64,000 nt of DNA from Pseudonocardia sp. N23 (GTDB lineage: Bacteria; Actinomycetota; Actinomycetes; Mycobacteriales; Pseudonocardiaceae). Of this stretch, positions 1 to 64,000 are shown one piece after another. The notes below the pieces were generated by a model. That model had not been told where the DNA came from, searched no databases, and was given only the letters and a program-made list of their open reading frames with translations. The stretch spans positions 1-64,000 of the forward strand of contig NZ_BEGX01000052.1 in assembly GCF_002583555.1 (NCBI RefSeq). The letters are read 5' to 3'. The number at the start of each line of letters is the position of its first letter. Positions within the stretch are counted from its first letter, which is position 1. A program made the translations under genes and the position numbers.

Positions 1-192
1 CGGGCCTGGTGACCGTTCCCCGTGGGGCCCGTTCTGTCCGGCGTCTCGCTGACAGGAAGAAAGTTACGCCCCCCTCCCGAGGGGCGTCAAATCGCCCCCC
101 TCTTACAGGGGCTGACCTGCGGAAACAAGCATTTTTGGGTTACCAGCACGTGACGTGCCCGCGACGAACGGTCGATCGCCCCGGGCCGGCCG

Positions 193-2376
193 TCAGCGTG
201 GACCCGTCGCACCTTGGTCGTCCTGACCTGCAATGACATCCGTCCGCGAGGTCCCGGTGCGTGCGTCGGACGGCTCGGAGCGCTGACGTTCGTCGCTCAC
301 AGTGACGGCCGCCACCTTGGCGAAATCATCGTCCTCCGCGGTGGGCGTAGGGGTTCCCGTCGCCAGGCGGTTCAGCATCGCGTTGTACGCCTTCAGGTCC
401 GCGTCGTCGTCCGCATCCGCACGGCGATCATCGCGCCGGGCCGACCGTTCGTCGTGGCGTGACCACTGGACGAGCAGCACGATGATGACCAGTAGCAGGG
501 GGATTTCGCCGGAAGCCCAGGTCAGGCCACCGCCGAGCTGCTGGTCGCGCATCAGGTCGGGCACCCACGGCAGGCCCAGGCCCCGGTAGAACGTCCCGCC
601 GATGATCTCGTTCGAGCTCATCAGCGCGACGCCGAAGAACGCGTGGAACGGCACCGACGCGAAGACCACCCCCAGCCGGGCGACCGGTGGCAACCGGCGT
701 GGTGCCGGGTCCACCCCGATGAGAGGCCAGAAGAACAGCCAGCCCACCAGCAGGAAGTGGGCGTTCATGGCCAGGTGCGCCCAGTGCTGGTTGAGCGATG
801 CCTCGAACAGGTTCGAGAAGTACAGGGCGTAGTAGCTCCCGACGAACAGCGGCAGCGTGATCAGCGGATGCGTCAGCCAGCGCGCCACCGGGGAGTGGAC
901 GGCGGCGAGGATCCACTCGCGGGGCCCGTCGGGACGGTCACGACCTGCAGGAGGCAAGGCGCGCAACGCGAGCGTGACGGGCGCCCCGAGCACCAGCAGG
1001 ATCGGCGCGAGCATCGACAGCATCATGTGCTGACCCATGTGCACGCTGAACATCGACGGCGCGTAGCGGCCCACGCCCGAGCTGGTGGCCAGCAGCAGCA
1101 CCGCACACCCGCAGAACCAGGCGATGGAGCGGCCGACCGGCCACGCGTCGCCCCGCCGTCGCAACTTCCTGATCCCGACCACGTACAGGGCCACCATCAG
1201 CAGCGCCAGCGAGCCGTAGATCAGGCTGAAGCGCCAGTCGAGGAGCAGGCGTACGAGGGTCGGCGGACCGTCGAGGTCGTACCCGATGACGGCCTCGGTG
1301 ATGCTCGGCGGCGCGGCCCCGGTGTCGGGCGGGGCGCTGCGCCCCAACGCGACCGCGAGGCCGATCGTCCCCAGCATCAACAGGATCTCGACGCCGCCCA
1401 GCGCGACGAGGGCCTTCGTGCGGCCGACGGCGGCAGCGGCGACGGTTCGCCTGCGGTGCAACGCACCCAGGACGCCGAGCAGGATCAGTGCCACCGTCTT
1501 CGCGACGACGAGCGCGCCGTACTCCGACGTGAACAGAGCCGACAACGGCACCCGCACGAGGGCGTTGACCACTCCTGTGACGGCCAGGACCACCCAGCAG
1601 ACGAGCGCCAGCGCCGAGAAGCGGGGCACGGCCGTCGACAAGGCGGTGGCGCGGTCGCGGTTGGCCCGGCTGCTCGCGAGGACCAGTACTGCGGCGAGCC
1701 CACCGACCCACAACGACGCGCCCAGGATGTGCAGGACCAGGCTGTCGGTGGCGACGTCGTGCGATCCGCCCGCCGCCGAGTGCCCGGTGAGCGACACCGG
1801 CAGCGGGCCGGCCATTGCGAGGCCGAACGCCACGACCGTCCAGCCCCAGCTCAGCACCAGCCGCGTCGCGACGAGCACCACCAGCGCGAACACGGCCGTC
1901 AGCGACCAGGCGGACGCCGCGGAGATCTTGGGGACCAGGTCGACGAGCAGCCCGGGACTCAGGACGTCGGACACCGGCCGGCCCATGGTGTCGGCGACGT
2001 TGAGCGGCACCAGGAGCACCGCGCAGACGAACCACGCTGACGCCGTCCACGAGGCGACCCGGACGGCGCGGTAGCCGGACACGTCGAGATAGCCGCCCTT
2101 CTGGGGCGGCACGAAGAACGCGGCGAGCAGCAGGAAGCCGATCGTCAGCACCATCGCGACCTCGGAGAGCGACCGAACGGCCGGCAACGCGACCGTCGTC
2201 AGCTCCCCGGGGTCGGGCAGACCCAGCAGGATCGCGGGGCGGGCGCCCGTGAGCACGGTCAGTCCTGCGGCGACGAGCATCGCGATGCCCGCCCCGAGCC
2301 CGATGAGACCGGCGGCCCCGGACGATGACGTCCCGGCCTTCCGTGTCGCGGGGGGCCCGGCGGTCGTCTGCGCCAT
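193..2376 (-). CDS. CopD-CtaG fusion membrane protein (copper handling / cytochrome oxidase assembly)
   Basis: Polytopic membrane protein of about 727 aa. The first half (about residues 15-350) has the many hydrophobic segments of the CopD copper-resistance family. The second half (about 375-640) matches the CtaG/caa3 oxidase assembly family, with histidines in segments such as SVHMGQHMML and NQHWAHLAMNAHFLL. The acidic, Asp/Arg-rich tail is probably cytosolic. In actinobacteria such fusions are linked to copper delivery for respiratory oxidases; that role is family knowledge. The start at 2376 (MAQTTAGPP) was chosen because the longer frame adds only a Pro/Arg/Ser-rich stretch. It lies 34 bases downstream of the phosphatase gene on the same strand and may be cotranscribed. 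The 192 bases beyond its stop, to the window edge, contain no gene I can support. Confidence 0.88.
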   Translation of the reverse strand: MAQTTAGPPATRKAGTSSSGAAGLIGLGAGIAMLVAAGLTVLTGARPAILLGLPDPGELTTVALPAVRSLSEVAMVLTIGFLLLAAFFVPPQKGGYLDVSGYRAVRVASWTASAWFVCAVLLVPLNVADTMGRPVSDVLSPGLLVDLVPKISAASAWSLTAVFALVVLVATRLVLSWGWTVVAFGLAMAGPLPVSLTGHSAAGGSHDVATDSLVLHILGASLWVGGLAAVLVLASSRANRDRATALSTAVPRFSALALVCWVVLAVTGVVNALVRVPLSALFTSEYGALVVAKTVALILLGVLGALHRRRTVAAAAVGRTKALVALGGVEILLMLGTIGLAVALGRSAPPDTGAAPPSITEAVIGYDLDGPPTLVRLLLDWRFSLIYGSLALLMVALYVVGIRKLRRRGDAWPVGRSIAWFCGCAVLLLATSSGVGRYAPSMFSVHMGQHMMLSMLAPILLVLGAPVTLALRALPPAGRDRPDGPREWILAAVHSPVARWLTHPLITLPLFVGSYYALYFSNLFEASLNQHWAHLAMNAHFLLVGWLFFWPLIGVDPAPRRLPPVARLGVVFASVPFHAFFGVALMSSNEIIGGTFYRGLGLPWVPDLMRDQQLGGGLTWASGEIPLLLVIIVLLVQWSRHDERSARRDDRRADADDDADLKAYNAMLNRLATGTPTPTAEDDDFAKVAAVTVSDERQRSEPSDARTGTSRTDVIAGQDDQGATGPR

Positions 2377-2410
2377 GACCTCCAGGCTAGGCCTCGTGGA
2401 GGAGGCGCTG

Positions 2411-3220
2411 TCAGACGGCTTCCGAGGCCTCCGCCGCGGCACCCACGAGGACGGTCTCGACGGCAGCGTCGTCGGCCGCTCCGTCCTCGGTCTCGACGGC
2501 GTCGGCGACGATGCAGGTGATGTTGTCCGGGCCGCCGCCCTCGTTGGCCAGCGCGATCACGGCACCCACGACGTCGGCGGGCGTCCGGTCGCCGGTCAGC
2601 AGCTCGTGCAGGGCCGCGTCGTCGAGGACCGCGGTGGCCCCGTCGGAGCACAGCAGGTAGCGGTCGCCGGGCACCGCGGCGTCCTCCCAGACCTCGGGGT
2701 CCGGGTCGTTGCCGGCCTGCAGCGCGCGGAGCAGGACCGACCGCCGCGGGTGCATCGCCGCCTCCTCGGGCGTGATGCGACCTTCGTCGACGAGCGCCTG
2801 CACCACCGTGTGGTCGTGGGTGATGCGGGTGAGCTCACCGTCGCGCAGCCGGTAGATGCGGGAGTCGCCGATGTGCAGGACGCCGAACCGGGCGTCGTCG
2901 AACAACAGCGCCACGACCGTCGTCCCCATGCCGCGAGAACCCGGGTCGCGGCGGGCGCCGGCGTCGAGCCGGTTCGCCGCGTCCTCGACGCCCTCGACGA
3001 GCGCGCCCGTCAGGTCCGCCCCGCTCAGGTCGTCGGGCAGCGCCTCGTCCATCGACGCGAACGCCGCCACGGTCAGGGAGCTCGCGAGCTCGCCGTGCGC
3101 GTGCCCACCCATGCCGTCGGCGACGACGAGCAGCCGTCTGCCCGCGAGTGCGGAGTCCTGGTTACCGGACCTCCGGCGGCCCACGTCGGAGCCGATCGCG
3201 AACCGCAGCGCCACTGGCAT
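2411..3220 (-). CDS. PP2C-family Ser/Thr protein phosphatase
   Basis: Soluble metal-dependent phosphatase of 269 aa, the usual size of a bacterial PP2C catalytic domain. The motifs appear in family order: GNQDSA near the N terminus, VADGMGGHAHGE (metal-binding Asp), GTTVVALLF, IGDSRIYRLRDGELTRIT, LLCSDGATAVLDD, and GPDNITCIVAD near the C terminus. It lacks the transmembrane and extracellular parts of mycobacterial PstP, so it is a stand-alone cytosolic phosphatase. Its substrates are unknown, and no Ser/Thr kinase lies beside it. It is divergent from the methylase at 3287; both promoters must sit in the 66 bases between them. Confidence 0.93.
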   Translation of the reverse strand: MPVALRFAIGSDVGRRRSGNQDSALAGRRLLVVADGMGGHAHGELASSLTVAAFASMDEALPDDLSGADLTGALVEGVEDAANRLDAGARRDPGSRGMGTTVVALLFDDARFGVLHIGDSRIYRLRDGELTRITHDHTVVQALVDEGRITPEEAAMHPRRSVLLRALQAGNDPDPEVWEDAAVPGDRYLLCSDGATAVLDDAALHELLTGDRTPADVVGAVIALANEGGGPDNITCIVADAVETEDGAADDAAVETVLVGAAAEASEAV

Positions 3221-3286
3221 GGCGCGAAGTATGGGGGCTGTGTAACCGCTTCACAACTCACGGCGTGGCGAATTATCGTTGCGCGC

Positions 3287-5029
3287 GTGAGCGAGGCCGC
3301 CACCGTGAGCGCGGGAGACATCGCCCGGTTGGGTGGCGTCAGCAGGGCCGCGGTCTCCAACTGGCGACGACGTCACGCCGACTTCCCGCGCCCCGTCGAC
3401 GGAACCCCCGCCAGCCCCCGCTACGACCTCGCTGACGTCGAAGAATGGTTGCGGCGCAACGGTAAGGCCACCGAGACGCCGGCGCTGGAGCGAATGTGGC
3501 AACGCATGCGCGCCGAGGGTGGCGAGCTCGGGCTGGGCCACGTCGTCGCCCGCGCGGGCGCCCTGCTCGTGTGGTTGCGCGACGGTGACGACGAGCCCCT
3601 GCTTCCCGGCGTCGCCGAGCGCGCGGATGCCTCGTTCGTGGAGCTCACCGAGCACGTCGCCCACTCGTACGGGTACGCCGAGGCGTTCGAGCTGCTGCAC
3701 GCCCGCTACATCGCGACCGACTCCCGACGTCTGCGGCCCACCCCACCCGACGTCGCCACCCGGATGCTCGACCTCGCCGGTCCCGCCGAGCTCCTCCTCG
3801 ATCCCGCCTGCGGAACCGGCGGGCTCCTCGTCGCCTCCGGCGCGCCACGCGTCGCCGGGATGGACCGCGCCCCCGACCGCGCGCTCGTCGCCGCGGCCCG
3901 GCTCCGGCTCCACCGCCGCGACGCGACGCTGACCGGCGGGGACGCCTTCGACGACGAGTTCGTCGTCGCCGACGCCGTCGTCTGCGACCCGCCGTTCGGC
4001 GAACGTCTCGACGCCGACGGCCCCTGGCCCCACGGCACTCCCCCGCGCGGCGAACCCGAGCTCGCCTGGGTCCAGCGCTGCCTGCGGGCGGTACGGCCGG
4101 GTGGCCGCGTCGTCGTCCGGATGCCGGCGGCGGCCGCGTCGCGACGCGGGGGCCGACACGTCCGCGCCTCCCTGCTCCGGGGAGGCGAGCTGTGCGGCGT
4201 CGTCGGCACCGGGCCCGACACCGACCTGTGGATCCTGCGACGCCACGCCCCCGGCGACGCCCACCCGTCGACACTGTTCCTCTCCGCGGGCGACGTCGCC
4301 GGGCATCGCGTGCTCGTCGAGGACCTGCTGGACGACGCCGTCGACGTCGGGCCCCGCCACCCCGGACGGCTCGACCCCGACGGCTACCCCGCCCGGGCCC
4401 GCGTCCTCGGCGAGCTGCGGCTCCGGCCACCCGACCTGCACACCGCCACCCGCTCACTGCCGTCGGTCTCCCTGTCGGCGCTCGACCGCGACGGCGCCGT
4501 CCGGTACCTCCGGGCGACCTCGGGGCCGCGCCCGCTCACCACCCTCACCGCCGACGACGTCCACCGTCGCCGCCCCGCCTCCGGCCCCGTGGGCAGGCCC
4601 CGGTGCGTGCGCGTCGAGCCGGGAGACGTCGTCGTCACCGATGGTGGGGCATGGGCCGTCGACTCCCCCGCCGCGCTGGAGGCAGGACTCGTCGCCTACC
4701 GGCCCGACCCCGAGCGTGTCGACGCCGACCTCCTCGCCGGAGTCCTCGCGACCGTCGCCGGCGGCCGCGCTGCACACCGCCGGGCCGTGCTCCCCGACGT
4801 CCCGATCGACGAGCAACGACCCCTCGGCGACGCCCTGCGCCGCCTCGCCGAGACCCGCTCCGACCTGCTCGGTGCCACCGACGACGCCGCCGCACTGACG
4901 GCCCGGGCCGTCGAGGGGCTGGTGTCGGGCCGGCTCACCCCGACGGGGGTACCGGTCGAGGCGCCGGGCTCGGCGGACCCAGCTACCCTTGCCCCGCGAC
5001 CCGGACGTTCAGGTCGTACGCCCTCGTAG
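3287..5029 (+). CDS. HTH-N6 DNA methylase (stand-alone adenine methyltransferase)
   Basis: About 580 aa from a GTG start (VSEAATVSAGD). An N-terminal helix-turn-helix (about residues 8-55, IARLGGVSRAAVSNWRRR) precedes an N6 adenine methylase domain. That domain carries the SAM motif DPACGTGGLL and the catalytic DPPF (CDPPFGERL). The C-terminal third resembles HsdM/HsdS-like extensions. No restriction subunit or specificity gene is adjacent, so it looks like an orphan of the actinobacterial type rather than a classical restriction-modification system; whether it methylates DNA is not shown. A GTG 18 bases further in is an alternative start. The stop TAG (5027-5029) lies inside the tRNA-Arg gene, so the two overlap by ten bases. 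Confidence 0.85.
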   Translation: MSEAATVSAGDIARLGGVSRAAVSNWRRRHADFPRPVDGTPASPRYDLADVEEWLRRNGKATETPALERMWQRMRAEGGELGLGHVVARAGALLVWLRDGDDEPLLPGVAERADASFVELTEHVAHSYGYAEAFELLHARYIATDSRRLRPTPPDVATRMLDLAGPAELLLDPACGTGGLLVASGAPRVAGMDRAPDRALVAAARLRLHRRDATLTGGDAFDDEFVVADAVVCDPPFGERLDADGPWPHGTPPRGEPELAWVQRCLRAVRPGGRVVVRMPAAAASRRGGRHVRASLLRGGELCGVVGTGPDTDLWILRRHAPGDAHPSTLFLSAGDVAGHRVLVEDLLDDAVDVGPRHPGRLDPDGYPARARVLGELRLRPPDLHTATRSLPSVSLSALDRDGAVRYLRATSGPRPLTTLTADDVHRRRPASGPVGRPRCVRVEPGDVVVTDGGAWAVDSPAALEAGLVAYRPDPERVDADLLAGVLATVAGGRAAHRRAVLPDVPIDEQRPLGDALRRLAETRSDLLGATDDAAALTARAVEGLVSGRLTPTGVPVEAPGSADPATLAPRPGRSGRTPS

Positions 5030-5093
5030 CTCAGCTGGACAGAGCAAGAGCCTTCTAATCTCTGGGTCGCAGGTTCGAATCCTGCCGGGGGCA
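5020..5093 (+). tRNA. tRNA-Arg (anticodon UCU)
   Basis: A 74-base cloverleaf. The acceptor GCCCTCG pairs with CGGGGGC (one G-U), the D stem is GCTC/GAGC, the anticodon loop is CTTCTAA with anticodon TCT, and the T arm is GCAGG-TTCGAAT-CCTGC. The discriminator base is A and no CCA is encoded. The innermost anticodon-stem pair (C31/T39) is mismatched, which is mildly unusual. The first ten bases overlap the 3' end of the methylase gene. No direct repeat of the tRNA 3' end or integrase is seen nearby, so there is no sign that this locus is occupied by an integrated element here. Confidence 0.93.
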
Positions 5094-5502
5094 CGAACAC
5101 CGTCTGACCAGGGAATATCAGCCGGGGTTGCACAGACCCCGGCCGGATACCCCGATGGAGCAGGGGAATCGCGACCCACACACGGCGGAGCCTCCCCGTC
5201 CCTCGGGTCCGGCCACCCGCGTTCCTGCGGGCCGTTGGTCCCGGGCCGGTGTGAAGCGGGACGCCCGTCTCCGGTGTGGGAGCTGTTCGGACGTCACGCT
5301 CCGAGCCCTGTGGGGGGGTGTGGGACCTACGGGGTTCAGCCGCACCTCCCGAGACCTGGTCTCAAGACTCGGCGTGTCGCCAGGTGGACCAGTGGCCCGC
5401 CCCTGGCTCCGCACCGCCACCCTGTGGGCCCGGCCCGACGGACCGCGAGGTCTGTCAGAGAGACTGAGGGCCAGTGCCCGCCCTCTCGACCTGGAGTCTT
5501 TG
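5094..5502 (+). other. Gene-free region / putative leader of the cold-shock gene
   Basis: About 400 bases between tRNA-Arg and the cold-shock gene. Besides the hairpin at 5122-5142 I see no gene; the open frame running in from 5128 lacks coding character until the ATG at 5503. Cold-shock mRNAs often have long structured leaders, so this may be transcribed, but that is inference. Confidence 0.4.
5122..5142 (+). terminator. Hairpin downstream of tRNA-Arg
   Basis: Perfect 7-bp stem CCGGGGT/ACCCCGG with a 7-base loop, 29 bases after the tRNA. There is no T-run, as is common in high-GC actinobacteria. It probably ends or processes the tRNA transcript. Confidence 0.5.
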
Positions 5503-6450
5503 ATGCCGCAGGGGACCGTCCGTTGGTTCGACGCCGACCGGGGTTTCGGCTTCCTCGCGCCCGAGGACGGCTCGCCGGATGTTTTCGTGCACGCCTCCGA
5601 GATCGTCGGGGACGGCGGCGCGAAAGTGCTCCGCGAGGGTCAGGCCGTCGTGTTCGAGGTCGGTGAGAACGACCGCGGGCCCCAGGCACTGCGCGTTCGC
5701 GTCACCGCCGATGCGGCCACCGGCAGCGCCGTGGGCCTGCTCGGCACCGTCAACTGGTACGAGCCGGGCAAGGGGTACGGCTTCGCCTCGCCGGACGGCG
5801 GCGGCGCCGACGTCTTCGTGCACAGCTCCGCCATCGTGACCGGCGGCGTGGTCACCGAGGGGCAGCGAGTGGCCTTCCTGATCGTCGAAGGCGAGCGCGG
5901 CCCGCAGGCCGGGCACGTGATCCCGCTGGGAGCGGGGGCGGACCAACCCGCTGCGGCCGGCACCGCTGACGGTGCCGACGGCACGGTGGCCTGGTACGAC
6001 GAGGACAAGGGCTTCGGCTTCATCAACCCCGACTCCGGCGACGGCGACGTCTTCGTTCACGCCCGGGCCCTGGCGGAGGGGCTGACGTGGCTCACGGAGG
6101 GCGACCGCGTCGCCTACGAGGTGGCTGGCGGAGACAAGGGCCCACAGGCCCGCGACGTGCACCTGGTCCGGGGCGCCGAGCCCCAGGCGGCGCCGCAGCG
6201 TCCGGCACCTGCCGCGGCCGCAGGGCCGGCGGCGCGGGACGTGCCCGTACGAGGCGGCGAGGGCGTCGTCGCGCGCTACGACGAGGACCGCGGCTTCGGC
6301 TTCATCACCCCGGACGCAGGCGGCGACGATCTCTTCGCCCACGTGTCCGTGATCAAGGGGTCGGAGCCGCTGCAGAAGGGTGACCGGGTCCGGTACGCGG
6401 TGCGTCAGAGCGACCGGGGCCCACAGGCAGACCGCATCGAGCGCCTCTGA
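5503..6450 (+). CDS. Four-tandem cold-shock-domain protein
   Basis: 315 aa made almost entirely of four cold-shock domains at about residues 3-67, 80-142, 159-222 and 253-315, joined by Ala/Pro/Gly-rich linkers. Each repeat keeps the first nucleic-acid motif (RGFGFL, KGYGFA, KGFGFI, RGFGFI) and a GPQA segment near its end. The second motif is VFVHAS, VFVHSS, VFVHAR or LFAHVS, so all four lack the usual aromatic residue after VFVH. Ordinary bacterial Csp proteins have one domain of about 67 aa; a four-domain array is rare. The expected activity is binding of single-stranded RNA or DNA, perhaps over a longer footprint. The start is the ATG directly before PQGTVRWFD. Confidence 0.92.
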
Positions 6451-6790
6451 CGAGGCGGCCCCACCGATGGCTGATCACGTCCCGACGAGAGTGCTCGTTC
6501 ATCCCCGTCGATGGTGCCGTCAGCAACGCGGCTGCAGCCTCCTCCAGGAGATCGATCTCCCTCGTGGTGACGGGACCCGTGCCGACCCGGCGGTCTGCTC
6601 CGTGCTCAGGCACTCACCAGTCACCCCACCCGACGACACAGAGCCACCGATGTATCCCGAACGAGTGAATGAATGCGTTGGACCTGGTCAGGGCTCGATC
6701 CTCATGAGCCGGCGGACGTTGATCACGGTGTAGGCCGGCATGAGTAGCGCAAACAGTTCGGCGCCGGCGACGAGGGGGATCGGTTCCGGG
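6451..6790. other. Gene-poor gap with a possible gene remnant
   Basis: No intact gene is supported. On the minus strand, a frame ending at 6688 reads IPLVAGAELFALLMPAYTV followed by INVRRLMRIEP and a stop. It looks like the hydrophobic C-terminal end of a membrane protein, but it has no beginning before running into the response regulator gene in another frame. This may be a decayed gene; the family cannot be named. Confidence 0.3.
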
Positions 6791-7231
6791 TCAGCTCGGA
6801 CAGGGTGCGCCGGCTGCGAAGACGCAGACGAAGAGCCGGTCGATCTGCCGGACGGCGTCGGCGACCTGGGCGAAGTCGACCGGCTTGGTGATGTAGGCCT
6901 GTGCGCGGAGGCGGATGCTCCGGACGATGTCGGCCTCGACGCGCGACGAGGTCAGGATGACGACGGGGATGTCGCGCAGCTCGGGGTCGGACCTCATGTC
7001 GTCGAGCACGTCCCGGCCGTCCCGGCCCGGGAGGTTCAGGTCGAGCAGGACCAGGTCCGGTCGTGGTGCGTCCTGGTAGGGCGGCATCCGGCGGAGCCGG
7101 GCCAAGGCCTCGGTGCCGGTCGTCGCGACGTCGAGCCGGTTGCGGAGGTCCTCGGCGAACGCCTCACGGGTGATCATGACGTCGCCGGGGTCGTCCTCGA
7201 CGAGAAGGACGTTGACCGGACGAAGTCTCAT
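6791..7231 (-). CDS. Single-domain response regulator (Rcp1-like)
   Basis: 146-aa receiver domain with no output domain. The acidic pocket is in VLLVEDDPGDV, the phospho-accepting Asp in DLVLLDLNLPGRDG, the conserved Thr/Ser in VVILTSS, and the Lys in AYITKPVDF. The long beta4-alpha4 style and the PGRDG turn resemble the Rcp1/CheY-like regulators paired with phytochrome or hybrid kinases. No histidine kinase is nearby, so it is an orphan here. The start is the ATG at 7231 (MRLRPVNVLL); upstream codons lack coding character. Confidence 0.9.
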   Translation of the reverse strand: MRLRPVNVLLVEDDPGDVMITREAFAEDLRNRLDVATTGTEALARLRRMPPYQDAPRPDLVLLDLNLPGRDGRDVLDDMRSDPELRDIPVVILTSSRVEADIVRSIRLRAQAYITKPVDFAQVADAVRQIDRLFVCVFAAGAPCPS

Positions 7232-7519
7232 CGCGACCAACCTCCGTGTCCCGGCCGTCTCCGACGCGCACCGGCGCACAGTGTGGCACGCGCCGAGCCG
7301 GCCGGTGAGTGCCGAACCACTCGGTGGTCTGCGGGCCGCCGGGCGGGGCCGCGGTGGCGTCGGCCCCGCCCGCGCCCGGCACGCACGCAGCGGGTACAGC
7401 CGACCTCCGCCAGGCGGCCTGCCGCCACGTCGACCAGGGCGGCCGCCGCCCTGATCGCCCCGTGGCTCGACGAGCGGTTGCGACGGTGCAGGACCGGGCA
7501 TCGGGAACGCCCGGCACCG

Positions 7520-7780
7520 TCACCGGGGATCCTGACGGGACCGGGCGGGAACGACGGTCAGCGACGGGGTGCGCTGCAGCGCCGCACGGGCCAGCTCCAG
7601 CTCGTGGGCGACCTCGGCGGCGATCAGCTCTGCGTGCAGGGCGCTGATGTCGGGCTCGACGAGCAGGGCACGGTGGCGGGTCAGCAACGCCTCGAGGCCG
7701 TCGAGGAGCCGGGCGGCGATGTCGGCGCGGCAGCGGACGCGCCCCGAGGGGACGGACTGGGTCGGGACTGCAGAGGTCAT
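7520..7780 (-). CDS. Small hypothetical protein, Ala/Leu-rich helix
   Basis: 86 aa from the ATG at 7780 (MTSAVPTQSV). Residues about 18-68 form a likely amphipathic helical stretch rich in Ala, Leu, Glu and Arg; no cysteines, signal peptide or membrane segment. I do not recognise the family. It lies upstream of the orphan response regulator on the same strand, 288 bases away, so it might belong to the same regulatory unit, but nothing in the sequence proves this. The intervening 7232-7519 shows no gene. Confidence 0.45.
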   Translation of the reverse strand: MTSAVPTQSVPSGRVRCRADIAARLLDGLEALLTRHRALLVEPDISALHAELIAAEVAHELELARAALQRTPSLTVVPARSRQDPR

Positions 7781-8142
7781 GGCAGGGCTCCGTGGGCGGG
7801 AGGGTCGGTGACGGTCGTCTGCGCGACCCGCACGCACCGCACCCCGGCGGCAGCCGGGCGACGGTGTCAGCGGCGGGACGCGCGCGGCGTCATCGACAGA
7901 GCGCGGCCCCGGTCCTGCCGTAGTCGACGTGACGGCGGCGCGACCAGGCCTGCGGCGCCGGGCCCGGCGACGACGTGCTGTGCACCCGGCGTCCCTCGCC
8001 GACCCGTTCCGGGCTCATCGCATCCTCCATCGCACCCGGCGGGAGCACCCGCACCCGCGCGAGGCGGGGGGTTGCTGCGGCGTCGTCGAACCGGGTCTCT
8101 CAGCCGCTCTGGATGGTGCCGGCGAGGTGGTCCCCGTCGTGG
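7781..8142. other. Gene-free stretch
   Basis: No coding region can be supported. On the minus strand it follows the acyl-CoA dehydrogenase remnant and may hold unrecognisable parts of that dead gene. No repeats or clear signals were seen. Confidence 0.4.
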
Positions 8143-8436
8143 AACGACTGTAGGTTCCGGCACCCGCATCCTGTCAACACGGACAATCCGTCCCGCGATG
8201 TGGGATGTGCGGATGTGGGGCGTCCCGACGAGCAGGACCGCCAGCGAAGCCCGCGGGTCGGGGCCGTCGCCCGCCCGCGCGACGACCGCCATCAGGTCGG
8301 GCCCGGTGCCGTCCCATCCGGTGGCGTGCGAGACCCGCTGCTTGTGTCCGTCGACGATCCAGTGCCCGTCGCGGTGCCGGGCCGTCGTCCGCAGGCCGAC
8401 GTCGTCGCCGGGTTCGCCGAAGTTGGCCGCCGCAGT
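8143..8436 (-). pseudogene. Acyl-CoA dehydrogenase remnant (middle domain only)
   Basis: About 98 codons reading GEPGDDVGLRTTARHRDGHW then IVDGHKQRVSHATGWDG and DLMAVVARAGDGPD. This matches the FAD/substrate-binding middle domain of acyl-CoA dehydrogenases (compare the family pattern TEPxxGSDxxxLxTTAxxxGxxWxxNGxKxWI). The N-terminal helical domain and the whole C-terminal domain with the catalytic base are missing, and the key GSD is replaced by GDD. The frame continues on either side without recognisable sequence. It is a truncated, non-functional copy. Confidence 0.7.
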
Positions 8437-8806
8437 GAGACGGCGCACCGGCGACGCGGGTACCGCGGGGTGCGCGGCCATCCCGACCTCCTCGTTCGGC
8501 GGCCCCGGTCGGGCCCGGCACGAGGACTGCAAGCGGCAGGACGCGCCCGTCGCCGCCGTTGCGCGCACCGGCGCCCGCCAGATCGCGTACAGCGCGGGAC
8601 GCCGCGGGACGCTGGTGGGCCGCGCCGGCGGGGTGAGGGCCACACCTGCTGCCGTCGTGCACCAACCCACCGTCACCGGGCCGGTACCGCCAGCCTCACA
8701 GTCAGATCAGGAAGGCGGCGGCCCGCAACGAGGTCCAGGCGGTTGCGGTCGTCTGCCCGACATGGACGGACGCACCCTCGCACCTCGGATGGAGGAGGAG
8801 CTCGGG
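8437..8806. other. Gene-free stretch with the promoter region of the PLP enzyme gene
   Basis: No intact gene. The right end must contain the promoter and leader of the gene at 8807; a strong Shine-Dalgarno run GGAGGAGGAG lies at 8791-8800. The left end abuts the acyl-CoA dehydrogenase remnant. Confidence 0.4.
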
Positions 8807-10015
8807 ATGCCGGTCGTCGACAATGGCCGGGTGCACGACGAGACCCTGAGCGTCCACGCCGGCAACGCCGTCGACCCCGGCACCGGCGCGATCCGGCGCC
8901 CCCTGGTGATGGCCAACTCCTACGCGCTGCCCGACGACCCGTCGACGCTCGACTGGTCCGACTTCTCCACGCCGCTCTACACCCGCAACGGTGGTGCCAA
9001 CCAGCGCTGGCTGGAGGACAAGCTCGTCGCGCTGGAGACGGCGGGCCACCCCGGCGACGTCGACGCCGTCGCGCTGGCCAGCGGGGTCGCGGCCATCCAC
9101 GCCGTGCTCTTCACGTTCCTGCGCAGCGGCGACCACGTGGTGTGCTCCGACGTCACCTACGTTGCGACGCACCGGCTGCTCACCGAGCTGCTGCCCGACA
9201 AGTACGGCATCACCGCGACGCTGGTCGACTCCACCGATCCGGAGGCCGTCCGCGCCGCGATCCGGCCGACGACCCGGCTCCTGCACGTCGAGACCCCCGC
9301 CAACCCCACGACCCGGATCACCGACGTCGAGGCCGTCGCCGAGACCGCCCACGCCGCGGGGGCGCTGCTCAGCGTCGACGCCACCTTCGCGACGCCGATC
9401 CTGCAACGACCACTCGCCCTCGGCGCGGACCTCGTCGTCCACTCGCTGACGAAGTACGTCAACGGCCACGGCGACGCCATGGGCGGCGTCGTCATCGGCG
9501 ACCGTGCGCTGACCGACCGCATCCGCGCCGACGCCCAGGTCGACGTCGGTGGGGTGATCAGCCCGTTCCACGCCTGGCTGATCATGCGCGGGGCGGTGAC
9601 GCTGCCGCTGCGGATGCGGCAGCACTGCGCCTCGGCGCAGGTGGTCGCGGAGTGGCTGGCCGCCGACCCACGGGTCGCCTACGTCGCGTACCCGGGCCTG
9701 GCGGCGCACCCGCAGCACGCCCTCGCGGCGCGGACGATGACCGGCTTCGGCGGCATGCTCGCCTTCGCGGTCCGCGGCGACTCCGACACCCAGAACCGGT
9801 TCGTCGCGGCGTTGCGGGTGGTCACCTCGGCGGTCTCGCTGGGCCACGACGAGTCGCTGATCGTGCACGTCGCGGGCGACAGCGAGCGGGCCCGCGCCTG
9901 GCCGGAGGAGTTCCGGCGGTGGGGGCACCTGCGCTTCTCGGTCGGCCTGGAGCACCCCGACGACCTGGTCGCCGACCTCGACCAGGCCCTCACCGAGGTC
10001 ATGGGCCCGCGCTGA
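8807..10015 (+). CDS. Cys/Met-metabolism PLP-dependent enzyme (cystathionine/methionine gamma-lyase type)
   Basis: 402 aa, the usual length for the family. The PLP-binding Lys lies in HSLTKYVNGHGD, the phosphate/active-site region of the partner subunit in PLYTRNGGANQRWLEDKLVALE, and the cofactor Asp in LLSVDATFATP. It should catalyse a gamma-elimination or gamma-replacement on cystathionine, methionine or O-acylhomoserine; the exact reaction cannot be read from sequence. The start at 8807 (MPVVDNGRVHDETL) was chosen because GGAGGAGGAG ends six bases upstream; ATGs at 8762 and 8789 are in frame but lack such a site. It is probably cytosolic and monocistronic. Confidence 0.88.
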   Translation: MPVVDNGRVHDETLSVHAGNAVDPGTGAIRRPLVMANSYALPDDPSTLDWSDFSTPLYTRNGGANQRWLEDKLVALETAGHPGDVDAVALASGVAAIHAVLFTFLRSGDHVVCSDVTYVATHRLLTELLPDKYGITATLVDSTDPEAVRAAIRPTTRLLHVETPANPTTRITDVEAVAETAHAAGALLSVDATFATPILQRPLALGADLVVHSLTKYVNGHGDAMGGVVIGDRALTDRIRADAQVDVGGVISPFHAWLIMRGAVTLPLRMRQHCASAQVVAEWLAADPRVAYVAYPGLAAHPQHALAARTMTGFGGMLAFAVRGDSDTQNRFVAALRVVTSAVSLGHDESLIVHVAGDSERARAWPEEFRRWGHLRFSVGLEHPDDLVADLDQALTEVMGPR

Positions 10016-10059
10016 CCTGCGCGCCTGCCCGCCGGACGCCCATGTCCGTCGGACGTTCG

Positions 10060-10140
10060 CCGAGTTCGACCCCCAGGCTGCTTCCGGCCACGATCGATCG
10101 GGGCCCGATCATGATCGAAACAGTCCCAGGTCGAACTCGG
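10060..10140. repeat. Perfect 12-bp inverted repeat with 57-base spacer
   Basis: CCGAGTTCGACC at 10060-10071 is matched by its exact complement GGTCGAACTCGG at 10129-10140. The spacer holds a further imperfect palindrome rich in GATC around GGGGCCCGATC (10091-10117). It lies between the PLP enzyme and the SDR and could be a terminator for the first or an operator for the second. Confidence 0.55.
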
Positions 10141-10243
10141 TGGGGTCGAGGCCGGGTGGCCGCCGCCGCATTCGATGGCGGCCGTCGGTCCGGCTGTGAC
10201 ATGTTGCGACTCGACGCATCGGTGCGGCGACACGAGGAGAGCG

Positions 10244-11005
10244 ATGACGGTACTCGGACGGTTCTCACTCGAGGGCAGGGTCGCGATCGTGACGGGCGCG
10301 TCGTCGGGGCTCGGGGTCGCATTCGCGAAGGCGCTCGCGGAGGCCGGGGCCGACGTCGTACTCGGGGCGCGGCGCGCCGACCGGCTCGACGACACCCGCA
10401 AGCTGGTGGAGAACCTCGGCCGCCGCGCGGTCGCGGTGGCCACCGACGTCGCGCTCCAGCCGGACTGCCAGAACCTCGTCGACACGGCGATGGCCGAGCT
10501 CGGCCGGGTCGACGTCCTGGTCAACAACGCCGGCATCGGCACCGCGGTCCCCGCGACCCGGGAGACCGTGGAGGAGTTCACCCGGGTCATCGACGTCAAT
10601 CTCAACGGCTGCTACTGGATGGCTCAGGCCTGCGGGCGCGTCATGGAGGCGGGCAGCAGCATCGTCAACATCTCGAGTGTCCTCGGGCTGACGACGGCGA
10701 GCCTGCCCCAGGCCGCGTATGCGGCGAGCAAGGCCGGCCTGATCGGGCTGACCCGCGACCTCGCCCAGCAGTGGGGCGGGCGCAAGGGCATCCGCGTCAA
10801 CGCCCTGGCGCCCGGCTTCTTCACCTCCGAGATGACCGCCCAGTACCGGCCCGGCTACCTGGACTCGATGATGGCGCGGGTGCCCTTGGGCCGCAAGGGA
10901 GATCCGGAGGAGCTGGCCGCCGCGCTGGTGTTCCTCGCGAGCGACGCCGGCGGCTACGTCACCGGCCAGACCCTGGCCGTCGACGGCGGTATGACCGTCA
11001 CCTGA
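10244..11005 (+). CDS. SDR family oxidoreductase
   Basis: 253-aa classical short-chain dehydrogenase with TGASSGLG (cofactor), NNAG, the catalytic Ser in NISSVLG and YAASK (Tyr and Lys), and a C-terminal GQTLAVDGG. It resembles the FabG/glucose-1-dehydrogenase group; the substrate is unknown. The start at 10244 (MTVLGRFSLEGR) has GAGGAGAGCG just upstream. It ends at the strong hairpin 11015-11054, so it is probably a single-gene transcript. Confidence 0.92.
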   Translation: MTVLGRFSLEGRVAIVTGASSGLGVAFAKALAEAGADVVLGARRADRLDDTRKLVENLGRRAVAVATDVALQPDCQNLVDTAMAELGRVDVLVNNAGIGTAVPATRETVEEFTRVIDVNLNGCYWMAQACGRVMEAGSSIVNISSVLGLTTASLPQAAYAASKAGLIGLTRDLAQQWGGRKGIRVNALAPGFFTSEMTAQYRPGYLDSMMARVPLGRKGDPEELAAALVFLASDAGGYVTGQTLAVDGGMTVT

Positions 11006-11014
11006 GCCCCGCAC

Positions 11015-11054
11015 ACGGGAACGCCCCGGGACCGTGGTCCCGGGGCGTTCCCGT
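11015..11054. terminator. Strong bidirectional hairpin between SDR and repeat-protein gene 1
   Basis: Perfect 19-bp arms, beginning ACGGGAACGCCCC, around a 2-base centre. It sits 9 bases after the SDR stop and 12 bases after the stop of the convergent small gene, so it can serve both. Confidence 0.9.
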
Positions 11055-11066
11055 CTGCGGGCCGGC

Positions 11067-11321
11067 TCAGTGGTGGCCGTAGCCGCCGCCCGAGTGGCTG
11101 TAGTCGTCGTTGCAGTGCTTGTAGTCCTGGTCGTGGCAGCTCTTGTCGTCGTAGGACTTGTCGTCCCAGCAGTGGTCGGTCTGCTTGTAATCCCAGCAGT
11201 GGCTGTACTTGTCGTCCCAGTCGTTGTGGGGCTTGTAGTCGTCGTTGCAGTGCTTGTAGTCGTCGTTGTTCCAGGACTTGTCGTCGTGGTGCTTGCTGGT
11301 GGAGCAGTGGGACTTGAACAT
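11067..11321 (-). CDS. MFKS-type Cys/Asp/Lys/Tyr repeat protein 1 (unknown family)
   Basis: 84 aa from the ATG at 11321 (MFKSHCSTSKHHDDKS), with GAAGAGG upstream. It is built of irregular units such as NDDYKHC, NDWDDKYSHC, DHCWDDK and SYDDKSC. It has 6 Cys, about 19 Asp and many Lys, Tyr, Trp and His, and no Ala, Leu, Val, Ile, Arg or Glu at all. There is no signal peptide or membrane segment. Third codon positions are almost all C or G, so this is a genuine reading frame despite its odd composition. A paralogue lies at 23095-23361 with the same MFKS start and design. It stands alone between the hairpin at 11015 and its own upstream region. Metal binding through Cys/His/Asp or a structural role is possible; the function is unknown. 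Confidence 0.8.
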   Translation of the reverse strand: MFKSHCSTSKHHDDKSWNNDDYKHCNDDYKPHNDWDDKYSHCWDYKQTDHCWDDKSYDDKSCHDQDYKHCNDDYSHSGGGYGHH

Positions 11322-11370
11322 GGCGGGCCTCTTCGGTGTGTGGGGGTTGCTGTGGGGGTGTTGCTCTGCT

Positions 11371-11449
11371 GAGGAGAACTCTGCCGCCCACGAGGCCTCG
11401 TTCCCATCGAGCACACCCCCGTTCCCGAGAGGGAGAACCCCACTCCTGC
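11371..11449 (-). promoter_or_regulatory. Upstream elements shared with repeat-protein gene 2
   Basis: On the minus strand, GCAGGAGTGGGG (11438-11449) and GGCAGAGTTC followed by a TCCTC tract (about 11371-11386) are repeated upstream of the paralogue. The second block lies 64 bases before the ATG here and 69 in the paralogue, so position as well as sequence is kept. It is probably a promoter or leader element; the sigma factor is not recognisable. Confidence 0.5.
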
Positions 11450-11450
11450 C

Positions 11451-14258
11451 TCAGCGCGGCACGCCGACGGGTCGCGCCCGATCGGCCAGGAGCTCCAGGA
11501 CGTGGACGTAGTCGTGCCCGGTCGCGCGGCTCATCCCCAGCTCGCAGGTGCGGTTGCAGGACACGTACGCGTCGGCGTCGACCGCCGCGAGCTCCCTGGC
11601 CTGCGGGGCGGTCGCCGCGGCGGTCAGCTCGGGGTGCAGCAGCCCGCGGTCGCCCGCGAACCCGCAGCAGCCCCACGAGTCGGGGACGACGACCTCGGCC
11701 GCCACCGCCGCCGCGAGCCGGGTCAGCGGCTCGACCAGGCCGAGCTGGGTCGCCGAGCACGTCGGGTGCAACACGATGCGCGGCAACGGCTCCGCCACTG
11801 TCAACGTCGGCAGCAGGTGCTCGGCGGCGTAGCCGACGACGTCGACGACCTCGATGCCGCGGTACTCCTCGGGCCCGCCGGCGATCATGATCCTCAGGCC
11901 CTCGGTGCACGACGACGCGTCCGACACCACCGGGAGCCGCCCGCCCCGGGTGGCCGTCCACAGCGCCGGGAGCACCACCGCCGCCATCGCGGCCGCGCCG
12001 TCGAGCAGCCCCTTCGACTTCCACGGGGTGCCGCAGCACAGCTTCGGCAGGTCGGCCGGGGCACCGACGCGGATCCCGGCGCCGCGACAGAGCCGGACGA
12101 ACGCGGCGGCCGCGCCCTCGCCGGTCGGCCCGAACATCGCCCCGGTGCACGACGGGAACAGCACCAGGTCGGGCTCCCCGGCCGTGAGGCCGTCGGGCGT
12201 GCGCCGTCCCCCACCGGGAAGGTCGCGCGACCACAGCGGAACGTCCCCGACCTTGCGCATCGCCGCCGACACCGGACCCGCCGCCGCGGGGACGGCCTTC
12301 GCGACCGACAGCGCCACCCCGAGCGTGCGGGTCGTCGCACCCCAGTGCTTCGCCGCGAACGCCCAGCCGCGCCCCGCCGCCGGCCCGGATCGCTCGGCCC
12401 GCAGCCTGCGGACCAGGTCACCGGTGTTGATCGCGACCGGGCACGCGGTGGCGCACATGCCGTCGACGGCGCAGGTGTCGACGCCGTCGTAGGCGTACTC
12501 GTCCTCCAGCTCCGCGACGAGCCCGGCGTCACCGTCGGCCCGCGCGCGTTCCAGCTCGCGGCGCAGGACGATGCGCTGGCGCGGGGTCGTCGTCAGGTCG
12601 CGGCTCGGGCACACAGGCTCGCAGAACCCGCACTCGACGCAGCGGTCGACCTCGATCTCGACACGCGGCGCCGACTTGAGGTCGCGCAGGTGGGCGGTCG
12701 GGTCGTCGTCCAGGACGACGCCGGGCGAGAGCAGCCCGCGAGGGTCGCACAGCCGCTTGATCTCGCGCATCACCTCGTACAGCTCGTCGCCGTACTGGCG
12801 GCGCACGAACGGCGTCATCATCCGGCCGGTGCCGTGCTCGGCCTTGAGCGTCCCGCCGTGCGCGAGGACGAGATCGACCATGTCGTCGGTGAAACGCCCG
12901 AACCGGTCGCGGCCGGCGCCGGCGCCGAGCTCCTCGGTGAGCATGAAGTGGACGTTGCCGTCCTTGGCGTGGCCGAAGATCACCGCGTGGTCGTAGCCGT
13001 GCTTGCCGAACAGCGCGATCAGGCCCTCGCACGTGGGCAGCAGGTCGGGGACGGGAACGGCGATGTCCTCGAGGAGCGCGGCCGTGCCGGGCGGCCGGGC
13101 GCCGGCGACCTTCGCGTAGAGGCCCTTGCGCAGCTTCCACAGCCCGGCCTTCGCGGTCGGGTCGCCCGACAGCTCGCCGGAACCGTGCAGCGGCAGCCGG
13201 GCCAGCAACGGGGCCGCGGCGGCGCTGCGTGAGTCGGCCTCGTCGGCGGTGTGGGCGCGGTACTCGACGAGCAGCGCGGCGTGCTGCTCGACGGTGAGCG
13301 CGCGCAGCCGCGGGTCGGCGTCGGCGTCGGACTGCCCGACCCGCAGCGACGTGGCGTCGAGCAGCTCCACCGTCGCCGGCCCGGAGGCGACCAGGTCGGG
13401 CAGGGCCCGGTTCGCGGCCGCGAGGCTGTCGAAGATCAGCAGGCCGGTGCGGGTGTGGGCGAGGACGGGCACGGTCCGCATCGTGATCGACGCGATGAAC
13501 GCGAGGGTCCCCTCCGAGCCGACGACGAGGTGGGTGAGCACATCGACCGGGCGGTCGTGGTCGAGGAACGAGTTCAGGCCGTAGCCCATGGTGTTCTTGA
13601 GCGAGAACAACGTCTCGATCGTCGTGCGGGCGGCCGCGTCGCCGCGGAGCCGGTCGCGCAACCGGGAGAGCCCGGCCCACAGCTCGGGCTCGCGGGCCCG
13701 CAGCTCGTCGTCGGAACCGGGCAGGCCCGTGTCCAGCGTCGTCCCCGAGGGCAGGACCAGCTCGAGCGAGTCGATCAGGGCGTAGGAGTTCGCGACGGTC
13801 CCGCACGCCATCCCGGACGAGTTGTTCGCGACGACCCCGCCCAGTGTGCAGGCCACCTCGCTGGCCGGGTCGGGCCCCAGCATCCGGCCGTACCGGGCGA
13901 GGCGGGTGTTGACCGAGCGGACCGTGGCGCCGGGCCCGACCCGCACCCGGGCGCCGTCGTCGAGGATCTCGATGTCGCGGAAGTGCCGCCGGGTGTCGAC
14001 GAGGATGCCGTCGGTGACCGCCTGTCCCGAGAGGCTGGTGCCCCCGGAGCGGAAGGTCAGCGCGACACCGGTGGCGGCCGCCGTCGTGAACAGGCGGGCG
14101 ACGTCGCCCGCCGACGCCGCCGTGACCACAGCCTTCGGGGTGCGGGCGAAGTGCGAGGCGTCGTGGGCCATGCCCAGCCGGTCGATCGCCCGGGCCCGCA
14201 CCGCGTCCGGCCCGACCGCCGCGCTCAGGGCATCGGCCAGGGCCGACTCGGTGTTCAC
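11451..14258 (-). CDS. FAD-linked oxidase / Fe-S fusion, D-lactate dehydrogenase type
   Basis: 935 aa. The N-terminal PCMH-type FAD domain (about residues 25-230, FRSGGTSLSGQAVTDG and GGVVANNSSGMACG) is followed by the FAD-oxidase C-terminal domain (about 250-510, including FGHAKDGNVHF and LKAEHGTGRMM). Next comes a two-cluster ferredoxin part with CVECGFCEPVCPS and CAVDGMCATACP. Last are two CCG-type repeats (SCTGAMFG/LCCGTPW and HPTCSATQLG/WGCCGFAGD). This is the GlcD-GlpC-like fusion that oxidises D-lactate or a similar 2-hydroxyacid and passes electrons to quinone. The start is the GTG at 14258 with GGGAGA upstream. It is followed after 129 bases by the repeat-protein gene. Confidence 0.9.
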   Translation of the reverse strand: MNTESALADALSAAVGPDAVRARAIDRLGMAHDASHFARTPKAVVTAASAGDVARLFTTAAATGVALTFRSGGTSLSGQAVTDGILVDTRRHFRDIEILDDGARVRVGPGATVRSVNTRLARYGRMLGPDPASEVACTLGGVVANNSSGMACGTVANSYALIDSLELVLPSGTTLDTGLPGSDDELRAREPELWAGLSRLRDRLRGDAAARTTIETLFSLKNTMGYGLNSFLDHDRPVDVLTHLVVGSEGTLAFIASITMRTVPVLAHTRTGLLIFDSLAAANRALPDLVASGPATVELLDATSLRVGQSDADADPRLRALTVEQHAALLVEYRAHTADEADSRSAAAAPLLARLPLHGSGELSGDPTAKAGLWKLRKGLYAKVAGARPPGTAALLEDIAVPVPDLLPTCEGLIALFGKHGYDHAVIFGHAKDGNVHFMLTEELGAGAGRDRFGRFTDDMVDLVLAHGGTLKAEHGTGRMMTPFVRRQYGDELYEVMREIKRLCDPRGLLSPGVVLDDDPTAHLRDLKSAPRVEIEVDRCVECGFCEPVCPSRDLTTTPRQRIVLRRELERARADGDAGLVAELEDEYAYDGVDTCAVDGMCATACPVAINTGDLVRRLRAERSGPAAGRGWAFAAKHWGATTRTLGVALSVAKAVPAAAGPVSAAMRKVGDVPLWSRDLPGGGRRTPDGLTAGEPDLVLFPSCTGAMFGPTGEGAAAAFVRLCRGAGIRVGAPADLPKLCCGTPWKSKGLLDGAAAMAAVVLPALWTATRGGRLPVVSDASSCTEGLRIMIAGGPEEYRGIEVVDVVGYAAEHLLPTLTVAEPLPRIVLHPTCSATQLGLVEPLTRLAAAVAAEVVVPDSWGCCGFAGDRGLLHPELTAAATAPQARELAAVDADAYVSCNRTCELGMSRATGHDYVHVLELLADRARPVGVPR

Positions 14259-14353
14259 ATGGTCTCCCGTGGTGGGTGGGGGCGACCTCCCGTGCCGCGG
14301 GCGGCGATGCCGCTCCGGACTGTGGCATACCCGATCCCGCCGCCGTCGTGCCA

Positions 14354-14376
14354 CCTCGTCTCAGCCTGAGACGGGG
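14354..14376. terminator. Short hairpin upstream of the FAD/Fe-S enzyme gene
   Basis: CGTCTCA-GCC-TGAGACG with extra closing C-G pairs, in the 163-base gap between the diiron enzyme gene end and the FAD/Fe-S gene start. It may end the upstream transcript or be an operator for the downstream gene. Confidence 0.4.
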
Positions 14377-14421
14377 CGGCGACCACCGCAGCACCACCCG
14401 GAGGTCCGGCCCGCGCCTTCC

Positions 14422-15453
14422 TCAGCCGGCGGGCAGCGGCCTGAGCAGACTGGACTCGCCGCGCTCCCACGATCCGAGCAGGCGGTCCTGCATCCGGTCG
14501 CCGAGCAGCAGGCTCGCCCGGATCCCGAAGACCACGTCGGCGGCCAGGCCCGGTTCGGCGGCCAGCAACGGCGCGAGGACGTCGCGCCGGACGACCTGCT
14601 CGTGGACGGCGTCGGCCTCGACGTGCTCGTCGTAGAACCGGATCGCCGCGGGGCCGCAGCCCAGCCGGCGCATGCCGCGCACGAGACGCTCCGACCCGGG
14701 CGAGGACGTCAGCTCGACCATCGCGAACTGGCCGACCGACGCGCCGCGCAGGCTGCGGTGCAACCCGCACAACGACATCAGGTTGACCTCGGCGAGGGTC
14801 TCCCCCGGCACCCGGTCGACGTGGGCACCGTAGGCGTCCGACAGGCCGAGCTCGGTCATCATCTCCGCGAACAGCAGCGAGTGCATGCGCTCCGGGCGCC
14901 CGGAGCCGTACTCGTCGTGCTCGACGGTCACCAGCCCTGCCTTCGCCGCTCCGCCGATCCGCGGGATCACCCAGGCCTGTGGGTCGGCCTCCTTGAGGTG
15001 GTACACCGACCGGTGCGCGACGTACTCGCGCAGCTGCGCGAGCGTCCCCTCGCGCTGCAGGTGGTGGGACAGCCCGCGCACTCCTGGCCCGACGGGTTCG
15101 ACGAGCAGCGCCTCGACCTCGGCGTCGACATCATCGGAGGGCTCGACGTCGGTGTGCAGGGCGGCGAGGAACGCGCGTTCGAGCGCGCCACGCAGCCGCA
15201 GGAGGTCGGGGTCCCACTCCAGCTCGTCGTCGGCTCCGTCGAAGCCGCGGTAGTGCAGCTCGTAGCAGCAGTGGAGCGCGAGCTGCAGGTCGTCGCCGTA
15301 GGGGTCGGCATGGTCGACATCGACCGCCCGGACCGGTCCGCCGCGCAGGGCGTCGACGACCGCGGCCGAGAGCGGTCCGCGAGGCTCCGGCAGCGGCGGG
15401 CCGGACCGGTCGGTCCGGGTGTCGAGGGTGCGGGTGTCGAGGGCGCGGGTCAC
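14422..15453 (-). CDS. Haem-oxygenase-like diiron enzyme (iron-containing redox family)
   Basis: 343 aa from a GTG start that overlaps the CDGSH stop (GTGA). The haem-oxygenase-like all-helical core has candidate iron ligands in HLKEADPQAW, VTVEHDEYGSG and FYDEHVEADAVHEQV; this Glu/His spacing is that of the HDO (haem-oxygenase-like diiron oxidase) superfamily. Members carry out oxidative cleavage, desaturation or N-oxygenation, often on amino-acid or lipid substrates; the substrate here cannot be predicted. It is the last gene of the operon starting at 16456. The coupling to a CDGSH protein suggests a dedicated electron or iron-sulfur partner (inference). Confidence 0.85.
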   Translation of the reverse strand: MTRALDTRTLDTRTDRSGPPLPEPRGPLSAAVVDALRGGPVRAVDVDHADPYGDDLQLALHCCYELHYRGFDGADDELEWDPDLLRLRGALERAFLAALHTDVEPSDDVDAEVEALLVEPVGPGVRGLSHHLQREGTLAQLREYVAHRSVYHLKEADPQAWVIPRIGGAAKAGLVTVEHDEYGSGRPERMHSLLFAEMMTELGLSDAYGAHVDRVPGETLAEVNLMSLCGLHRSLRGASVGQFAMVELTSSPGSERLVRGMRRLGCGPAAIRFYDEHVEADAVHEQVVRRDVLAPLLAAEPGLAADVVFGIRASLLLGDRMQDRLLGSWERGESSLLRPLPAG

Positions 15454-15653
15454 GCGTCGGTTCCTTCCTGACGCGCCTTGCGCCGGTGGCTGGCGTCGCA
15501 GATCGGGTAGCGCCTGCTGCGCCGGCACAGGCACACGGCGGTGACGGCACGGTCGGAACGCACGCGCGACCCGTCGGGCAGCTCCACCTCGACGGGGCCG
15601 GTGACCAGCGCGGGTCCGTCGTCGGTGACGACGATGCGGGTGGGGTCAGCCAC
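15450..15653 (-). CDS. CDGSH iron-sulfur domain protein
   Basis: 67 aa. The 2Fe-2S motif is CLCRRSRRYPICDASH, which fits the CDGSH pattern C-x-C-x2-S-x3-P-x-C-D-x-S-H with Ala for Gly. No membrane anchor is present, unlike mitoNEET. It is translationally coupled at both ends: it overlaps the methyltransferase gene by 8 bases and the diiron enzyme gene by 4. It is a likely redox or cluster-transfer partner of the diiron enzyme. Confidence 0.92.
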   Translation of the reverse strand: MADPTRIVVTDDGPALVTGPVEVELPDGSRVRSDRAVTAVCLCRRSRRYPICDASHRRKARQEGTDA

Positions 15654-16293
15654 GGCGTGCCTCCACGACGACGAGCTCCTCCAGCCGCTCGCCCGGCGGG
15701 ATCAGGCCGCGGCGTTCGAGCATCCCCGCCCGCGAGCGCATCACCGGCCCGAACGGGATGCAGGCCCGGTCGACGACGTCGGCGACGAGCCCCGCCGTCG
15801 CGAGCCGGTCGATCGTGACCTGCGGATCGCAGACCTCGGAGTGCACGAGCAACAGCACGCCGTCCGGCCGGAGATGGGCGGCGGCGGCGTCGCAGATGCG
15901 GTCGAGGACGGCGCGCCCGTCGGGTCCGCCGTCCCAGCTGCGGGCCACGGTGTGCCGGGGCAGCACCGCGCCCCGCGACGGCACGTAGGGCGGGTTCGCG
16001 ACGATCACGTCGAACCTCTGGTCACGCACCGGTTCGAAGAGGTCTCCGCGGTGCACGCGGACCGAGCTGCGGTGCAGCAGGCCGTTGAACCGGGTCGCCG
16101 CGACGCAGCGCCGCGACAGGTCGACGGCGGTCACGGACGCGGCACCGGCGCGGGCGGCGGTCAACGCGAGCGCGCCCGTCCCGGTGCCGAGGTCGAGGAC
16201 GTGGCGGCCGCCCGCGTGGTGGGCGAGGTGGCCCGCGAGCAGATCGGTGTCGGACTGGGCCCGGTAGACCCCGGGCGGGCAGAAGAGGATCAC
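15646..16293 (-). CDS. HemK2/MTQ2-type methyltransferase
   Basis: 215-aa Rossmann methyltransferase with the SAM motif VLDLGTGTGALAL and the catalytic NPPY (VIVANPPYVPSR), which in this family methylates amide nitrogen (glutamine of release factors in PrmC/Mtq2). It lacks the N-terminal domain of true PrmC. It is embedded in an operon with CDGSH and diiron proteins and preceded by a 43-aa peptide gene, so its target may be something other than a release factor; that is speculation. Confidence 0.9.
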   Translation of the reverse strand: MILFCPPGVYRAQSDTDLLAGHLAHHAGGRHVLDLGTGTGALALTAARAGAASVTAVDLSRRCVAATRFNGLLHRSSVRVHRGDLFEPVRDQRFDVIVANPPYVPSRGAVLPRHTVARSWDGGPDGRAVLDRICDAAAAHLRPDGVLLLVHSEVCDPQVTIDRLATAGLVADVVDRACIPFGPVMRSRAGMLERRGLIPPGERLEELVVVEARRG

Positions 16294-16324
16294 CGGCGCT
16301 GCTCCGCCCGGCGCTCTGGACCGG

Positions 16325-16456
16325 TCAACTCGAGGCCTCCGACGACTCCTCGTCGCCCGCCTCGGGGGCGTCGGCCGGTGCGGTCTCCTCGCCGAAGTGC
16401 GGCTCCTGGTCCGGCTCGCCCTCGCCGAAGTGCGGTTCCTGCTCGGGGGCGGTCAT
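16325..16456 (-). CDS. 43-aa acidic peptide with duplicated QEPHFGE
   Basis: MTAPEQEPHFGE, a short GEPD link, QEPHFGE again, then an acidic Ser/Glu tail. The heptapeptide is encoded by a 21-base direct repeat (16388-16408 and 16421-16441, one mismatch). A GAGGAG site precedes the ATG at the right spacing. It is the first gene of a tight same-strand run (31 bases to the methyltransferase). No family is recognised. It could be a small regulatory peptide or a substrate of the enzymes downstream; neither is proven. Confidence 0.55.
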   Translation of the reverse strand: MTAPEQEPHFGEGEPDQEPHFGEETAPADAPEAGDEESSEASS

Positions 16457-16536
16457 GGCGGCTCCTCGTCCGATGCGTCCCACGCGAAAGCGGTGGGACC
16501 GACGGATAGCCACGACGGGGCCCGTGAAACCCCGGC

Positions 16537-16640
16537 TCAGGGCATCGGCTGGTAGCCGTTGAGGAACGCCGTCGGGGTGCAGCCGAAGCGTCGGCGGAAG
16601 GCGCCGGTGAACGTGTCCGGGTCGGGAACCACCAAGTGGG
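16537..16640 (-). pseudogene. AraC-family regulator C-terminal remnant
   Basis: The minus-strand frame ends PDTFTGAFRRRFGCTPTAFL then NGYQPMP and a stop. This is the second helix-turn-helix of AraC regulators (family pattern FxRxFRRxFGxTPxxY). Nothing of the first HTH or the sensor domain is found upstream, where the frame becomes featureless. It is a broken gene beside the peptide-led operon. Confidence 0.65.
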
Positions 16641-16805
16641 ACATCTCCGGCAACTGGATGACCGGCGGGCAGATCCCCGGCATCCGCATCCCGGCGCCCC
16701 GTTCATGGGCTCGCCCGGTGTGGCTCCGTCGACCTCGCTGCGCGAGACCCGCCTCCGTCGCAAGGCCGAGCTGCTCTTCCGCGGCGGCGCCGTGAACGGC
16801 CCGCC

Positions 16806-17696
16806 TCAGGTGCGCCGGCCGGACAGCTCCTCCACCAGCCGCAGCAGCCCCGAGTGGTCGAGCCCGCCGTCGCCGCGGGCGACCATCGACGCCACCAGCT
16901 GTGTGACCGCCGCCCCGAGGGGGATGACCACCCCGGCCTCGCGCGCCGCGTCGGCGACGATGCCGAGGTCCTTGTGGTGCAGGCTCAACCGGAACCCGGG
17001 CTCGAACTCGCGCGCCAGCATCGACGACGCCTTGCGGTCGATCACCGTGCTCCCCGCCAGCCCACCGGCCAGCACCTCGACCGCAGGCCCCGTCTCGACG
17101 CCGTGGGCCTCCAGGAAGACGATGGCCTCCGCCAGCAGCTGCAGGTTGCCCGCGACGATCAGCTGGTTCGCGGCCTTGACCGTCTGCCCCGCACCGGCCG
17201 GACCGACGTGTACCACCGTCTTCCCCATCGCCTCCAGCACCGGGCGGGCCCGCTCCACGTCGGCCGCGTCGCCGCCGACCATGATCGAGAGCGTTCCCTC
17301 CTCGGCGCCGGCCTCCCCACCGCTGACGGGCGCGTCGAGCATCGCGACGCCACGGGCGGCGGCCACCTCCGCGACCTCGCGGCTCACGTCGGGCCGGATC
17401 GTGCTCATGTCGACGAGCAGCAGCCCGTCCGGTGCGTGGTCGAGCACGCCGTCCTCGCCGTCGCCGCCGACCACGACGCCACGCACGTCGGCCGAGTCGG
17501 GCAGCACCGTGATCACGACCTCGGCGTCGCGCACGGCCTCCGCCACGCTCGACGCCCCGCGGCCGCCCTTCCCGACCAGCGCCTCGACCTTCGCCGGCGA
17601 CCGGTTGTAGCCGACGACGTCGTGGCCCGCGGCGACCAGGTTGGCCGCCATGTGGCCGCCCATCACACCGAGACCGATGAAGCCGATCGTGGACAT
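16806..17696 (-). CDS. NAD(P)-dependent beta-hydroxyacid dehydrogenase (GarR/3-hydroxyisobutyrate type)
   Basis: 296 aa. The N-terminal Rossmann fold is GFIGLGVMGGHMAANL, the substrate loop DAPVSGGEAGAEEGTLSIMV, and the catalytic Lys lies in GAGQTVKAANQ. It oxidises or reduces short beta-hydroxyacids such as tartronate semialdehyde/glycerate or 3-hydroxyisobutyrate; the exact substrate is unresolved. It starts at 17696 with a GGAGGC site. It is flanked by regulator remnants (AraC, TetR) on both sides. Confidence 0.92.
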   Translation of the reverse strand: MSTIGFIGLGVMGGHMAANLVAAGHDVVGYNRSPAKVEALVGKGGRGASSVAEAVRDAEVVITVLPDSADVRGVVVGGDGEDGVLDHAPDGLLLVDMSTIRPDVSREVAEVAAARGVAMLDAPVSGGEAGAEEGTLSIMVGGDAADVERARPVLEAMGKTVVHVGPAGAGQTVKAANQLIVAGNLQLLAEAIVFLEAHGVETGPAVEVLAGGLAGSTVIDRKASSMLAREFEPGFRLSLHHKDLGIVADAAREAGVVIPLGAAVTQLVASMVARGDGGLDHSGLLRLVEELSGRRT

Positions 17697-17804
17697 CCGT
17701 GCCTCCTCCGTGCCGTGATCACGACGGCCCGATCGTCGCCACCCGGCGCGCGCGGGGCAACCTCGGGTGGCGAGACGGACATTCCGACGGTGCCGGCACC
17801 GTCG

Positions 17805-17993
17805 TCAGGTCAGGGCGCGCAGGGCAGCCGCGGTCCGCGCCATCACCTCGCCGATGGGGGGCGGATCGTCCTCGGCGACCCACCGGGCGAACGCCAGGTG
17901 GAAGACCGTCACCGCGCTGTGTGCCGCGAGGCCGGCGGCGGGATCGGGGACGCCACGACGACGCAGGGCACGTTTCGGCAGGAGCGCGATGCA
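17805..17993 (-). pseudogene. TetR-family regulator C-terminal remnant
   Basis: The frame reads ALLPKRALRRRGVPDPAAGL, AAHSAVTVFHLAFARWVAED and ends MARTAAALRALT and a stop, typical of the C-terminal ligand-binding helices of TetR proteins. A stop codon lies immediately before it, and the N-terminal helix-turn-helix is absent. It is non-functional. Confidence 0.65.
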
Positions 17994-18089
17994 TCACACG
18001 AACGGGTGGCGAGGACAACCGGACGCGCTGCGATGCGTTGACCCACTACGGGCGTCACCGGACCAGGGGGCCAACGGTGACGAAACCCG

Positions 18090-18171
18090 GTGAGTGAGTA
18101 GGCCCGGGCCGCGCATCGCCCTTCTCGCGCAGTTCCGGCGGGAGCGTTCCGGCCCGGGCCTCCTCGCTCAC
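18090..18171. repeat. 21-bp near-perfect inverted repeat around 40 bases
   Basis: Arms 18090-18110 and 18151-18171 share AGGCCCGGGCC and flanking GTGAG..GAG with two mismatches, one tolerable as G-U. It lies in the 257-base gene-free gap before the UbiB gene end. It is probably a terminator-like structure. Confidence 0.5.
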
Positions 18172-18250
18172 GGATCACCCCGCGTCGCGGGCGGTGACGA
18201 CGGTCTGGTCGCCTGCGCGTCCCGGGGAACGGCGTTGTGGGACAACCCGC

Positions 18251-20209
18251 TCAGGAGCCAGGGTCCGCCTCGCGGCGCAGGATCTGGGCGACGACGCGCA
18301 TCAGCATCGCCGAGGTCACGACGAGCCCGATGTAGCCGACGGCGGTCAGCGTCCCGGAGGCCCCCGTGTCCGGCGCGAGTGCGGCACCGACGAGCATCAG
18401 CGCCGATGCGAGCAGCCCGACCGCGGCGACCGCCGCGAACATCGTGCGGTCCACCCAGCGGGAGAATACTGTGGCGCCCGGGCCGGAGAAGGCGTCGACC
18501 TGCACGCGGGCCTGACCGGACCGCAGCTGCAGCGCGAGGTCCTCGACGAGCCCCGGCAGCGCGCGCAGTGACGGCAGGTTGCGCACCAGCTCCTTGCGGA
18601 CGACGTCCTGGGTGCCCGCCGGGCTCAGGTCCAGTGTGGACGCGAGCTGCGACGCCGCTGCCGTCGCCAGGTCGACCTGCGGGTCGACGGTGCGCAGCGT
18701 GCCCTCCAGCGTGACGAGGGCGCGGCCGAGGAGGGTGAGCGTCGGCGGCACCGGGATGCCCTGGTGCTGCATGATCGCGATGACGTCCTGCATGCTGCGC
18801 GGGTCGAACCCGCCGGAGTGCATCTGGGCGGACAGCACCCGGCTGATCTCGGCCTCCAGCACCTGCGGCCGGATCGTGTCGCCCGCGGGGCCGGCCAGCG
18901 GCCGCAGGGCGCGGACGATCAGGCCGGGCTGGCCCGTCGCCAGGCCCGCGGCCATGAGCTGCAACGACTCCATGGTGACGGGGTCGATGATCCCGACGGC
19001 GCCGAAGTCGATCAGCCAGAGCGTGCCCTCGGCGTCGATGAGGACGTTGCCGGGGTGCGGGTCGGCGTGGAACACCCCGGCCGACATGACCTGCGTCAGG
19101 AAGGTCCCGAGCAGTCGTTGGGCGAGCTCGGCGCGGGGCACGCCGGTGGCGTCGACGGCGGCGGTGTCGGACACCGGCCTGCCCTCGACGCGCTGCAGGA
19201 CGAGGACGGCGTCGGTGCTCAGGTCGGTGAGGACGTGCGGGATCCGCACGCCGGGCTCCGTCGTCGCGACGTCGAGCGCGCGGGCGCTGGTCGCCTCTGC
19301 GAGGTAGCTGAGCTCGCCGTCGATCGAGCGGATCAGCTCCTCGGCCAGCGGGGCCAGCCCCAGCGAGCGCACGGCCGCCGACCGCCGTGCCGCGGTCCGG
19401 CTGGCCCAGCGCAGCACCGCCGAGTCACGCGCGACGCCGACCTCGATCCCGGGCCGGCGCACCTTGACGACGACGGGCCGGCCCACGCCGTCCGCGGTCG
19501 TCGGGCGCAGCCGGGCCAGGTAGGTCTGCCCGATCGACGCGGCCGCCAGCGGCTCGTCGTCGAACTCGGCGAACACGTCGGCCACCGGGGCGGACAGCTC
19601 GTCCTCGAGACGTTCCAGGATCTGCGGGGTGGGGACGGCCTTCACGTTGGCCTGCAGGTCACCCAGGGCCTCGATGACCGGGGCCGGGAGCAGGTCGGAC
19701 CGGGTCGAGGCGATCTGGCCGAACTTCACGAACATGCCGCCGCAGTCCTCCAGGAACCGCCGGATGCGCAGGCCGCCGTCGGCGCTGGACAGCGCGGCCC
19801 GCGACGCGAGCCGCGGCCCGGCGAGACCGTGCCGGCGCGCGATCCGCGCGACCTCCCACAACCGGCCGCCGACGGTGAGGAACGACCGCACCCGCGTCCG
19901 CAGCGACGCCCGCCGCCCCGTGCGCGAGGGCCGCAGCACGGCCTCCAGCGTGACGCTGACGATCATCGTCGCGAGCACGGCGAAGCCGAACGCGACGATC
20001 AGGACGTCCTCGCCGGTCGCGGTGGTGTCACCGCGCAGCAGCGTGGCCGCGACCGCGAGCCCGGCCAGGGTGCCGACGATCCCCGAGGCCGTGGACCGCC
20101 AGAAGCCGCGCCGTACGCCGAGCACCCGTCCCGCACCGAAGCTGACGACGATCACGAACACGACGAGCAGGACCGTGTCCCAGAACGAGAGATCGAGGAT
20201 CAGCGTCAC
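18251..20209 (-). CDS. AarF/UbiB family atypical kinase
   Basis: About 652 aa. The first about 100 residues hold three or four hydrophobic segments, followed by the ABC1/UbiB kinase-like core: KFGQIASTRSDLLP, the Ala-rich nucleotide loop AAASIGQTYLA, VKVRRPGI, and the catalytic loop FHADPHPGNVLID with LIDFGAVG. Two more membrane segments lie at the C terminus. The family supports quinone or isoprenoid lipid metabolism by an ATPase/kinase activity at the membrane. The start is uncertain: GTG at 20209 (VTLILDLSF) or 20224. No quinone biosynthesis genes are adjacent. Confidence 0.88.
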   Translation of the reverse strand: MTLILDLSFWDTVLLVVFVIVVSFGAGRVLGVRRGFWRSTASGIVGTLAGLAVAATLLRGDTTATGEDVLIVAFGFAVLATMIVSVTLEAVLRPSRTGRRASLRTRVRSFLTVGGRLWEVARIARRHGLAGPRLASRAALSSADGGLRIRRFLEDCGGMFVKFGQIASTRSDLLPAPVIEALGDLQANVKAVPTPQILERLEDELSAPVADVFAEFDDEPLAAASIGQTYLARLRPTTADGVGRPVVVKVRRPGIEVGVARDSAVLRWASRTAARRSAAVRSLGLAPLAEELIRSIDGELSYLAEATSARALDVATTEPGVRIPHVLTDLSTDAVLVLQRVEGRPVSDTAAVDATGVPRAELAQRLLGTFLTQVMSAGVFHADPHPGNVLIDAEGTLWLIDFGAVGIIDPVTMESLQLMAAGLATGQPGLIVRALRPLAGPAGDTIRPQVLEAEISRVLSAQMHSGGFDPRSMQDVIAIMQHQGIPVPPTLTLLGRALVTLEGTLRTVDPQVDLATAAASQLASTLDLSPAGTQDVVRKELVRNLPSLRALPGLVEDLALQLRSGQARVQVDAFSGPGATVFSRWVDRTMFAAVAAVGLLASALMLVGAALAPDTGASGTLTAVGYIGLVVTSAMLMRVVAQILRREADPGS

Positions 20210-20464
20210 GGCGACAGCATCCACCCGGAACCGATCACGGGGAACCCGTCGACGACGATCTCCGGCCGCGGACGCGATGCCCCTCGTGAGGGCGATGGTC
20301 GCTCCGGAAGCTGCTGCCACCCACGAGCGGCCCCGACAGCCGACAGTGGTTCCGCCTGTTCATCCCGACGGCCGAGATCGACGTTGCGCTCCGGCGTCCC
20401 CGAGGAGAACCTCATGTTCTGCGGCTACTGGCGCACGGGGAAGCAGAGCGGATGAGCCCCTGTG

Positions 20465-21652
20465 TCAGCAGGTGGACGCGCTGACCGTTCCCGCCTCGGC
20501 GTTCTTCAGCCACGGGACCACAGTCGGGAGTGCGTCGAAGGCGATCCCGCCGTGGTCGACCCCCGGCAGCGTCACCGACGTCACGCGCGTGCCCAGCGAG
20601 CACTCCTTCGCGACGAAGGCGGCCGTCACCTGCGGGCGGACCAGTGTGTCGGCCTCGCCCTGCGCGACGTAGAGCGGCACCGGCAGCCGGGCCGCGCCCG
20701 GGGTGTTGGCCGCCAGCAGGCCGGCCCACGGCTGCGTGCGCGTCGGGTCGGCGGCGAGGTAGCGCCCGACGAGCGGGCCGGCGATGTCGTGGAGCTGTGC
20801 GTTCTGCCCGAGCAGGCACAGCGCAGCCATCTTCGGGGTCGCGGTCACGCCGTCGGGGGTCAGGATCGTGTCGAGGGGGGCGTTGTAGGCCGTCGCGTAG
20901 GCCTGGAACGCGTACGAGCCGATCGTCACGCCGGAGACGTCGACGATGTCGGCGGTGAGCAGGTCGCCGAGGTCGGTCGCGGGTGCGGCGACGGCGACGC
21001 CCGCCAGTGTCAGCTCCGGCGCGTACGTCGCGGCGAGCTGCCCGGCGAACAGCGCGGCGTGCCCGCCCTGGGAGTGCCCCCACAGCAGGAGCCGTTGCGA
21101 CGCCCCGGCTTCCGGGATCGTCCGGGCCGCGCGGGCGGCGTCGAGGACGGCGTTCCCCGTCGTCACCCCGATGAGGTACGACGGCGGACCGGCCGCACCC
21201 ATACCGGGGTAGTCGGCCGCGGCGACGACGTACCCGGCCGCCAGCAGGTCGGACAGGCCTTCCATGAGGTCGAACGGGTCGGCGCCGACCGACGGCGCGC
21301 AGCGTGGCGCCGTGCCGGTGGTGGGGTGCGCCCAGGAGACGACGGTCCGCCCGCCCGCGGGGGCGGGTCCGCTCGGAGCGACGACGACACCCGAGGTGAG
21401 CAGGTCGGCGTCGTTCACGTCGCGTGAGTGGTAGAGCACCCGCCAGGCGGTGGCCCCGTCGGGCGCGCTGCCCAGGCGCTCGGTGCGCACGACCGCACCG
21501 GGGGCGCCGGCCGCGACCGGGTTCGGCAGCTCGTAGAAGGGACCGCCGGTCCACGAGTCGACCAGCCCGTCGACGGCACGCCGTTCCACGCTGCTGCCGC
21601 ACCCCGCGAGCACCAGACAGCCGAGCACCAGCAGCACCGTCGCCCTGCGCAC
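20465..21652 (-). CDS. Secreted lipoprotein lipase/esterase (LIP family)
   Basis: 395 aa. A lipoprotein signal peptide ends in the lipobox LAGC (Cys about 18). The alpha/beta-hydrolase has the nucleophile elbow GHSQGG, a catalytic Asp likely in QGEADTLVRP, and the His in GVDHGG. It matches the secretory lipase family seen in actinobacteria and fungi, acting on esters at the outer face of the membrane. The stop follows VSASTC. Genes on both sides are on the same strand but well separated. Confidence 0.9.
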   Translation of the reverse strand: MRRATVLLVLGCLVLAGCGSSVERRAVDGLVDSWTGGPFYELPNPVAAGAPGAVVRTERLGSAPDGATAWRVLYHSRDVNDADLLTSGVVVAPSGPAPAGGRTVVSWAHPTTGTAPRCAPSVGADPFDLMEGLSDLLAAGYVVAAADYPGMGAAGPPSYLIGVTTGNAVLDAARAARTIPEAGASQRLLLWGHSQGGHAALFAGQLAATYAPELTLAGVAVAAPATDLGDLLTADIVDVSGVTIGSYAFQAYATAYNAPLDTILTPDGVTATPKMAALCLLGQNAQLHDIAGPLVGRYLAADPTRTQPWAGLLAANTPGAARLPVPLYVAQGEADTLVRPQVTAAFVAKECSLGTRVTSVTLPGVDHGGIAFDALPTVVPWLKNAEAGTVSASTC

Positions 21653-21708
21653 GTCCCACCCTCCTCCGGCGGGGGGCCGACGACCACCGCCGGAGGATTG
21701 TGTCGTGA

Positions 21709-21825
21709 TCAGGGGTCAGTCGTCAGCACCCCGCGGATGTTCTTGCCGGCGAGCATGTCGTCGCAGCCCTCGTCGAGCGCCTCCAGCTGGTACCGGCCGG
21801 TGATCAGCTCGTCGAGCCTCAGCGC
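21709..21825 (-). pseudogene. Zn-dependent alcohol dehydrogenase C-terminal remnant
   Basis: LRLDELITGRYQLEALDEG followed by CDDMLAGKNIRGVL is the C-terminal end of medium-chain zinc alcohol dehydrogenases (pattern LDxLITHRxPLxxINEGFxxMxxGxxIRxV). Only about 38 codons survive, fused in frame to the tail of a ring-cleavage dioxygenase remnant. Confidence 0.75.
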
Positions 21826-21829
21826 GCCG

Positions 21830-22030
21830 CTCGGGACCTCCGACGTCCCACCGTCGGGCGTCGGCCCCGGCTCACGGCACTCGAACGCCACGACGAGCTG
21901 CTCCTTCACCGAACACGACGTCGCTGTCGAGGTACTCCGCGCCCTCGCGGAACAGGTGGGTGATCAGCGGCTCGTCGCCGTCGACGGCGATGAGGAAATG
22001 CACGTGCGCCGGCCGGGAACGGCTGATGGC
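21830..22030 (-). pseudogene. Intradiol ring-cleavage dioxygenase remnant (frameshifted)
   Basis: SRPAHVHFLIAVDGDEPLIT then HLFREGAEYLDSDVVFG is the C-terminal part of catechol/hydroxyquinol 1,2-dioxygenases, including the RPAHxHF iron-site motif. After VFG the frame shifts, and the expected continuation VKEQLVVAFECREPGPTPDG is found in the next frame, so about two bases were lost near 21907. The N-terminal half with the tyrosine ligands is missing. This is a dead gene fused to the alcohol dehydrogenase fragment. Confidence 0.75.
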
Positions 22031-22180
22031 GGTGCGATGGAGTCCTCGGTGACGAGCTCCATGCCCGTGCTCCCTTCGGGGAACGACGACCCTGTCGTGG
22101 TGGATCGGCAGCCGGGCCTCACCCGCGATGGTGTGCCGTCGGGAGCGGTCACGGCAACGTGTGCGTTCCGGACCGGGCCG

Positions 22181-23005
22181 TCACATCCGTTCGAACTCCC
22201 ACACCACGACGGCGGGAAGCCCCACGTAGGCGGCGGCGTTGGCGGCGGGGACGACCGTGGCGGTGGGGGTCGCGGCCGCCTCGGCGGTGAGCAGCGGCTC
22301 CTCGATCCCGCGCACCGCGAACCCGGCGGCCAGGGCCGCGCCCGCGTAGTCGGACATCAGGTGCGCGTGCAGGCGGATGTAGGCACGGCCGTCGTCGCCG
22401 GGGAACTGCGCCTGCCAGCCCAGCGTCACGAGGAACGGGTGCACGTCGCTGACGACGACCCGCCCGCCCGGCCGCACCACCCGCGCGAGCTCGGCGAACA
22501 CCGGCCGCAGGTCGGGGACGTGCACCATCGCGAGCGCGCAGACCGCTGCGTCGACGGACGCGTCGTCCAGCGGGAGCGCGTCGAGCCGGCCCTCGTCGAA
22601 TCGGCCGCCGGGGACCTTGGTCCGGGCGAGGTCGAGCATCGCCGGTGACCTGTCGACGCCGACGACGGTGTGACCCCGACCCGCGAGGTACTCCGACCAG
22701 CGGCCGGTGCCGCACGCGGCGTCCAGCACGGTGCCGGGCGGCCGGTCCTCGAGCAGGGGCCGCACCGCCGCGCTCTCGACGGCGAAGAGCCGCAGCGGGC
22801 CGTCGTAGGACCGCGACCACTGGACGTAGCCGGCGTCGACGTCGACCTCGCTGCCGAGCGGGGAGCCGAGATCGGCCCGGCCGAGGACGTCACGGATCTC
22901 GGTCAGGCGTTCGGCACGAGCTCCGGAGTCGCCGGAGTGGAGCGTCCGCAGCAGCGCGAGCCCCTCCACCCCGACGGTCAGCTCGCCCAGCGTCGGGTCG
23001 GTCAC
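22181..23005 (-). CDS. Class I SAM-dependent methyltransferase
   Basis: 274 aa. SAM-binding motif VLDAACGTGRWSEYLAGRGH, acidic loop VVGVDRSPAML, and post-motif VRPGGRVVVSDVHPF, as in UbiE/Methyltransf_11 proteins. An extra N-terminal about 70 residues precede the fold. The substrate is unknown. It is followed by the 13-bp hairpin shared with the repeat-protein gene region. Confidence 0.9.
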   Translation of the reverse strand: MTDPTLGELTVGVEGLALLRTLHSGDSGARAERLTEIRDVLGRADLGSPLGSEVDVDAGYVQWSRSYDGPLRLFAVESAAVRPLLEDRPPGTVLDAACGTGRWSEYLAGRGHTVVGVDRSPAMLDLARTKVPGGRFDEGRLDALPLDDASVDAAVCALAMVHVPDLRPVFAELARVVRPGGRVVVSDVHPFLVTLGWQAQFPGDDGRAYIRLHAHLMSDYAGAALAAGFAVRGIEEPLLTAEAAATPTATVVPAANAAAYVGLPAVVVWEFERM

Positions 23006-23050
23006 GCACCCACGCTACGAGCAACCGCGGCCGCCGGGTACACGCGGATC

Positions 23051-23082
23051 GGCCCGGCACCCCGGGATCGGGGTGCCGGGCC
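23051..23082. terminator. Strong hairpin after repeat-protein gene 2
   Basis: Perfect arms GGCCCGGCACCCC/GGGGTGCCGGGCC around GGGATC. It lies 12 bases beyond the stop of the repeat-protein gene, mirroring the arrangement at 11015-11054. Confidence 0.85.
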
Positions 23083-23094
23083 GGGATGTCGGGC

Positions 23095-23361
23095 TCAGCT
23101 GTAGCTGTGGTCCCACTTGTTCTCGTGGCAGCCGTACTTGTCGTAGTCGCCCTTGTCGTAGTCTTCGCACTTGCCGTACTTGTCGTCCCAGCAGTCGTCG
23201 TACTTCGAGTACTTGTCGTCGCAGTCGTCGTACTTGTTGTACTTGTCGTCGCAGTCGTTCCACTTGTCGTTCTTGCCACCCCACTTGTCGTCACAGTCGT
23301 TCCACTTGTCGTTCTTCTCGCCGTAGCCGCCGGACTTGGTGGGGCAGATGCTCTTGAACAT
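23095..23361 (-). CDS. MFKS-type Cys/Asp/Lys/Tyr repeat protein 2 (unknown family)
   Basis: 88 aa from the ATG at 23361 (MFKSICPTKSGGYGEKNDKW), with a strong AGAAGGAG site. It is more regular than its paralogue: units such as KNDKWNDCDDKW, KNDKWNDCDDKYNKYDDC and SKYDDCWDDKY recur every 10-13 residues. It has 7 Cys and no Ala, Leu, Val or Arg. There is no signal peptide or transmembrane segment. Codons end almost entirely in C or G, arguing for real translation. It is monocistronic, with a strong hairpin downstream and upstream blocks shared with the gene at 11067. The function is unknown; Cys in an acidic aromatic context suggests metal binding, disulfide-linked assembly or a scaffold. Confidence 0.82.
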   Translation of the reverse strand: MFKSICPTKSGGYGEKNDKWNDCDDKWGGKNDKWNDCDDKYNKYDDCDDKYSKYDDCWDDKYGKCEDYDKGDYDKYGCHENKWDHSYS

Positions 23362-23393
23362 TTGGGGGCTCCTTCTCAGATGTTTTCTTTGTG

Positions 23394-23472
23394 CGGAGCG
23401 GGCGCTCCGTCCGATGAGAGGAACTCTGCCCGTTTGGCGACCAATGCGGGATCGGCTGGTCCCCACTCCTGC
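23394..23472 (-). promoter_or_regulatory. Upstream elements of repeat-protein gene 2
   Basis: GCAGGAGTGGGG (23461-23472) and GGCAGAGTTC with a CTCTC tract (about 23413-23430) match the blocks upstream of gene 1. Closer to the start is a hairpin CGGAGCG-GG-CGCTCCG (23394-23409) in the leader, not present in gene 1. Confidence 0.5.
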
Positions 23473-23574
23473 GGGGACCCCGCCCCCGGGTCCGGGCGGG
23501 GGAGAACCCCCTGGTCGCGGGCGGGCCGGTCCGGCACGGTCGACGTCGACACCCGACCCTCGTGAGGACGCGCC

Positions 23575-23751
23575 ATGAACCCGACGACCCCGGCCACCGA
23601 CGTTCCGCCGCCCTGGCAGCCGGGGCGCGCCCGCAGGATCGCCGCGGGCCTGGTGATGCTGCTCGTGCTCGCGTTCTCCGTGGGCGCGGTCGCGTCGATG
23701 CCCGAGGGCGGCGCGGTTGCCGGACCGGCAGCGGTCGTCGGCTCACCCTGA
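23575..23751 (+). CDS. 58-aa single-span membrane peptide
   Basis: Begins MNPTTPATDVPPPWQPGRAR, followed by one hydrophobic segment (IAAGLVMLLVLAFSVGAVA) and a short Gly/Ala-rich tail. A GTGAGGA site precedes the ATG. A Pro-rich head, a positive residue cluster before the span and a short tail suit a small inner-membrane protein. Family unrecognised; it is divergent from repeat-protein gene 2. Confidence 0.5.
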   Translation: MNPTTPATDVPPPWQPGRARRIAAGLVMLLVLAFSVGAVASMPEGGAVAGPAAVVGSP

Positions 23752-23788
23752 CCCGGCGGCGGCCCAGGAGTCAGCGGCGGCCCGGGAG

Positions 23789-24322
23789 TCAGCGGCGGCG
23801 GAGCGGGTCGCGGCCGTCCCAGCCGACGGACTCCTCCCACATCGCGGTGAAGTTCGCGTCCATGCCGGGCGAGGCCTCGATCAGCTCGATCATCGCCGGG
23901 TCGGTGGGGCCGCGATCCATGTAGGCGACCTCTCCGCTGCCGACGCCCGCGCGGAAGGCGAGCGCGTAGCCGTCGGCCTCCATCCTGGCGATGTCGCCGT
24001 CGAGGTTCGCGCTGGCCACGCCGAAATGGTGCAGGCCGGGGCCGGTGCGGTCGAGGAGCTCCTTGTAGACGGACGGCGCGTCGTCGAGGGCCTGGATGAG
24101 CTCGATCTGCATGTGCCCGGCGAAGCCCATGGCGATCCGCACGACGGCGGTACTGGGTGCGCCGCGGTAGACGGGGTCGCCGCCGGACCAGTCGGGCAGC
24201 AGGAAGAACGGGCCTGCCCGCAGGTCGGAGGTCCACCAGGCGACGGCGTCGTCGACGTCGGCGACGACGAACGCGGTCTGGATGATCCCCCCGCGGGGCT
24301 GGCCGAATCCGAAGTCGGGCAA
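23789..24322 (-). CDS. VOC (glyoxalase-fold) protein
   Basis: About 177 aa from a TTG start with GAGGGG upstream (LPDFGFGQPRGG). Two beta-alpha-beta-beta-beta modules typical of the vicinal-oxygen-chelate superfamily: IIQTAFVVADVDDAVAWW, then LHHFGVASANLDGDIARMEA. Candidate metal ligands are Gln in GGIIQTAF, His in GLHHFG and Glu in PAMIELIEA. It is the last gene of the E1 alpha/E1 beta/lipoyl operon, ten bases after the lipoyl gene, so it probably acts on the substrate or product of that complex (inference). Confidence 0.85.
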   Translation of the reverse strand: MPDFGFGQPRGGIIQTAFVVADVDDAVAWWTSDLRAGPFFLLPDWSGGDPVYRGAPSTAVVRIAMGFAGHMQIELIQALDDAPSVYKELLDRTGPGLHHFGVASANLDGDIARMEADGYALAFRAGVGSGEVAYMDRGPTDPAMIELIEASPGMDANFTAMWEESVGWDGRDPLRRR

Positions 24323-24332
24323 CGTTTTCCCC

Positions 24333-24578
24333 TCAGCCGTTCTCGACGTCGACGACGCACACGGCCTGGCCGACCTCGGCGTCCTCGTCGACCGGGACGA
24401 GGATCTCCAGCAGGGTGCCGCCGGCGGTGGCCTCGACGTCGTGGGAGACCTTCTCGGTCTCGACGGTGTAGAGCACGTCACCCGCGACGAACCGGGCGCC
24501 CGGCCCGACGTGCCAGGCGACGATGGTGCCCTCGGTCATGGTCATCCCGACGCGGACGAGCTTCAGGGTCGTCTTCAT
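24333..24578 (-). CDS. Stand-alone lipoyl (biotinyl) carrier domain
   Basis: 81 aa, a single lipoyl domain with the modifiable Lys in VETEKVSHDVEA. It corresponds to the N-terminal domain of E2 proteins, but the subunit-binding and acyltransferase domains are absent. It overlaps the E1 beta gene by four bases (ATGA), so the two are translationally coupled. It is expected to carry an acyl or hydroxyalkyl group from the TPP of E1. Confidence 0.92.
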   Translation of the reverse strand: MKTTLKLVRVGMTMTEGTIVAWHVGPGARFVAGDVLYTVETEKVSHDVEATAGGTLLEILVPVDEDAEVGQAVCVVDVENG

Positions 24579-25555
24579 GCGAGCTGTCGCTCCATCACGC
24601 TCCGGACGGCGGCCGCGATGCGTTCCGGGCCCGGGATGAGTACGGCCTCGGCGTTGCGGGCGTACGGCAGCGCGACGTCCGGGACGGTGACCCGGCGGAC
24701 CGGGGCGCGCAGCGTGGCGAACCCGCGGTCGGCGACGACGGCGGCGATCTGACTGGCGGCACTGCACCGGTCGCGGGCCTCGTCGACGACGACGAGCCGC
24801 CCGGTCCGGGCGACCGAGGCGAGGACCGTGTCCTCGTCGAACGGGACGAGCGTGCGGGGGTCGATCACCTCCGCGGACACGCCCTCCCCGGCCAGCGCCG
24901 TGGCCGCCGTGAGCGTCGGCCGGACCATCGTGCCGATCGCGACGAGCGTGACGTCGGTGCCCGTACGCAGGACGTTCGCCTTCCCGAAGGGCACGAGGTG
25001 CTCGCCGTCGGGCACCTCCCCCATGTCGCCGCCGCGCCCGGCGGGCTCCAGGAAGAAGGTGGGTGTGCGGCCGCGGACGGCCGTCGTGAACAGGCCCTTC
25101 GCGTCGGCGGAGCTGGTGGGGACGGCGACCTGGATGCCGCCGAGGTTCATCAGCGCCGGGTAGGCGGTGTCGGAGTGCTGGGCGGCGTTCCCGTTGCCCC
25201 CGCCGTAGCCCGCGATCACGGTGATCGGCAGCTCCATCTGGCCGCCGGTCATGAGCCGCAGCTTGGCCATCTGGTTCCCGATGGCGTCCATGCCGGTGTA
25301 GATGAAGTTGTTGAACATCAGGTGCAGCACGACGCGGAACCCTGCGGAGGCGAGCCCGACGGCCATGCCGGTGAGGGTCTGCTCGCAGATCGGGCTGTTG
25401 CGGATGCGGTCGCGCCCGAAGCGTTCGACGAGCCCGCGGGTGTCGCCCATGATCGCGAGCTCGACGTCCTCACCGAACACGATCAGTGTCGGGTCGCGTT
25501 CCATCTCGGCGACGAGTGCCTCGTTGACGGCTGTGATCAACCGTGTGCGCGCCAT
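24575..25555 (-). CDS. TPP-dependent dehydrogenase E1 component, beta subunit
   Basis: 326 aa, typical for PdhB/AcoB. Conserved regions FGEDVELAIMGDTRGL, SPICEQTLTGMAVGLA and the C-terminal transketolase domain (VVVDEARDRCSAASQIAAVV). It forms an alpha2beta2 heterotetramer with the product of 25565-26572. The substrate class (pyruvate, acetoin or branched 2-oxoacid) cannot be fixed. A SerArg-type phosphorylation loop is not evident. Confidence 0.93.
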   Translation of the reverse strand: MARTRLITAVNEALVAEMERDPTLIVFGEDVELAIMGDTRGLVERFGRDRIRNSPICEQTLTGMAVGLASAGFRVVLHLMFNNFIYTGMDAIGNQMAKLRLMTGGQMELPITVIAGYGGGNGNAAQHSDTAYPALMNLGGIQVAVPTSSADAKGLFTTAVRGRTPTFFLEPAGRGGDMGEVPDGEHLVPFGKANVLRTGTDVTLVAIGTMVRPTLTAATALAGEGVSAEVIDPRTLVPFDEDTVLASVARTGRLVVVDEARDRCSAASQIAAVVADRGFATLRAPVRRVTVPDVALPYARNAEAVLIPGPERIAAAVRSVMERQLA

Positions 25556-25564
25556 CGGTTCTCC

Positions 25565-26572
25565 TCAGGCCGTCGGGCCGAACATGATCTGCGGGGCGAG
25601 ATCGGGATCGGCGGGAGGGGACGCCTCGGCGTACGCGACGGCCGCCTCGACGCGCGCCCGGACCTCGGCGTCGATCCGATCGAGCGCGGCCCGCTCGCAC
25701 GTGCCGTCGGCGAGCAGCCGGGCAGCGAGCCGGGGCAGCGGGTCCTTGTCGTCGGCCTGCCAGGCGGTGACGTCGTCCTCGCTGCGGTAGGTGCCGCCGC
25801 CGAGCATGTGCTGCTCGGCCTCGAGGTGACCGCGGATGCGGAACGTCGTGGCCTCGACGTAGGACGGGCCGCCTCCTGCCCGGGCCCGCTCGACCGCGGC
25901 ACCGACGGCGTCGCGGACGGCGTGCACGTCGTTGCCGTCGACGACGGTGGCGGGCATGAACGCCCGCGCCCGGTCGACGAGCGTGCCGCCGGTGACGGTC
26001 GAGGTGACGGTGAACTCGGAGACGCCGTTGTTCTCGCAGACGAAGATCGTCGGCAGCTCCCAGGCGGCGCTGACGTTCATGCTCTCGGAGAACGAGCCCT
26101 GGTTGGCGGCGCCGTCACCGAAGAAGCAGGTGGCGACGCGGCCCTCGCCCGCCAGCTTCGCGCCCCAGGCGGCGCCGGTGGCGATCGCGAACCCGGCGCC
26201 GACGATGCCGTTCGCGCCGAGGATGCCCTTGGACACGTCGGCGACGTGCATCGATCCGCCCATGCCCTTGCAGATGCCGGTGGCCTTGCCCCAGATCTCG
26301 GCGAACATGGCGTCGATGTCGCCGCCCTTGGCCAGGAAGTGCCCGTGGCCGCGATGGGTGCTGGTGACGTAGTCGCGGTCGGTCATCACCGCGCAGGCGC
26401 CGACGGCGACGGCCTCCTCCCCGATGTAGAGGTGCACGCCACCGGGCAGGCTGCCGTCGGCGCAGGCGACGATCAGCCGTTCCTCGGCCCGCCGGATCAG
26501 CAGCATCCGCGTGTAGAGGTCCACGTCGGTCACGGTCACGTGCCCACGGACGTCGGTGTCCGGCGTCGCCAT
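25565..26572 (-). CDS. TPP-dependent dehydrogenase E1 component, alpha subunit
   Basis: 335 aa. TPP motif in CFFGDGAANQGSFSESMNV ending near NN, substrate-pocket regions STHRGHGHFLAKG and GGSMHVADVSKGILGANGIVG. The close match to acetoin dehydrogenase AcoA is a family impression. It is the first gene of a four-gene operon (E1 alpha, E1 beta, lipoyl domain, VOC), with no E2 acyltransferase or E3 lipoamide dehydrogenase in the window, so it must borrow those or work differently. Confidence 0.93.
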   Translation of the reverse strand: MATPDTDVRGHVTVTDVDLYTRMLLIRRAEERLIVACADGSLPGGVHLYIGEEAVAVGACAVMTDRDYVTSTHRGHGHFLAKGGDIDAMFAEIWGKATGICKGMGGSMHVADVSKGILGANGIVGAGFAIATGAAWGAKLAGEGRVATCFFGDGAANQGSFSESMNVSAAWELPTIFVCENNGVSEFTVTSTVTGGTLVDRARAFMPATVVDGNDVHAVRDAVGAAVERARAGGGPSYVEATTFRIRGHLEAEQHMLGGGTYRSEDDVTAWQADDKDPLPRLAARLLADGTCERAALDRIDAEVRARVEAAVAYAEASPPADPDLAPQIMFGPTA

Positions 26573-26749
26573 CGGCGGTCTCCCTCCGGCCGGGCCACCT
26601 CTGTGGCCGTCCCGCCAGGCTCGCCGACGACGGCTCCGCAGGTCTACGGCCCGCGGCGCAGCGAAAAGTGTCCCTGCGCGCGAACGGGCGATGAGTTCGG
26701 CGCCGCCCAGCGGCGGGGCGGCCGGGACCGTGCAGGACGAAGGCGCGCA

Positions 26750-27229
26750 TCAGGCGCGCTGGGCGATCCACGCCTGGGCGCGCGGCAGCGTCCCCGGTCC
26801 GACGTCGCGCGCGACGGTGCCGGCCAGGTCGGCGATGCTGGTGGCGCGCAACGACTCCCGCCATGCCTTGTCGGCGTCGATCATGACGCGGGCGATCGGG
26901 CACGGGGTGCGGCACGCCTCCGGCGTGGCCGCGAAGGGGCCGCGTTGCCGGATCTCGGTGCACGTGAACGCGGCCTGGGCGCCGTCGACGGCCTCGACGA
27001 CGTCGAGCACGCTGATCCGCTCCGGGGCCCGGGTGAGCACGTAGCCGCCTGCCTGCCCCTGCACCGAGCGGACCAGCCCGGCCCGCGAGAGGGCCTGCAG
27101 CTGTTTGGCGAGGTAGGTCGGCGAGACGTCGTGGAACTCGGCGAGCCGGGCCGCGGGGACAGGCTCGGTCATGCCGGTGAGCACGACGCAGCAGTGCAGC
27201 GCCCACTCCACGCCCCCGGACAGTTTCAC
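26750..27229 (-). CDS. Rrf2-family transcriptional regulator with three conserved Cys
   Basis: 159 aa from a GTG start (VKLSGGVEWALHCCVVLTG). The winged helix covers about residues 8-70 (DVSPTYLAKQLQALSRAGLV). A C-terminal Cys triad (CTEIRQRGPF, then EACRTPC) is placed as in cluster-binding Rrf2 members such as IscR and NsrR, so it may sense iron, redox or NO. It is divergent from the NAD(P)-binding gene at 27315, with palindromes between, suggesting it controls that gene. Its stop overlaps an ATG followed by MRAFVLHGPG, the usual start of zinc alcohol dehydrogenases, but that frame decays at once. Confidence 0.9.
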   Translation of the reverse strand: MKLSGGVEWALHCCVVLTGMTEPVPAARLAEFHDVSPTYLAKQLQALSRAGLVRSVQGQAGGYVLTRAPERISVLDVVEAVDGAQAAFTCTEIRQRGPFAATPEACRTPCPIARVMIDADKAWRESLRATSIADLAGTVARDVGPGTLPRAQAWIAQRA

Positions 27230-27245
27230 CCCGGCAGCGTACTTG

Positions 27246-27295
27246 ACTCGGATGCGGGTTGTCCGGGTATATTCTCGGACAGAAGTTATCCGAGT
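27246..27295. promoter_or_regulatory. Operator-like palindromes between Rrf2 and SDR genes
   Basis: Outer inverted repeat ACTCGGAT (27246-27253)/ATCCGAGT (27288-27295) and inner TGTCCG (27260-27265)/CGGACA (27276-27281) nest around the AT-rich centre GGTATATTCT. Such nested dyads in a divergent gap suit an Rrf2 binding site overlapping the promoters. Confidence 0.65.
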
Positions 27296-27314
27296 TCGAG
27301 AGATGGGGAACGTC

Positions 27315-28052
27315 ATGCGGGTCGTGGTCGTCGGAGGCAGTGGTCGGATCGGGTCGGCGCTGGTGGAGCACCTGCGGGCTGCCGGGCACGAGGCGGTGCC
27401 CGCGTCACCGTCCACCGGGGTGGACACGCTCACCGGGGCCGGTGTGACCGAGGCGGTCGCGGGCGCGCAGGTGGTGGTCGACGTCAGCAACTCGCCGTCG
27501 TTCGCCGACGACGACGTACTCGCCTTCTTCACGACGTCGACGCGCACACTCCTCGACGCCGCCCGTGCCGCCGGCGTGGCGCACTACGTGGCACTGTCGA
27601 TCGTCGGCACCGACACCCTGCCCGGCTCGGGCTACCTGCGCGCCAAGACCGCCCAGGAGGAGCTGATCACCGCGTCGGGCCTGCCGTTCACGATCGTCCG
27701 GGCGACGCAGTTCTTCGAGTTCATCGAGCCGATCGCCGACGGCTCCACGGTCGACGGCGTCGTCACCCTGCCCGCGGCGCAGTTCCAGCCCGTCGCCGCG
27801 GCCGACGTCTCCGCGCTGCTCGCCGAGGTCGTCGTCGGCGAGCCCGCCGGCACGTTCGACATCGCCGGCCCCGACCGGCGTCCCTTCGAGGAGTTCGTCC
27901 GCGAGACCCTGGCCGCGCGCGGCGACACCCGCACCGTCAGCAGCGCGCCCGACGCCGAGTACTTCGGCACGCGCCTGGAGCCGGGCTCACTCGTCCCCGC
28001 GGGCGAGGCGCGCCTCCTGCCGACGCGGTTCGAGGACTGGCTGAAGGGCTGA
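27315..28052 (+). CDS. NmrA-like atypical SDR (NAD(P)H-binding)
   Basis: About 245 aa. Rossmann motif VVVVGGSGRIGSALVEHL. The protein belongs to the atypical SDRs (NmrA/HSCARG type) that bind NAD(P)H and often lack full catalysis. The start at 27315 has GGGGA six bases before it; an ATG at 27303 is also in frame. Probably under control of the divergent Rrf2 regulator, a pairing commonly seen in actinobacteria. It ends before the hairpin 28096-28135. Confidence 0.88.
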   Translation: MRVVVVGGSGRIGSALVEHLRAAGHEAVPASPSTGVDTLTGAGVTEAVAGAQVVVDVSNSPSFADDDVLAFFTTSTRTLLDAARAAGVAHYVALSIVGTDTLPGSGYLRAKTAQEELITASGLPFTIVRATQFFEFIEPIADGSTVDGVVTLPAAQFQPVAAADVSALLAEVVVGEPAGTFDIAGPDRRPFEEFVRETLAARGDTRTVSSAPDAEYFGTRLEPGSLVPAGEARLLPTRFEDWLKG

Positions 28053-28095
28053 CGCTGTCGAAGGCCGGCGCCTGGTCGGCCGCCCGCGACGGCTC

Positions 28096-28135
28096 GTGAG
28101 TGGCGATGGTCGCTGTGGCGACCATCGCCGCTCAC
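28096..28135. terminator. Bidirectional hairpin between convergent genes
   Basis: An 18-bp stem (GTGAGTGGCGATGGTCGC and its complement, one G-U pair) with a TGTG loop. It starts 43 bases after the SDR stop and overlaps the last codons of the convergent DoxX gene. Confidence 0.9.
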
Positions 28136-28650
28136 GGGGTCGTCGTGTCCGGCGCCCGCCAGAACGTCGCCAGCTGCGCGGCGGCACCGGCCAGGCCGAG
28201 CCCGGCTGCGAGCGCTGCGGCGGAGGTGCCGCGGAGCCTGCGGTCGGCACCGATCGCGCGGTCGACACTGAACCGGCCCGGCCCCATCCCGGCCAGCGCT
28301 ACCGACGCGGCGGCGAGGTTCAGGACGTACTCGTAGCCCTCGGCGGTGATGAAGAACCCGTTGGGCGCGTGGACCGACCGGGCCGCGACGGCCATCGTCC
28401 CGACCACTGCGGCGGCCGCGAACGGAGTACCCGCACCGGCCACCAGTGCGGCACCGGCCCCGATCTCGACGGCGGCACTCGTCCGCGCCTGCAGCTCGGG
28501 CTGCCGGAAGCCGATGGAGCCGAACCAGCGGGCGGTGCCGTCGAGGCTGCGCCCGTGGCGCACCCCGTGGGCGATCATCGTCCCACCGACCACCCCGCGC
28601 AGCAGCAGCCGCGCCACCTCGGTACCGGCCCTACCACGTCGACGCCCCAT
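28132..28650 (-). CDS. DoxX-family membrane protein
   Basis: 172 aa with four hydrophobic segments (ARLLLRGVVGGTMIAHG, AAVEIGAGAALVAGAG, FAAAAVVGTMAVAARS, and a C-terminal one). Sequence RGVVGGTMIAHGVRHG and APNGFF are DoxX-like. DoxX proteins are quinone- or redox-linked small membrane proteins, often of unclear role. The start at 28650 (MGRRRGRAG) has GGGAGGAACGGGA upstream. Confidence 0.88.
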   Translation of the reverse strand: MGRRRGRAGTEVARLLLRGVVGGTMIAHGVRHGRSLDGTARWFGSIGFRQPELQARTSAAVEIGAGAALVAGAGTPFAAAAVVGTMAVAARSVHAPNGFFITAEGYEYVLNLAAASVALAGMGPGRFSVDRAIGADRRLRGTSAAALAAGLGLAGAAAQLATFWRAPDTTTP

Positions 28651-28848
28651 CGAGTCCCGTTCCTCCCGTTCGGCTGCCCGGACCCTATCCGCGTCACGGG
28701 CCGGACGGATCACCCGAGGCCGACGGGTAGGGTGAGGGTCGACACGTGGCCGGGACCGTGGAGGACCCACTGCCGTCGCGGCGCGCCGCGAGTGTGCTCC
28801 GCGTCCGGCTCCGGGCCACGGCCCTGTCGTCACCGCCCCGACCGGCGG

Positions 28849-29616
28849 TCATCCGCGGCCGGCCCCACCCAGCCCCGCCCGGTACGCCGCAAGCGCTCGA
28901 GCCGTAGCCGGATCGTCGAACATCCGTCCGAACTCGACGGTGCTCTCGTCGATCCCCTCGACCAGCGACGTGTTGAGCCATCTCTCGAAGAGCCTCTTCT
29001 GCGTCGCGGTGACGACGGGGGTGTGCCGCGACGTCCGTTCCAGCCAGCGGTCGAGCTCTGCGTCGAGCGCGTCGGCGTCGACGACGGCGTTGGCCAGCCG
29101 GAACGGCGCGAAGTCGGCGACGGGATAGGCGTCACCGGTCAGGATGATCTCCTTGGCGAACGCCAGCCCGACATGGTGGTGCAGCAGTGCGGCGTCGATC
29201 ACCGACGGCACCCCGACCCTGATCTCGGGCAGCCCGAACGTCGTGCGCGGGGTGGCGATGCGCAGGTCGCAGGCCAGCGCGAGCTCGAACGCGATGCCGA
29301 GGCAGTAGCCGTCGACGACCGCGACCGTGACGACCGGAGCGGTGCGCACCGCCGCGAGCAGGTCGCGGCCGGTGCGGATGAACGCCTCCCCCGTCTCGGG
29401 GGTGAACGCCGCGAACGCACCCACGTTCATGCCCGCGGAGAACCCGCGCGTGCCGGCGCCTCGGAACACGACCGCCCGCACCCCGTCGAGGTCGGCGACC
29501 TCCTCGCGGGCACGGGCCAGGTCACCGGGGAGCAGGGTGTTGGCCTTGTCGGGGCGGTCGAAGGTCACGGTGAGCACGCCGTCGGCGCGGGTCACCGAGA
29601 TCGCGGAGCCGGTCAC
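28849..29616 (-). CDS. Enoyl-CoA hydratase/isomerase family protein
   Basis: 255 aa crotonase fold. Oxyanion-hole regions at GFSAGMNVGAF (first) and DGYCLGIAFELALACDLRIA (second, GI in place of the usual GG). The usual catalytic Glu pair is not clear: LPEIRVGVPSV holds one. It could be a hydratase, isomerase or thioesterase-like member. It is divergent from the HTH-Mop gene at 29680. Confidence 0.88.
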   Translation of the reverse strand: MTGSAISVTRADGVLTVTFDRPDKANTLLPGDLARAREEVADLDGVRAVVFRGAGTRGFSAGMNVGAFAAFTPETGEAFIRTGRDLLAAVRTAPVVTVAVVDGYCLGIAFELALACDLRIATPRTTFGLPEIRVGVPSVIDAALLHHHVGLAFAKEIILTGDAYPVADFAPFRLANAVVDADALDAELDRWLERTSRHTPVVTATQKRLFERWLNTSLVEGIDESTVEFGRMFDDPATARALAAYRAGLGGAGRG

Positions 29617-29679
29617 GGGTGTCTCCTTCCGAGGGAGCGACGGGCGTCATGGGTGGGGACGGCCCTAGGATCACCGGCC

Positions 29680-30075
29680 ATGGCGCGCTTCCGCATCTCC
29701 CAGGCCGCGGACCTGATCGGGGTCAGCGACGACACGGTCCGCCGCCACATCGACACCGGGCGGCTGCGGGCATCGCTCGACGAGTCCAACCGCAAGGTCA
29801 TCGACGGCGTCGACCTCGTCGAGTTCATCCGCAACCACAACCCCGCCCCGGACAACCCTCTCGACGTCCGCTCGTCGGCGCGCAACCGGATGGTCGGGCT
29901 GGTCACCGCGGTCACGATGGACAAGGTCATGGCGCAGGTGGAGATGCAGTGCGGGGCCAACCGCGTCGTGTCACTCATGAGCTCGGAGGCGGCGCGCGAC
30001 CTGGGCCTGGAGCCGGGGTCGCTGGCGGTGGCCGTCGTGAAGTCGACGAACGTCACCGTCGAGGTGCCGAACTGA
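29680..30075 (+). CDS. HTH-Mop (TOBE) molybdate-binding regulator
   Basis: 131 aa. An N-terminal MerR/excisionase-like helix-turn-helix (ISQAADLIGVSDDTVRRHID) is followed by a single Mop domain (RNRMVGLVTAVTMDKVMAQV and VVKSTNVTVEV). Such proteins bind molybdate or tungstate and control molybdate genes; no mod transporter is in the window. It overlaps the convergent amidohydrolase gene by 23 bases at its 3' end. Confidence 0.9.
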   Translation: MARFRISQAADLIGVSDDTVRRHIDTGRLRASLDESNRKVIDGVDLVEFIRNHNPAPDNPLDVRSSARNRMVGLVTAVTMDKVMAQVEMQCGANRVVSLMSSEAARDLGLEPGSLAVAVVKSTNVTVEVPN

Positions 30076-31063
30076 CCCGGGCCAGCGCCGTCAGCGCGTT
30101 CTCCCGGCCGATGGCCGCTGCCAGGCCGGGATCGACGTCGTCGAGGACGGCACCGGCGGGCGTCTCGCGGACCACGAACGGGTAGTCGGTCCCGCACATG
30201 ACGTGGTCGGGGCCGAAGCGGCGCACCGACAGCGCGAGGCTGTCGGCGTCGTAGGTCAGGGAGTCGCACCACAGGTCGCGGGCCCGTTCGGTGGGCAGCG
30301 GCTCGCCGGGCCGGTCGAGCGAGGCGCCCCGGTCCAGCCGCGGCAGGATCTGCGGCAGCGCTCCCCCGCCGTGCGCCAGGCACACCGTGACGCCGGGCCG
30401 CCGCGGCGGGCGCGACACCAGCCCGGCCCCGGCGATCGCGGTCTCCGACGGCATGCCGAGCCCGAAACCCAGCCCGAGGCCGACGGCCCGCGGGTCGAGG
30501 GTCTGGTCGACGGGGTGGACGAGGACGAACGCGCCGAGGTCGGCGGCGGCGTCGAAGAACGGGTCGAGCACGGGGTGACCGAGCTCCGTGGTGCCGACGA
30601 CCGTCCCGATCTCCACCCCCGCGAACCCGAGGTCGAGCACGCAGCGGCGCAGCTCGGCGACGGCCGCGACGACGTCCTGCAGCGGGACCGCGCCGAGTGC
30701 GCGCAGCCTGTCGGGGGCCTGCCCGCACAGGTCGGCGAGGAAGTCGTTCTGCTGCGTACACAGGGCGGCGGCGGGTGCGGCGGGCTTGTCGTGGGAGAGC
30801 GTCACCGGGATCGGGGAGACGAGCTGCACCGCGACGCCGTCGGCGTCCATGTCGGCGAGACGGCGCTGCGCCGACCAGCAGCGGTCGTCGACCTCCCGGT
30901 AGACCGACCCGCCGAGCATGATGCGGGCCCGGTCGGGGGCGGTGCGCTCGACGGTCGGCCAGCGACCGGGTGCCGGCGCGGCGAGCTGTGGGGCGATCGC
31001 GTGCGTGTGCACGTCGATCCGCCCGTCCGGGATGTCGCGTCCGTCCACATCGGGCGGTGCCAC
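30053..31063 (-). CDS. Amidohydrolase of the ACMSD (decarboxylase) group
   Basis: 336 aa TIM-barrel. Metal-binding DVHTHAI near the N terminus, His in VLVHPVDQ, His in CLAHGGG, and the metal Asp in MCGTDYPFV. This is the amidohydrolase-2 family that includes aminocarboxymuconate-semialdehyde decarboxylase and related aromatic-acid decarboxylases. The substrate is unknown. It could have belonged with the broken dioxygenase at 21.8 kb in an aromatic pathway, but this is speculation. Confidence 0.9.
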   Translation of the reverse strand: MAPPDVDGRDIPDGRIDVHTHAIAPQLAAPAPGRWPTVERTAPDRARIMLGGSVYREVDDRCWSAQRRLADMDADGVAVQLVSPIPVTLSHDKPAAPAAALCTQQNDFLADLCGQAPDRLRALGAVPLQDVVAAVAELRRCVLDLGFAGVEIGTVVGTTELGHPVLDPFFDAAADLGAFVLVHPVDQTLDPRAVGLGLGFGLGMPSETAIAGAGLVSRPPRRPGVTVCLAHGGGALPQILPRLDRGASLDRPGEPLPTERARDLWCDSLTYDADSLALSVRRFGPDHVMCGTDYPFVVRETPAGAVLDDVDPGLAAAIGRENALTALARVSSAPRR

Positions 31064-31232
31064 GGAGCCTCCTGACCTCGACGTCGGCCGGCCCGTCGAC
31101 CGTAGCCGCCGCCGGCCCGGTCCGCCGATCCCGACCCTGTGGCCCTCACCGCCCGGGACGGCACGAACCGCCGCACAACCTCACGGTCGGCCCCGCGGTC
31201 CGGAGCAGCAGTGGGGTTGCGCGCGGACCGGG

Positions 31233-32276
31233 TCAGAGCTCGCCGCGGCGCGCGGCACCCCAGAGGTCGACGTCGGCGTCCGCGGCGAGCAGGTCGTCGA
31301 TCCCGGCGAGCTCGTCGTCGGTGAGCGCGAGGTTCTCCACCGTCGCGACGTTCTGCTCCAGCTGCTCGACCCGCGACGCCCCGATCACCAGCGACGTGAC
31401 CCGCTCGTCGCGCAGCGCCCAGGCGAGCGCGAGCTGCGCCAGCGTCTGCCCACGCTTCCCGGCGATCCCGTTGAGCGACCGCAGCCGGGCGACCATGTCG
31501 TCGGTCAGCCAGTCGGTCGAGAACGTCGACCCCCGGGACGCCCGCGAGTCCGACGGGATGCCGTCGAGGTAGCGCGAGGTGAGCAGGCCCTGGGCGAGCG
31601 CGGTGAAGCCGATGACGCCGAACCCCTCGTCGGCGGCCGCGTCGAGCAGCCCCTCGGTCTCGATCCAGCGGTTGAGCATCGAGTACGACGGCTGGTGGAT
31701 CAGCAGCGGCGTGCCCAGGTCGCGCAGCAGCGCGGCCATCCGGCGCGAGTCGTCGGCGGTGTAGGAGGAGATGCCGACGTAGAGCGCCTTGCCCGCGCGG
31801 ACGGCCGCGTCGAGGGCGCCTGCGGTCTCCTCGAGCGGCGTCGTCGGGTCGAAGCGGTGCGAGTAGAAGATGTCGACGTGATCGAGGTCGAGCCGGCTCA
31901 GCGACTGGTCCAGCGACGACAGCAGGTACTTGCGCGAGCCGCCGCCCTGGCCGTACGGACCGGGCCACATGTCCCAGCCCGCCTTGGTCGAGACGACGAG
32001 CTCGTCACGGTGCCCGGCCAGGTCCTCGCGGAGGATTCGACCGGCGTTGATCTCCGCCGAGCCGTAGGGCGGGCCGTAGTTGTTGGCCAGGTCGAAGTGC
32101 GTGATGCCGAGGTCGAAGGCACGCAACGCGATCGCCCGCTGCGTCTCGAACGGGCGGTCGTCGCCGAAGTTGTGCCAGAACCCGAGGGAGAGCATCGGCA
32201 GGTCGAGGCCGGAGCGGCCGCTGCGCCGGTAGCGCATCGTGCCGTCGTAGCGTGCCGGGTCGGGACTGTGGGACAT
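31233..32276 (-). CDS. Aldo/keto reductase (YghZ/GpR-like)
   Basis: 347 aa from the ATG at 32276 (MSHSPDPARYDG). Catalytic Asp/Tyr in FDLANNYGPPYGSAEINAG, Lys in STKAGWDMWPGPYG, His in FYSHRFD. The YghZ-type group reduces glyceraldehyde-3-phosphate or methylglyoxal with NADPH. A 15-residue longer start exists but lacks coding style. Located 169 bases after the amidohydrolase start; that gap holds no gene. Confidence 0.92.
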   Translation of the reverse strand: MSHSPDPARYDGTMRYRRSGRSGLDLPMLSLGFWHNFGDDRPFETQRAIALRAFDLGITHFDLANNYGPPYGSAEINAGRILREDLAGHRDELVVSTKAGWDMWPGPYGQGGGSRKYLLSSLDQSLSRLDLDHVDIFYSHRFDPTTPLEETAGALDAAVRAGKALYVGISSYTADDSRRMAALLRDLGTPLLIHQPSYSMLNRWIETEGLLDAAADEGFGVIGFTALAQGLLTSRYLDGIPSDSRASRGSTFSTDWLTDDMVARLRSLNGIAGKRGQTLAQLALAWALRDERVTSLVIGASRVEQLEQNVATVENLALTDDELAGIDDLLAADADVDLWGAARRGEL

Positions 32277-32332
32277 CGTGGATGCGCTCCGCTCGGTGAG
32301 GGTCGGCCCCCACCGTGGCACATCCCGCCGGC

Positions 32333-32629
32333 TCAGCCGTGATCGGCCGAGACCACCGCCGGCATCCGGCGCAGCCGCTCCAGCAGGAGATCGGCCTGGG
32401 CGGAGGTGAGCGAGACAGTGGCGCTGATCCGGCTCTCGACGACGCCGTCGCGCACCTCGACGGTCAGGTCGTGCACGCGGTACATCCGGCCGCGCAGCAT
32501 CGCGACGACACGCAGCGTGCCGTCGAGCCCACCGGAGACGTGGGCGGTGACGCCGCGCTGGGCGACGAGGTCGCGCTCGGCGGGCCGGGCGGGACGCCGG
32601 TCGGCGGGGGCCTCAAGAGTGGAGGTCAT
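32333..32629 (-). CDS. Small ACT-domain-like protein
   Basis: 98 aa. Central part GLDGTLRVVAMLRGRMYRV then VESRISATVSLTSAQADLLL has the beta-alpha-beta pattern of an ACT domain, close in style to the acetolactate synthase small subunit IlvM/ACT_5. It is stand-alone: no synthase gene is adjacent, so it may be a small amino-acid sensor. It is preceded by a leader ORF and alternative hairpins (32671-32762) that look like attenuation control. It starts at 32629 with GAGGAG upstream. Confidence 0.7.
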   Translation of the reverse strand: MTSTLEAPADRRPARPAERDLVAQRGVTAHVSGGLDGTLRVVAMLRGRMYRVHDLTVEVRDGVVESRISATVSLTSAQADLLLERLRRMPAVVSADHG

Positions 32630-32670
32630 GACGGATCTGCTCCTCGAGAACTGGTCGGAGGGGATCCGGA

Positions 32671-32730
32671 CCAGGTTCCGGCGAGGACGCACGGCGACTG
32701 CGCGCCGGCGACCTGGCTCAGCCGGCGCGC
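32671..32730 (-). promoter_or_regulatory. Attenuator-like alternative hairpins
   Basis: Hairpin A: GCGCGCCGGC (32700-32709) pairs perfectly with GCCGGCGCGC (32721-32730), which is the end of the leader ORF. Hairpin B: CCAGGT and CCGGCG (32671-32683) pair with CGCCGG and ACCTGG (32703-32716). A and B share an arm and exclude each other. A ribosome stalled on the leader would break A and allow B, as in amino-acid attenuators. No T-run follows. Confidence 0.5.
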
Positions 32731-32762
32731 TCGGTAATGATCGACGAGGACCACGCGCGCAT
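32718..32762 (-). CDS. Putative 14-aa leader peptide
   Basis: MRAWSSSIITERAG with two adjacent Ile codons and one Trp, ending inside the loop of hairpin A. The size, position upstream of an ACT-domain gene and overlap with mutually exclusive stems fit a leader peptide. It is too short to be certain. Confidence 0.4.
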   Translation of the reverse strand: MRAWSSSIITERAG

Positions 32763-32815
32763 GTGTCGACGGTAACAGGTCCCCCGCCGGCCCGCGCGGA
32801 GCGCACACTGGGCCC

Positions 32816-33259
32816 GTGCCGAACGACGCGATCGCGGCCCTGATCCGCCGCTACTACGACGGCTGCACCGACGGCGACCTCGCCGAGCTGGAGGCGACGC
32901 TGCACCCCGACGTCGTCCACTGGTTCCTGGCACCCAACGTCGGTTCCGCACCCGTGCGCGGGCGCGACCATCTCGCGCGCTACTGGCGCAAGGTGACCCG
33001 GATGATCGAGGCCCGCTGGGTCGTCGACCACGTGTTGGCGAGCAAGGACGAGGCCGTCATCGAGTGGACGATGTTCTGGCGGCCGCAGGGCTCGGCCGAG
33101 CGGGTCGCGACCCGCGGTGCGGAGTGGTTCGTGCTGCGCGACGGGCTGATCGCCGAGATCCGGTCCTACTACCAGCAGCGCCCGGAGACGACTGAGCTCG
33201 ACGGCTTCCCCTACGCCGACCGCGGCTACTCGGTGCCGGGACGCGAGACGCACGTCTAG
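32816..33259 (+). CDS. NTF2-like (SnoaL) protein
   Basis: 147 aa from a GTG start (start codon-PNDAIAALIRRYYDG). A cone-shaped NTF2 fold with a small-ligand cavity is suggested by LIRRYYDGCTDGDLAELEAT, HPDVVHWF and the C-terminal strand LRDGLIAEIRSYYQ. The role may be an isomerase, cyclase, or binding protein. Its stop TAG and that of the convergent LigD gene are both read from the same tetranucleotide CTAG at 33256-33259. Confidence 0.85.
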   Translation: MPNDAIAALIRRYYDGCTDGDLAELEATLHPDVVHWFLAPNVGSAPVRGRDHLARYWRKVTRMIEARWVVDHVLASKDEAVIEWTMFWRPQGSAERVATRGAEWFVLRDGLIAEIRSYYQQRPETTELDGFPYADRGYSVPGRETHV

Positions 33260-35313
33260 AGCGGTGGCAGCACCTGGTCGCGCCCCACGAGCGGGAGCAT
33301 CGGGTCGCCCACCGCGTCGAGCCGGTCGAGCGCCGTCGCGACGGTCCACCGGTCGGGGCGCAGGCCGGGGTCGTCGAGCTCCTCCCAGGTCAGCGTCATC
33401 GACACCGGCGCCCCCGCGGCCGGACGGGCGCTGAACGGGGCGACCAACGTCTTGTTGATGACGTTCTGCGTGTGGTCCAGCCGCATCCGCCCACCCCGGC
33501 GGTCGGTGTGCCACTCCCACGAGATCATCTCGGGGACCATGCGTCCCACGGCCTTCGACACCTTCTCGACCCAGCCGCGGGTCTCGGCGAACCCTGGACC
33601 CGGGGTGACGGGGACCCAGATCTGGACGCCGCGCTTGCCCGTCACCTTCGGGGCCGCCGTGACGCCGAGGTGCTCCAGCGCGGCGCGGTAGAGCCGGGCG
33701 ACGGCGAGGACGTCGTCGAACGTGGTCCTCGGGCCGGGGTCGATGTCGATCAGCGCCCAGGTCGGCCGGTGCACGTCGGGCAGAGCGGAGGTCCACGGGT
33801 GCAGCTCGACCGCGGCGAGGTTGGCCAGCCACACCAGCGTCGCCGTGCTGTCGACGACGACGTAGTCCTGCACGTCGCCTGGATCGGCGTCGGGGTAGCG
33901 CCAGCGCGTCACCCAGTCCGGCGCGTGGACCGGGACCTCCTTCTGCCAGAAGCCCTGCCTGCCGACGCCGTCGGGGAACCGCTGCATGTTGACGGGCCGG
34001 CCCCGCAGGTACGGCAGCAGGTGGGGCGCGACCCGCGCGTGGTAGCGGACGAAGTCCCGTTTGGTGACGGACGGGCCGCCGTCGCGGCCGGGGAACAGCA
34101 CCTTGTCGAGGTTGGTGAGCGCGAGCTCCTGACCCGCGACCTCCCAGATCCCCTTGCGCCGCATCGTGTCGAGCGCAGCGAGCTCGTCGGAGGTCGCTGC
34201 CCGGACCTCGGCGGCGCTCTCCTGCGAGGCCGTGTCCCGCGAGGCCGTGTCCCGCGAGGCCGTGTCCCGCGAGGCCGTGTCCCGCGACGACCTGTCCCGC
34301 GGGGCCGCGCGCACCCCGTACGACGCCAGCGGCGCCCGCGCGAACGCCCCGTCCAGCACGACCTCCCGCGGGTCCCGGTCGGGACGCAGCCCGCGCCACA
34401 CCGAGTGACGCAGCCGCGCGTCGTGGGTCAGCGTCCGGTACTCCACCTCACCGACCAGCCGCGGCTCCACCCACCGCACCCCGCGGGCGTGCTCGCGCGG
34501 CACCCCGGAGACGAACGGGTCGTCGTCGCGCCGCAGCTCCTCCAGCCTGCCGCGCAACGTCCGCAGCGCCGCCTCGCTGAACCCGCTGCCCACGTTGCCC
34601 AGGTAGTGCAGGTCGCCCGCGGCGTCGTAGGCACCGAGCAGCAGCGAGCCCATCGCCCCGCGGCGTCCCTGTCCGGGCGTCCACCCCCCGAGCACGACCT
34701 CCCGCGTCGTGAACAGGGCCGTCTTGATCCAGGACGCCGCGCGCCGCCCCGGCTCGTAGCGCGACGTGCGCCGCTTGGCGACGATCCCCTCCAGCCCGTG
34801 CTCGCGTGCGACGTCGAGCATCTGGGCGGGCGGCACGTCGACCGTCGACGGTGGCACCGCGATCCGCGGCCGGTCGGCCAGCCCGAGCCCCAGCAGCACC
34901 TCGCGACGGTCGTCGTAGGTCTCGCGCACCAACGACCGCTCCCCGACGCGCAGCACGTCGAACACGTAGAGCTGCACCGGGACCTCCGCCCGCAGGGCCG
35001 CCGGCGGGTTGCGCACGTGCATCCGGTTCTGCAGCAGCCCGAAGTCGGGACGGCCGCCGGCGTCGAGCGCCACGATCTCGGCGTCGAGCACGAGCGGCTC
35101 CGCGATGGGCAGCCCGGGCACGAGGTCCGGGTAGCCGCCGGTGACGTCGTTGCCGTTGCGGCTGGTCAGGTGCACCTCGCCGGCGGTGTCGACGTCGACG
35201 ATCGCCCGCACGCCGTCCCACTTGAACTCCACGGCCCAGCCTGGACCGGCGGGCGGGCGGCCGGGAGTGGCCAGCATCGGCCGCAGATCGGCGTCGGGCC
35301 GGCGGGCAGGCAT
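33256..35313 (-). CDS. ligD: ATP-dependent DNA ligase LigD (ligase-polymerase, no nuclease)
   Basis: 685 aa. The N-terminal ligase adenylation domain has the nucleotidyl Lys in EFKWDGVRAIVD, DAEIVALD, GLEGIVAKR and SWIKTALFTTREV. The OB-fold domain follows to about 335. The C-terminal archaeo-eukaryotic primase-like polymerase has DKVLFP, the catalytic ALIDIDPGP and GKRGVQIWVPV. The 3'-phosphoesterase domain of mycobacterial LigD is missing and the domain order is ligase then polymerase. The linker contains four SRDTA repeats. The protein would fill and seal double-strand breaks by non-homologous end joining with Ku; no ku gene is in the window. Confidence 0.93.
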   Translation of the reverse strand: MPARRPDADLRPMLATPGRPPAGPGWAVEFKWDGVRAIVDVDTAGEVHLTSRNGNDVTGGYPDLVPGLPIAEPLVLDAEIVALDAGGRPDFGLLQNRMHVRNPPAALRAEVPVQLYVFDVLRVGERSLVRETYDDRREVLLGLGLADRPRIAVPPSTVDVPPAQMLDVAREHGLEGIVAKRRTSRYEPGRRAASWIKTALFTTREVVLGGWTPGQGRRGAMGSLLLGAYDAAGDLHYLGNVGSGFSEAALRTLRGRLEELRRDDDPFVSGVPREHARGVRWVEPRLVGEVEYRTLTHDARLRHSVWRGLRPDRDPREVVLDGAFARAPLASYGVRAAPRDRSSRDTASRDTASRDTASRDTASQESAAEVRAATSDELAALDTMRRKGIWEVAGQELALTNLDKVLFPGRDGGPSVTKRDFVRYHARVAPHLLPYLRGRPVNMQRFPDGVGRQGFWQKEVPVHAPDWVTRWRYPDADPGDVQDYVVVDSTATLVWLANLAAVELHPWTSALPDVHRPTWALIDIDPGPRTTFDDVLAVARLYRAALEHLGVTAAPKVTGKRGVQIWVPVTPGPGFAETRGWVEKVSKAVGRMVPEMISWEWHTDRRGGRMRLDHTQNVINKTLVAPFSARPAAGAPVSMTLTWEELDDPGLRPDRWTVATALDRLDAVGDPMLPLVGRDQVLPPL
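34226..34300. repeat. 15-bp tandem repeat in the LigD linker
   Basis: GAGGCCGTGTCCCGC is repeated four times without change (34226-34285), then once in degenerate form (34286-34300). It encodes SRDTA units in the linker between ligase and polymerase domains and keeps the frame. It is a likely length-variable site. Confidence 0.9.
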
Positions 35314-35394
35314 GGCATCCAGAGTGCCCTGACCGGCCCGGATGCGCCGTCACCCGTCGGGTTCTTTCACCCGGCGAGGCTCACGGGCAGCGGG

Positions 35395-35778
35395 TCAGCG
35401 GCGGACCTCGGCCCAGACGGTCTTGCCGCGGTCGTGGGTCTCGATGCCCCAGCGCACACTCAGCCCCCGGACCATCTGCAGTCCCATCCGCGGCCGGCCG
35501 TCGGTGACCGTCTCGGGACCGCGGACCGACCAGGCCTCGTCGGTCACCCCGATGTGGACGACGTCGCGCCCCGTGTCGTCGCGGCGTGGCTCGACGACGA
35601 TGCCGAACGGGGTGCGGGCGTGGGTGACGGCGTTGACGGCCAGCTCGTCGGCGATGATCACGACGGCGGAACCGGTCTCGCCCTCGGGGTCGACGTGCAT
35701 GGCGCGCAACGCGTCGCGGACCTGCTCACGCACCCCGGCGAGTTCCTCGGTCTCGGGCTGGTGGGTCGTCTCGCGCAC
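35395..35778 (-). CDS. ATP-binding protein (anti-sigma/HATPase type)
   Basis: 127 aa from a GTG start with GGGAGG upstream (start codon-RETTHQPETEELAG). HATPase_c N-box in VVIIADELAVNAVTHA, G-box DGRPRMGLQMVRGL; ends with KTVWAEVRR. Of the RsbW/SpoIIAB-like Ser kinase group common in actinobacteria as partners of anti-anti-sigma factors. No STAS partner or sigma factor is adjacent, so its target is unknown. Confidence 0.87.
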   Translation of the reverse strand: MRETTHQPETEELAGVREQVRDALRAMHVDPEGETGSAVVIIADELAVNAVTHARTPFGIVVEPRRDDTGRDVVHIGVTDEAWSVRGPETVTDGRPRMGLQMVRGLSVRWGIETHDRGKTVWAEVRR

Positions 35779-35939
35779 ATCGCCTCCCGGGCCGCGCCCG
35801 CGGGTGGCGGAGCGCCGGCCGACCCGCAGCTTAGCCGCTGACCGCCCGGCCGCCGACCCGCAACGGACACCCGGCGGTGACTCGGCTGCAACACACCGTC
35901 GTCCACGACGGTGCCGCCGCACCCGGACGAGCGACGGGA

Positions 35940-37052
35940 TCATCGTTCCTCGGCGGGTGTGCCCGGCTCGGGCGGGGGCTCGGGTACCCGGCTGCCCAGC
36001 AGCGCGTCGAGCCAGCGGGCCCGCGGGTCCGCGTCGACGAGCAGCACCTTGGCCAGCAACGTCAGTGGCACCGCGAGCACGGCGCCCAGCGGCCCGAGCA
36101 GCCACGCCCAGAACACGAGCCCGACCAGGGTCAACGACACCGAGATCCCGACCGCGTCGCCGACGAACTTCGGCTGCACCACCGAGGTCAGCACGAAGTT
36201 GACGACGAGGAACACCGCGACGACCACGAGCGCGCTACCCCAGCCGCCGGTCAGGATCGCGAGCAGCAGCGGCGGGACGAGCCCGATCCAGAAGCCGATG
36301 TAGGGGATGTAGTTGGTGATGAACACCAGCACGCCCCACAGCAGCGCCAGCGGGATCCCGAGCAGGCCGAGCACGACGGCGTCGACGACCCCGGTGACCA
36401 GCCCGACGACCGTGGTCACGACGAGGAACCGGCGGGTGCCGGTCGCGAACTCGCGCAACGCGTCCGCGATGTGCGGGCGCTCCGTCGCCACCGCCCTGAT
36501 CCGCGGGCCGGCTCCGGCGGCCTCGATACCGAGGAAGAGCAGCAGCGACAGCAGGAAGATCAGGTTGCCGGCCAGCCCGGCGAGCCCGGCGAGCAGCCCG
36601 GTGACGAGCCCGACGAACCGTCCGTAGTCCAGCCCGGCGGCGATGCTGCGCAGCTGGTCGGGACCGACGCCGAACCTGCCGAGCAGCGCCAGCGTCGAGG
36701 TGACGACGTCGTTCAGCTCGGCGGCGTAGCCCGGCAGGACCGTCGCGAGCCGCGCGACGGAGTAGACGATCACCGCGGCCAGCACGACCAGGACGCCGTA
36801 GATCGCGAGGACGAGGGCCCCGGTGGCCAGCCAGCGTGGCGCACCGCGCCGGACCAGGGAGCCGTGCAGCGGATGCACCATGATCACCAGGACGAGGGCG
36901 AGGAAGACCGGCGCGACCAGCCACGCCGCCGCGGCCGCACCCGCGGCGACGACGACTGCCGCCGCGACGGTGAGCAGCACGGCCGTGGCGCGTGGCGTGC
37001 CCGGCTCCGGAGGCGGCACCGGGCCGCCGTGCGACACACTGCGATCGGTCAT
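35940..37052 (-). CDS. AI-2E family transporter-like membrane protein
   Basis: 370 aa with about eight hydrophobic segments; conserved family stretch GVLVFITNYIPYIGFWIGLVPPLL and VVQPKFVGDAVGISVSLTLV. Of the UPF0118/PerM group, which export small molecules or act as Na+/H+ antiporters. Its start overlaps the stop of the BrkB gene (ATGA), so the two membrane proteins are translated together. C-terminal tail is Pro-rich. Confidence 0.92.
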   Translation of the reverse strand: MTDRSVSHGGPVPPPEPGTPRATAVLLTVAAAVVVAAGAAAAAWLVAPVFLALVLVIMVHPLHGSLVRRGAPRWLATGALVLAIYGVLVVLAAVIVYSVARLATVLPGYAAELNDVVTSTLALLGRFGVGPDQLRSIAAGLDYGRFVGLVTGLLAGLAGLAGNLIFLLSLLLFLGIEAAGAGPRIRAVATERPHIADALREFATGTRRFLVVTTVVGLVTGVVDAVVLGLLGIPLALLWGVLVFITNYIPYIGFWIGLVPPLLLAILTGGWGSALVVVAVFLVVNFVLTSVVQPKFVGDAVGISVSLTLVGLVFWAWLLGPLGAVLAVPLTLLAKVLLVDADPRARWLDALLGSRVPEPPPEPGTPAEER

Positions 37053-37957
37053 CGTGACTCCTCTTCGTTCACCGGCGGACGAGAACTCGGTGCGTCGGCG
37101 GCCGCGTCGGCGGTGGCCAGCCACGCGGCCAGCGAGAGCAGCACGCGTGCCGCGGCGAACAGGAACGCGAGCCCCGCGAGCAGGGACCCGAACACCGCGC
37201 CACCCACGGAGCCGGACGTCGCGCCGATGGTCAGGGTCGTCACCACGGTGATCGCCTCGACCAGCAGCGCGCCGGCCGCGGCGACCGGCGCGACCGTCCG
37301 CACCGGCAACCGGTGCCCGGGCAGCCGGCCGAGCAGCCACACCAGCACCGACCAGCCGATCCCCCACCCGAGGACCAGGCCGACGACGCCGACCAGCACC
37401 CCGGCGGTGGCCCGGTCGGCGAGTCCGAGGAGGTCGAGCACCGCGCCCAGACCGCCCGTCGCGCTGACGGTGAGCGCGACCGAGGCCGACAGGGCCACGA
37501 GCAGTACCAGCAGCGATCCGAGGTCGCGCAGGATCCGCCCGGGCGACGCGGGCGGGTGCGGCGCCAGCTCCCACATGGCCGAGACCGCCTCCCGGACGAC
37601 CGCGATCCAGGTCTTCCCCGCCCACAGGGCCGCGACGAAGCCCACCGACGCGACCGGCACCCGGCCCGCGACCGCGGAGTGGACGAGCGGGACGAGGGTC
37701 TCGGCGATCGGGGCCGGGAACCCGCCGACGACGAACGTCTCGAGCTCGGCCACGAGGTCGGGCCGGGCCCACAGCAGGAACCCGGCGGCGGCGAACAGCA
37801 CCATGAGCAACGGGACCGCCGCGAGGACGGTCGCGAACGCGACGGCCGAGGCCAGGTGGTTACCGCGCTGCGCGACGTAGCGGCGGCCGGTGCGGTGCAG
37901 GTGGTCCGCGAACGGGAGCCGGCGCCGGAGATCGGCGAGCCACCGTCGGGGGTCCAC
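37049..37957 (-). CDS. YihY/BrkB-family membrane protein
   Basis: 302 aa from a GTG start (start codon-DPRRWLADLRRRLPF). Six predicted hydrophobic segments; family signature VAQRGNHLASAVAFATVLAAV near the N terminus and GSVGGAVFGSLLAGLAFLFA near the end. Formerly called ribonuclease BN-like; now considered a membrane transporter of unclear function. Cotranscribed and coupled with the AI-2E-type gene. Confidence 0.9.
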   Translation of the reverse strand: MDPRRWLADLRRRLPFADHLHRTGRRYVAQRGNHLASAVAFATVLAAVPLLMVLFAAAGFLLWARPDLVAELETFVVGGFPAPIAETLVPLVHSAVAGRVPVASVGFVAALWAGKTWIAVVREAVSAMWELAPHPPASPGRILRDLGSLLVLLVALSASVALTVSATGGLGAVLDLLGLADRATAGVLVGVVGLVLGWGIGWSVLVWLLGRLPGHRLPVRTVAPVAAAGALLVEAITVVTTLTIGATSGSVGGAVFGSLLAGLAFLFAAARVLLSLAAWLATADAAADAPSSRPPVNEEESR

Positions 37958-38181
37958 GTCGTCGGCTAGACCGTGATCCGGCCGGTGGCCGGACCACCGG
38001 CCTCGGCAGCGACCACGACGAGCACGGACAGCGCCGGTTCGACCACGATGGACACCCGCGCAGTCTGCTCGCGGTGGGCCCGGATGAACAGCAGCGTGCT
38101 CGGTGAGCGGACGACGCCGGCCGCAGGGCCCACCCACGGTGGCCGGGCACCGGGGGGCCGGCGGGTCCTAGGGTCTGTTCC

Positions 38182-38583
38182 ATGTCGAAGCAGGCCGCGA
38201 TCGTCGACGTGTTCGTCTACGTCGTCGTGCTCAACCTCTTCGTCGAGTACCTCCCGGGGGTGGTCAGCGAGACGTTCACCCTGTCCGTGCTCACCGCCGT
38301 CCTGCTCAAGGTCGTCCTCGAGGTCGTCGTCGCCGTGAAGGACCGGGTCAAGCAGCGGTTCCGCGACGCGACGGGTCCGGTCGGCAAGGCCGCGGCGGCG
38401 CTCGGACTCTGGCTCGTGCTGTTCCTGAGCAAGTTCGCGGTGCTGGAGGTCGTCGACCTGGTGTTCGGGTCTCGCGTGAGCCTGGGCGGCTTCGTCCCGG
38501 TGACCGCGCTGATCCTCGTCCTCATGCTGGCCCGGGCCCTGGTGCGCCGGCTCCTCGAGCCTGCGCCTGCCCCGCCAGGGTGA
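38182..38583 (+). CDS. Four-span hypothetical membrane protein
   Basis: 133 aa, beginning MSKQAAIVDVFVYVVVLN. Four hydrophobic segments at about 6-24, 32-50, 70-90 and 103-120, joined by a basic loop (VKDRVKQRFRD). Conserved actinobacterial type but without an assigned function. Divergent from the BrkB gene; the 224-base gap between them shows no gene. Confidence 0.8.
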   Translation: MSKQAAIVDVFVYVVVLNLFVEYLPGVVSETFTLSVLTAVLLKVVLEVVVAVKDRVKQRFRDATGPVGKAAAALGLWLVLFLSKFAVLEVVDLVFGSRVSLGGFVPVTALILVLMLARALVRRLLEPAPAPPG

Positions 38584-38649
38584 CGGATCGGTCGCGGGCG
38601 GGCGGTCCCGTGTCGGGTTCGGTCGGAGGACCGGGTCGCCGAGCCCGGG

Positions 38650-38853
38650 TCACGCGCCGGCCAGCTCGCCCGACCTCACCAGCTCGGCGAGCTCGGCCCG
38701 CCACGCCGCGTGCTCCTCGACGTTGCGCAGGCGCATGTCCCCGATGCAGTCGGCGCAGCGGCCCGCCAGGTTGAGCAGCGCATCCCGGGAGCAGCGGATG
38801 CAGGGAACCGCGCCTGCGATGTCGTCGTCGGCCACGTCGGGATCGTCGCACAC
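38650..38853 (-). CDS. Small two-CxxC zinc-ribbon protein
   Basis: 67 aa. CIRC (about 18-21) and CADC (about 33-36) could bind one zinc ion. The C-terminal half is a Glu/Ala/Leu-rich helix. Starts at GTG 38853 or GTG 38835 (before ADDDIAGAVPC). Located 28 bases before the LuxR-type gene end on the same strand, possibly cotranscribed with it. Family unknown. Confidence 0.6.
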   Translation of the reverse strand: MCDDPDVADDDIAGAVPCIRCSRDALLNLAGRCADCIGDMRLRNVEEHAAWRAELAELVRSGELAGA

Positions 38854-38881
38854 GCGCCCGCACGGATCGGAGAGGTCCCGC

Positions 38882-39589
38882 TCAGCCGGTCGCGCCCGCG
38901 GGCGGGTCGGCGGGGACCAGGCCGAGCTCGCGGGCCCGCAGCACCGCGGAGAGGCGGTCGGCGCAGCCGAGCTTGCCGTAGGCGTGCTCGAGGTGCTTGT
39001 GGACGGTCCGGCCGCTGATCCCGAGCCGCCGCCCGATCGCGTCGGCGGTGAGCCCGAGTGCCACCAGCCCGAGTACCTGGCCCTCGCGCCTGGTCAGCGT
39101 CTGTTCCGGGGGCCGGACCGTGCGGACCGCGCGGACCACCGGCTCCAGGGCCGGACCGGTGTCGGTCTCACCCGCGAGCAGCCGCAGCAGGCCCGGCGCC
39201 AGCAGCGCGGCGTGCTCGACCTCGTCGGGGCCGAAGCCGGGATCGTCGCGGGTGAGCAGCCAGGCATCGAGACGGCCCTCGCGCAGCCGCAGCGGGACGG
39301 CGAGGGCGCGGCCCGTCCCCGCCCAGCGCACGCAGGCGGCGGCGCCCCGCTCGAGGGCGGCGGTCAGGGTCGTCGTCACCCCCCGGTCGACGACGACCCT
39401 GACCAGTACCGGAGCCGCACCGCCCTCCCAGGTGCGGACGAGACAGCGCCCGGTCGCGGGCTGCACCGTCACCAGTGACACCACCCGGCTGGGCACCGCG
39501 CGGCGCAGCAGCCTCGCGGTCTCACCCCTGCGGTCGTGCGACCGTCCGGCGACGGCCCTCCCCCGCCCCGTTCCCTCGCGCCCCGACAT
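38882..39589 (-). CDS. LuxR-type HTH regulator
   Basis: 235 aa. C-terminal LuxR HTH (LTRREGQVLGLVALGLTADA then GRRLGISGRTVHKHLEHAY). The first about 155 residues are a GAF-like region without a receiver Asp pattern, so it is not a response regulator. Good GGGGGAGGTG site before the ATG. The signal is unknown. Confidence 0.9.
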   Translation of the reverse strand: MSGREGTGRGRAVAGRSHDRRGETARLLRRAVPSRVVSLVTVQPATGRCLVRTWEGGAAPVLVRVVVDRGVTTTLTAALERGAAACVRWAGTGRALAVPLRLREGRLDAWLLTRDDPGFGPDEVEHAALLAPGLLRLLAGETDTGPALEPVVRAVRTVRPPEQTLTRREGQVLGLVALGLTADAIGRRLGISGRTVHKHLEHAYGKLGCADRLSAVLRARELGLVPADPPAGATG

Positions 39590-39649
39590 GGCACCTCCCC
39601 CTTCTGCCTTCAGGTCGAGGTGCGGGGCGCGCGCGCCGATACGCCGCGT

Positions 39650-39955
39650 TCAGGTACCGATGCCGTGGTCGGCCAGCCAGCGCGCCCACGCGGCGTCGTC
39701 GCCGACGTCCGCGACGGGTTCGGGACCGGGCCCGGGGGCGGCGGGGCGGCGGCCGGGCGGGTGCAGCGTGATCCCGCCGTGCCGGCTGCCCGCGTGCGTG
39801 ACCCGGGTGTCGCCCTCGACGAGCACGAGCTGCTCGAAATCGGGCTCCCAGCGGACCACGACGGTCCGCCCGCAGGTGGGACAGTGCCATTCCTCGGCGC
39901 CGGAGGGGCCTTCGCCCTCGTGCACCATGACGTGCTGATCGGGATGGTCCGTCAC
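39650..39955 (-). CDS. Hypothetical protein with one CPTC motif
   Basis: 101 aa from a GTG start (start codon-TDHPDQHVMVHEGEG). A single CPTCGR (about 24-29) in a strand-rich context WHCPTCGRTVVVRWEPDFEQ may bind metal together with His residues. Pro-rich linker, then a short helical tail. Unknown family. Last bases lie 60 nt from the LuxR-type gene start. Confidence 0.6.
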   Translation of the reverse strand: MTDHPDQHVMVHEGEGPSGAEEWHCPTCGRTVVVRWEPDFEQLVLVEGDTRVTHAGSRHGGITLHPPGRRPAAPGPGPEPVADVGDDAAWARWLADHGIGT

Positions 39956-40278
39956 GGCGCCGCGCTCCTCTTCGACGATGCGTCCGGCCGTCCGTGATTG
40001 TCCGGGGCGAGCGCGGGCCGGGCCACCGCGAGCACGTCGGGCGGCGGACCACCCGCGGCCGGCGGCTCGGCCCCACCGGCGCCGTGCCTTGCCGCGGACG
40101 TCGCGGACGTCGCGGACGTCGCGGACGTCGGCGTCGATACACATTCTCCGCATTCCCGGTACGCAGACCTACGTACGGATCCGGGGCGCCGGGAAACCTA
40201 TTGTTCTTTTCACGGGGACCAGCCGGAATCCTACACAGAATCGTCAACGACCCGCCGGGTCGAATCGGGGAGAACACG
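39956..40278. other. Gene-free region with tandem repeat and AT-rich promoter segment
   Basis: Contains four copies of GCGGACGTC (40094-40129) and an unusually AT-rich stretch around CTATTGTTCTTTTC (about 40198-40211) that probably holds the promoter of the gene at 40279. No coding region is supported. Confidence 0.5.
40094..40129. repeat. 9-bp tandem repeat, four copies
   Basis: GCGGACGTC repeated four times without change, in the gene-free region upstream of the gene at 40279. Confidence 0.9.
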
Positions 40279-40674
40279 ATGCCCAGTCAGAACGATGCCA
40301 GTGTGAAGCTGATCTACGCCGTGGACGAGAACCAGTTCTTCGCCGTCGACGACGTCGCCCTCGACGCACCGTTCGACGTGATCATGAACGTCGAGATCGG
40401 TGAGGAGCTCAACCGCCACGTCACGAGGTCGACGGCGCGGATCGGCATTCGCAACCTGACGCAGTCGACGACCGTCGCGACGCTGCAGCAGACCGACGTC
40501 CTCAGCCCCGCCGCCGCGCCGTTCCTGGCCGAGCTGCGTTTCGAGGTCGTCCCCGGATGGGGCGTGAACGCCACGGCCGGTGACGTACTGCAGGTCGTCG
40601 CGTCCTACAAGGTCGAGGCCGGGGTCGACAGCGACGTCTCGTACGCCGAGAGCCAGCGCTTCATCGTCTCCTGA
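40279..40674 (+). CDS. Hypothetical beta-rich protein
   Basis: 131 aa from the ATG at 40279 with GGGGAGAAC upstream. No signal peptide or Cys. Alternating strands (FFAVDDVALDAPFDVIMNVE, VLQVVASYKVEAG) suggest a beta-sandwich; a faint resemblance to the SecB-like fold is not strong enough to claim. Codons show slightly less extreme GC than neighbours and the leader is AT-rich. Followed by a strong terminator, so it is a single-gene unit. Function unknown. Confidence 0.7.
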   Translation: MPSQNDASVKLIYAVDENQFFAVDDVALDAPFDVIMNVEIGEELNRHVTRSTARIGIRNLTQSTTVATLQQTDVLSPAAAPFLAELRFEVVPGWGVNATAGDVLQVVASYKVEAGVDSDVSYAESQRFIVS

Positions 40675-40693
40675 CCCGCACCACCGCCACACC

Positions 40694-40726
40694 CGACGTC
40701 CCGTCCCGGTTCTCCGGGCGGGACGT
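40694..40726 (+). terminator. Hairpin after the hypothetical gene
   Basis: GACGTCCCG/CGGGACGTC outer arms and CCCGG/CCGGG inner arms with a one-base bulge, loop TTCT, 20 bases beyond the stop. Confidence 0.85.
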
Positions 40727-40833
40727 CGCGCATCCGCCGCTCCGTGTCGCCCCCTTCTCCACACCTCGCATTTCCCGGCAATGGGCACGGAGATCGGCAC
40801 GCGCCGGGATATCTCCCCGGATAGACTCCCGGC

Positions 40834-43617
40834 ATGCTCCTCGGCCGTTCCCGGGAGCTCGCACACATCGACGGATTGCTGCAGCGGGCCGCAACCGAGG
40901 GCGCGAGTGCCGCGGTGGTCGTCGTCGGCGAGGCGGGCATCGGCAAGTCCGCCCTCGGCGACGCCGCTGCCGACTCCGCGGCCGGACGCGGGACGACGAT
41001 CCTGCGCACCTGCGGCATCGAGTCCGACTCCACGATCCCGTTCGCGGGCCTCGGCGACCTGCTGCGCCCCGTGCAGGACCTCGTCGCCGAGCTGCCCGGC
41101 CCGCAGTCGGCGGCGCTCGCAGGGGCCCTCGCACTGGGCCCGCCCGCATCGCAGGACCGGTTCGCCGTCGCGGCGGCGACGCTGTCGTTGCTGGCGGCGG
41201 CGTCGCAGGGCGGGTCGTTGCTGTGCCTGGTCGACGACGCGCACTGGCTCGACCCGTCGTCGGCGGAGGCGCTGGTGTTCGCGGCGCGCCGGATGCGGGC
41301 GGAGGCGTCGGTCATCGTGTTCACCGTCCGCGACGACGAGCCCGGTGCGACCCGGTTCCGCGCAATGGAGACGCTCCCCCTGACCGGTCTCGACGACGCC
41401 CCGGCCACCGAGCTCCTCGCACGGGGCGCGGGCCGCACGTTGCCGCCGGAGGTGTCGGCGCGGCTGCTCGCCGACACCTCCGGCAACCCGCTCGCCCTGC
41501 TGGAGGTGCCGGGACAGCTGTCGGAGGACCAGCTCAGCGGCCGGGTGCCGATCCTGGAGCCGCTGCCGGTCGGATCGTTGCTGATGGAGGGCTTCCTGCG
41601 GCGCGTGCGCGACCTGCCGGATGCCGCCCGCACCGCCCTGCTGCTCGCCGCGACCAGCGACATCGAGGCCGCCGACCTCGTCGACCGGGCGCTGCGCGAC
41701 TCCGGCGGCACCCTCGACGACCTGCATCCCGCGGAGGCCGCCGGCCTGGTCACCCTCGACGGCGGCCGGCTGCGGTTCCGCCACCCCCTGGTCCGCTCGG
41801 CGGTCTACCACGCCGCCGAGCCCGCCCGGCGCCGCGACGCCCACCGCATGCTCGCCGCCGCCCTCGACGACGTGCCCGCCCCGCAGGCCCCCGATCGGCA
41901 GGCGTGGCACCTCGCGGCGGCGACGGTGACGTCGGACGAGGGGGTGGCCGCGAAGCTGGAGACGCTGGGGCACGACGCGCTGGGCCGGCACAGCCACGCC
42001 GTCGCCACGCGGGCGCTGGAGCGGGCGGCCGAGCTGAGCCCTCAGGCAGGCGACCGGGCGCGGCGCCTGCTGGCGGCGGCGTCGGCGGCGGTGCCCGCGG
42101 GCTACATCCAGGAGGCGGTGCGGCTGCTCGGGCAGGCCGAGGGCTGGACCGGCGACCCGGTCGCCGCGGCGGTCGCGGAGTGCGAGCGGCACCGGCTCGG
42201 GGTGTGGGCGGGTGACGCCGAGGCCAGCCGGGCGCGGCTGTTCGCGTTCGCGGAGAGCGTCGAGCAGCGGCTGCCGCCGGTCGCGGTCCGCGCCTACCTG
42301 GCGGCGGCGCAGGCCAGCCTGTTCGCCTACGACGTCGCGGGCATCGCCCGTAGCGCCGAGCGGGCCGCCGCGCTCGCCGGTGACGACGACGGCGTCGCCC
42401 TGCGCTGCGACGTGTTCGCCGCGTTCGCCGCCGCGCAGAGCGGCGACCGCCACCGGGCCGTGACCCTGCTCGCGCGCCGGCGGGCGCAGCTGGCCGTGTA
42501 CGACACGTTCGAGATCGACCAGCTGGTGACGATGAGCGGGGTCTGCCACGTCGCCGTCGAGGACACTACGGGCGCGCGGCCGTTGCTGGCCCGGGCCGTC
42601 GAGGCCAGCCGGACGGCCAACGCCGCGGGCCTGCTCGCGGTGCAGCTGCCGTGGCTCGCCGCGCTGGACTGGGTGGACGGGGAGTGGACGTCGGCGCTGG
42701 CGCTCGCGCACGAGGCCGTGCTGCTCGCCCCCGAGACGGGGTGGCTCGCGCAGCTGCCCAACAGCCTGAGCACGCTGGCCCGCGTCGAGGCCGGGTTCGG
42801 GATGGCCGACGAGTGCCGTGCCCACGCCGAGCAGGCCGCGCGGGCGGCGGGCGGGCACGCGACGCGGGCCTACGCCCACGCGGCGGTCGGGCTGCTGGAG
42901 CTGGCGTCACCCGACCGGGCCGACGAGGCCGCGGAGGCGATGGAGCGGGCGTGGGCGGCGGCGACCGCACGTGACCGCGACCCGGCGCCGTTGCTGGCCG
43001 CGCAGCTGCTGCCCGACCTGGCCGAGGCCCGGCTGCGGGCCGGTCACCCGGCGGACGCCGCGGTGGCGCTGGCGCAGCTCGACGCGATCGCCGCCCACTC
43101 CGGCCGGCACCTGGCCCGTGCCTGCTCGGCGCGGCTGCACGGACTGTCGTCGCGCACCGGGTTCGCGGCGCACTTCGAGTCGGCGCTGCGCCATCACGAC
43201 CGCGGCGGGCCGGTGTTCGAGCAGGCCCGAACCCACCTCGCCTACGGCGCCAGGCTGCGGCGATCCCGGGACCGGGCGGCGGCGCGGACGCACCTGCAGC
43301 GCGCGGTCGAGCTGTTCGAACGCCTGGGGGCGGCGCCGTGGGCGGCCCGGGCCCGCGGGGAGCTGGTCACGAGCGGCGGCTCCGCACCCGCCCCCAACGA
43401 TCTCATCGAACTGACGCTGACCCCGCAGGAGCTGCAGGTATCTCTCGCGGTGCGCAAGGGGCTGACCAACGTCGAGGTCGCGTCGTCGCTGTTCCTGTCG
43501 GTGAAGACCGTCGAGTACCACCTGAGCAACGTGTACCGGAAGCTCGGTGTGCGCTCGCGCACCCAGCTGATCCGCGTGCTCGGTGAGGACCGGACGGCCC
43601 GCGCTCCTCTGGTGTGA
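40834..43617 (+). CDS. Large ATP-binding LuxR regulator (LAL family)
   Basis: 927 aa. N-terminal AAA/NACHT-like ATPase with Walker A GEAGIGKSALG and Walker B LLCLVDDAHWLDP, a long TPR-like helical middle (about 350-840), and a C-terminal LuxR HTH (LTPQELQVSLAVRKGLTNVE then VEYHLSNVYRKLGVRSR). LAL proteins activate transcription of catabolic or secondary-metabolite genes on ligand binding. Its targets may include the neighbouring operon on the opposite strand (43647-48003), which is convergent to it; that is inference. Confidence 0.93.
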   Translation: MLLGRSRELAHIDGLLQRAATEGASAAVVVVGEAGIGKSALGDAAADSAAGRGTTILRTCGIESDSTIPFAGLGDLLRPVQDLVAELPGPQSAALAGALALGPPASQDRFAVAAATLSLLAAASQGGSLLCLVDDAHWLDPSSAEALVFAARRMRAEASVIVFTVRDDEPGATRFRAMETLPLTGLDDAPATELLARGAGRTLPPEVSARLLADTSGNPLALLEVPGQLSEDQLSGRVPILEPLPVGSLLMEGFLRRVRDLPDAARTALLLAATSDIEAADLVDRALRDSGGTLDDLHPAEAAGLVTLDGGRLRFRHPLVRSAVYHAAEPARRRDAHRMLAAALDDVPAPQAPDRQAWHLAAATVTSDEGVAAKLETLGHDALGRHSHAVATRALERAAELSPQAGDRARRLLAAASAAVPAGYIQEAVRLLGQAEGWTGDPVAAAVAECERHRLGVWAGDAEASRARLFAFAESVEQRLPPVAVRAYLAAAQASLFAYDVAGIARSAERAAALAGDDDGVALRCDVFAAFAAAQSGDRHRAVTLLARRRAQLAVYDTFEIDQLVTMSGVCHVAVEDTTGARPLLARAVEASRTANAAGLLAVQLPWLAALDWVDGEWTSALALAHEAVLLAPETGWLAQLPNSLSTLARVEAGFGMADECRAHAEQAARAAGGHATRAYAHAAVGLLELASPDRADEAAEAMERAWAAATARDRDPAPLLAAQLLPDLAEARLRAGHPADAAVALAQLDAIAAHSGRHLARACSARLHGLSSRTGFAAHFESALRHHDRGGPVFEQARTHLAYGARLRRSRDRAAARTHLQRAVELFERLGAAPWAARARGELVTSGGSAPAPNDLIELTLTPQELQVSLAVRKGLTNVEVASSLFLSVKTVEYHLSNVYRKLGVRSRTQLIRVLGEDRTARAPLV

Positions 43618-43646
43618 GCACGAGCCGTCGGGCCTCCCCCGGGCTC

Positions 43647-44270
43647 TCAGGCGACTGCGGCGTCGATCTCGCAGGTGCGCATGGCGCCGCGCAGGTCGCG
43701 CAGGAGCCGGCCACGGGTGGGGCCGATGCTGCCGTGCGGGATGCCGCGGTCGCGGAGCGCCGCGTAGCCGTCGCCGGGCAGGTAGAACAGCGCGTCGACG
43801 ACCTGGCGGCGCCGTCCCGACAGGTCCGCGACGACATCGGCGACGACACGGCGCACGTCGGCCAGGATGACCACGGCCTCGGGGCCGGGGACCAGCGCGG
43901 CGATCTCGTCGAGGCCGACGTCGGTGGGCAGCTCGCGACGGGTGCGGCGCAGCAGCGCGAGGCACTCGCGGCCTGCGGTGCGCACGAGCCAGCCGCGCAG
44001 CCGCTGCGGGTCGCGGATCGTGCAACCGCGCTCGATCAGCCGCACCCAGGTGTTCTGGACGGCGTCGCAGACGTCGGCCTCCTGCAGCCGGAAGGAGCGG
44101 ACCGCTGCGCGGACGGCGACGCCGTGCCGGGCGACGATCTCCGCGGTGGCGGTGGAGTCGCCGGCGCGGGCGCGTTCGAGCAGCTCGCCGTCGCTCGCGG
44201 GCCGGTCGGTGCGGTCATCGGTGTGGTCGTCGGTGAGGTCGGTCGGGCGGTGCAGCAGCGGCGTCGACAT
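43647..44270 (-). CDS. ECF-type sigma factor
   Basis: 207 aa. Region 2 (AGDSTATAEIVARHGVAVRA, DVCDAVQNTWVRLIERGC, LRGWLVRTAGRECLALLRR) and region 4 (LSGRRRQVVDALFYLPGDGY onward, with IPHGSIGPTRGRLLRDL as the recognition helix). No anti-sigma gene is adjacent. It begins 35 bases after the patatin-fusion stop on the same strand, with GGGGGACACG before the ATG, so it is probably the third gene of that operon. Confidence 0.9.
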   Translation of the reverse strand: MSTPLLHRPTDLTDDHTDDRTDRPASDGELLERARAGDSTATAEIVARHGVAVRAAVRSFRLQEADVCDAVQNTWVRLIERGCTIRDPQRLRGWLVRTAGRECLALLRRTRRELPTDVGLDEIAALVPGPEAVVILADVRRVVADVVADLSGRRRQVVDALFYLPGDGYAALRDRGIPHGSIGPTRGRLLRDLRGAMRTCEIDAAVA

Positions 44271-44305
44271 CGTGTCCCCCTTGCGTTATGGCTTCGACGC
44301 CGACG

Positions 44306-46336
44306 CTATGGAGGTCCCGGCCCCCGGGGATCCGAGGAAACCCTTGGTGTCGCCCCTGGGGCCGCCGACGCCGCGACGAGCAGGCCGCGCAGCCACCGGT
44401 CGTGCCCGGCCGTCACCACGCGTCGCAGCAGCACCCGGGCCAGCCACGGCACAGGTCCCCGCTGGGTCTCGACGGTCCGGACGCGGCAGCCGTCGCGGTC
44501 GGGGGTCAACCACCAGACGTGATAGCCGCGCGAGAGCGGCCCGCGCCAGGTCCAGCCCAGCTCGACGCCGTACTCGCACCGCACGACGGTGCTCCGGACC
44601 GGGGTGCGGAATGTGGTCCAGCGGAACGTCGTACCCTCGGCGAGCGTCTTGTCGCCGCCGAGGTCGATGCGCCGGGCGTTGTCGTAGAAGCGCGGCCAGC
44701 CCGCCGCGTCGACGAGCAGCTCCCACGCCCGTTCCGGCGGCACCGGGAGGAGGACCCGGTTGTCGGTGACGACGCAGGCGCCCGTAGGCCCCTCGCCGGC
44801 CGGGAAGCCCGGGTCGTCGGCGAGCTCGCGGGGGCGGAGGTAGACCGCCGCCAGCCGCCGCAGGAACCATGACGCGAAACGCCACACCGCCGCTGTCCGG
44901 CGGCCGAGGCCGGGGGCGATGCCGCGCATCGTCGTCAGCAGGCGCAGGAACGACCACGCGCGCAGCCGCAGGGTCCCGTCGGCGACCGGATCGGTGGTGA
45001 CGTCGTCGGGCTCTCCGCGCCGGCGGACCGTGACCACGAGCGTCGCGGTGTCGGGCCACAGGTCGAGGCGTCCGTCGTGCCGGACGGTCTTGACGCCGAC
45101 GAGCGTCAGCGGATGCCCCACGCCGTCGGTGAAGTCGAGCCGGTACTCCATCGTGGACGGGCCGTCGCCGGGCAGCAGCGTCAGCTCGCCGGTCTCGACG
45201 GGCCGCCTGCCCCCGAACGCCGCGCCGTCGACGTGGCCGGACAGGGTCACCCGGCGGTCGCCCGCGCGCAGCGTGTCGACGTCGCGGACCGTCGCGGTCA
45301 GGACGACGGCGAGCGGCGTGGCCGGCGACGTGCTGGTCCGGACCCGGCCCGCCATCCGCTCCCGGAACCGGACCCCGTGGGGCGGCGGCGTGGGCGGGGC
45401 CGGTGGGCCGAGCCCGATCCGGCGGTCCGCGCACCAGCGGCGGGCGTCGCGGACACCCTGCTCGACGGCCTTCGCGATCGACCGGCGGGTGAACACGAGC
45501 AGGTAGTGGATCGGGACCTCCGCCACCAGGGGCACGACCCGCACCGGGTGCGGGTACGAGCCGTGGCCTCCTGCGGCCCACGCCGCGTTGCTGGCCGCGA
45601 TGCGTTCCAGGTCGGCGTGCAGGCGGCCGTTCGCGGCGGCCTCGATGATCTGGAAGTACTGCGACACCGGCCCGTTCCCCCGGCTCCCGGCCATGCTGAC
45701 CGTCCACGGGATCCACAGCTCGTTCGCGCCCGCGCCGATCGTCGCGGACAGGTTGGCATCGGTGACGTAGACCGCGTCGATGTAGCGACGGCCGCCGGTC
45801 ACCACCGGCGGGTACCAGCCCGGGAGCGACGTGGCCGCGACGAGCAGGTCCTCGCTCATCGCCGCGGGCGGCAGCGCCCGCGACCGCTGGGCGTCGACGT
45901 CGAAGACGTTGAACGTGGCCGGCGCACCCCGCGCCCGGATCGTCGGCCAGTCGAGACCCCAGACGCCCTGCAGGACGTTCGTCCGGAACCGGCGCATCGA
46001 GAACAGCGCCGTGCCCGTGAGGCTCGGGGCGGCGCCACGGGTGAGCGGGGCGAACCGGCGCCAGTTGTCGGCGATGGCCCGCCCGCTCATGCCCTGGCAC
46101 CACATCGCGAGGTTGAACACGCCGCCGCTGGCCCCGTCGACGTGCACGAACTCCACCGGCGCGCCGTCGATCCGGGCTTCGTCGAGCCACACCTGCAGGA
46201 CACCGGCCTGATGGGCGACCTTGAGGCCGCCACCGGCCATGACCAGGCCGCGACGCGCGTCGGCACCGAGGTCGGGCGCGAGGATCCCGCCCGGCTCGCA
46301 GTCGGCGAACCCCACGTCGCGCATCGCGTCGACCAC
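44306..46336 (-). CDS. Patatin-like phospholipase fused to GMC-associated and SRPBCC domains
   Basis: About 676 aa from a GTG that overlaps the GMC stop (TAGTG), with GGAGG upstream. Residues about 25-330: patatin-like domain with oxyanion loop VMAGGGLKVAHQAGVL, nucleophile elbow GASGG and candidate catalytic Asp in YIDAVYVTDANL. About 345-480: a domain resembling the tail found next to cholesterol-oxidase-like GMC enzymes (TLSGHVDGAAFGG, YRLDFTDGVGHPLTLVGVK). About 530-660: SRPBCC lipid-binding fold (LLPVPPERAWELLVDAAGWP). Predicted to hydrolyse or remodel a lipid or sterol ester handled with the GMC oxidoreductase. A rare fusion. Confidence 0.85.
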   Translation of the reverse strand: MVDAMRDVGFADCEPGGILAPDLGADARRGLVMAGGGLKVAHQAGVLQVWLDEARIDGAPVEFVHVDGASGGVFNLAMWCQGMSGRAIADNWRRFAPLTRGAAPSLTGTALFSMRRFRTNVLQGVWGLDWPTIRARGAPATFNVFDVDAQRSRALPPAAMSEDLLVAATSLPGWYPPVVTGGRRYIDAVYVTDANLSATIGAGANELWIPWTVSMAGSRGNGPVSQYFQIIEAAANGRLHADLERIAASNAAWAAGGHGSYPHPVRVVPLVAEVPIHYLLVFTRRSIAKAVEQGVRDARRWCADRRIGLGPPAPPTPPPHGVRFRERMAGRVRTSTSPATPLAVVLTATVRDVDTLRAGDRRVTLSGHVDGAAFGGRRPVETGELTLLPGDGPSTMEYRLDFTDGVGHPLTLVGVKTVRHDGRLDLWPDTATLVVTVRRRGEPDDVTTDPVADGTLRLRAWSFLRLLTTMRGIAPGLGRRTAAVWRFASWFLRRLAAVYLRPRELADDPGFPAGEGPTGACVVTDNRVLLPVPPERAWELLVDAAGWPRFYDNARRIDLGGDKTLAEGTTFRWTTFRTPVRSTVVRCEYGVELGWTWRGPLSRGYHVWWLTPDRDGCRVRTVETQRGPVPWLARVLLRRVVTAGHDRWLRGLLVAASAAPGATPRVSSDPRGPGPP

Positions 46337-48003
46337 TACCGCACCTCCACGATGCGGCGGGCGCAGCGCTCGGCGAGCGCTGCGATCGTCATCGACGGGT
46401 TCGCCCCGACCGACGTCGGCATCACGGACCCGTCCGCGACGAACAGCCCCGGATGTCCGAAGGCCCGCCCGTAGCCGTCGACGACCCCGTCGGCCGGGCC
46501 GGTCCCCATCGGGCAGCCGCCGAGGGGGTGCGCGGTGATCCCCCTGCTGAGCAGCCGCGACGGGCCGTGGCGGAAGCCCGCGCCCGCACCCTCCGCGACG
46601 CCGCGCATCGCCACGAGCACCCGCTCGAAGTAGGCCGAGGTCCCGGGCCGGCGGGGTGACCACCGCAGGTCGAGCCACGTCCCGTCCCCGGCCAGGCGCA
46701 TGGTGCCGTGGCCCGGGTCCATGCCCATCCCGAGCAGCGGAGCCGTCGTCCGCGAGACGCCCATGGGGCCGAGCACGCGGGAGACTCCCCCGCTGATGTC
46801 GCTGCGTTCCCGGTGCAGGAGTCGCTGCCCGAACCGTTGCGCCAGCAGCAGCAGTCCGCGGCGGTACAGCCCGGGCTGGAACGACTCGCCGACCCAGCCC
46901 AGCACGCTCGGGTAGCCGCCGTCCTCCACGAGGAACATGCCGGCGTCGTCGCGGAGGACCCGGGTGATGACCGGGCCCCGCTGCGAGTCCACCTCCCGCG
47001 TGCCGCCGGTGGTGAAGCCGATGGCGTCGCCGTTGCCGGAGAAGCGGGTGCCGAGCGCCGGGCTCAGTCGCGGCAGCCCGGCCACCCTGTTGGCCAGCAG
47101 CAGCCGCGTCGTCCCGAACACCCCGGCTGCCATGACGACGGTCCGGGCCCGGACCGTCGTCGTCGGCGGGACGACGCCGCGTGCGCGCGGCCTGCGTTGC
47201 CCACCCGGCGGCGGCCGGGTGTGCGTGCGGTAGCGCACGACGTAGGTCTCGTCGTCGCCGGCCGGGACCGCACCGATCCCGACGACCTCCCGCAGCGTCC
47301 GGATGTGCGCCCCCTCCTCGGCCGCGCGCGAGAGATAGGTGAGGTCGAGGGTGTTCTTGGCACCCTCGTTGCAGCCGAAGTCGCACTTGCCGCACAGCGT
47401 GCAGCTGTGGCGCTGGACGCCGTGCATGTTGTCCGTGCGGCTGCCGGCCGGGTTGCCCGGACCGAGCCACGACGGCGCGAACGTCACGGCCACCGGTGCC
47501 GGCTCGGTAGGACTCCCGAACGCCGCCGCCGCGGCGTCGAAGGCCGCCGACTTGGGCATCCGCGCCGACAGGTGCTCCGGCACGCGGCGCACACCCAGCA
47601 TCTCCCGGACGGCCTGGTAGTGCTCCTCGATGTCACGGTGGTCGATGGGCCACTGATCGGCCACCTCGTCGAACCATTCCTTCGGCATCTCCATGGTGAC
47701 GTTGGCGTAGATCAGCGACCCGCCACCCAGCCCGCTCGCGACGATCGCGTCGAGGCTGCGGAAGGACCACAGGTCGAACAGGCCGAAGAGGTTCCGGCTC
47801 GGGTCCCAGAAGTTCGTCGACATCTCCGACGGGCTGCGCGGGAACGACCCGGGCGCGTAGGCGTCGCCACGTTCGAGAACCAGTACCGACCGCCCCGCCT
47901 GCGCCAGCCGGCACGCCGTGACGGCACCACCGAACCCGGACCCGACGACGACCACGTCGTACTCGTCGGCGATCTCCCCGTCCAGGTCGTGCTCCGCGTC
48001 CAC
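46336..48003 (-). CDS. GMC oxidoreductase (cholesterol-oxidase-like)
   Basis: 555 aa from a GTG start. FAD Rossmann motif VVVVGSGFGGAVTACRLAQA near the N terminus, GMC signature GLGGGSLIYANVTM, four Cys in CTLCGKCDFGCNEGAKNT, and a C-terminal HPLGGCPMG and GLFVADGSVMP. It oxidises an alcohol, possibly a sterol. It is first in an operon with the patatin fusion and the sigma factor, translationally coupled to the former. No secretion signal, so it acts inside the cell. Confidence 0.9.
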   Translation of the reverse strand: MDAEHDLDGEIADEYDVVVVGSGFGGAVTACRLAQAGRSVLVLERGDAYAPGSFPRSPSEMSTNFWDPSRNLFGLFDLWSFRSLDAIVASGLGGGSLIYANVTMEMPKEWFDEVADQWPIDHRDIEEHYQAVREMLGVRRVPEHLSARMPKSAAFDAAAAAFGSPTEPAPVAVTFAPSWLGPGNPAGSRTDNMHGVQRHSCTLCGKCDFGCNEGAKNTLDLTYLSRAAEEGAHIRTLREVVGIGAVPAGDDETYVVRYRTHTRPPPGGQRRPRARGVVPPTTTVRARTVVMAAGVFGTTRLLLANRVAGLPRLSPALGTRFSGNGDAIGFTTGGTREVDSQRGPVITRVLRDDAGMFLVEDGGYPSVLGWVGESFQPGLYRRGLLLLAQRFGQRLLHRERSDISGGVSRVLGPMGVSRTTAPLLGMGMDPGHGTMRLAGDGTWLDLRWSPRRPGTSAYFERVLVAMRGVAEGAGAGFRHGPSRLLSRGITAHPLGGCPMGTGPADGVVDGYGRAFGHPGLFVADGSVMPTSVGANPSMTIAALAERCARRIVEVR

Positions 48004-48156
48004 GGCCCCGCCTCCCCACCTCGGTCGAGAACAGGAGCGCGCAGGGCAACGCTGCGATACGTCCCGCCACGCCCCGCGTCCCCAGCGTGGGTCATCCGGA
48101 CCGGCGCGGCATCCACCCGACGGCGGTGCGCTGCTGCTCCGGACGGCGGCAGGTCG

Positions 48157-49899
48157 TCACGCCGTGTCGCGCTGGAACGCCTCCAGCACCTCGCCGGAGG
48201 TGTCGAAGCAGCCGGTCTCCCCGATCCGCGCCGTGACGCCGTAGCGGTCGAGCTGGCCGCGGACCGGGTCCACCAGGTTGGACACGACCATCCGGACTCC
48301 CGCGGCCCGCAGGGCGTCGTCGACCGCGAGCAGGACCGTCCCCGCGCTGTAGTCGACGTCGCCGATCGCCGCCGCATCCAGGCAGTACCAGCGCACCGGC
48401 GGGCCCGTCGCCGTCAGGAGCCGGACGTCCTCGGCGAACCGGGAGGCGTTCGCGAAGTACAGCCCGCTGCCGAACCGGTGGACCACCAGCCCGTCGACGG
48501 TCCGCGCCCCCGCCGCCACCGGCAGCGACCGCCAGTGCCCCTCGGGCGACTTCACCAGCACACTGCTGCGCGGGGCGTAGCTGTGCCGCAGGTGGTCGGC
48601 GATCGACGCGGCCACCGCGACGACGATGCCCGTCTCCACCCCGAGCACCACCACGGCGACAGCGGTGAGCAGGGCGACGACGAACTCGCCACGGCGCAGC
48701 GTCCAGATGCGGCGCATGCCCGCGACGTCGACGAGCTCCACCCCGATGAGCAGCACCACCGCGGCGAGTGCCGCGAGCGGCAGCATCGACAGGAAGGGGG
48801 TGAGCAGCAGGATCACGACGACCGTGACCGCCGCCGCGGTCAGGTGTGCCAGCTGGCTGCGCCCGCCCGCGCCGTCGACCATCTGCGTCTTCGTCGGGCT
48901 GCCGTTGACGACGAACGCGCCCGTGAACGCGGCCGCCACGTTGGCCCCGGCGAGGCCGACGACGTCGCGGTCGGTATCGGGGGTCTCGCCGTGGCGGGCC
49001 GCGTAGGCGCGCGAGGTGGCGGCGCTCTGGGCGAGGATCACCACGAGCATCGACAGCGCGATGGGCAGCACGGCGCGCAGGTCGTCGAGGGCGAGCGACG
49101 GCAGCGCCGGCTCCGGCAGCCCGGCGGGGACGGCCCCGAGGACCAGCAGCCCGAGCCGGTCGAGCCCGGCGACGGCGGTGACGACGATCGCGGCGACCAC
49201 GGCCACCAGCGCCGCCGGGATGCGTCGTGAGATCCGGCGCGCGACCAGGACGATCACGACGACTCCCGCAGCCGTGGCGACGGCGACCGGGGTGGCGTCG
49301 CCGAGGTGCTCGACGATCCCGACGACCTTCTCCGGGACCTGCCCCGGAACCGGTTGCAGGCCCAGGGCCTCGGGGAGCTGCCCGATCGCGACCTGGACGC
49401 CCACACCGGTCAGGAACCCGACGAGCACGGTGCGGGACAGGAAGTTCGCCAGCGCGCCGAGCCGCACGACCCGCGCCACGATCAGCAGCACACCGACGAC
49501 CAGCGCCGTCGTCCCGGCCAGCCGCACGTACTCCGGCGACGCCGCCGGGACCGCCAGGGCGCCCAGGCCGGCGGCGAGCATCGCGGCGGTCGCGGAGTCG
49601 GCGCCGACGACGAGCCGGCGCGACGCCCCCAGCAGCGCGAACACGATCATCGGCAGGACCATCGTGTAGAGGCCGGACTCGACCGGCATGCCCGCGATCC
49701 GGGCATAGCCCAGCACCTCGGGGATCGCCAGCGCCGCCAGCGTCAGCCCGGCGAGCACATCGGGGAGCAGCCCGCCGCGGCGCAGGTCGACGGCGGGCGC
49801 GAGCCATCCGGGGCGGCGCCACCGCGTCGTCCCCGCCACCGCCACCTCCGCCGCCGTGCCGTGGTGGTCGACCCACCGGGTGGCCGCAGCCTGACACAT
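48157..49899 (-). CDS. SulP-family anion transporter with STAS domain
   Basis: 580 aa from the ATG at 49899. About ten to twelve hydrophobic segments; SulP signature near PEVLGYARIAGMPVESGLYT and SRAYAARHGE. The C-terminal cytosolic STAS domain (about 460-575, including LYFANASRFAEDVRLL and YSAGTVLLAV) is complete. Likely a bicarbonate, sulfate or other anion transporter; the substrate is unassigned. The gene stands alone. Confidence 0.93.
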   Translation of the reverse strand: MCQAAATRWVDHHGTAAEVAVAGTTRWRRPGWLAPAVDLRRGGLLPDVLAGLTLAALAIPEVLGYARIAGMPVESGLYTMVLPMIVFALLGASRRLVVGADSATAAMLAAGLGALAVPAASPEYVRLAGTTALVVGVLLIVARVVRLGALANFLSRTVLVGFLTGVGVQVAIGQLPEALGLQPVPGQVPEKVVGIVEHLGDATPVAVATAAGVVVIVLVARRISRRIPAALVAVVAAIVVTAVAGLDRLGLLVLGAVPAGLPEPALPSLALDDLRAVLPIALSMLVVILAQSAATSRAYAARHGETPDTDRDVVGLAGANVAAAFTGAFVVNGSPTKTQMVDGAGGRSQLAHLTAAAVTVVVILLLTPFLSMLPLAALAAVVLLIGVELVDVAGMRRIWTLRRGEFVVALLTAVAVVVLGVETGIVVAVAASIADHLRHSYAPRSSVLVKSPEGHWRSLPVAAGARTVDGLVVHRFGSGLYFANASRFAEDVRLLTATGPPVRWYCLDAAAIGDVDYSAGTVLLAVDDALRAAGVRMVVSNLVDPVRGQLDRYGVTARIGETGCFDTSGEVLEAFQRDTA

Positions 49900-50051
49900 G
49901 ATCACCGCTGCCGGCACGGGTGCTGCGGCGCGCACCCCGGTGGTGGACGGCGTGCCGAGTCGCCGACCGCGGCAGGCTGGGAAAAGCGCCTGCATCACAT
50001 CCGCATCTGCGGATGTGCACGGCCGTTTCACTCCGTCCACCAGCGGCGCCG

Positions 50052-50354
50052 GGCATCATCGTCAGCCGGCACCGCCACGACGAGCTGGTCGAGGCCCTGG
50101 CGCCGACGTTCTTGCAGTTCCGGGTGGGCGGTCCCTTCGACAAGGCCACCCAGATGGGGCCGCTCGCCATGTCATGTCAACGCGACCAGGTGCTCGGCTA
50201 CATCGAGAAGGGCACGGCCGAGGGCGCGACGCCGGCCACCGGCGGTGGCCGCCCCGCGCACCTGGAGAAGGGCTGGTTCGTCGAGCCGACGGTGGTCGGC
50301 AACGTCGACAACTCCTCGACGATCGCCCAGGAGGAGGTCCTCGGCCCGGTGCTT
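50052..50354 (+). pseudogene. Aldehyde dehydrogenase remnant
   Basis: GIIVSRHRHDELVEALAPTF, RVGGPFDKATQMGPL, and WFVEPTVVGNVDNSSTIAQE then EVLGPVL are the C-terminal third of NAD-dependent aldehyde dehydrogenases. The catalytic Cys/Glu region lies outside, and the expected tail after GPVL is replaced by unrelated sequence. A truncated copy. Confidence 0.8.
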
Positions 50355-50395
50355 CATGGACGCGGTCCCGACGGGCTACGACACCGTGTGACCCG

Positions 50396-51220
50396 TCAGC
50401 CCTGGGCCTCGACCGACACGGGCTGCCACTCGCGCCACGTCGCGAGCCGGGACTCGTAGTCCTTCTCCGCGATGCCCAGCGGGGCCGCGCCGAGGAAGAT
50501 CCGCAGCGGCGGCTGCTCCGCGTCGACGACCTTGAGGACCGCGGCGGCGCTCGCCGTCGGGTCGCCGGGCGTCCCGACGCGGGCCTTGCGCGCCTCCTGG
50601 ACCTCCGCGTGGAACTTCTCGTAGGCCGGGTGGACCTCGGAGTGCCGCGCCGAGGCGCCCGCCCAGTCGGTGGAGAAGCCGCCCGGCTCGATCAGCGTCA
50701 CGTGGATGCCGAACTGCGCGACCTCCTGGGCCAGCGACTGGCTGATGCCCTCCAGCGCCCACTTCGACGCGTGGTAGATGCCGACCAGCGGGAACGCGCT
50801 GATCCCACCGATCGACGACACCTGCAGGATGTGCCCGGACCCCTGCTCCCGCAGGAACGGCAGCGCCGCCTGGGTGACCCAGAGGGCCCCGAACAGGTTG
50901 GTCTCGAGCTGGTCGCGCGCCTCGGCCTCGGTGAGCTCCTCCACGAGTCCGAAGTGGCCGTAGCCGGCGTTGTTGACGACGACGTCGAGCCGCCCGAAGT
51001 GCTCGTGCGCGGCGGCGACGGCGGCGAAGTCCGCCTCGCGGTCGGTGACGTCGAGCCGGATCGGCAGGAGCAGGTCGCCGTACTCGGCGGCGAGGTCGTC
51101 GAGCGTCGAGGTGTCGCGGGCGGTGGCCGCGACCGAGTCGCCCCGCTCCAGTGCGGCGATCGCCCACTCGCGGCCGAAACCGCGGGACGCGCCGGTGATG
51201 AACCAGACCTTCGCGGTCAT
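50396..51220 (-). CDS. SDR family oxidoreductase
   Basis: 274-aa classical SDR: TGASRGFG, NNAGYGHFGLVEEL, Ser in LQVSSIGG, YHASK. The long C-terminal region after GGFSTDW resembles the SDR group acting on retinol/steroid-like or unknown substrates. The stop is just after VSVEAQG; divergent from the TfoX gene. Confidence 0.92.
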   Translation of the reverse strand: MTAKVWFITGASRGFGREWAIAALERGDSVAATARDTSTLDDLAAEYGDLLLPIRLDVTDREADFAAVAAAHEHFGRLDVVVNNAGYGHFGLVEELTEAEARDQLETNLFGALWVTQAALPFLREQGSGHILQVSSIGGISAFPLVGIYHASKWALEGISQSLAQEVAQFGIHVTLIEPGGFSTDWAGASARHSEVHPAYEKFHAEVQEARKARVGTPGDPTASAAAVLKVVDAEQPPLRIFLGAAPLGIAEKDYESRLATWREWQPVSVEAQG

Positions 51221-51298
51221 GTCGTTCCTCTCGTTGTCCTGCCTGGTTCAGCGACGCGGCGACGGCGTGTTGTTCCGCGATGTGGTGAGCTGCTCGTC

Positions 51299-51610
51299 GT
51301 GGACGACCCGCTGCTCACCCGGCTCCGCGCGCTGTTCGACGGACGTGCCGACGTCGTCGAGAAGCGGATGGTCGGCGGACGCTCGTTCATGGTCGACGGC
51401 CGGATGTGCTGCGGGGTCACCGCGGGCGGGCTGATGGTCCGCGTCGGGGCGGAGGGTCGCGACGCGGCGCTCGCCGAGGCCGGTGTGCAGCCGCTGCGGA
51501 TGGGGACGAAGGTCGTCGAGGCGTTCGTCGTCGTCGCGCCGGAGGCGGTCACCGGTGACGACGAGCTGGCCGGCTGGGTGCGGCGCGCGGAGGCGTTCCT
51601 CGGGCGTTAG
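51299..51610 (+). CDS. TfoX N-terminal-domain protein
   Basis: 103 aa from a GTG start (start codon-DDPLLTRLRALFDG). TfoX-type core VVEKRMVGGRSFMVDGRMCC, then LMVRVGAEGRDAAL. Related to competence regulator TfoX but limited to its N-terminal domain; the role in actinobacteria is unknown. Its stop overlaps that of the LysR gene by four bases. Confidence 0.82.
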   Translation: MDDPLLTRLRALFDGRADVVEKRMVGGRSFMVDGRMCCGVTAGGLMVRVGAEGRDAALAEAGVQPLRMGTKVVEAFVVVAPEAVTGDDELAGWVRRAEAFLGR

Positions 51611-52536
51611 GCCTGCGGCAGGGCCTCCTCGAGACGGCGTCCGATGTCGGCGCCGGTCACGACGTCGACGAGCGCCTCGGCCAGGATCGACGCGGGCTCG
51701 CCCGCCGGCACGATCAGCCCGACGACCGGCCGCGGCCGCACCTCCAGCAGCGGCCGAGCGCACATCCCGGCGGGGACGCCGAACGCGTGCAGCCACGTGT
51801 GCGCGACGATGCACGCCAGCCGGCGCGTGGCGACGTGGGCGTAGAGCCCGTCGACACTGTCGGCCTCGACGACCGGGTCGAGACGCTCCCCCACCCCGGC
51901 CATCGTGGCGTCGAGGATGCGCCGGTTGCGCATCGACGTCGTCAACGCGCACAGGGGCAGCCGGGCGGCGACCTCCCACTCGACGACGTCGTTCGCCGCC
52001 TGCGGGTCGTCGTCACGCAGCAGGAGCAGGTAGCGCTCCCGGTAGAGCTCGACCCGGCGTGTGCCGGGCGGGGTCTCGTCGTCGAGGTAGGTGACGCCGG
52101 CGTCGAGCTCGAACTCGGTGAGCCGCCTGCTGATCTCCCGCGACGGCAGGGCCTCGATCCGCACCCGGGCGAGCGGGTTGCGCCTGCCGAACAGCTCGGT
52201 GATCAGCGGCGTCGCCGGGATCGCCGTCGGGATGGCGCCGATGCGGGCGGTGGCGGTGAGCCCGCCGCGCATCCGGTCGAGGTCGGAGTAGAGGGCGTCG
52301 CGTTCGGACAGGATGCGGTGCGCCCAGCCCAGGACCCGCTCGCCCTCGTCGGTGAGCCCTTCGAACCGCCGACCGCGCAGCACGATCACAGCGCCGAGCT
52401 CGGACTCGAGCTTGCGGATCGCGGCCGACAGCGTCGGCTGGCTGACGTGGCACGCCGCCGCGGCCCGCCCGAAGTGCCGTTCGCGGCCGAGCGCGACGAG
52501 GTACTCGAGCTGGCGGATCAGCACGTCGCCGGGCAC
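51607..52536 (-). CDS. LysR-family transcriptional regulator
   Basis: 309 aa. N-terminal winged HTH (RQLEYLVALGRERHFGRAAA then VSQPTLSAAIRKLE), effector domain beyond about residue 90. The start GTG at 52536 could instead be the GTG 12 bases in. A perfect T-N11-A dyad (52546-52560) sits just upstream, suiting autoregulation. The ABM gene beyond is on the same strand, so its target may be elsewhere. Confidence 0.92.
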   Translation of the reverse strand: MPGDVLIRQLEYLVALGRERHFGRAAAACHVSQPTLSAAIRKLESELGAVIVLRGRRFEGLTDEGERVLGWAHRILSERDALYSDLDRMRGGLTATARIGAIPTAIPATPLITELFGRRNPLARVRIEALPSREISRRLTEFELDAGVTYLDDETPPGTRRVELYRERYLLLLRDDDPQAANDVVEWEVAARLPLCALTTSMRNRRILDATMAGVGERLDPVVEADSVDGLYAHVATRRLACIVAHTWLHAFGVPAGMCARPLLEVRPRPVVGLIVPAGEPASILAEALVDVVTGADIGRRLEEALPQA

Positions 52537-52545
52537 GCGACGATC

Positions 52546-52560
52546 ATAGACGCGGCCTAT
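52546..52560. promoter_or_regulatory. LysR-type operator (T-N11-A dyad)
   Basis: ATAGACGCGGCCTAT: ATAG and CTAT arms with a 7-base spacer, satisfying the T-N11-A consensus of LysR regulators, 10 bases before the LysR start. Confidence 0.7.
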
Positions 52561-52645
52561 TACCCTGACCCGCCCTTGATCGAGGGGGCCTGGGTGGCGA
52601 CCGCCACCCGGGCCCCGCCGCGACGGGACCCGGGTGCGGACGGGC

Positions 52646-52966
52646 TCACTCGGCCGGGGTGACCTCGGCCATGTCGTTCCATCCGTCGAGCTCCTGGTAG
52701 ATGATCTTCGGACGCTCGGAGACCATGAACGGCATCCACTCGAAGAACTTCTTCACGTGGTCCATCGCGACGTGCGCGGACCCGGCGTCCGAGTCGACGA
52801 AGGCCTCGAGGATCGCGAACTCGTTCGGGTGCTCGGTGGACTCGAAGTACTCGAAGGAGATGTTGCCGGGCTCGGCGTTGACGTCGGCGGTGTACTGCTT
52901 GATGCCGGCGAGCCACTCGTCCCGCTTCTCGGGTCGGATCTTCGCCTTGAGCGCGATGAAGATCAT
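52646..52966 (-). CDS. Antibiotic biosynthesis monooxygenase (ABM) domain protein
   Basis: 106 aa, one ferredoxin-like ABM fold: MIFIALKAKIRPEKRDEWLA, FEYFESTEHPNEFAILEAFV, HVAMDHVKKFFEWMP. Small cofactor-free monooxygenases or quinol-handling proteins of this family often work as dimers. No partner gene is evident. Confidence 0.88.
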   Translation of the reverse strand: MIFIALKAKIRPEKRDEWLAGIKQYTADVNAEPGNISFEYFESTEHPNEFAILEAFVDSDAGSAHVAMDHVKKFFEWMPFMVSERPKIIYQELDGWNDMAEVTPAE

Positions 52967-53120
52967 CGGATGAGGCTCCCTTGCCGTTCGGAGGTCGCCG
53001 GCGCGCGCCGGCCGTCCGCCCGACCGTAGCGTCCCCCCGTGGCCCCCGGGAGGGCCGAAATTCTTCCCCAGTGATGATCAGCGGCGTTCGCGCACGGATG
53101 TCCCCGGCCGGTCGGGGAGG

Positions 53121-53816
53121 TCAGGCGCAGCGCAGCAGCCGGTCGCGCAGGGCGTCGGCGCGGGCCCGCAGCACCACGACCCGGTCGAGGGTGCCGTCGG
53201 CGGCACCGGCCCCGCCGGGCACGGTGCGCAGGGCCGGCACGGGGCCCGTCGCGTCCAGCTCGGTGGCGACCTCGGCGAGCTCGGTCAGCGTGTCGCGCAC
53301 CGCCCGGTCGCGCTCGCTGCCGGGTCCCTCGGACAGCCCGGACCACAGCAGCGGGCCGAGCAGCCGGTCGGGGTCGATGAGCCCGCTGCGCCACGCCCGG
53401 CTCTCCGCGACCCGGGAGCCGAGCACGCACAGCCGCCACGTCGACGGGTCGGTCGTGTCGGTGACGCTGCGGCTGAACCGCCGCGATCCCGTCAGCTTCC
53501 GGTAGCGACGTTCCGGGCTGTCGACGAGGTGCACGACCCCCAGCAGCAGTGCCGCCAGCACCGCGCCGGCGAGCAGCCCGACACCGAGCCACGCCAGCCG
53601 CCACCAGCCGTCGCCGACGAACGTCGCACCGGCCACGCCCGCCGCGACGACGACACCGAGGGTCGCGCCCGCGGGCACCCGGTCGTGGACGAGCGTGCCG
53701 TGGTCGTCGATCGAGTAGTGGGTGCCGTCGACGATCCGCGGATCGAACACGACGAAGCCACGTCGGGTGCGGACCAGCGTCTGCAGGGGGTGCCGCCCGG
53801 CGGCGGGTCGATCCAT
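53121..53816 (-). CDS. Two-span hypothetical membrane protein
   Basis: 231 aa. Two close hydrophobic segments at about 50-66 and 72-92 (ATLGVVVAAGVAGATFV and LAWLGVGLLAGAVLAALLLG), preceded by a strand-rich head and followed by a long Arg/Leu-rich cytosolic part with coiled-coil potential near the C terminus (LDRVVVLRARADALRDRLL). Family not recognised. Confidence 0.75.
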   Translation of the reverse strand: MDRPAAGRHPLQTLVRTRRGFVVFDPRIVDGTHYSIDDHGTLVHDRVPAGATLGVVVAAGVAGATFVGDGWWRLAWLGVGLLAGAVLAALLLGVVHLVDSPERRYRKLTGSRRFSRSVTDTTDPSTWRLCVLGSRVAESRAWRSGLIDPDRLLGPLLWSGLSEGPGSERDRAVRDTLTELAEVATELDATGPVPALRTVPGGAGAADGTLDRVVVLRARADALRDRLLRCA

Positions 53817-53882
53817 CGTGCTCGTCCGTTCACGTGCGAAGGCCGACTGCTACACACGGGTATCGGCGAACCCGTCGCGGTG

Positions 53883-55022
53883 TTAGCCCGCCGCGCGGGT
53901 GATCCGCTCCATACTCCCCGCGGACATCCTGCCGGCGGCGACCCGGTCACGGCCGCGCACCGCGAGCGACAGCCCGGCGCGCACGGCACTGGCGGCGTCG
54001 AGCGTGGCGTCGCGGGCGGCCGCGCTGATCGCGGTGAAGCTGGCGTAGCCGTGGACGAGGCCGCTGAACCGGCGCGCCAGCACGGGGACGCCGGCCTCGC
54101 GCAGCCGGACGGCGAGCTCCTCGCCCTCGTCACGCAGCGGGTCGAACCCCGCCGTCGACAGGTAGACCGGCGGCATCCCGGACAGGTCGTCGGCGCGCAG
54201 GATGGCGCCGCGGGCGTCGTCGACGGGGATGCCGTCGGGCAGGTAGGCACGTTCCAGCTCGGCGAGGTACTCGGCGGTGAGCCCGAATCCGCTGCCGAAC
54301 AGGTCGCGCGATCCGCCGGCGGCGCGCTCGGCGTCGGTGGCCGGGTAGAGGGCCAGGACGAATGCGGGCGCCGGGTAGGCATCGCCCGCCTGGTGGGCCA
54401 CGACGAGCGCGAGGTTCGCGCCGGCACTGTCGCCCCCGGTCGCGAGCAGGTCGGGGTCGGCGCCGAACTCGTCGGCATGCGTGGCGACGTGGGCGAACGC
54501 GGCGATGGCGTCGTCGAGCGCGGCCGGGTAGGGGTGCTCGGGCGCGAGCCGGTAGTCGACCGACAGCACCCGCAGCTGCGACTGGGCGGCCAGCAGCCGG
54601 CACAGCGGGTCGGTCGAGCCGAGGCTGCCGAGCACGAACCCGCCGCCGTGGAAGTAGACGATCATCCCGGAGCTCGCGGGCATCGCGGGGGGCACGTAGA
54701 GCCGCGCGGCGAGCGCGCCGGTCGCGCCGGGGACGGTGAGGTCGAGGGTCTCGATGTCGTCGGGGGCGCCGACGGAGACGATCTCGGCGGCGAAGTCGGC
54801 CTGGCGGCGCTGCTCGGCGAGGGCGGCCTCGCCGAGGCGGTCCTCGTTCTCCGACGACAGCACGTCGCCGACGCGGTTGAGCAGCTGCAGGTCGAGGTCC
54901 AGCTGCTGGTCGTCGATGCACACGGGCGGGCCCGCGACCAGGCGTTTCAGCGGACGGGGCAGTCCGAAGACGACTCGCAACGCCACCCGCCACGCCCGCA
55001 GCCGGGCCCATTCACGGACCAT
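53883..55022 (-). CDS. Alpha/beta hydrolase of the HSL (family IV) esterase group
   Basis: 379 aa. Oxyanion HGGGFVLGS, nucleophile elbow GGDSAGANLAL, Asp in FDPLRDEGE and His in GLVHGYASF: the complete family IV triad. About 100 residues of N-terminal cap precede. No signal peptide, so intracellular. Substrate likely a short ester. It is followed by the zinc-GTPase gene in the opposite reading order but same strand. Confidence 0.93.
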   Translation of the reverse strand: MVREWARLRAWRVALRVVFGLPRPLKRLVAGPPVCIDDQQLDLDLQLLNRVGDVLSSENEDRLGEAALAEQRRQADFAAEIVSVGAPDDIETLDLTVPGATGALAARLYVPPAMPASSGMIVYFHGGGFVLGSLGSTDPLCRLLAAQSQLRVLSVDYRLAPEHPYPAALDDAIAAFAHVATHADEFGADPDLLATGGDSAGANLALVVAHQAGDAYPAPAFVLALYPATDAERAAGGSRDLFGSGFGLTAEYLAELERAYLPDGIPVDDARGAILRADDLSGMPPVYLSTAGFDPLRDEGEELAVRLREAGVPVLARRFSGLVHGYASFTAISAAARDATLDAASAVRAGLSLAVRGRDRVAAGRMSAGSMERITRAAG

Positions 55023-55056
55023 GGGCGCAGGTTACTCCCGGGTATCCCGCACCCGC

Positions 55057-56070
55057 TCACTTCTCGAACGTGTACCGCAGCACAGCGAGCATGTCGTCCG
55101 GATCCGCGGGTCCGGCTCGCTCGCAGGCACGCAGCGCCGACCGCAGCGCGTCGCCGTCCACCCCCGATCCGATGAACTCCAGGCCCGTCCGCCGCGGCTC
55201 CCCGCGGGGCCACGGCGTCCGGTCGAACCGCAGGTAGCGGCCGACGGCGTGCAGCCCGAACCGTTGCCGGTACCCCGCGACCCCGAAGTCGACGAAGCCC
55301 TTCACGCGGTACGTGCCGGCAGGCCTGCGGTCGAGCAGCTCGACGAGGCGGCGGGGGTCGATCGGGCGCTCGGTGACGAACTCCACCGCCTCGTAGGCGG
55401 TGTGCAGGTGCCCGCCGTGGTCAACGTGGTCGCCGCCGTGGTCGGCGGCCAGCATCAGCTGCCGCCCCGGGACGACACGGATGTCGAACAGCAGTGCGGG
55501 ATCGACGACGCCGTGGCTCGTCGGGACGATCGGCGCCCGGCCGTTGGCCTCCCGGCACGTCCGGCGTACCCGCCACAGCGTCGCCGGATCGACGCGGTCG
55601 GCCTTGTTGAGCACGATCAGGTCGGCGAGCCCGACATGCGCGTCGAGCTGCGGGTGCTGCGTGCGGGACGCCTCGTACTCGGCGGCATCGACGACCTGCA
55701 CCAGCCCGCCGAACGTGGTGCGCGCGGCGCCCGCGCCGAGCACCTGCTGTACCAGCGCCCCCGGCTCCGCGATGCCGCTCGCCTCGATGATGATCACGTC
55801 GACCTCCGACGACGGACCCGCCAGCTTCTCCAGCAGCGGGCCGATGCCCTCCTCGCCGACCTCGCAGCACAGGCAACCGTTGCCGAGCGCGACGACGCCG
55901 TCGGCCTGGCCGCCGACGAGCATCGCGTCGATCCCGATGCTGCCGAAGTCGTTGACGATCACCCCGATCCGCACGTCGGCGCTGTGCGCGAGCAGGTGGT
56001 TGAGCAGCGTCGTCTTGCCCGCGCCCAGGAATCCGGCGAGGACGAGCACCGGGATCCGACGGCCGCGCAT
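55057..56070 (-). CDS. CobW/COG0523-family GTPase (metal chaperone)
   Basis: 337 aa. Walker A GFLGAGKTTLLNHLL, the metal-binding GNGCLCC, switch motif IIIEASGIAEPG, base motif NKAD, and a His-rich loop HGGDHVDHGGHLH (about 209-221). C-terminal CobW_C is present. Such proteins insert zinc, cobalt or iron into client proteins. No Zur-type site was recognised upstream. Tandem 24-bp repeats begin 44 bases beyond its start. Confidence 0.93.
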   Translation of the reverse strand: MRGRRIPVLVLAGFLGAGKTTLLNHLLAHSADVRIGVIVNDFGSIGIDAMLVGGQADGVVALGNGCLCCEVGEEGIGPLLEKLAGPSSEVDVIIIEASGIAEPGALVQQVLGAGAARTTFGGLVQVVDAAEYEASRTQHPQLDAHVGLADLIVLNKADRVDPATLWRVRRTCREANGRAPIVPTSHGVVDPALLFDIRVVPGRQLMLAADHGGDHVDHGGHLHTAYEAVEFVTERPIDPRRLVELLDRRPAGTYRVKGFVDFGVAGYRQRFGLHAVGRYLRFDRTPWPRGEPRRTGLEFIGSGVDGDALRSALRACERAGPADPDDMLAVLRYTFEK

Positions 56071-56113
56071 CCGGCAATGCCTATCACGCCGGGTGGCCGG
56101 TCCTGCCCGCGGA

Positions 56114-56183
56114 GCGACAGGCGACCGGCGGCGCTGGGCGACAGGCGACCGGCGGCGCTGGGCGACAGGACCGGCGACGCTGG
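56114..56183. repeat. 24-bp tandem repeat, about 2.9 copies
   Basis: Units 56114-56137 and 56138-56161 are identical (beginning GCGACAGGCGACCGG); a third, 56162-56183, lacks two bases and has a substitution. It lies in the divergent gap between the CobW and SRPBCC genes, so it may affect promoter spacing. Confidence 0.9.
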
Positions 56184-56231
56184 GCGACGCCGCTGTCGTG
56201 GGCCGACGACACGCCCGGCAGGATGGTGGGC

Positions 56232-56759
56232 ATGGCCGACGTCACCGCCACCGCAACGCGCACCATCTCCGCCCCCGCATTCCGCGTCCGGCGCATGCTC
56301 GCCGACTACGAGACGGTCCGACCCCGCATCCTCACCGACCACTATCGCGACTACGTGCTGCACAGCGGCACGGTCGGCGAGGGCACGGTCGCGGGCTGGA
56401 CGTTGCAGGCCACCAGCAAGCGGGCGCGTGACGTCCTCGTCGACGTGTCGCTGCCGATGCACGACAAGATCGTCGAGACCGACCGCAACTCCACGATGGT
56501 GACGACGTGGAAGGTCGCCCCGGGCCCGCCCATCACCTGCAAGGTGACGGTCACCTCGACGTGGCAGGGTGCGAGCGGCATCGGTGGGTTCTTCGAGCGC
56601 CGGTTCGCCCCGAAGGCGCTGGCCGCGATCCTCGACGGCGTGCTCGACAACCTGGAGAAGATCGTCGCGGAGGAGCCGGAGGCCACGTCCGAGGCCGTCG
56701 ACGCCGAGCCCGACAACACCGAGGACCCCACCTCCGTCGAGCGGTCCGACCAGGACTGA
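56232..56759 (+). CDS. SRPBCC/polyketide-cyclase-like protein
   Basis: 175 aa. START-like fold: ATRTISAPAFRVRRMLADYE, ITCKVTVTSTWQG and a long C-terminal helix (LAAILDGVLDNLEKIVA). An acidic tail follows. It binds a hydrophobic ligand in this superfamily. Starts at 56232 or 56223. It is followed by the PfkB kinase after two bases, so the two are one operon. Confidence 0.88.
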   Translation: MADVTATATRTISAPAFRVRRMLADYETVRPRILTDHYRDYVLHSGTVGEGTVAGWTLQATSKRARDVLVDVSLPMHDKIVETDRNSTMVTTWKVAPGPPITCKVTVTSTWQGASGIGGFFERRFAPKALAAILDGVLDNLEKIVAEEPEATSEAVDAEPDNTEDPTSVERSDQD

Positions 56760-56761
56760 CG

Positions 56762-57745
56762 GTGTCCGCATCGGGGGTCGTCGCATCAGGGGTCGTCGCC
56801 GTCGCCGGGGAGGCGCTCGTCGACATCGTGCCCGCCCCCGTCGCCGGGTACCACGAGCTCGCGCCCGGCGGCAGCCCCGCGAACACCGCGGTCGGGCTGG
56901 CCCGCCTGGGCGTCCCCGTCCGGATGCTGGCCCGCCTCGCCGACGATCTCCTCGGCCGCAGGCTGCGCGCCCACCTGGAACGCAACGAGGTCGACCTGGG
57001 CCACGTCGTCGCGGCCGCCGAGCCGTCGTCGATGGCCGTGGTGGAGGTCGACGGGCGTGGCGTCGCGAGCTACGACTTCCGCGTCGACGGCACCGCCGAC
57101 TGGCAGTGGACGCCCGCCGAGCTGGCCGATGCCCTCGACGGCTCCGTCGTCGCCCTCCACACCGGGTCACTCGCGCTGACGACGGCCCCCGGCGGCGCGG
57201 TGCTGCGCGACCTCGTCCGCCGTGCCGCCCCCACCACGACGATCAGCTACGACCCCAACTGCCGGCCGCTGCTGATGGGCACACCCGCCGACGTCCTCGC
57301 CGTGGTGCACGAGGTCCTCGAGGTGGCCGACGTCGTGAAGGTCAGCTCGGAGGACGCCGACTGGCTACTGCCCGGCACGCCCTACGAGGCGGTCGTCGAC
57401 GACTGGATCGCCCGGGGCGCGGCGGTGGTCGCGGTGACGCTCGGGGCCGACGGGGTGCTCGCCGGCACCGCGGGCGGGGTGCGGACGCGGCTGCCGGGGC
57501 GGCCCGTCGACGTCGTCGACACCGTCGGAGCGGGCGACACGTTCTCCGCGGGGCTGCTCGCCGGCCTGCACGGCCGCGGCCTGCTGGGCGCGTCGGCGCG
57601 GGAGGCGTTGCGCGCCATCGGCTCCGCCGACTTCGACGCTGTGCTCGACGGTGCGGTCCGGGCCGCGGCGATCACCTGCTCGCGGCGCGGGGCCGACCCG
57701 CCCACCGCGGCGGAACTGGCTGCGTCCCTGGTACCGGGTTCCTGA
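56762..57745 (+). CDS. PfkB-family carbohydrate kinase (fructokinase-like)
   Basis: 327 aa from a GTG start two bases after the SRPBCC stop. N-terminal GEALVDIVPA and the first signature ELAPGGSPANTAVGLARLG; C-terminal ATP/anion site DTVGAGDTFSAGLLAGL with the catalytic Asp. Likely a fructokinase or other sugar kinase. Ends at the hairpin 57759-57806. Confidence 0.93.
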   Translation: MSASGVVASGVVAVAGEALVDIVPAPVAGYHELAPGGSPANTAVGLARLGVPVRMLARLADDLLGRRLRAHLERNEVDLGHVVAAAEPSSMAVVEVDGRGVASYDFRVDGTADWQWTPAELADALDGSVVALHTGSLALTTAPGGAVLRDLVRRAAPTTTISYDPNCRPLLMGTPADVLAVVHEVLEVADVVKVSSEDADWLLPGTPYEAVVDDWIARGAAVVAVTLGADGVLAGTAGGVRTRLPGRPVDVVDTVGAGDTFSAGLLAGLHGRGLLGASAREALRAIGSADFDAVLDGAVRAAAITCSRRGADPPTAAELAASLVPGS

Positions 57746-57758
57746 CGGGACGTGGGCC

Positions 57759-57806
57759 GTGAGCGGCGGCGGACGGCCCCAGATCCTTTCGCCCGCCGCC
57801 GCTCAC
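57759..57806 (+). terminator. Hairpin after the PfkB gene
   Basis: 14-bp arms GTGAGCGGCGGCGG/CCGCCGCCGCTCAC around a 20-base loop, 13 bases after the stop. The rest of the gap to 58017 shows no gene. Confidence 0.8.
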
Positions 57807-58017
57807 GTTCAGGGGTCGCAGGCGCCTCGGAGGGGACGAAACCGACTTTCGCACCGTTTGCCCCTCCCGTCCCGCGACGACTCCCATTTCACCTCAGTTC
57901 GTCACCGTGCGGGAACCCTTCCACTCGGACGTGTACCTCGATCGTGGCGATGTCGACGAGAACTTGCGCGCAGCGAGCGCGGTGGGTAGTCGGACGTGTC
58001 TCAGCGACACTTGGGCC

Positions 58018-58455
58018 GTGACCGTCCCAGACCTCGCCGCCCGCCTCGACCTCGCCCCGCACCCCGAGGGCGGCTGGTACCGCCGGACCTGGACCGCCCC
58101 CGCCACGATCGGGACCCCGTACGGGCCGCGCCCCACCGCCACCGCGATCCTCTACCTGCTCGACGACGTCTCCGCATGGCACCGCGTGCGCTCGACCGAG
58201 CTGTGGTGCTGGCACTCCGGGGCACCTGTCGGCCTCGCGCTGGGTGGCGACGGCGCCGCGCCCGGCGCGCCCGTCGAGTCGGTGCTCGGGCCCGGCACCC
58301 TGCCGCAGCGGGAGGTTCCGCCCGGGGTGTGGCAGACCGCTCGGCTGCTCGGCGCCGAGCCCGCGCTGATCACCTGCGTCGTCTCACCCGGTTTCGACTT
58401 CGCGGACTTCTCGCTTGCGCCGCGGTCCGGACGAATCGGACACGGACAGGGCTAA
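58018..58455 (+). CDS. Cupin protein (DUF985)
   Basis: 145 aa from a GTG start (start codon-TVPDLAARLDL). DUF985 cupin signatures LAPHPEGGWYRRTW, SAWHRVRSTELWCWHSG and ALITCVVSPGFDFADF. Double-stranded beta-helix, possibly metal-binding through the conserved His; biochemical role unassigned. A longer open frame begins at 57907 but its first 37 codons do not look like this family. Followed after ten bases by the DUF1707 gene. Confidence 0.87.
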   Translation: MTVPDLAARLDLAPHPEGGWYRRTWTAPATIGTPYGPRPTATAILYLLDDVSAWHRVRSTELWCWHSGAPVGLALGGDGAAPGAPVESVLGPGTLPQREVPPGVWQTARLLGAEPALITCVVSPGFDFADFSLAPRSGRIGHGQG

Positions 58456-58465
58456 GGTGGCGGTC

Positions 58466-59031
58466 ATGACGGTCGCGCAGCCGCCCGATGCCCAGCCGCC
58501 CGAGTCGCTCGATCCTGCCCGGCGCACCACGCAGGACCAGCTCGAACGTGCCGTCGGCGAGGGCAGGCTCACCCTCGACGAGTTCACCGACCGTGCCGCG
58601 CTCGTCTGGGCGGCCCGGAACCCGGCCGAGCTCGACGCCGTCGTCGCCGACCTGCCCGCAGCACCCGTCGTCGGCAGCACCTCACCCGCACGCTCGACGC
58701 TCGTCAGCGTCATCGGCGACATCCGCCGCCGCGGCCGCTGGGGCCTGCGCCGGAAGACGACCGCGATACTGCTCATCGGCGACGTCGAGCTCGACCTGCG
58801 CGGCGCCGTCGTCACCGAACAGGGTGCGGAGCCGGTCACCGTCGACGTCTGGTCGGTCATCGGGGACACCGAGGTCGTCGTACCCGACGGGGTGGAGGCG
58901 GAGCTCGTCGGCTTCACCCTGCTCGGCGACCGGCGCGTCGACCTCGCCCCGGTCCCCCGCGTCCCGGGCACCCCGGTCATCCGATCCGGGTGTTCTCGCT
59001 GCTGGGCGACGCGAAGCTCCGCAGCGGCTGA
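58466..59031 (+). pseudogene. DUF1707/cell-wall-active-antibiotic-response-like protein with a C-terminal frameshift
   Basis: MTVAQPPDAQPP, then the DUF1707 SHOCT-like region (RRTTQDQLERAVGEGRLTLD and EFTDRAALVWAARNPAELDA) and a beta-helical stretch (VSVIGDIRRRGRW, LLIGDVELDLRGAVV). Near 58982 the frame fails: the expected ending RVFSLLGDAKLRSG with a stop at 59029 is in another frame, one base away. Reading on in the original frame gives unrelated sequence antisense to the next gene. Either a recent one-base loss or a sequencing error. SD AAGGTGG supports the start. Confidence 0.7.
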
Positions 59032-59199
59032 GCTCCGCCGCCGCGCCCTCACCTCCCCGGACGAACGGCACAGTGGGGCCACGGAGCTGTGCGACTGCTC
59101 CGTCCGTACGGTCCGGCGGCGGCCCCTCGTGCCGTGCCTGAAGTCCGGGGGCGTGCCCCGGGCGGCGTCGCACCCCACCGCGGCCCCGCCCCCGGCGAG

Positions 59200-60234
59200 T
59201 CAGGCGTGGGCCGTGAGCAGGTCGTCGGCCGTCCAGGTGTTGCGGACCGTCGCCGGGTCCACCCCGCAGGCGACCGCGCGGGTCACGCCGTTGTCGAGCC
59301 AGTCGAGCTGGCCGGGGGCATGGGCGTCGGTGTCGATCGTGAACTCGCACCCCGCCTCGACGGCGAGACGCAGCAGCCGCTTGGGCGGGTCGAGCCGCTC
59401 CGGCCGCGAGTTGATCTCGACGGCCACCCCGTTCTCCGCGCAGGCGGCGAACACCTCGGGGGCGTCGAACTCCGACTCCGGGCGCTTGCGCCGGCCCGTC
59501 ACCATCCGGCCCGTGCAGTGCCCGAGCACGTCGACGAGCGGGTTGGCGACGGCGGCGAGCATCCGCGCGGTCATCTCCGGCTTCACCATCCGCAGCTTGG
59601 AGTGCACGCTGGCGACGACGACGTCGAGCCGCTCGAGCAGGTCGGCCTGCTGGTCGAGGGCGCCGTCGTCGAGAATGTCGACCTCGATGCCGGTGAGCAC
59701 CCGGAACCGGCCGTCGAGGGCCTGGTTGAGCTCGGCGATCTGGTCGAGCTGGGCGCGCAGCCGGTCGGCGGACAGGCCGTTGGCGACCGTGAGCCGCGGC
59801 GAGTGGTCGGTGATCACGAGGTAGTCGTGACCGAGGTCGATCGCGGTCTCCACCATCTCCGCCAGCGGGGAGCCGCCGTCGGAGGCGTCGGTGTGGGAGT
59901 GGCAGTCGCCGCGCAGGGCCGCCCGCAGTGTCGCGGCGACCTCGTCGAGCGGGGTGTCCTCGGTGGCGCGCAGCCGTCGCAGGTAGACGGGCTCCTCCCC
60001 GGCCAGCGACTCCTCGACGCACCGCGCGGTGACGTCACCGACCCCGCGCAGCCGGACGAGCTCGCCCGACCCGGCGAGCTGCGCCAGCTCGTCGACGGAC
60101 TTGCGGCGCAGCACCGACGCGGCACCGCGGAAAGCACGCACGCGGTACGTCGACTCGTGCGCGCGTTCCAGCAGGAACGCGATGCGGCGCAGGTCGGTGA
60201 CGGGGTCCCGGGGCTCGCTCACGTCGGCGCTCAC
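59200..60234 (-). CDS. PHP-domain protein with helix-hairpin-helix (PolX-like, no polymerase)
   Basis: 344 aa from a GTG start (start codon-SADVSEPRDPV); a second GTG is 12 bases in. An HhH region (LVRLRGVGDVTARCVEESL, about 55-73) precedes a complete PHP domain with DCHSHTDASDGG, YLVITDHSPR, GIEVDILDDG, VVASVHSK, and the final DTDAHAPGQL. It resembles the C-terminal half of bacterial PolX, a 3'-5' exonuclease/phosphatase, without the Pol-beta domain. Adjacent to the CHAD gene, same strand, 25 bases apart. Confidence 0.92.
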   Translation of the reverse strand: MSADVSEPRDPVTDLRRIAFLLERAHESTYRVRAFRGAASVLRRKSVDELAQLAGSGELVRLRGVGDVTARCVEESLAGEEPVYLRRLRATEDTPLDEVAATLRAALRGDCHSHTDASDGGSPLAEMVETAIDLGHDYLVITDHSPRLTVANGLSADRLRAQLDQIAELNQALDGRFRVLTGIEVDILDDGALDQQADLLERLDVVVASVHSKLRMVKPEMTARMLAAVANPLVDVLGHCTGRMVTGRRKRPESEFDAPEVFAACAENGVAVEINSRPERLDPPKRLLRLAVEAGCEFTIDTDAHAPGQLDWLDNGVTRAVACGVDPATVRNTWTADDLLTAHA

Positions 60235-60259
60235 GTCGACGATTGTCCCGGCCCGGTGC

Positions 60260-61780
60260 TCAGCGCAGCCAGCGGCGCGACTTCTTCGCCCACGCGGTGT
60301 CCCACAGCCCGGGCAGCCGGGCCTCGACGAGGGCGGCCATGGCCCGGTCGTGGCCGTGCAACACGCCGAATGTGAACCCGTTGTCGCCGGCCGCGTGGGC
60401 CTGCGCCCCGAGCTCGCGCAGGGCCTCGCGGGAGACGACGGAGTCCTGGTGCTCGCCGAGAGCGGTCTGCAACCCCTTGAGCCCCTTGCGGAACCGGGCG
60501 ACCTGCTTCTTCGGCGCGGCGGGCCGGGCGAGCTCGGTGGCGTAGCGCATCCGCTTGGCGTCCTTGCGGACGCGATGGATCGCCTCGTCGTCGTCCGGGG
60601 TGGCCTCCATGCGTGCCGCGGCCTTCTCCAGCCGCCGTGCGGTGCGGGCGGCGACCGTCGGCAGCTCCTTGTCCGCCGGCCTCGTTGCGCGTGGCGACAG
60701 GGGCGGGTCGGCGAGCAGGTCGTCGAGGGCGGTGCGCAGCCGGGCGTAGCGGTCACCGTCGAGCTCGGCCAGGACGGCGGCGCGGGCCTCGGCCTCGACG
60801 CGGGCGTAGTGCCGGGCGACCTGCGCCTTCACCGGGCCGAGCACGAGGGTGGGGTCGAGGCCGTCGATGCCGGCGGTGATCCGCTCGCGCAGCACCTCGG
60901 CGTCGCGGGCGGGGGCGAGGGTGCGGCCCAGCTCACGCAGCTCGTCGACGAGCGGGTCGGTGCGGTCGCGGTCGAGCAGCGGCCGGTAGGCCTGCAGGGC
61001 GCTGCGCAGCCGGCGCGAGGCGATGCGCATCTGGTGGACGGCGTCGGGCTCGTCGCGGCGGACGCGGATGTCCTGCGCGGCAAGGGTGTCCACCTGCTCG
61101 GCGAGGTAGTCGACCAGCACCCGGCCGGCGGTGCCCTTCCTGCCGCGCCGGACCCGGTGCGGGTGGGCGGGGGTGAGCAGCTCGTCGAGACGGCTGTCCG
61201 CGGCGGGGCCGGCGGCGACGGCGCCGACGTCCCCGAGGCGGCGTTCCAGCTCCGCGGCGAGCGCCGCGCCACGGGCCGGCGGGTGCAGGGCGAACTCCGT
61301 CCAGGTGTCGACGGTCGTCGACGCCCCCATCGTCGCCACGGTGACGTCCTCGCGGTCGATGGACGCGCGCGGGCTGCCGGAAGCGAGCAGCCGGGTCGTG
61401 GTCGTCACGAAGCGGACCCGGCCGACGGGACGCAGCGGCCGGTCCCTGCGCACACCGCGGACCAGTTCGTCGAGCTCGGCGGGCGGGCTGTGCGGGTCGA
61501 CGCCCTCCACCTCGGACGACACCGCGGGCAGCCGGATCACGTCGTCCTCGTCGGGCAGCCGCAGCCGCCACTGGGCGTCGTCGGCTCCCGACACGAGCTC
61601 CAGCCGGACACCGGCCGCGGCGAGCCGGAGGTCGTCGGTGTCGTAGCGCTGCGTCTCGGTGACGACGGCCGGCTCGGCCGCCGCGGTCACCCCGCGCAGC
61701 CCGGTCAGCCGGGGCGCGCTCGCCCCGGCGGGGGCGCGGTAGGTGCGGGCGGTCGTGGACAGGTCGGTGGCGGAACGCAT
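60260..61780 (-). CDS. CYTH-CHAD domain protein
   Basis: 506 aa. N-terminal CYTH triphosphate tunnel (about 35-190, e.g. TETQRYDTDDLRLAAAGVRL) lacking the canonical ExExK start, and C-terminal helical CHAD domain with repeated His/Arg helices (DAVHQMRIASRRLRSAL, EAIHRVRKDAKRMRYATELA). CHAD domains bind polyphosphate. The degraded CYTH signature suggests binding rather than catalysis. Confidence 0.92.
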   Translation of the reverse strand: MRSATDLSTTARTYRAPAGASAPRLTGLRGVTAAAEPAVVTETQRYDTDDLRLAAAGVRLELVSGADDAQWRLRLPDEDDVIRLPAVSSEVEGVDPHSPPAELDELVRGVRRDRPLRPVGRVRFVTTTTRLLASGSPRASIDREDVTVATMGASTTVDTWTEFALHPPARGAALAAELERRLGDVGAVAAGPAADSRLDELLTPAHPHRVRRGRKGTAGRVLVDYLAEQVDTLAAQDIRVRRDEPDAVHQMRIASRRLRSALQAYRPLLDRDRTDPLVDELRELGRTLAPARDAEVLRERITAGIDGLDPTLVLGPVKAQVARHYARVEAEARAAVLAELDGDRYARLRTALDDLLADPPLSPRATRPADKELPTVAARTARRLEKAAARMEATPDDDEAIHRVRKDAKRMRYATELARPAAPKKQVARFRKGLKGLQTALGEHQDSVVSREALRELGAQAHAAGDNGFTFGVLHGHDRAMAALVEARLPGLWDTAWAKKSRRWLR

Positions 61781-61808
61781 GCGTGAGCGTGCCCGGTCCG
61801 CCCGGTTC

Positions 61809-63284
61809 TCAACCCACGACCTTGCCGGGGTTGAGGATGCCCAGCGGGTCGAGTGCCGCCTTGATCGCCCGCTGCATCGCCAGCACCTGAGGCGACTGCT
61901 CGCGGCGCATCCCCGAGCGTTTGAGCAGGCCGACGCCGTGCTCGCCGGACACCGTGCCGCCCCGGGCGAGGGCCGCGTCGATGATCTCCTCGAACGCCGC
62001 CTGGGCGCGGCGCCGGGCGTCGTCGTCGCCCCGCTCCACGATGATCAGCGGGTGCAGGTTGCCGTCGCCGGCGTGCGCGACGTTGGCGATGAACGTGTCG
62101 TGACGCTCCCCGATGCGCTCGACCTCGGCGAGCATGTCGGCGAGGCGCCGGCGAGGCAGGCAGACGTCCTCGGTGAGGACCGCGTCGGCCCGTTGCTCCA
62201 GCGCCGGGTAGACCATGCGCCGGGCCTCGAACAGGGCATCGGCCTCGACGGCGTCGGTCGAGATCATCGCGTCCTTCGCCCCGCACGCCTCGAACGCGGC
62301 GAGGATGCCTTCCGCCTCTGCCGTCGCGGCGGGTTCGGGGAGGTCGGTCTGGGCGAGCAGGAGTGCCGCGGCGTTCTCGGGCAGGCCGGCGTTGCGCCAC
62401 TGGTTGACCGCCTGCAGGCTGTGCCGGTCGATCAGCTCGAACACCGCAGGCTGCAGACCCGCCGCGGTCACGGCCGCGACGGCGGCACCGGTGTCGGCGA
62501 GCGAGTCGAAGAACCCGACGACCGTGCGTGGTGGCGTGGTGCGCAGCGGCAGCAGCCGGACGGTCACCTCGGTGACGACACCCAGCGTCCCCTCCGAGCC
62601 CACCATCAGCCCCGCCAGGTCGTAGCCGACGACGCCCTTCGCCGTGCGCCGCCCGACCCGCACGACCTCACCTGCGGCCGTCACGACCTCCAGCGCCAGC
62701 ACGTAGTCGCGGGTCACGCCGTACTTCACGCAGCACAGCCCACCGGCGTTGGTGGCGACGTTGCCACCGATCGTCGACCACGGCGCACTCGCCGGGTCCG
62801 GCGGGTACCAGAGGTCCTGCTCGGCCGCGGCGGCGCGCAGATGGTCGTTGACGACGCCCGGCTGCACGACGGCCAGCCGCTCCCCCGCGTCGATCTCGAC
62901 GATCTCGTTCATCCGTTCCAGGCTGAGCACGATGCAGCCGTCGACGGCGTTCGCTCCGCCCGACAGGCCCGTGCCCGCACCGCGCGGCACGACCGCGACC
63001 CGGTGCCGCGCACAGGCTCCGACGACCGTGACCACCTCCGCGGTGCTGCGCGGGCGCACCACCGCCGCCGGGGTGCCGTACTCCGCCCACTCCGCCTCGT
63101 CGTGGACGTAGGGGCCGATCGTGTCGGGGTCGGTGAGCAGCCGGTCGGCGGGCAGCGCGGCACGCAGCTCGGCCAGGACCGCGTCGGCGGCAGGGTCCGC
63201 CGGCAGTACCGCGAGCCGGGCGGGCCGATCGTCGCCGAAGGGCCGGTCGAGCGGTGAGACCGGCTGCGCTGCTGTGTCCACCAT
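61809..63284 (-). CDS. FAD-linked oxidase, GlcD-like (glycolate/2-hydroxyacid oxidase)
   Basis: 491 aa from the ATG at 63284 (MVDTAAQPVSPLD). PCMH FAD domain (VVPRGAGTGLSGGANAVDGC, STIGGNVATNAGGL, GYDLAGLMVGSEGTLGVVTE) and the C-terminal oxidase domain with NVAHAGDGNLHPLI and SGEHGVGLLKR. No Fe-S part, unlike the enzyme at 11451. Substrate glycolate, D-lactate or similar. Ends 28 bases before the CHAD gene start. Confidence 0.92.
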   Translation of the reverse strand: MVDTAAQPVSPLDRPFGDDRPARLAVLPADPAADAVLAELRAALPADRLLTDPDTIGPYVHDEAEWAEYGTPAAVVRPRSTAEVVTVVGACARHRVAVVPRGAGTGLSGGANAVDGCIVLSLERMNEIVEIDAGERLAVVQPGVVNDHLRAAAAEQDLWYPPDPASAPWSTIGGNVATNAGGLCCVKYGVTRDYVLALEVVTAAGEVVRVGRRTAKGVVGYDLAGLMVGSEGTLGVVTEVTVRLLPLRTTPPRTVVGFFDSLADTGAAVAAVTAAGLQPAVFELIDRHSLQAVNQWRNAGLPENAAALLLAQTDLPEPAATAEAEGILAAFEACGAKDAMISTDAVEADALFEARRMVYPALEQRADAVLTEDVCLPRRRLADMLAEVERIGERHDTFIANVAHAGDGNLHPLIIVERGDDDARRRAQAAFEEIIDAALARGGTVSGEHGVGLLKRSGMRREQSPQVLAMQRAIKAALDPLGILNPGKVVG

Positions 63285-63294
63285 GCCCGCGACG

Positions 63295-64000
63295 CTACGG
63301 CGCCGTGTGCCGACGGGCCAGCTCCCGCCCGAGCAACGTCCCCGACCGCCACGCCGTCTCGATCCGCGAGCTGCCCCAGCCGTCGCCCGCCAGCGCGACA
63401 CCGTCGCCACCCAGCAGGAACGGGACGTCACGGCCGGCCTCCGGTGCGGCGAACCGCCAGCGATAGGCGCGGGTCCAGACCGGCTCGGCCGTCAGGCCGA
63501 GCAGCTCCGACACCGCCTTCAGCACGTCGGGGATCGCACCCTCGGGGTCGTCCTCGTGGCGCCGTGCCACCTCCGCCGTCGAGTGCGCCACCAGTACCGG
63601 GGCGGCGTCGCCCCGGCGGGCGCCGTCGTCGGCGACCATGGACACGACGGGATGGTCGTTGACGAACGCTGCCGACAGCTCCGGCCAGGTCCGCTCCGCG
63701 AAGCCCGCCACCACGGCGACGACGGGCCGCCAGCTGCGCCCCGCCGCCGCGGCGTGGGCCTGCAGCACCGGGTCGAGGATGCGGGCCGCCTGCGGGTCGG
63801 GCATCGCGAGGACGACGGTGTCGGCGGCCTCGCCGTCGACGGTCGGTCCCGGGCCGACGTGCTGCACGTCGTGGCCCAGCTCGACCGGAAGTCCGCGCGC
63901 CAGGTGCTCGACGAGGCTGCGCAGCCCGCAGGGCGCCGACCAGCGCATCGGGCCGGGCGAACGGGCGGCAGGCACGTCACCGCCGAGCACCCTGAGCTCG
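63295..64000 (-). CDS. FAD/NAD(P)-dependent oxidoreductase, renalase-like (partial)
   Basis: C-terminal part of about 235 aa, cut by the right edge of the window. Conserved stretches VVLAMPDPQAARIL, WTRAYRWRFAAPEAGRDVPF, and the FAD-binding end LLGGDGVALAGDGWGSSRIE then TAWRSGTLLGRELA. Typical of the renalase/amine-oxidase group. The N-terminal FAD motif lies outside. It is ten bases upstream of the GlcD-like gene, same strand, so the two probably form an operon. Confidence 0.88.
   Translation of the reverse strand, partial: ELRVLGGDVPAARSPGPMRWSAPCGLRSLVEHLARGLPVELGHDVQHVGPGPTVDGEAADTVVLAMPDPQAARILDPVLQAHAAAAGRSWRPVVAVVAGFAERTWPELSAAFVNDHPVVSMVADDGARRGDAAPVLVAHSTAEVARRHEDDPEGAIPDVLKAVSELLGLTAEPVWTRAYRWRFAAPEAGRDVPFLLGGDGVALAGDGWGSSRIETAWRSGTLLGRELARRHTAP

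Follow-up and report, generated by a model that had tools for sequence, protein, structure and literature searches.

The window, a 64,000-nucleotide stretch of a Pseudonocardia sp. N23 contig, contains two minus-strand genes of an MFKS family of small proteins, each with a conserved box upstream. The features discussed here are as follows.

11067–11321, minus strand: MFKS-family gene of the HC subtype, 84 amino acids, recognized by its translation, a GC3 of 0.98 and two further copies in the genome at 99% protein identity
11326–11334, minus strand: Shine-Dalgarno-like GAAGAGGCC upstream of the ATG; the last 22 bases before the ATG were compared in 30 units
11370–11386, minus strand: conserved box CGGCAGAGTTCTCCTCA (exact), taken as part of a promoter; strict core GGCARRRT in 25/30 full-length units
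11416–11450, minus strand: upstream block GGCAGGAGTGGGGTT...CGGGAACGGGGG, at the left border of the duplicated unit
11019–11050, minus strand: hairpin after the stop, its stem without a T run, a probable terminator judged by folding energy
23095–23361, minus strand: second family gene ('copy 2'), STCPSKS-like subtype, 88 amino acids
23415–23431, minus strand: box of the second gene, GGGCAGAGTTCCTCTCA

The 84-residue gene runs from an ATG at 11321 to a TGA at 11067 on the minus strand. Its frame stays open upstream to a GTG at 11414 (115 residues), and the ATG is favoured because GAAGAGG lies six bases 5′ of it and the MFKS start is conserved in homologues. As originally predicted, the product (D19, H12, K10, S9, Y8, C6, N5, W4, G4) contains no Ala, Leu, Val, Ile, Arg or Glu, the third codon positions are rich in C and G (GC by codon position 0.45/0.32/0.98), and the sequence looks translated rather than noise; frame and MFKS start are retained in homologues. 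D, K, Y, C, H, N and W make up 76% of the protein versus a mean of 16.5% (s.d. 8.2, maximum 62.6%) in 39 window ORFs, a contrast that is understated because this maximum implies at least one family ORF among the controls. A plus-strand reading (a Val-rich frame at 11034–11372) was rejected, as its GC3 would be 0.45, unlike other genes here, because those positions are the complement of the minus-strand first codon position. The 84-residue frame is a real gene and not a chance opening, since two further copies, 99% identical in protein, occur in the same genome.

A search of the N23 genome with the 84-residue protein returned the protein itself and those two copies, both on other contigs. Across the three near-identical copies, DNA identity is 96–99% over a stretch that, counted from the ATG, begins at −129 or −126 and ends between +257 and +300; outside these borders the flanks are unlike. 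A nine-member profile located 12 family places in this genome, one of them cut by a contig end; the gene at 23361–23095 is a divergent relative of the 84-residue gene. Two more places have the box and leader without a coding part. We read these as remnants of lost units (C19: L067, G000:C19:15638; C155: L070, G000:C155:14628), and the C155 remnant also keeps the ribosome-binding stretch and hairpin.

The Pseudonocardiaceae-wide search proposed with the original prediction did find homologues, all in Pseudonocardia. The family occurs in 4/62 genomes of the genus (profile A2, and again with profile A5), in those same 4 among the 390 genomes of the taxonomic family, which span 46 genera, with no other genus represented (profile A3, 16 members), and in 1/396 evenly drawn genomes of the phylum, that of N23 only (profile A5, covering the HC subtype and the C77 type). 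Profile A3 misses some HC-type copies seen by DNA search, so distant or weakly matching relatives may have escaped detection. The carriers are P. dioxanivorans CB1190 (10 distinct places), P. sulfidoxydans NBRC 16205 (5), the metagenome genome Pseudonocardia sp. SCN 73-27 (12, several being pieces at contig ends and three seen by DNA only) and Pseudonocardia sp. N23 (12); a common habitat was sought for these four and none was established. Full-length members number 30 (11 from N23, 10 from P. dioxanivorans, 5 from P. sulfidoxydans and 4 from SCN 73-27), and 29 of them start with MFKS. The exception is the counterpart in P. sulfidoxydans of the second gene of the window (L097 6001–6273; 83% DNA identity over 1102 bases), which carries ATA where the start ATG would be and is otherwise intact. 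A 33-residue copy in G033 (L123, G033:C19:63700-65400; 779–880, minus strand) keeps the start, stop and upstream block and looks like the product of a large in-frame internal loss. These genes thus form a narrowly distributed, multicopy Pseudonocardia family of dispersed stand-alone units.

Upstream architecture is shared by most units. The box core is absent from the four C77-type units and present in decayed form in Pd572. In 22/25 boxed units a GGGGG stretch precedes the box by a nearly fixed distance, 36 bases in 19 units and 37 in 3 (in the block at 11416–11450 it starts 36 bases ahead of the core), the remaining three having GTGGGG or no such stretch; the box-to-ATG distance ranges between 52 and 108 bases. 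Rigid upstream spacing followed by a variable leader is the pattern that a promoter would show. A 20-base version of the box (≤3 mismatches) matches 10 places in the N23 genome, of which 8 belong to units and 2 to the leaders that lack a coding part, and its reversed control matches 0; the boxes of the 84-residue gene and its two near copies are too divergent to be among the 10. Scans of 10950–11520 for T-run terminators and sigma-70 promoters found nothing. The hairpin region (11015–11058) has a predicted folding energy of −42.2 kcal/mol, and the hairpin sits between the 84-residue gene and a facing SDR gene. A frame beginning MRVRA downstream of several units was considered as a small gene and rejected; compared with the C155 remnant, it reads as hairpin.

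The surroundings differ among genomes. In SCN 73-27, the oxidase side of the locus has a CBS-domain gene and a response regulator, which by eye we take to be Hrp1-like and DevR-like, followed by a unit truncated where the contig stops; another contig opens inside a unit and continues into an SDR gene, and these two contig ends may join. The CBS-domain gene and response regulator are missing from the window locus. In L124 (1–1600, G033:C44), a GGGACCTTGGTCCC palindrome accompanies the response regulator and CBS-domain gene adjoining a family unit. On contig C22 of G058 (L127), repeated GCGCAACCTCACTGCTGCGC-like stretches extend from the SDR gene to the contig end, and at the corresponding spot the window has the family gene in their place.

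A rival reading takes the unit as a selfish or mobile cassette that spreads within the genome, with the protein serving the spread or riding as a passenger. The similarity of near-identical copies ends −126 to −174 to the left and +257 to +466 to the right of the ATG, C19 and C155 retain box and leader alone, contigs of both N23 and G033 end inside units, and the relative G033 does not have the C4 copy. At the C4 site, however, the one site examined, no terminal repeats or target duplication were seen (the 401 bases beside the copy lack direct repeats and contain two inverted pairs of 12–13 bases), and the copy's right end is not clean. Flanks also match across species for the C52b (1102 bases), C77 and C128 types, and composition appears to be under selection. 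We regard a mobile cassette as very unlikely.

The 30 full-length members consist mainly of D 21.6, K 13.0, S 11.3, Y 9.6, H 8.9, G 8.6, N 6.3, C 5.7 and W 5.2%, with 0/2,668 Leu residues and 0.1% each of Ala, Val and Ile. The original prediction had looked for homologues with a conserved frame and for a dN/dS away from 1 among relatives; the homologues exist, and the second expectation failed in part, raw NG86 values running from 0.19 to 2.10 and often lying near 1. Values were 0.19–0.45 in the C128 group, 0.79–1.44 in the C77 group, 0.73–1.46 in the C149 group, 1.15 for C52b, 2.10 for C114/C17 and 0.42 for one P. dioxanivorans pair, and two pairs had no synonymous change at all. GC3 is 0.91–0.99 across the 30 members, which depresses synonymous change, and dS is unreliable at such codon bias. 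Among single-base replacements, 5/67 involved A, V, L, I, M, F, P or R versus 31% expected (P = 4e-6 if independent, which the replacements are not fully, because certain sequences enter more than one (two) of the 12 pairs). The pattern reads as weak constraint on single residues and strong constraint on composition. It bears on the idea that the units are no genes but repeated DNA whose open frame is accidental: low-complexity DNA is repeated here and raw dN/dS is often near 1, as that idea would have it, but the same start and a stop recur in 30 copies (one with ATA for ATG) at uniformly high GC3 (0.91–0.99), and replacements preserve composition. We regard this explanation as extremely improbable.

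Net charge varies less than its components. It lies between −8 and −11 in 28/30 members, and the exceptions (−4 and −5) are one near-identical P. dioxanivorans pair that the 70% filter leaves outside the 13 representatives (members <70% identical to one another). These 13 have a net charge of −9.08 (s.d. 0.86), with D+E ranging from 17 to 26, K+R from 8 to 17 and a correlation of r = 0.967 between them. A standard deviation as low as 0.86 arose in 0/3000 residue resamplings and in 0/4000 at each of eight block sizes (mean s.d. 2.9–5.7 by block resampling), and permuting K+R reached the observed value in 1/100,000; shared ancestry weakens these resampling tests. Charge changes also cancel in 11 hand-picked disjoint pairs, one exception member included (P = 0.016). 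In the 13 representatives, C+H and N+Q counts vary more than by chance, and Y+W, C, D+E and K+R counts, each taken singly, vary about as chance predicts. Mixing of charges exceeds the shuffled mean in 13/13 representatives, and in 4 of them it is beyond 95% of shuffles. Selection seems, from these comparisons, to act on bulk properties.

No neighbouring Cys lies within 6 residues in the 13 representatives, versus 20.9 expected; every spacing is at least 7 residues, and none of the 68 Cys falls in a CC, CxC or CxxC motif, so that Cys clusters of metallothionein type are disfavoured. Cys adjoins His at 6/6 sites in the 84-residue protein, at 27/36 in the seven HC-type representatives, two of them of C77 type (shuffled mean 10.1), and at 7/32 in the other six (shuffled mean 2.1). 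The main rival to our preferred reading builds on these pairs, taking the protein as a metal-buffering peptide that would bind Cu, Zn, Cd or Ni through its spaced His–Cys pairs and its acidic residues, some units being carried along with metal-resistance islands. P-type ATPases occur no more than 5 kb away from four units, of which two are on contig C127 of N23 and two in P. dioxanivorans (~4690 and ~4702 kb), with genes for ArsR, CDF, CopC or ZIP-like proteins nearby (the ZIP match falling below the Pfam cut-off), and a fifth unit, on C149, adjoins CbtA. P-type ATPase matches of all kinds number 10 in N23 and 14 in P. dioxanivorans, a density from which ~0.4 ATPase-near units would be expected among 22 versus the four observed; these four, however, form two islands, so the metal association rests on about two events, noticed after the fact. 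Moreover, full-length units in the islands belong to the other subtype, with 3 Cys and 2–9 His, an inspection by eye of the neighbours of HC-type units recognized no metal gene, and the absence of CC, CxC and CxxC also speaks against this function. Metal buffering is possible, although we would not expect it. Besides ArsR, P-type ATPases and a CDF transporter, the metal-resistance contig C127 (L033 and L047; G000) encodes a large AAA-domain protein, possibly a relaxase, and it bears two family units, one of which is truncated at the end of the contig.

The proteins are probably intrinsically disordered. AlphaFold gave the 84-residue protein a mean pLDDT of 39.7 and a pTM of 0.11, with 84/84 residues below 50, from only 7 sequences, and a low score is no proof of disorder; the GRAVY values of the two window proteins (−2.08 and −1.98) place them far on the disordered side of the charge–hydropathy line. 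The claim that the protein belongs to no known family held in Pfam and NCBIfam, which returned nothing above cut-off: the best Pfam match of the 84-residue protein was SCRL (E = 1.4, 9.6 bits versus a cut-off of 23), and the 16 members of A3 gave 0 Pfam families at E = 1 and one NCBIfam match at E = 0.55. Profile A3 matched 0 PDB chains at E up to 10, and Rfam returned for locus L001 four microRNA-type matches only, far below cut-offs. No match to the 84-residue protein was found by tblastn against phages and plasmids; in viral contigs, 27 pattern stretches yielded 0 confirmed members, and two exact-pattern matches were set aside as chance. The effect of the low-complexity filter was checked for the 84-residue protein (P0002) and for P0003, and searches with STCPSKS-like members say little because the filter leaves only the two ends of P0003. 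No literature title on this family was found within a coverage that excludes most subscription papers.

Disorder and hydrophilicity of this degree could indicate a cytosolic stress hydrophilin, that is, a disordered filler that shields enzymes during drying or starvation without specific binding. The GRAVY values, low complexity, several copies and common upstream block are all in keeping with such a role, but a passive filler leaves the 5.7% Cys, 5.2% Trp and 9.6% Tyr unexplained, together with the Cys spacing and the His–Cys pairs, and we consider it unlikely.

Our preferred reading is a disordered, multivalent chain that acts as cross-linkable protective material; we hold it tentatively, at a probability of roughly 0.38. 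The family proteins would work by composition, not fold, with separated Cys, Cys–His sites and Tyr/Trp serving as putative stickers on a soluble Asp/Lys chain. Near-identical duplicates would raise dosage, and at high dosage the chains may associate and then cross-link through inter-chain disulfides, metal bridges or dityrosine to give a protective cytoplasmic or coat-like material, the units perhaps being switched on together by one dedicated regulator. No signal peptide was seen by eye in the 84-residue protein, so a surface coat would need another route. Cys numbers of 2 to 8 and His numbers of 0 to 18 among members make a single chemistry for the whole family doubtful, and absence from most genomes of the genus means that the function is dispensable there. 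The raw dN/dS values, often near 1, count against a material role. Metal binding, a cross-linked scaffold and a condensate, the three guesses first offered for this protein, cannot be separated from sequence. In its fullest form, the preferred reading describes a new class of leucine-free disordered chains with single separated thiols and aromatic stickers, a net charge kept at about −9 by selection and high dosage from dispersed cassettes under one dedicated regulator, forming a redox- or metal-cross-linked protective matrix; this composite claim is doubtful.

The family appears to be a case in which selection holds the residue set, net charge and thiol spacing while the sequence drifts, here in small bacterial proteins over their whole length, with numerous paralogues in a genome. 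Composition-level selection can thereby be tested in a strain that is both named and sequenced, P. dioxanivorans CB1190, and, if the proteins do set into a material, the family would offer a genetically simple model of one.

Several known systems share parts of this description. CotC and CotU of Bacillus are small, low-complexity proteins rich in Tyr, Lys and Asp. The present family is also small and of low complexity, with Asp, Lys and Tyr at the levels given above, a likeness set by description only; it differs in adding Cys, Trp and His, in having more Asp than Tyr, in its actinomycete host and in its dispersed copies. One paper describes CotB, CotC and CotG as tyrosine-rich outer-coat multimers and elsewhere names CotC a laccase, which makes it a weak source (PMC10821481). 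The family's own Cys content is 5.7%, without CC, CxC or CxxC in the 13 representatives and with His beside Cys in one subtype. In this it is unlike metallothioneins, which have many Cys in CxC, CC and CxxC clusters, although it shares with them a small size, the presence of Cys and the lack of a hydrophobic core. Hydrophilins and dehydrins are very hydrophilic and disordered, with few hydrophobic residues; the family is likewise hydrophilic (GRAVY −2.08 for a window protein) and probably disordered, for which the pLDDT of 39.7 is an indirect sign, but unlike them it has abundant Cys, Trp and Tyr. Mussel byssus adhesive proteins, secreted animal proteins rich in Tyr, Lys, Gly, Asp and Cys that form a cross-linked material, resemble the family in composition only. 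For the bulk selection proposed here, the likeness is to a disordered region of Ste50, in which sequence drifts while a bulk property such as net charge is kept (PMC6634968). That region, as described there, belongs to a larger yeast signalling protein, whereas the Pseudonocardia family consists of whole small bacterial proteins with many paralogues.
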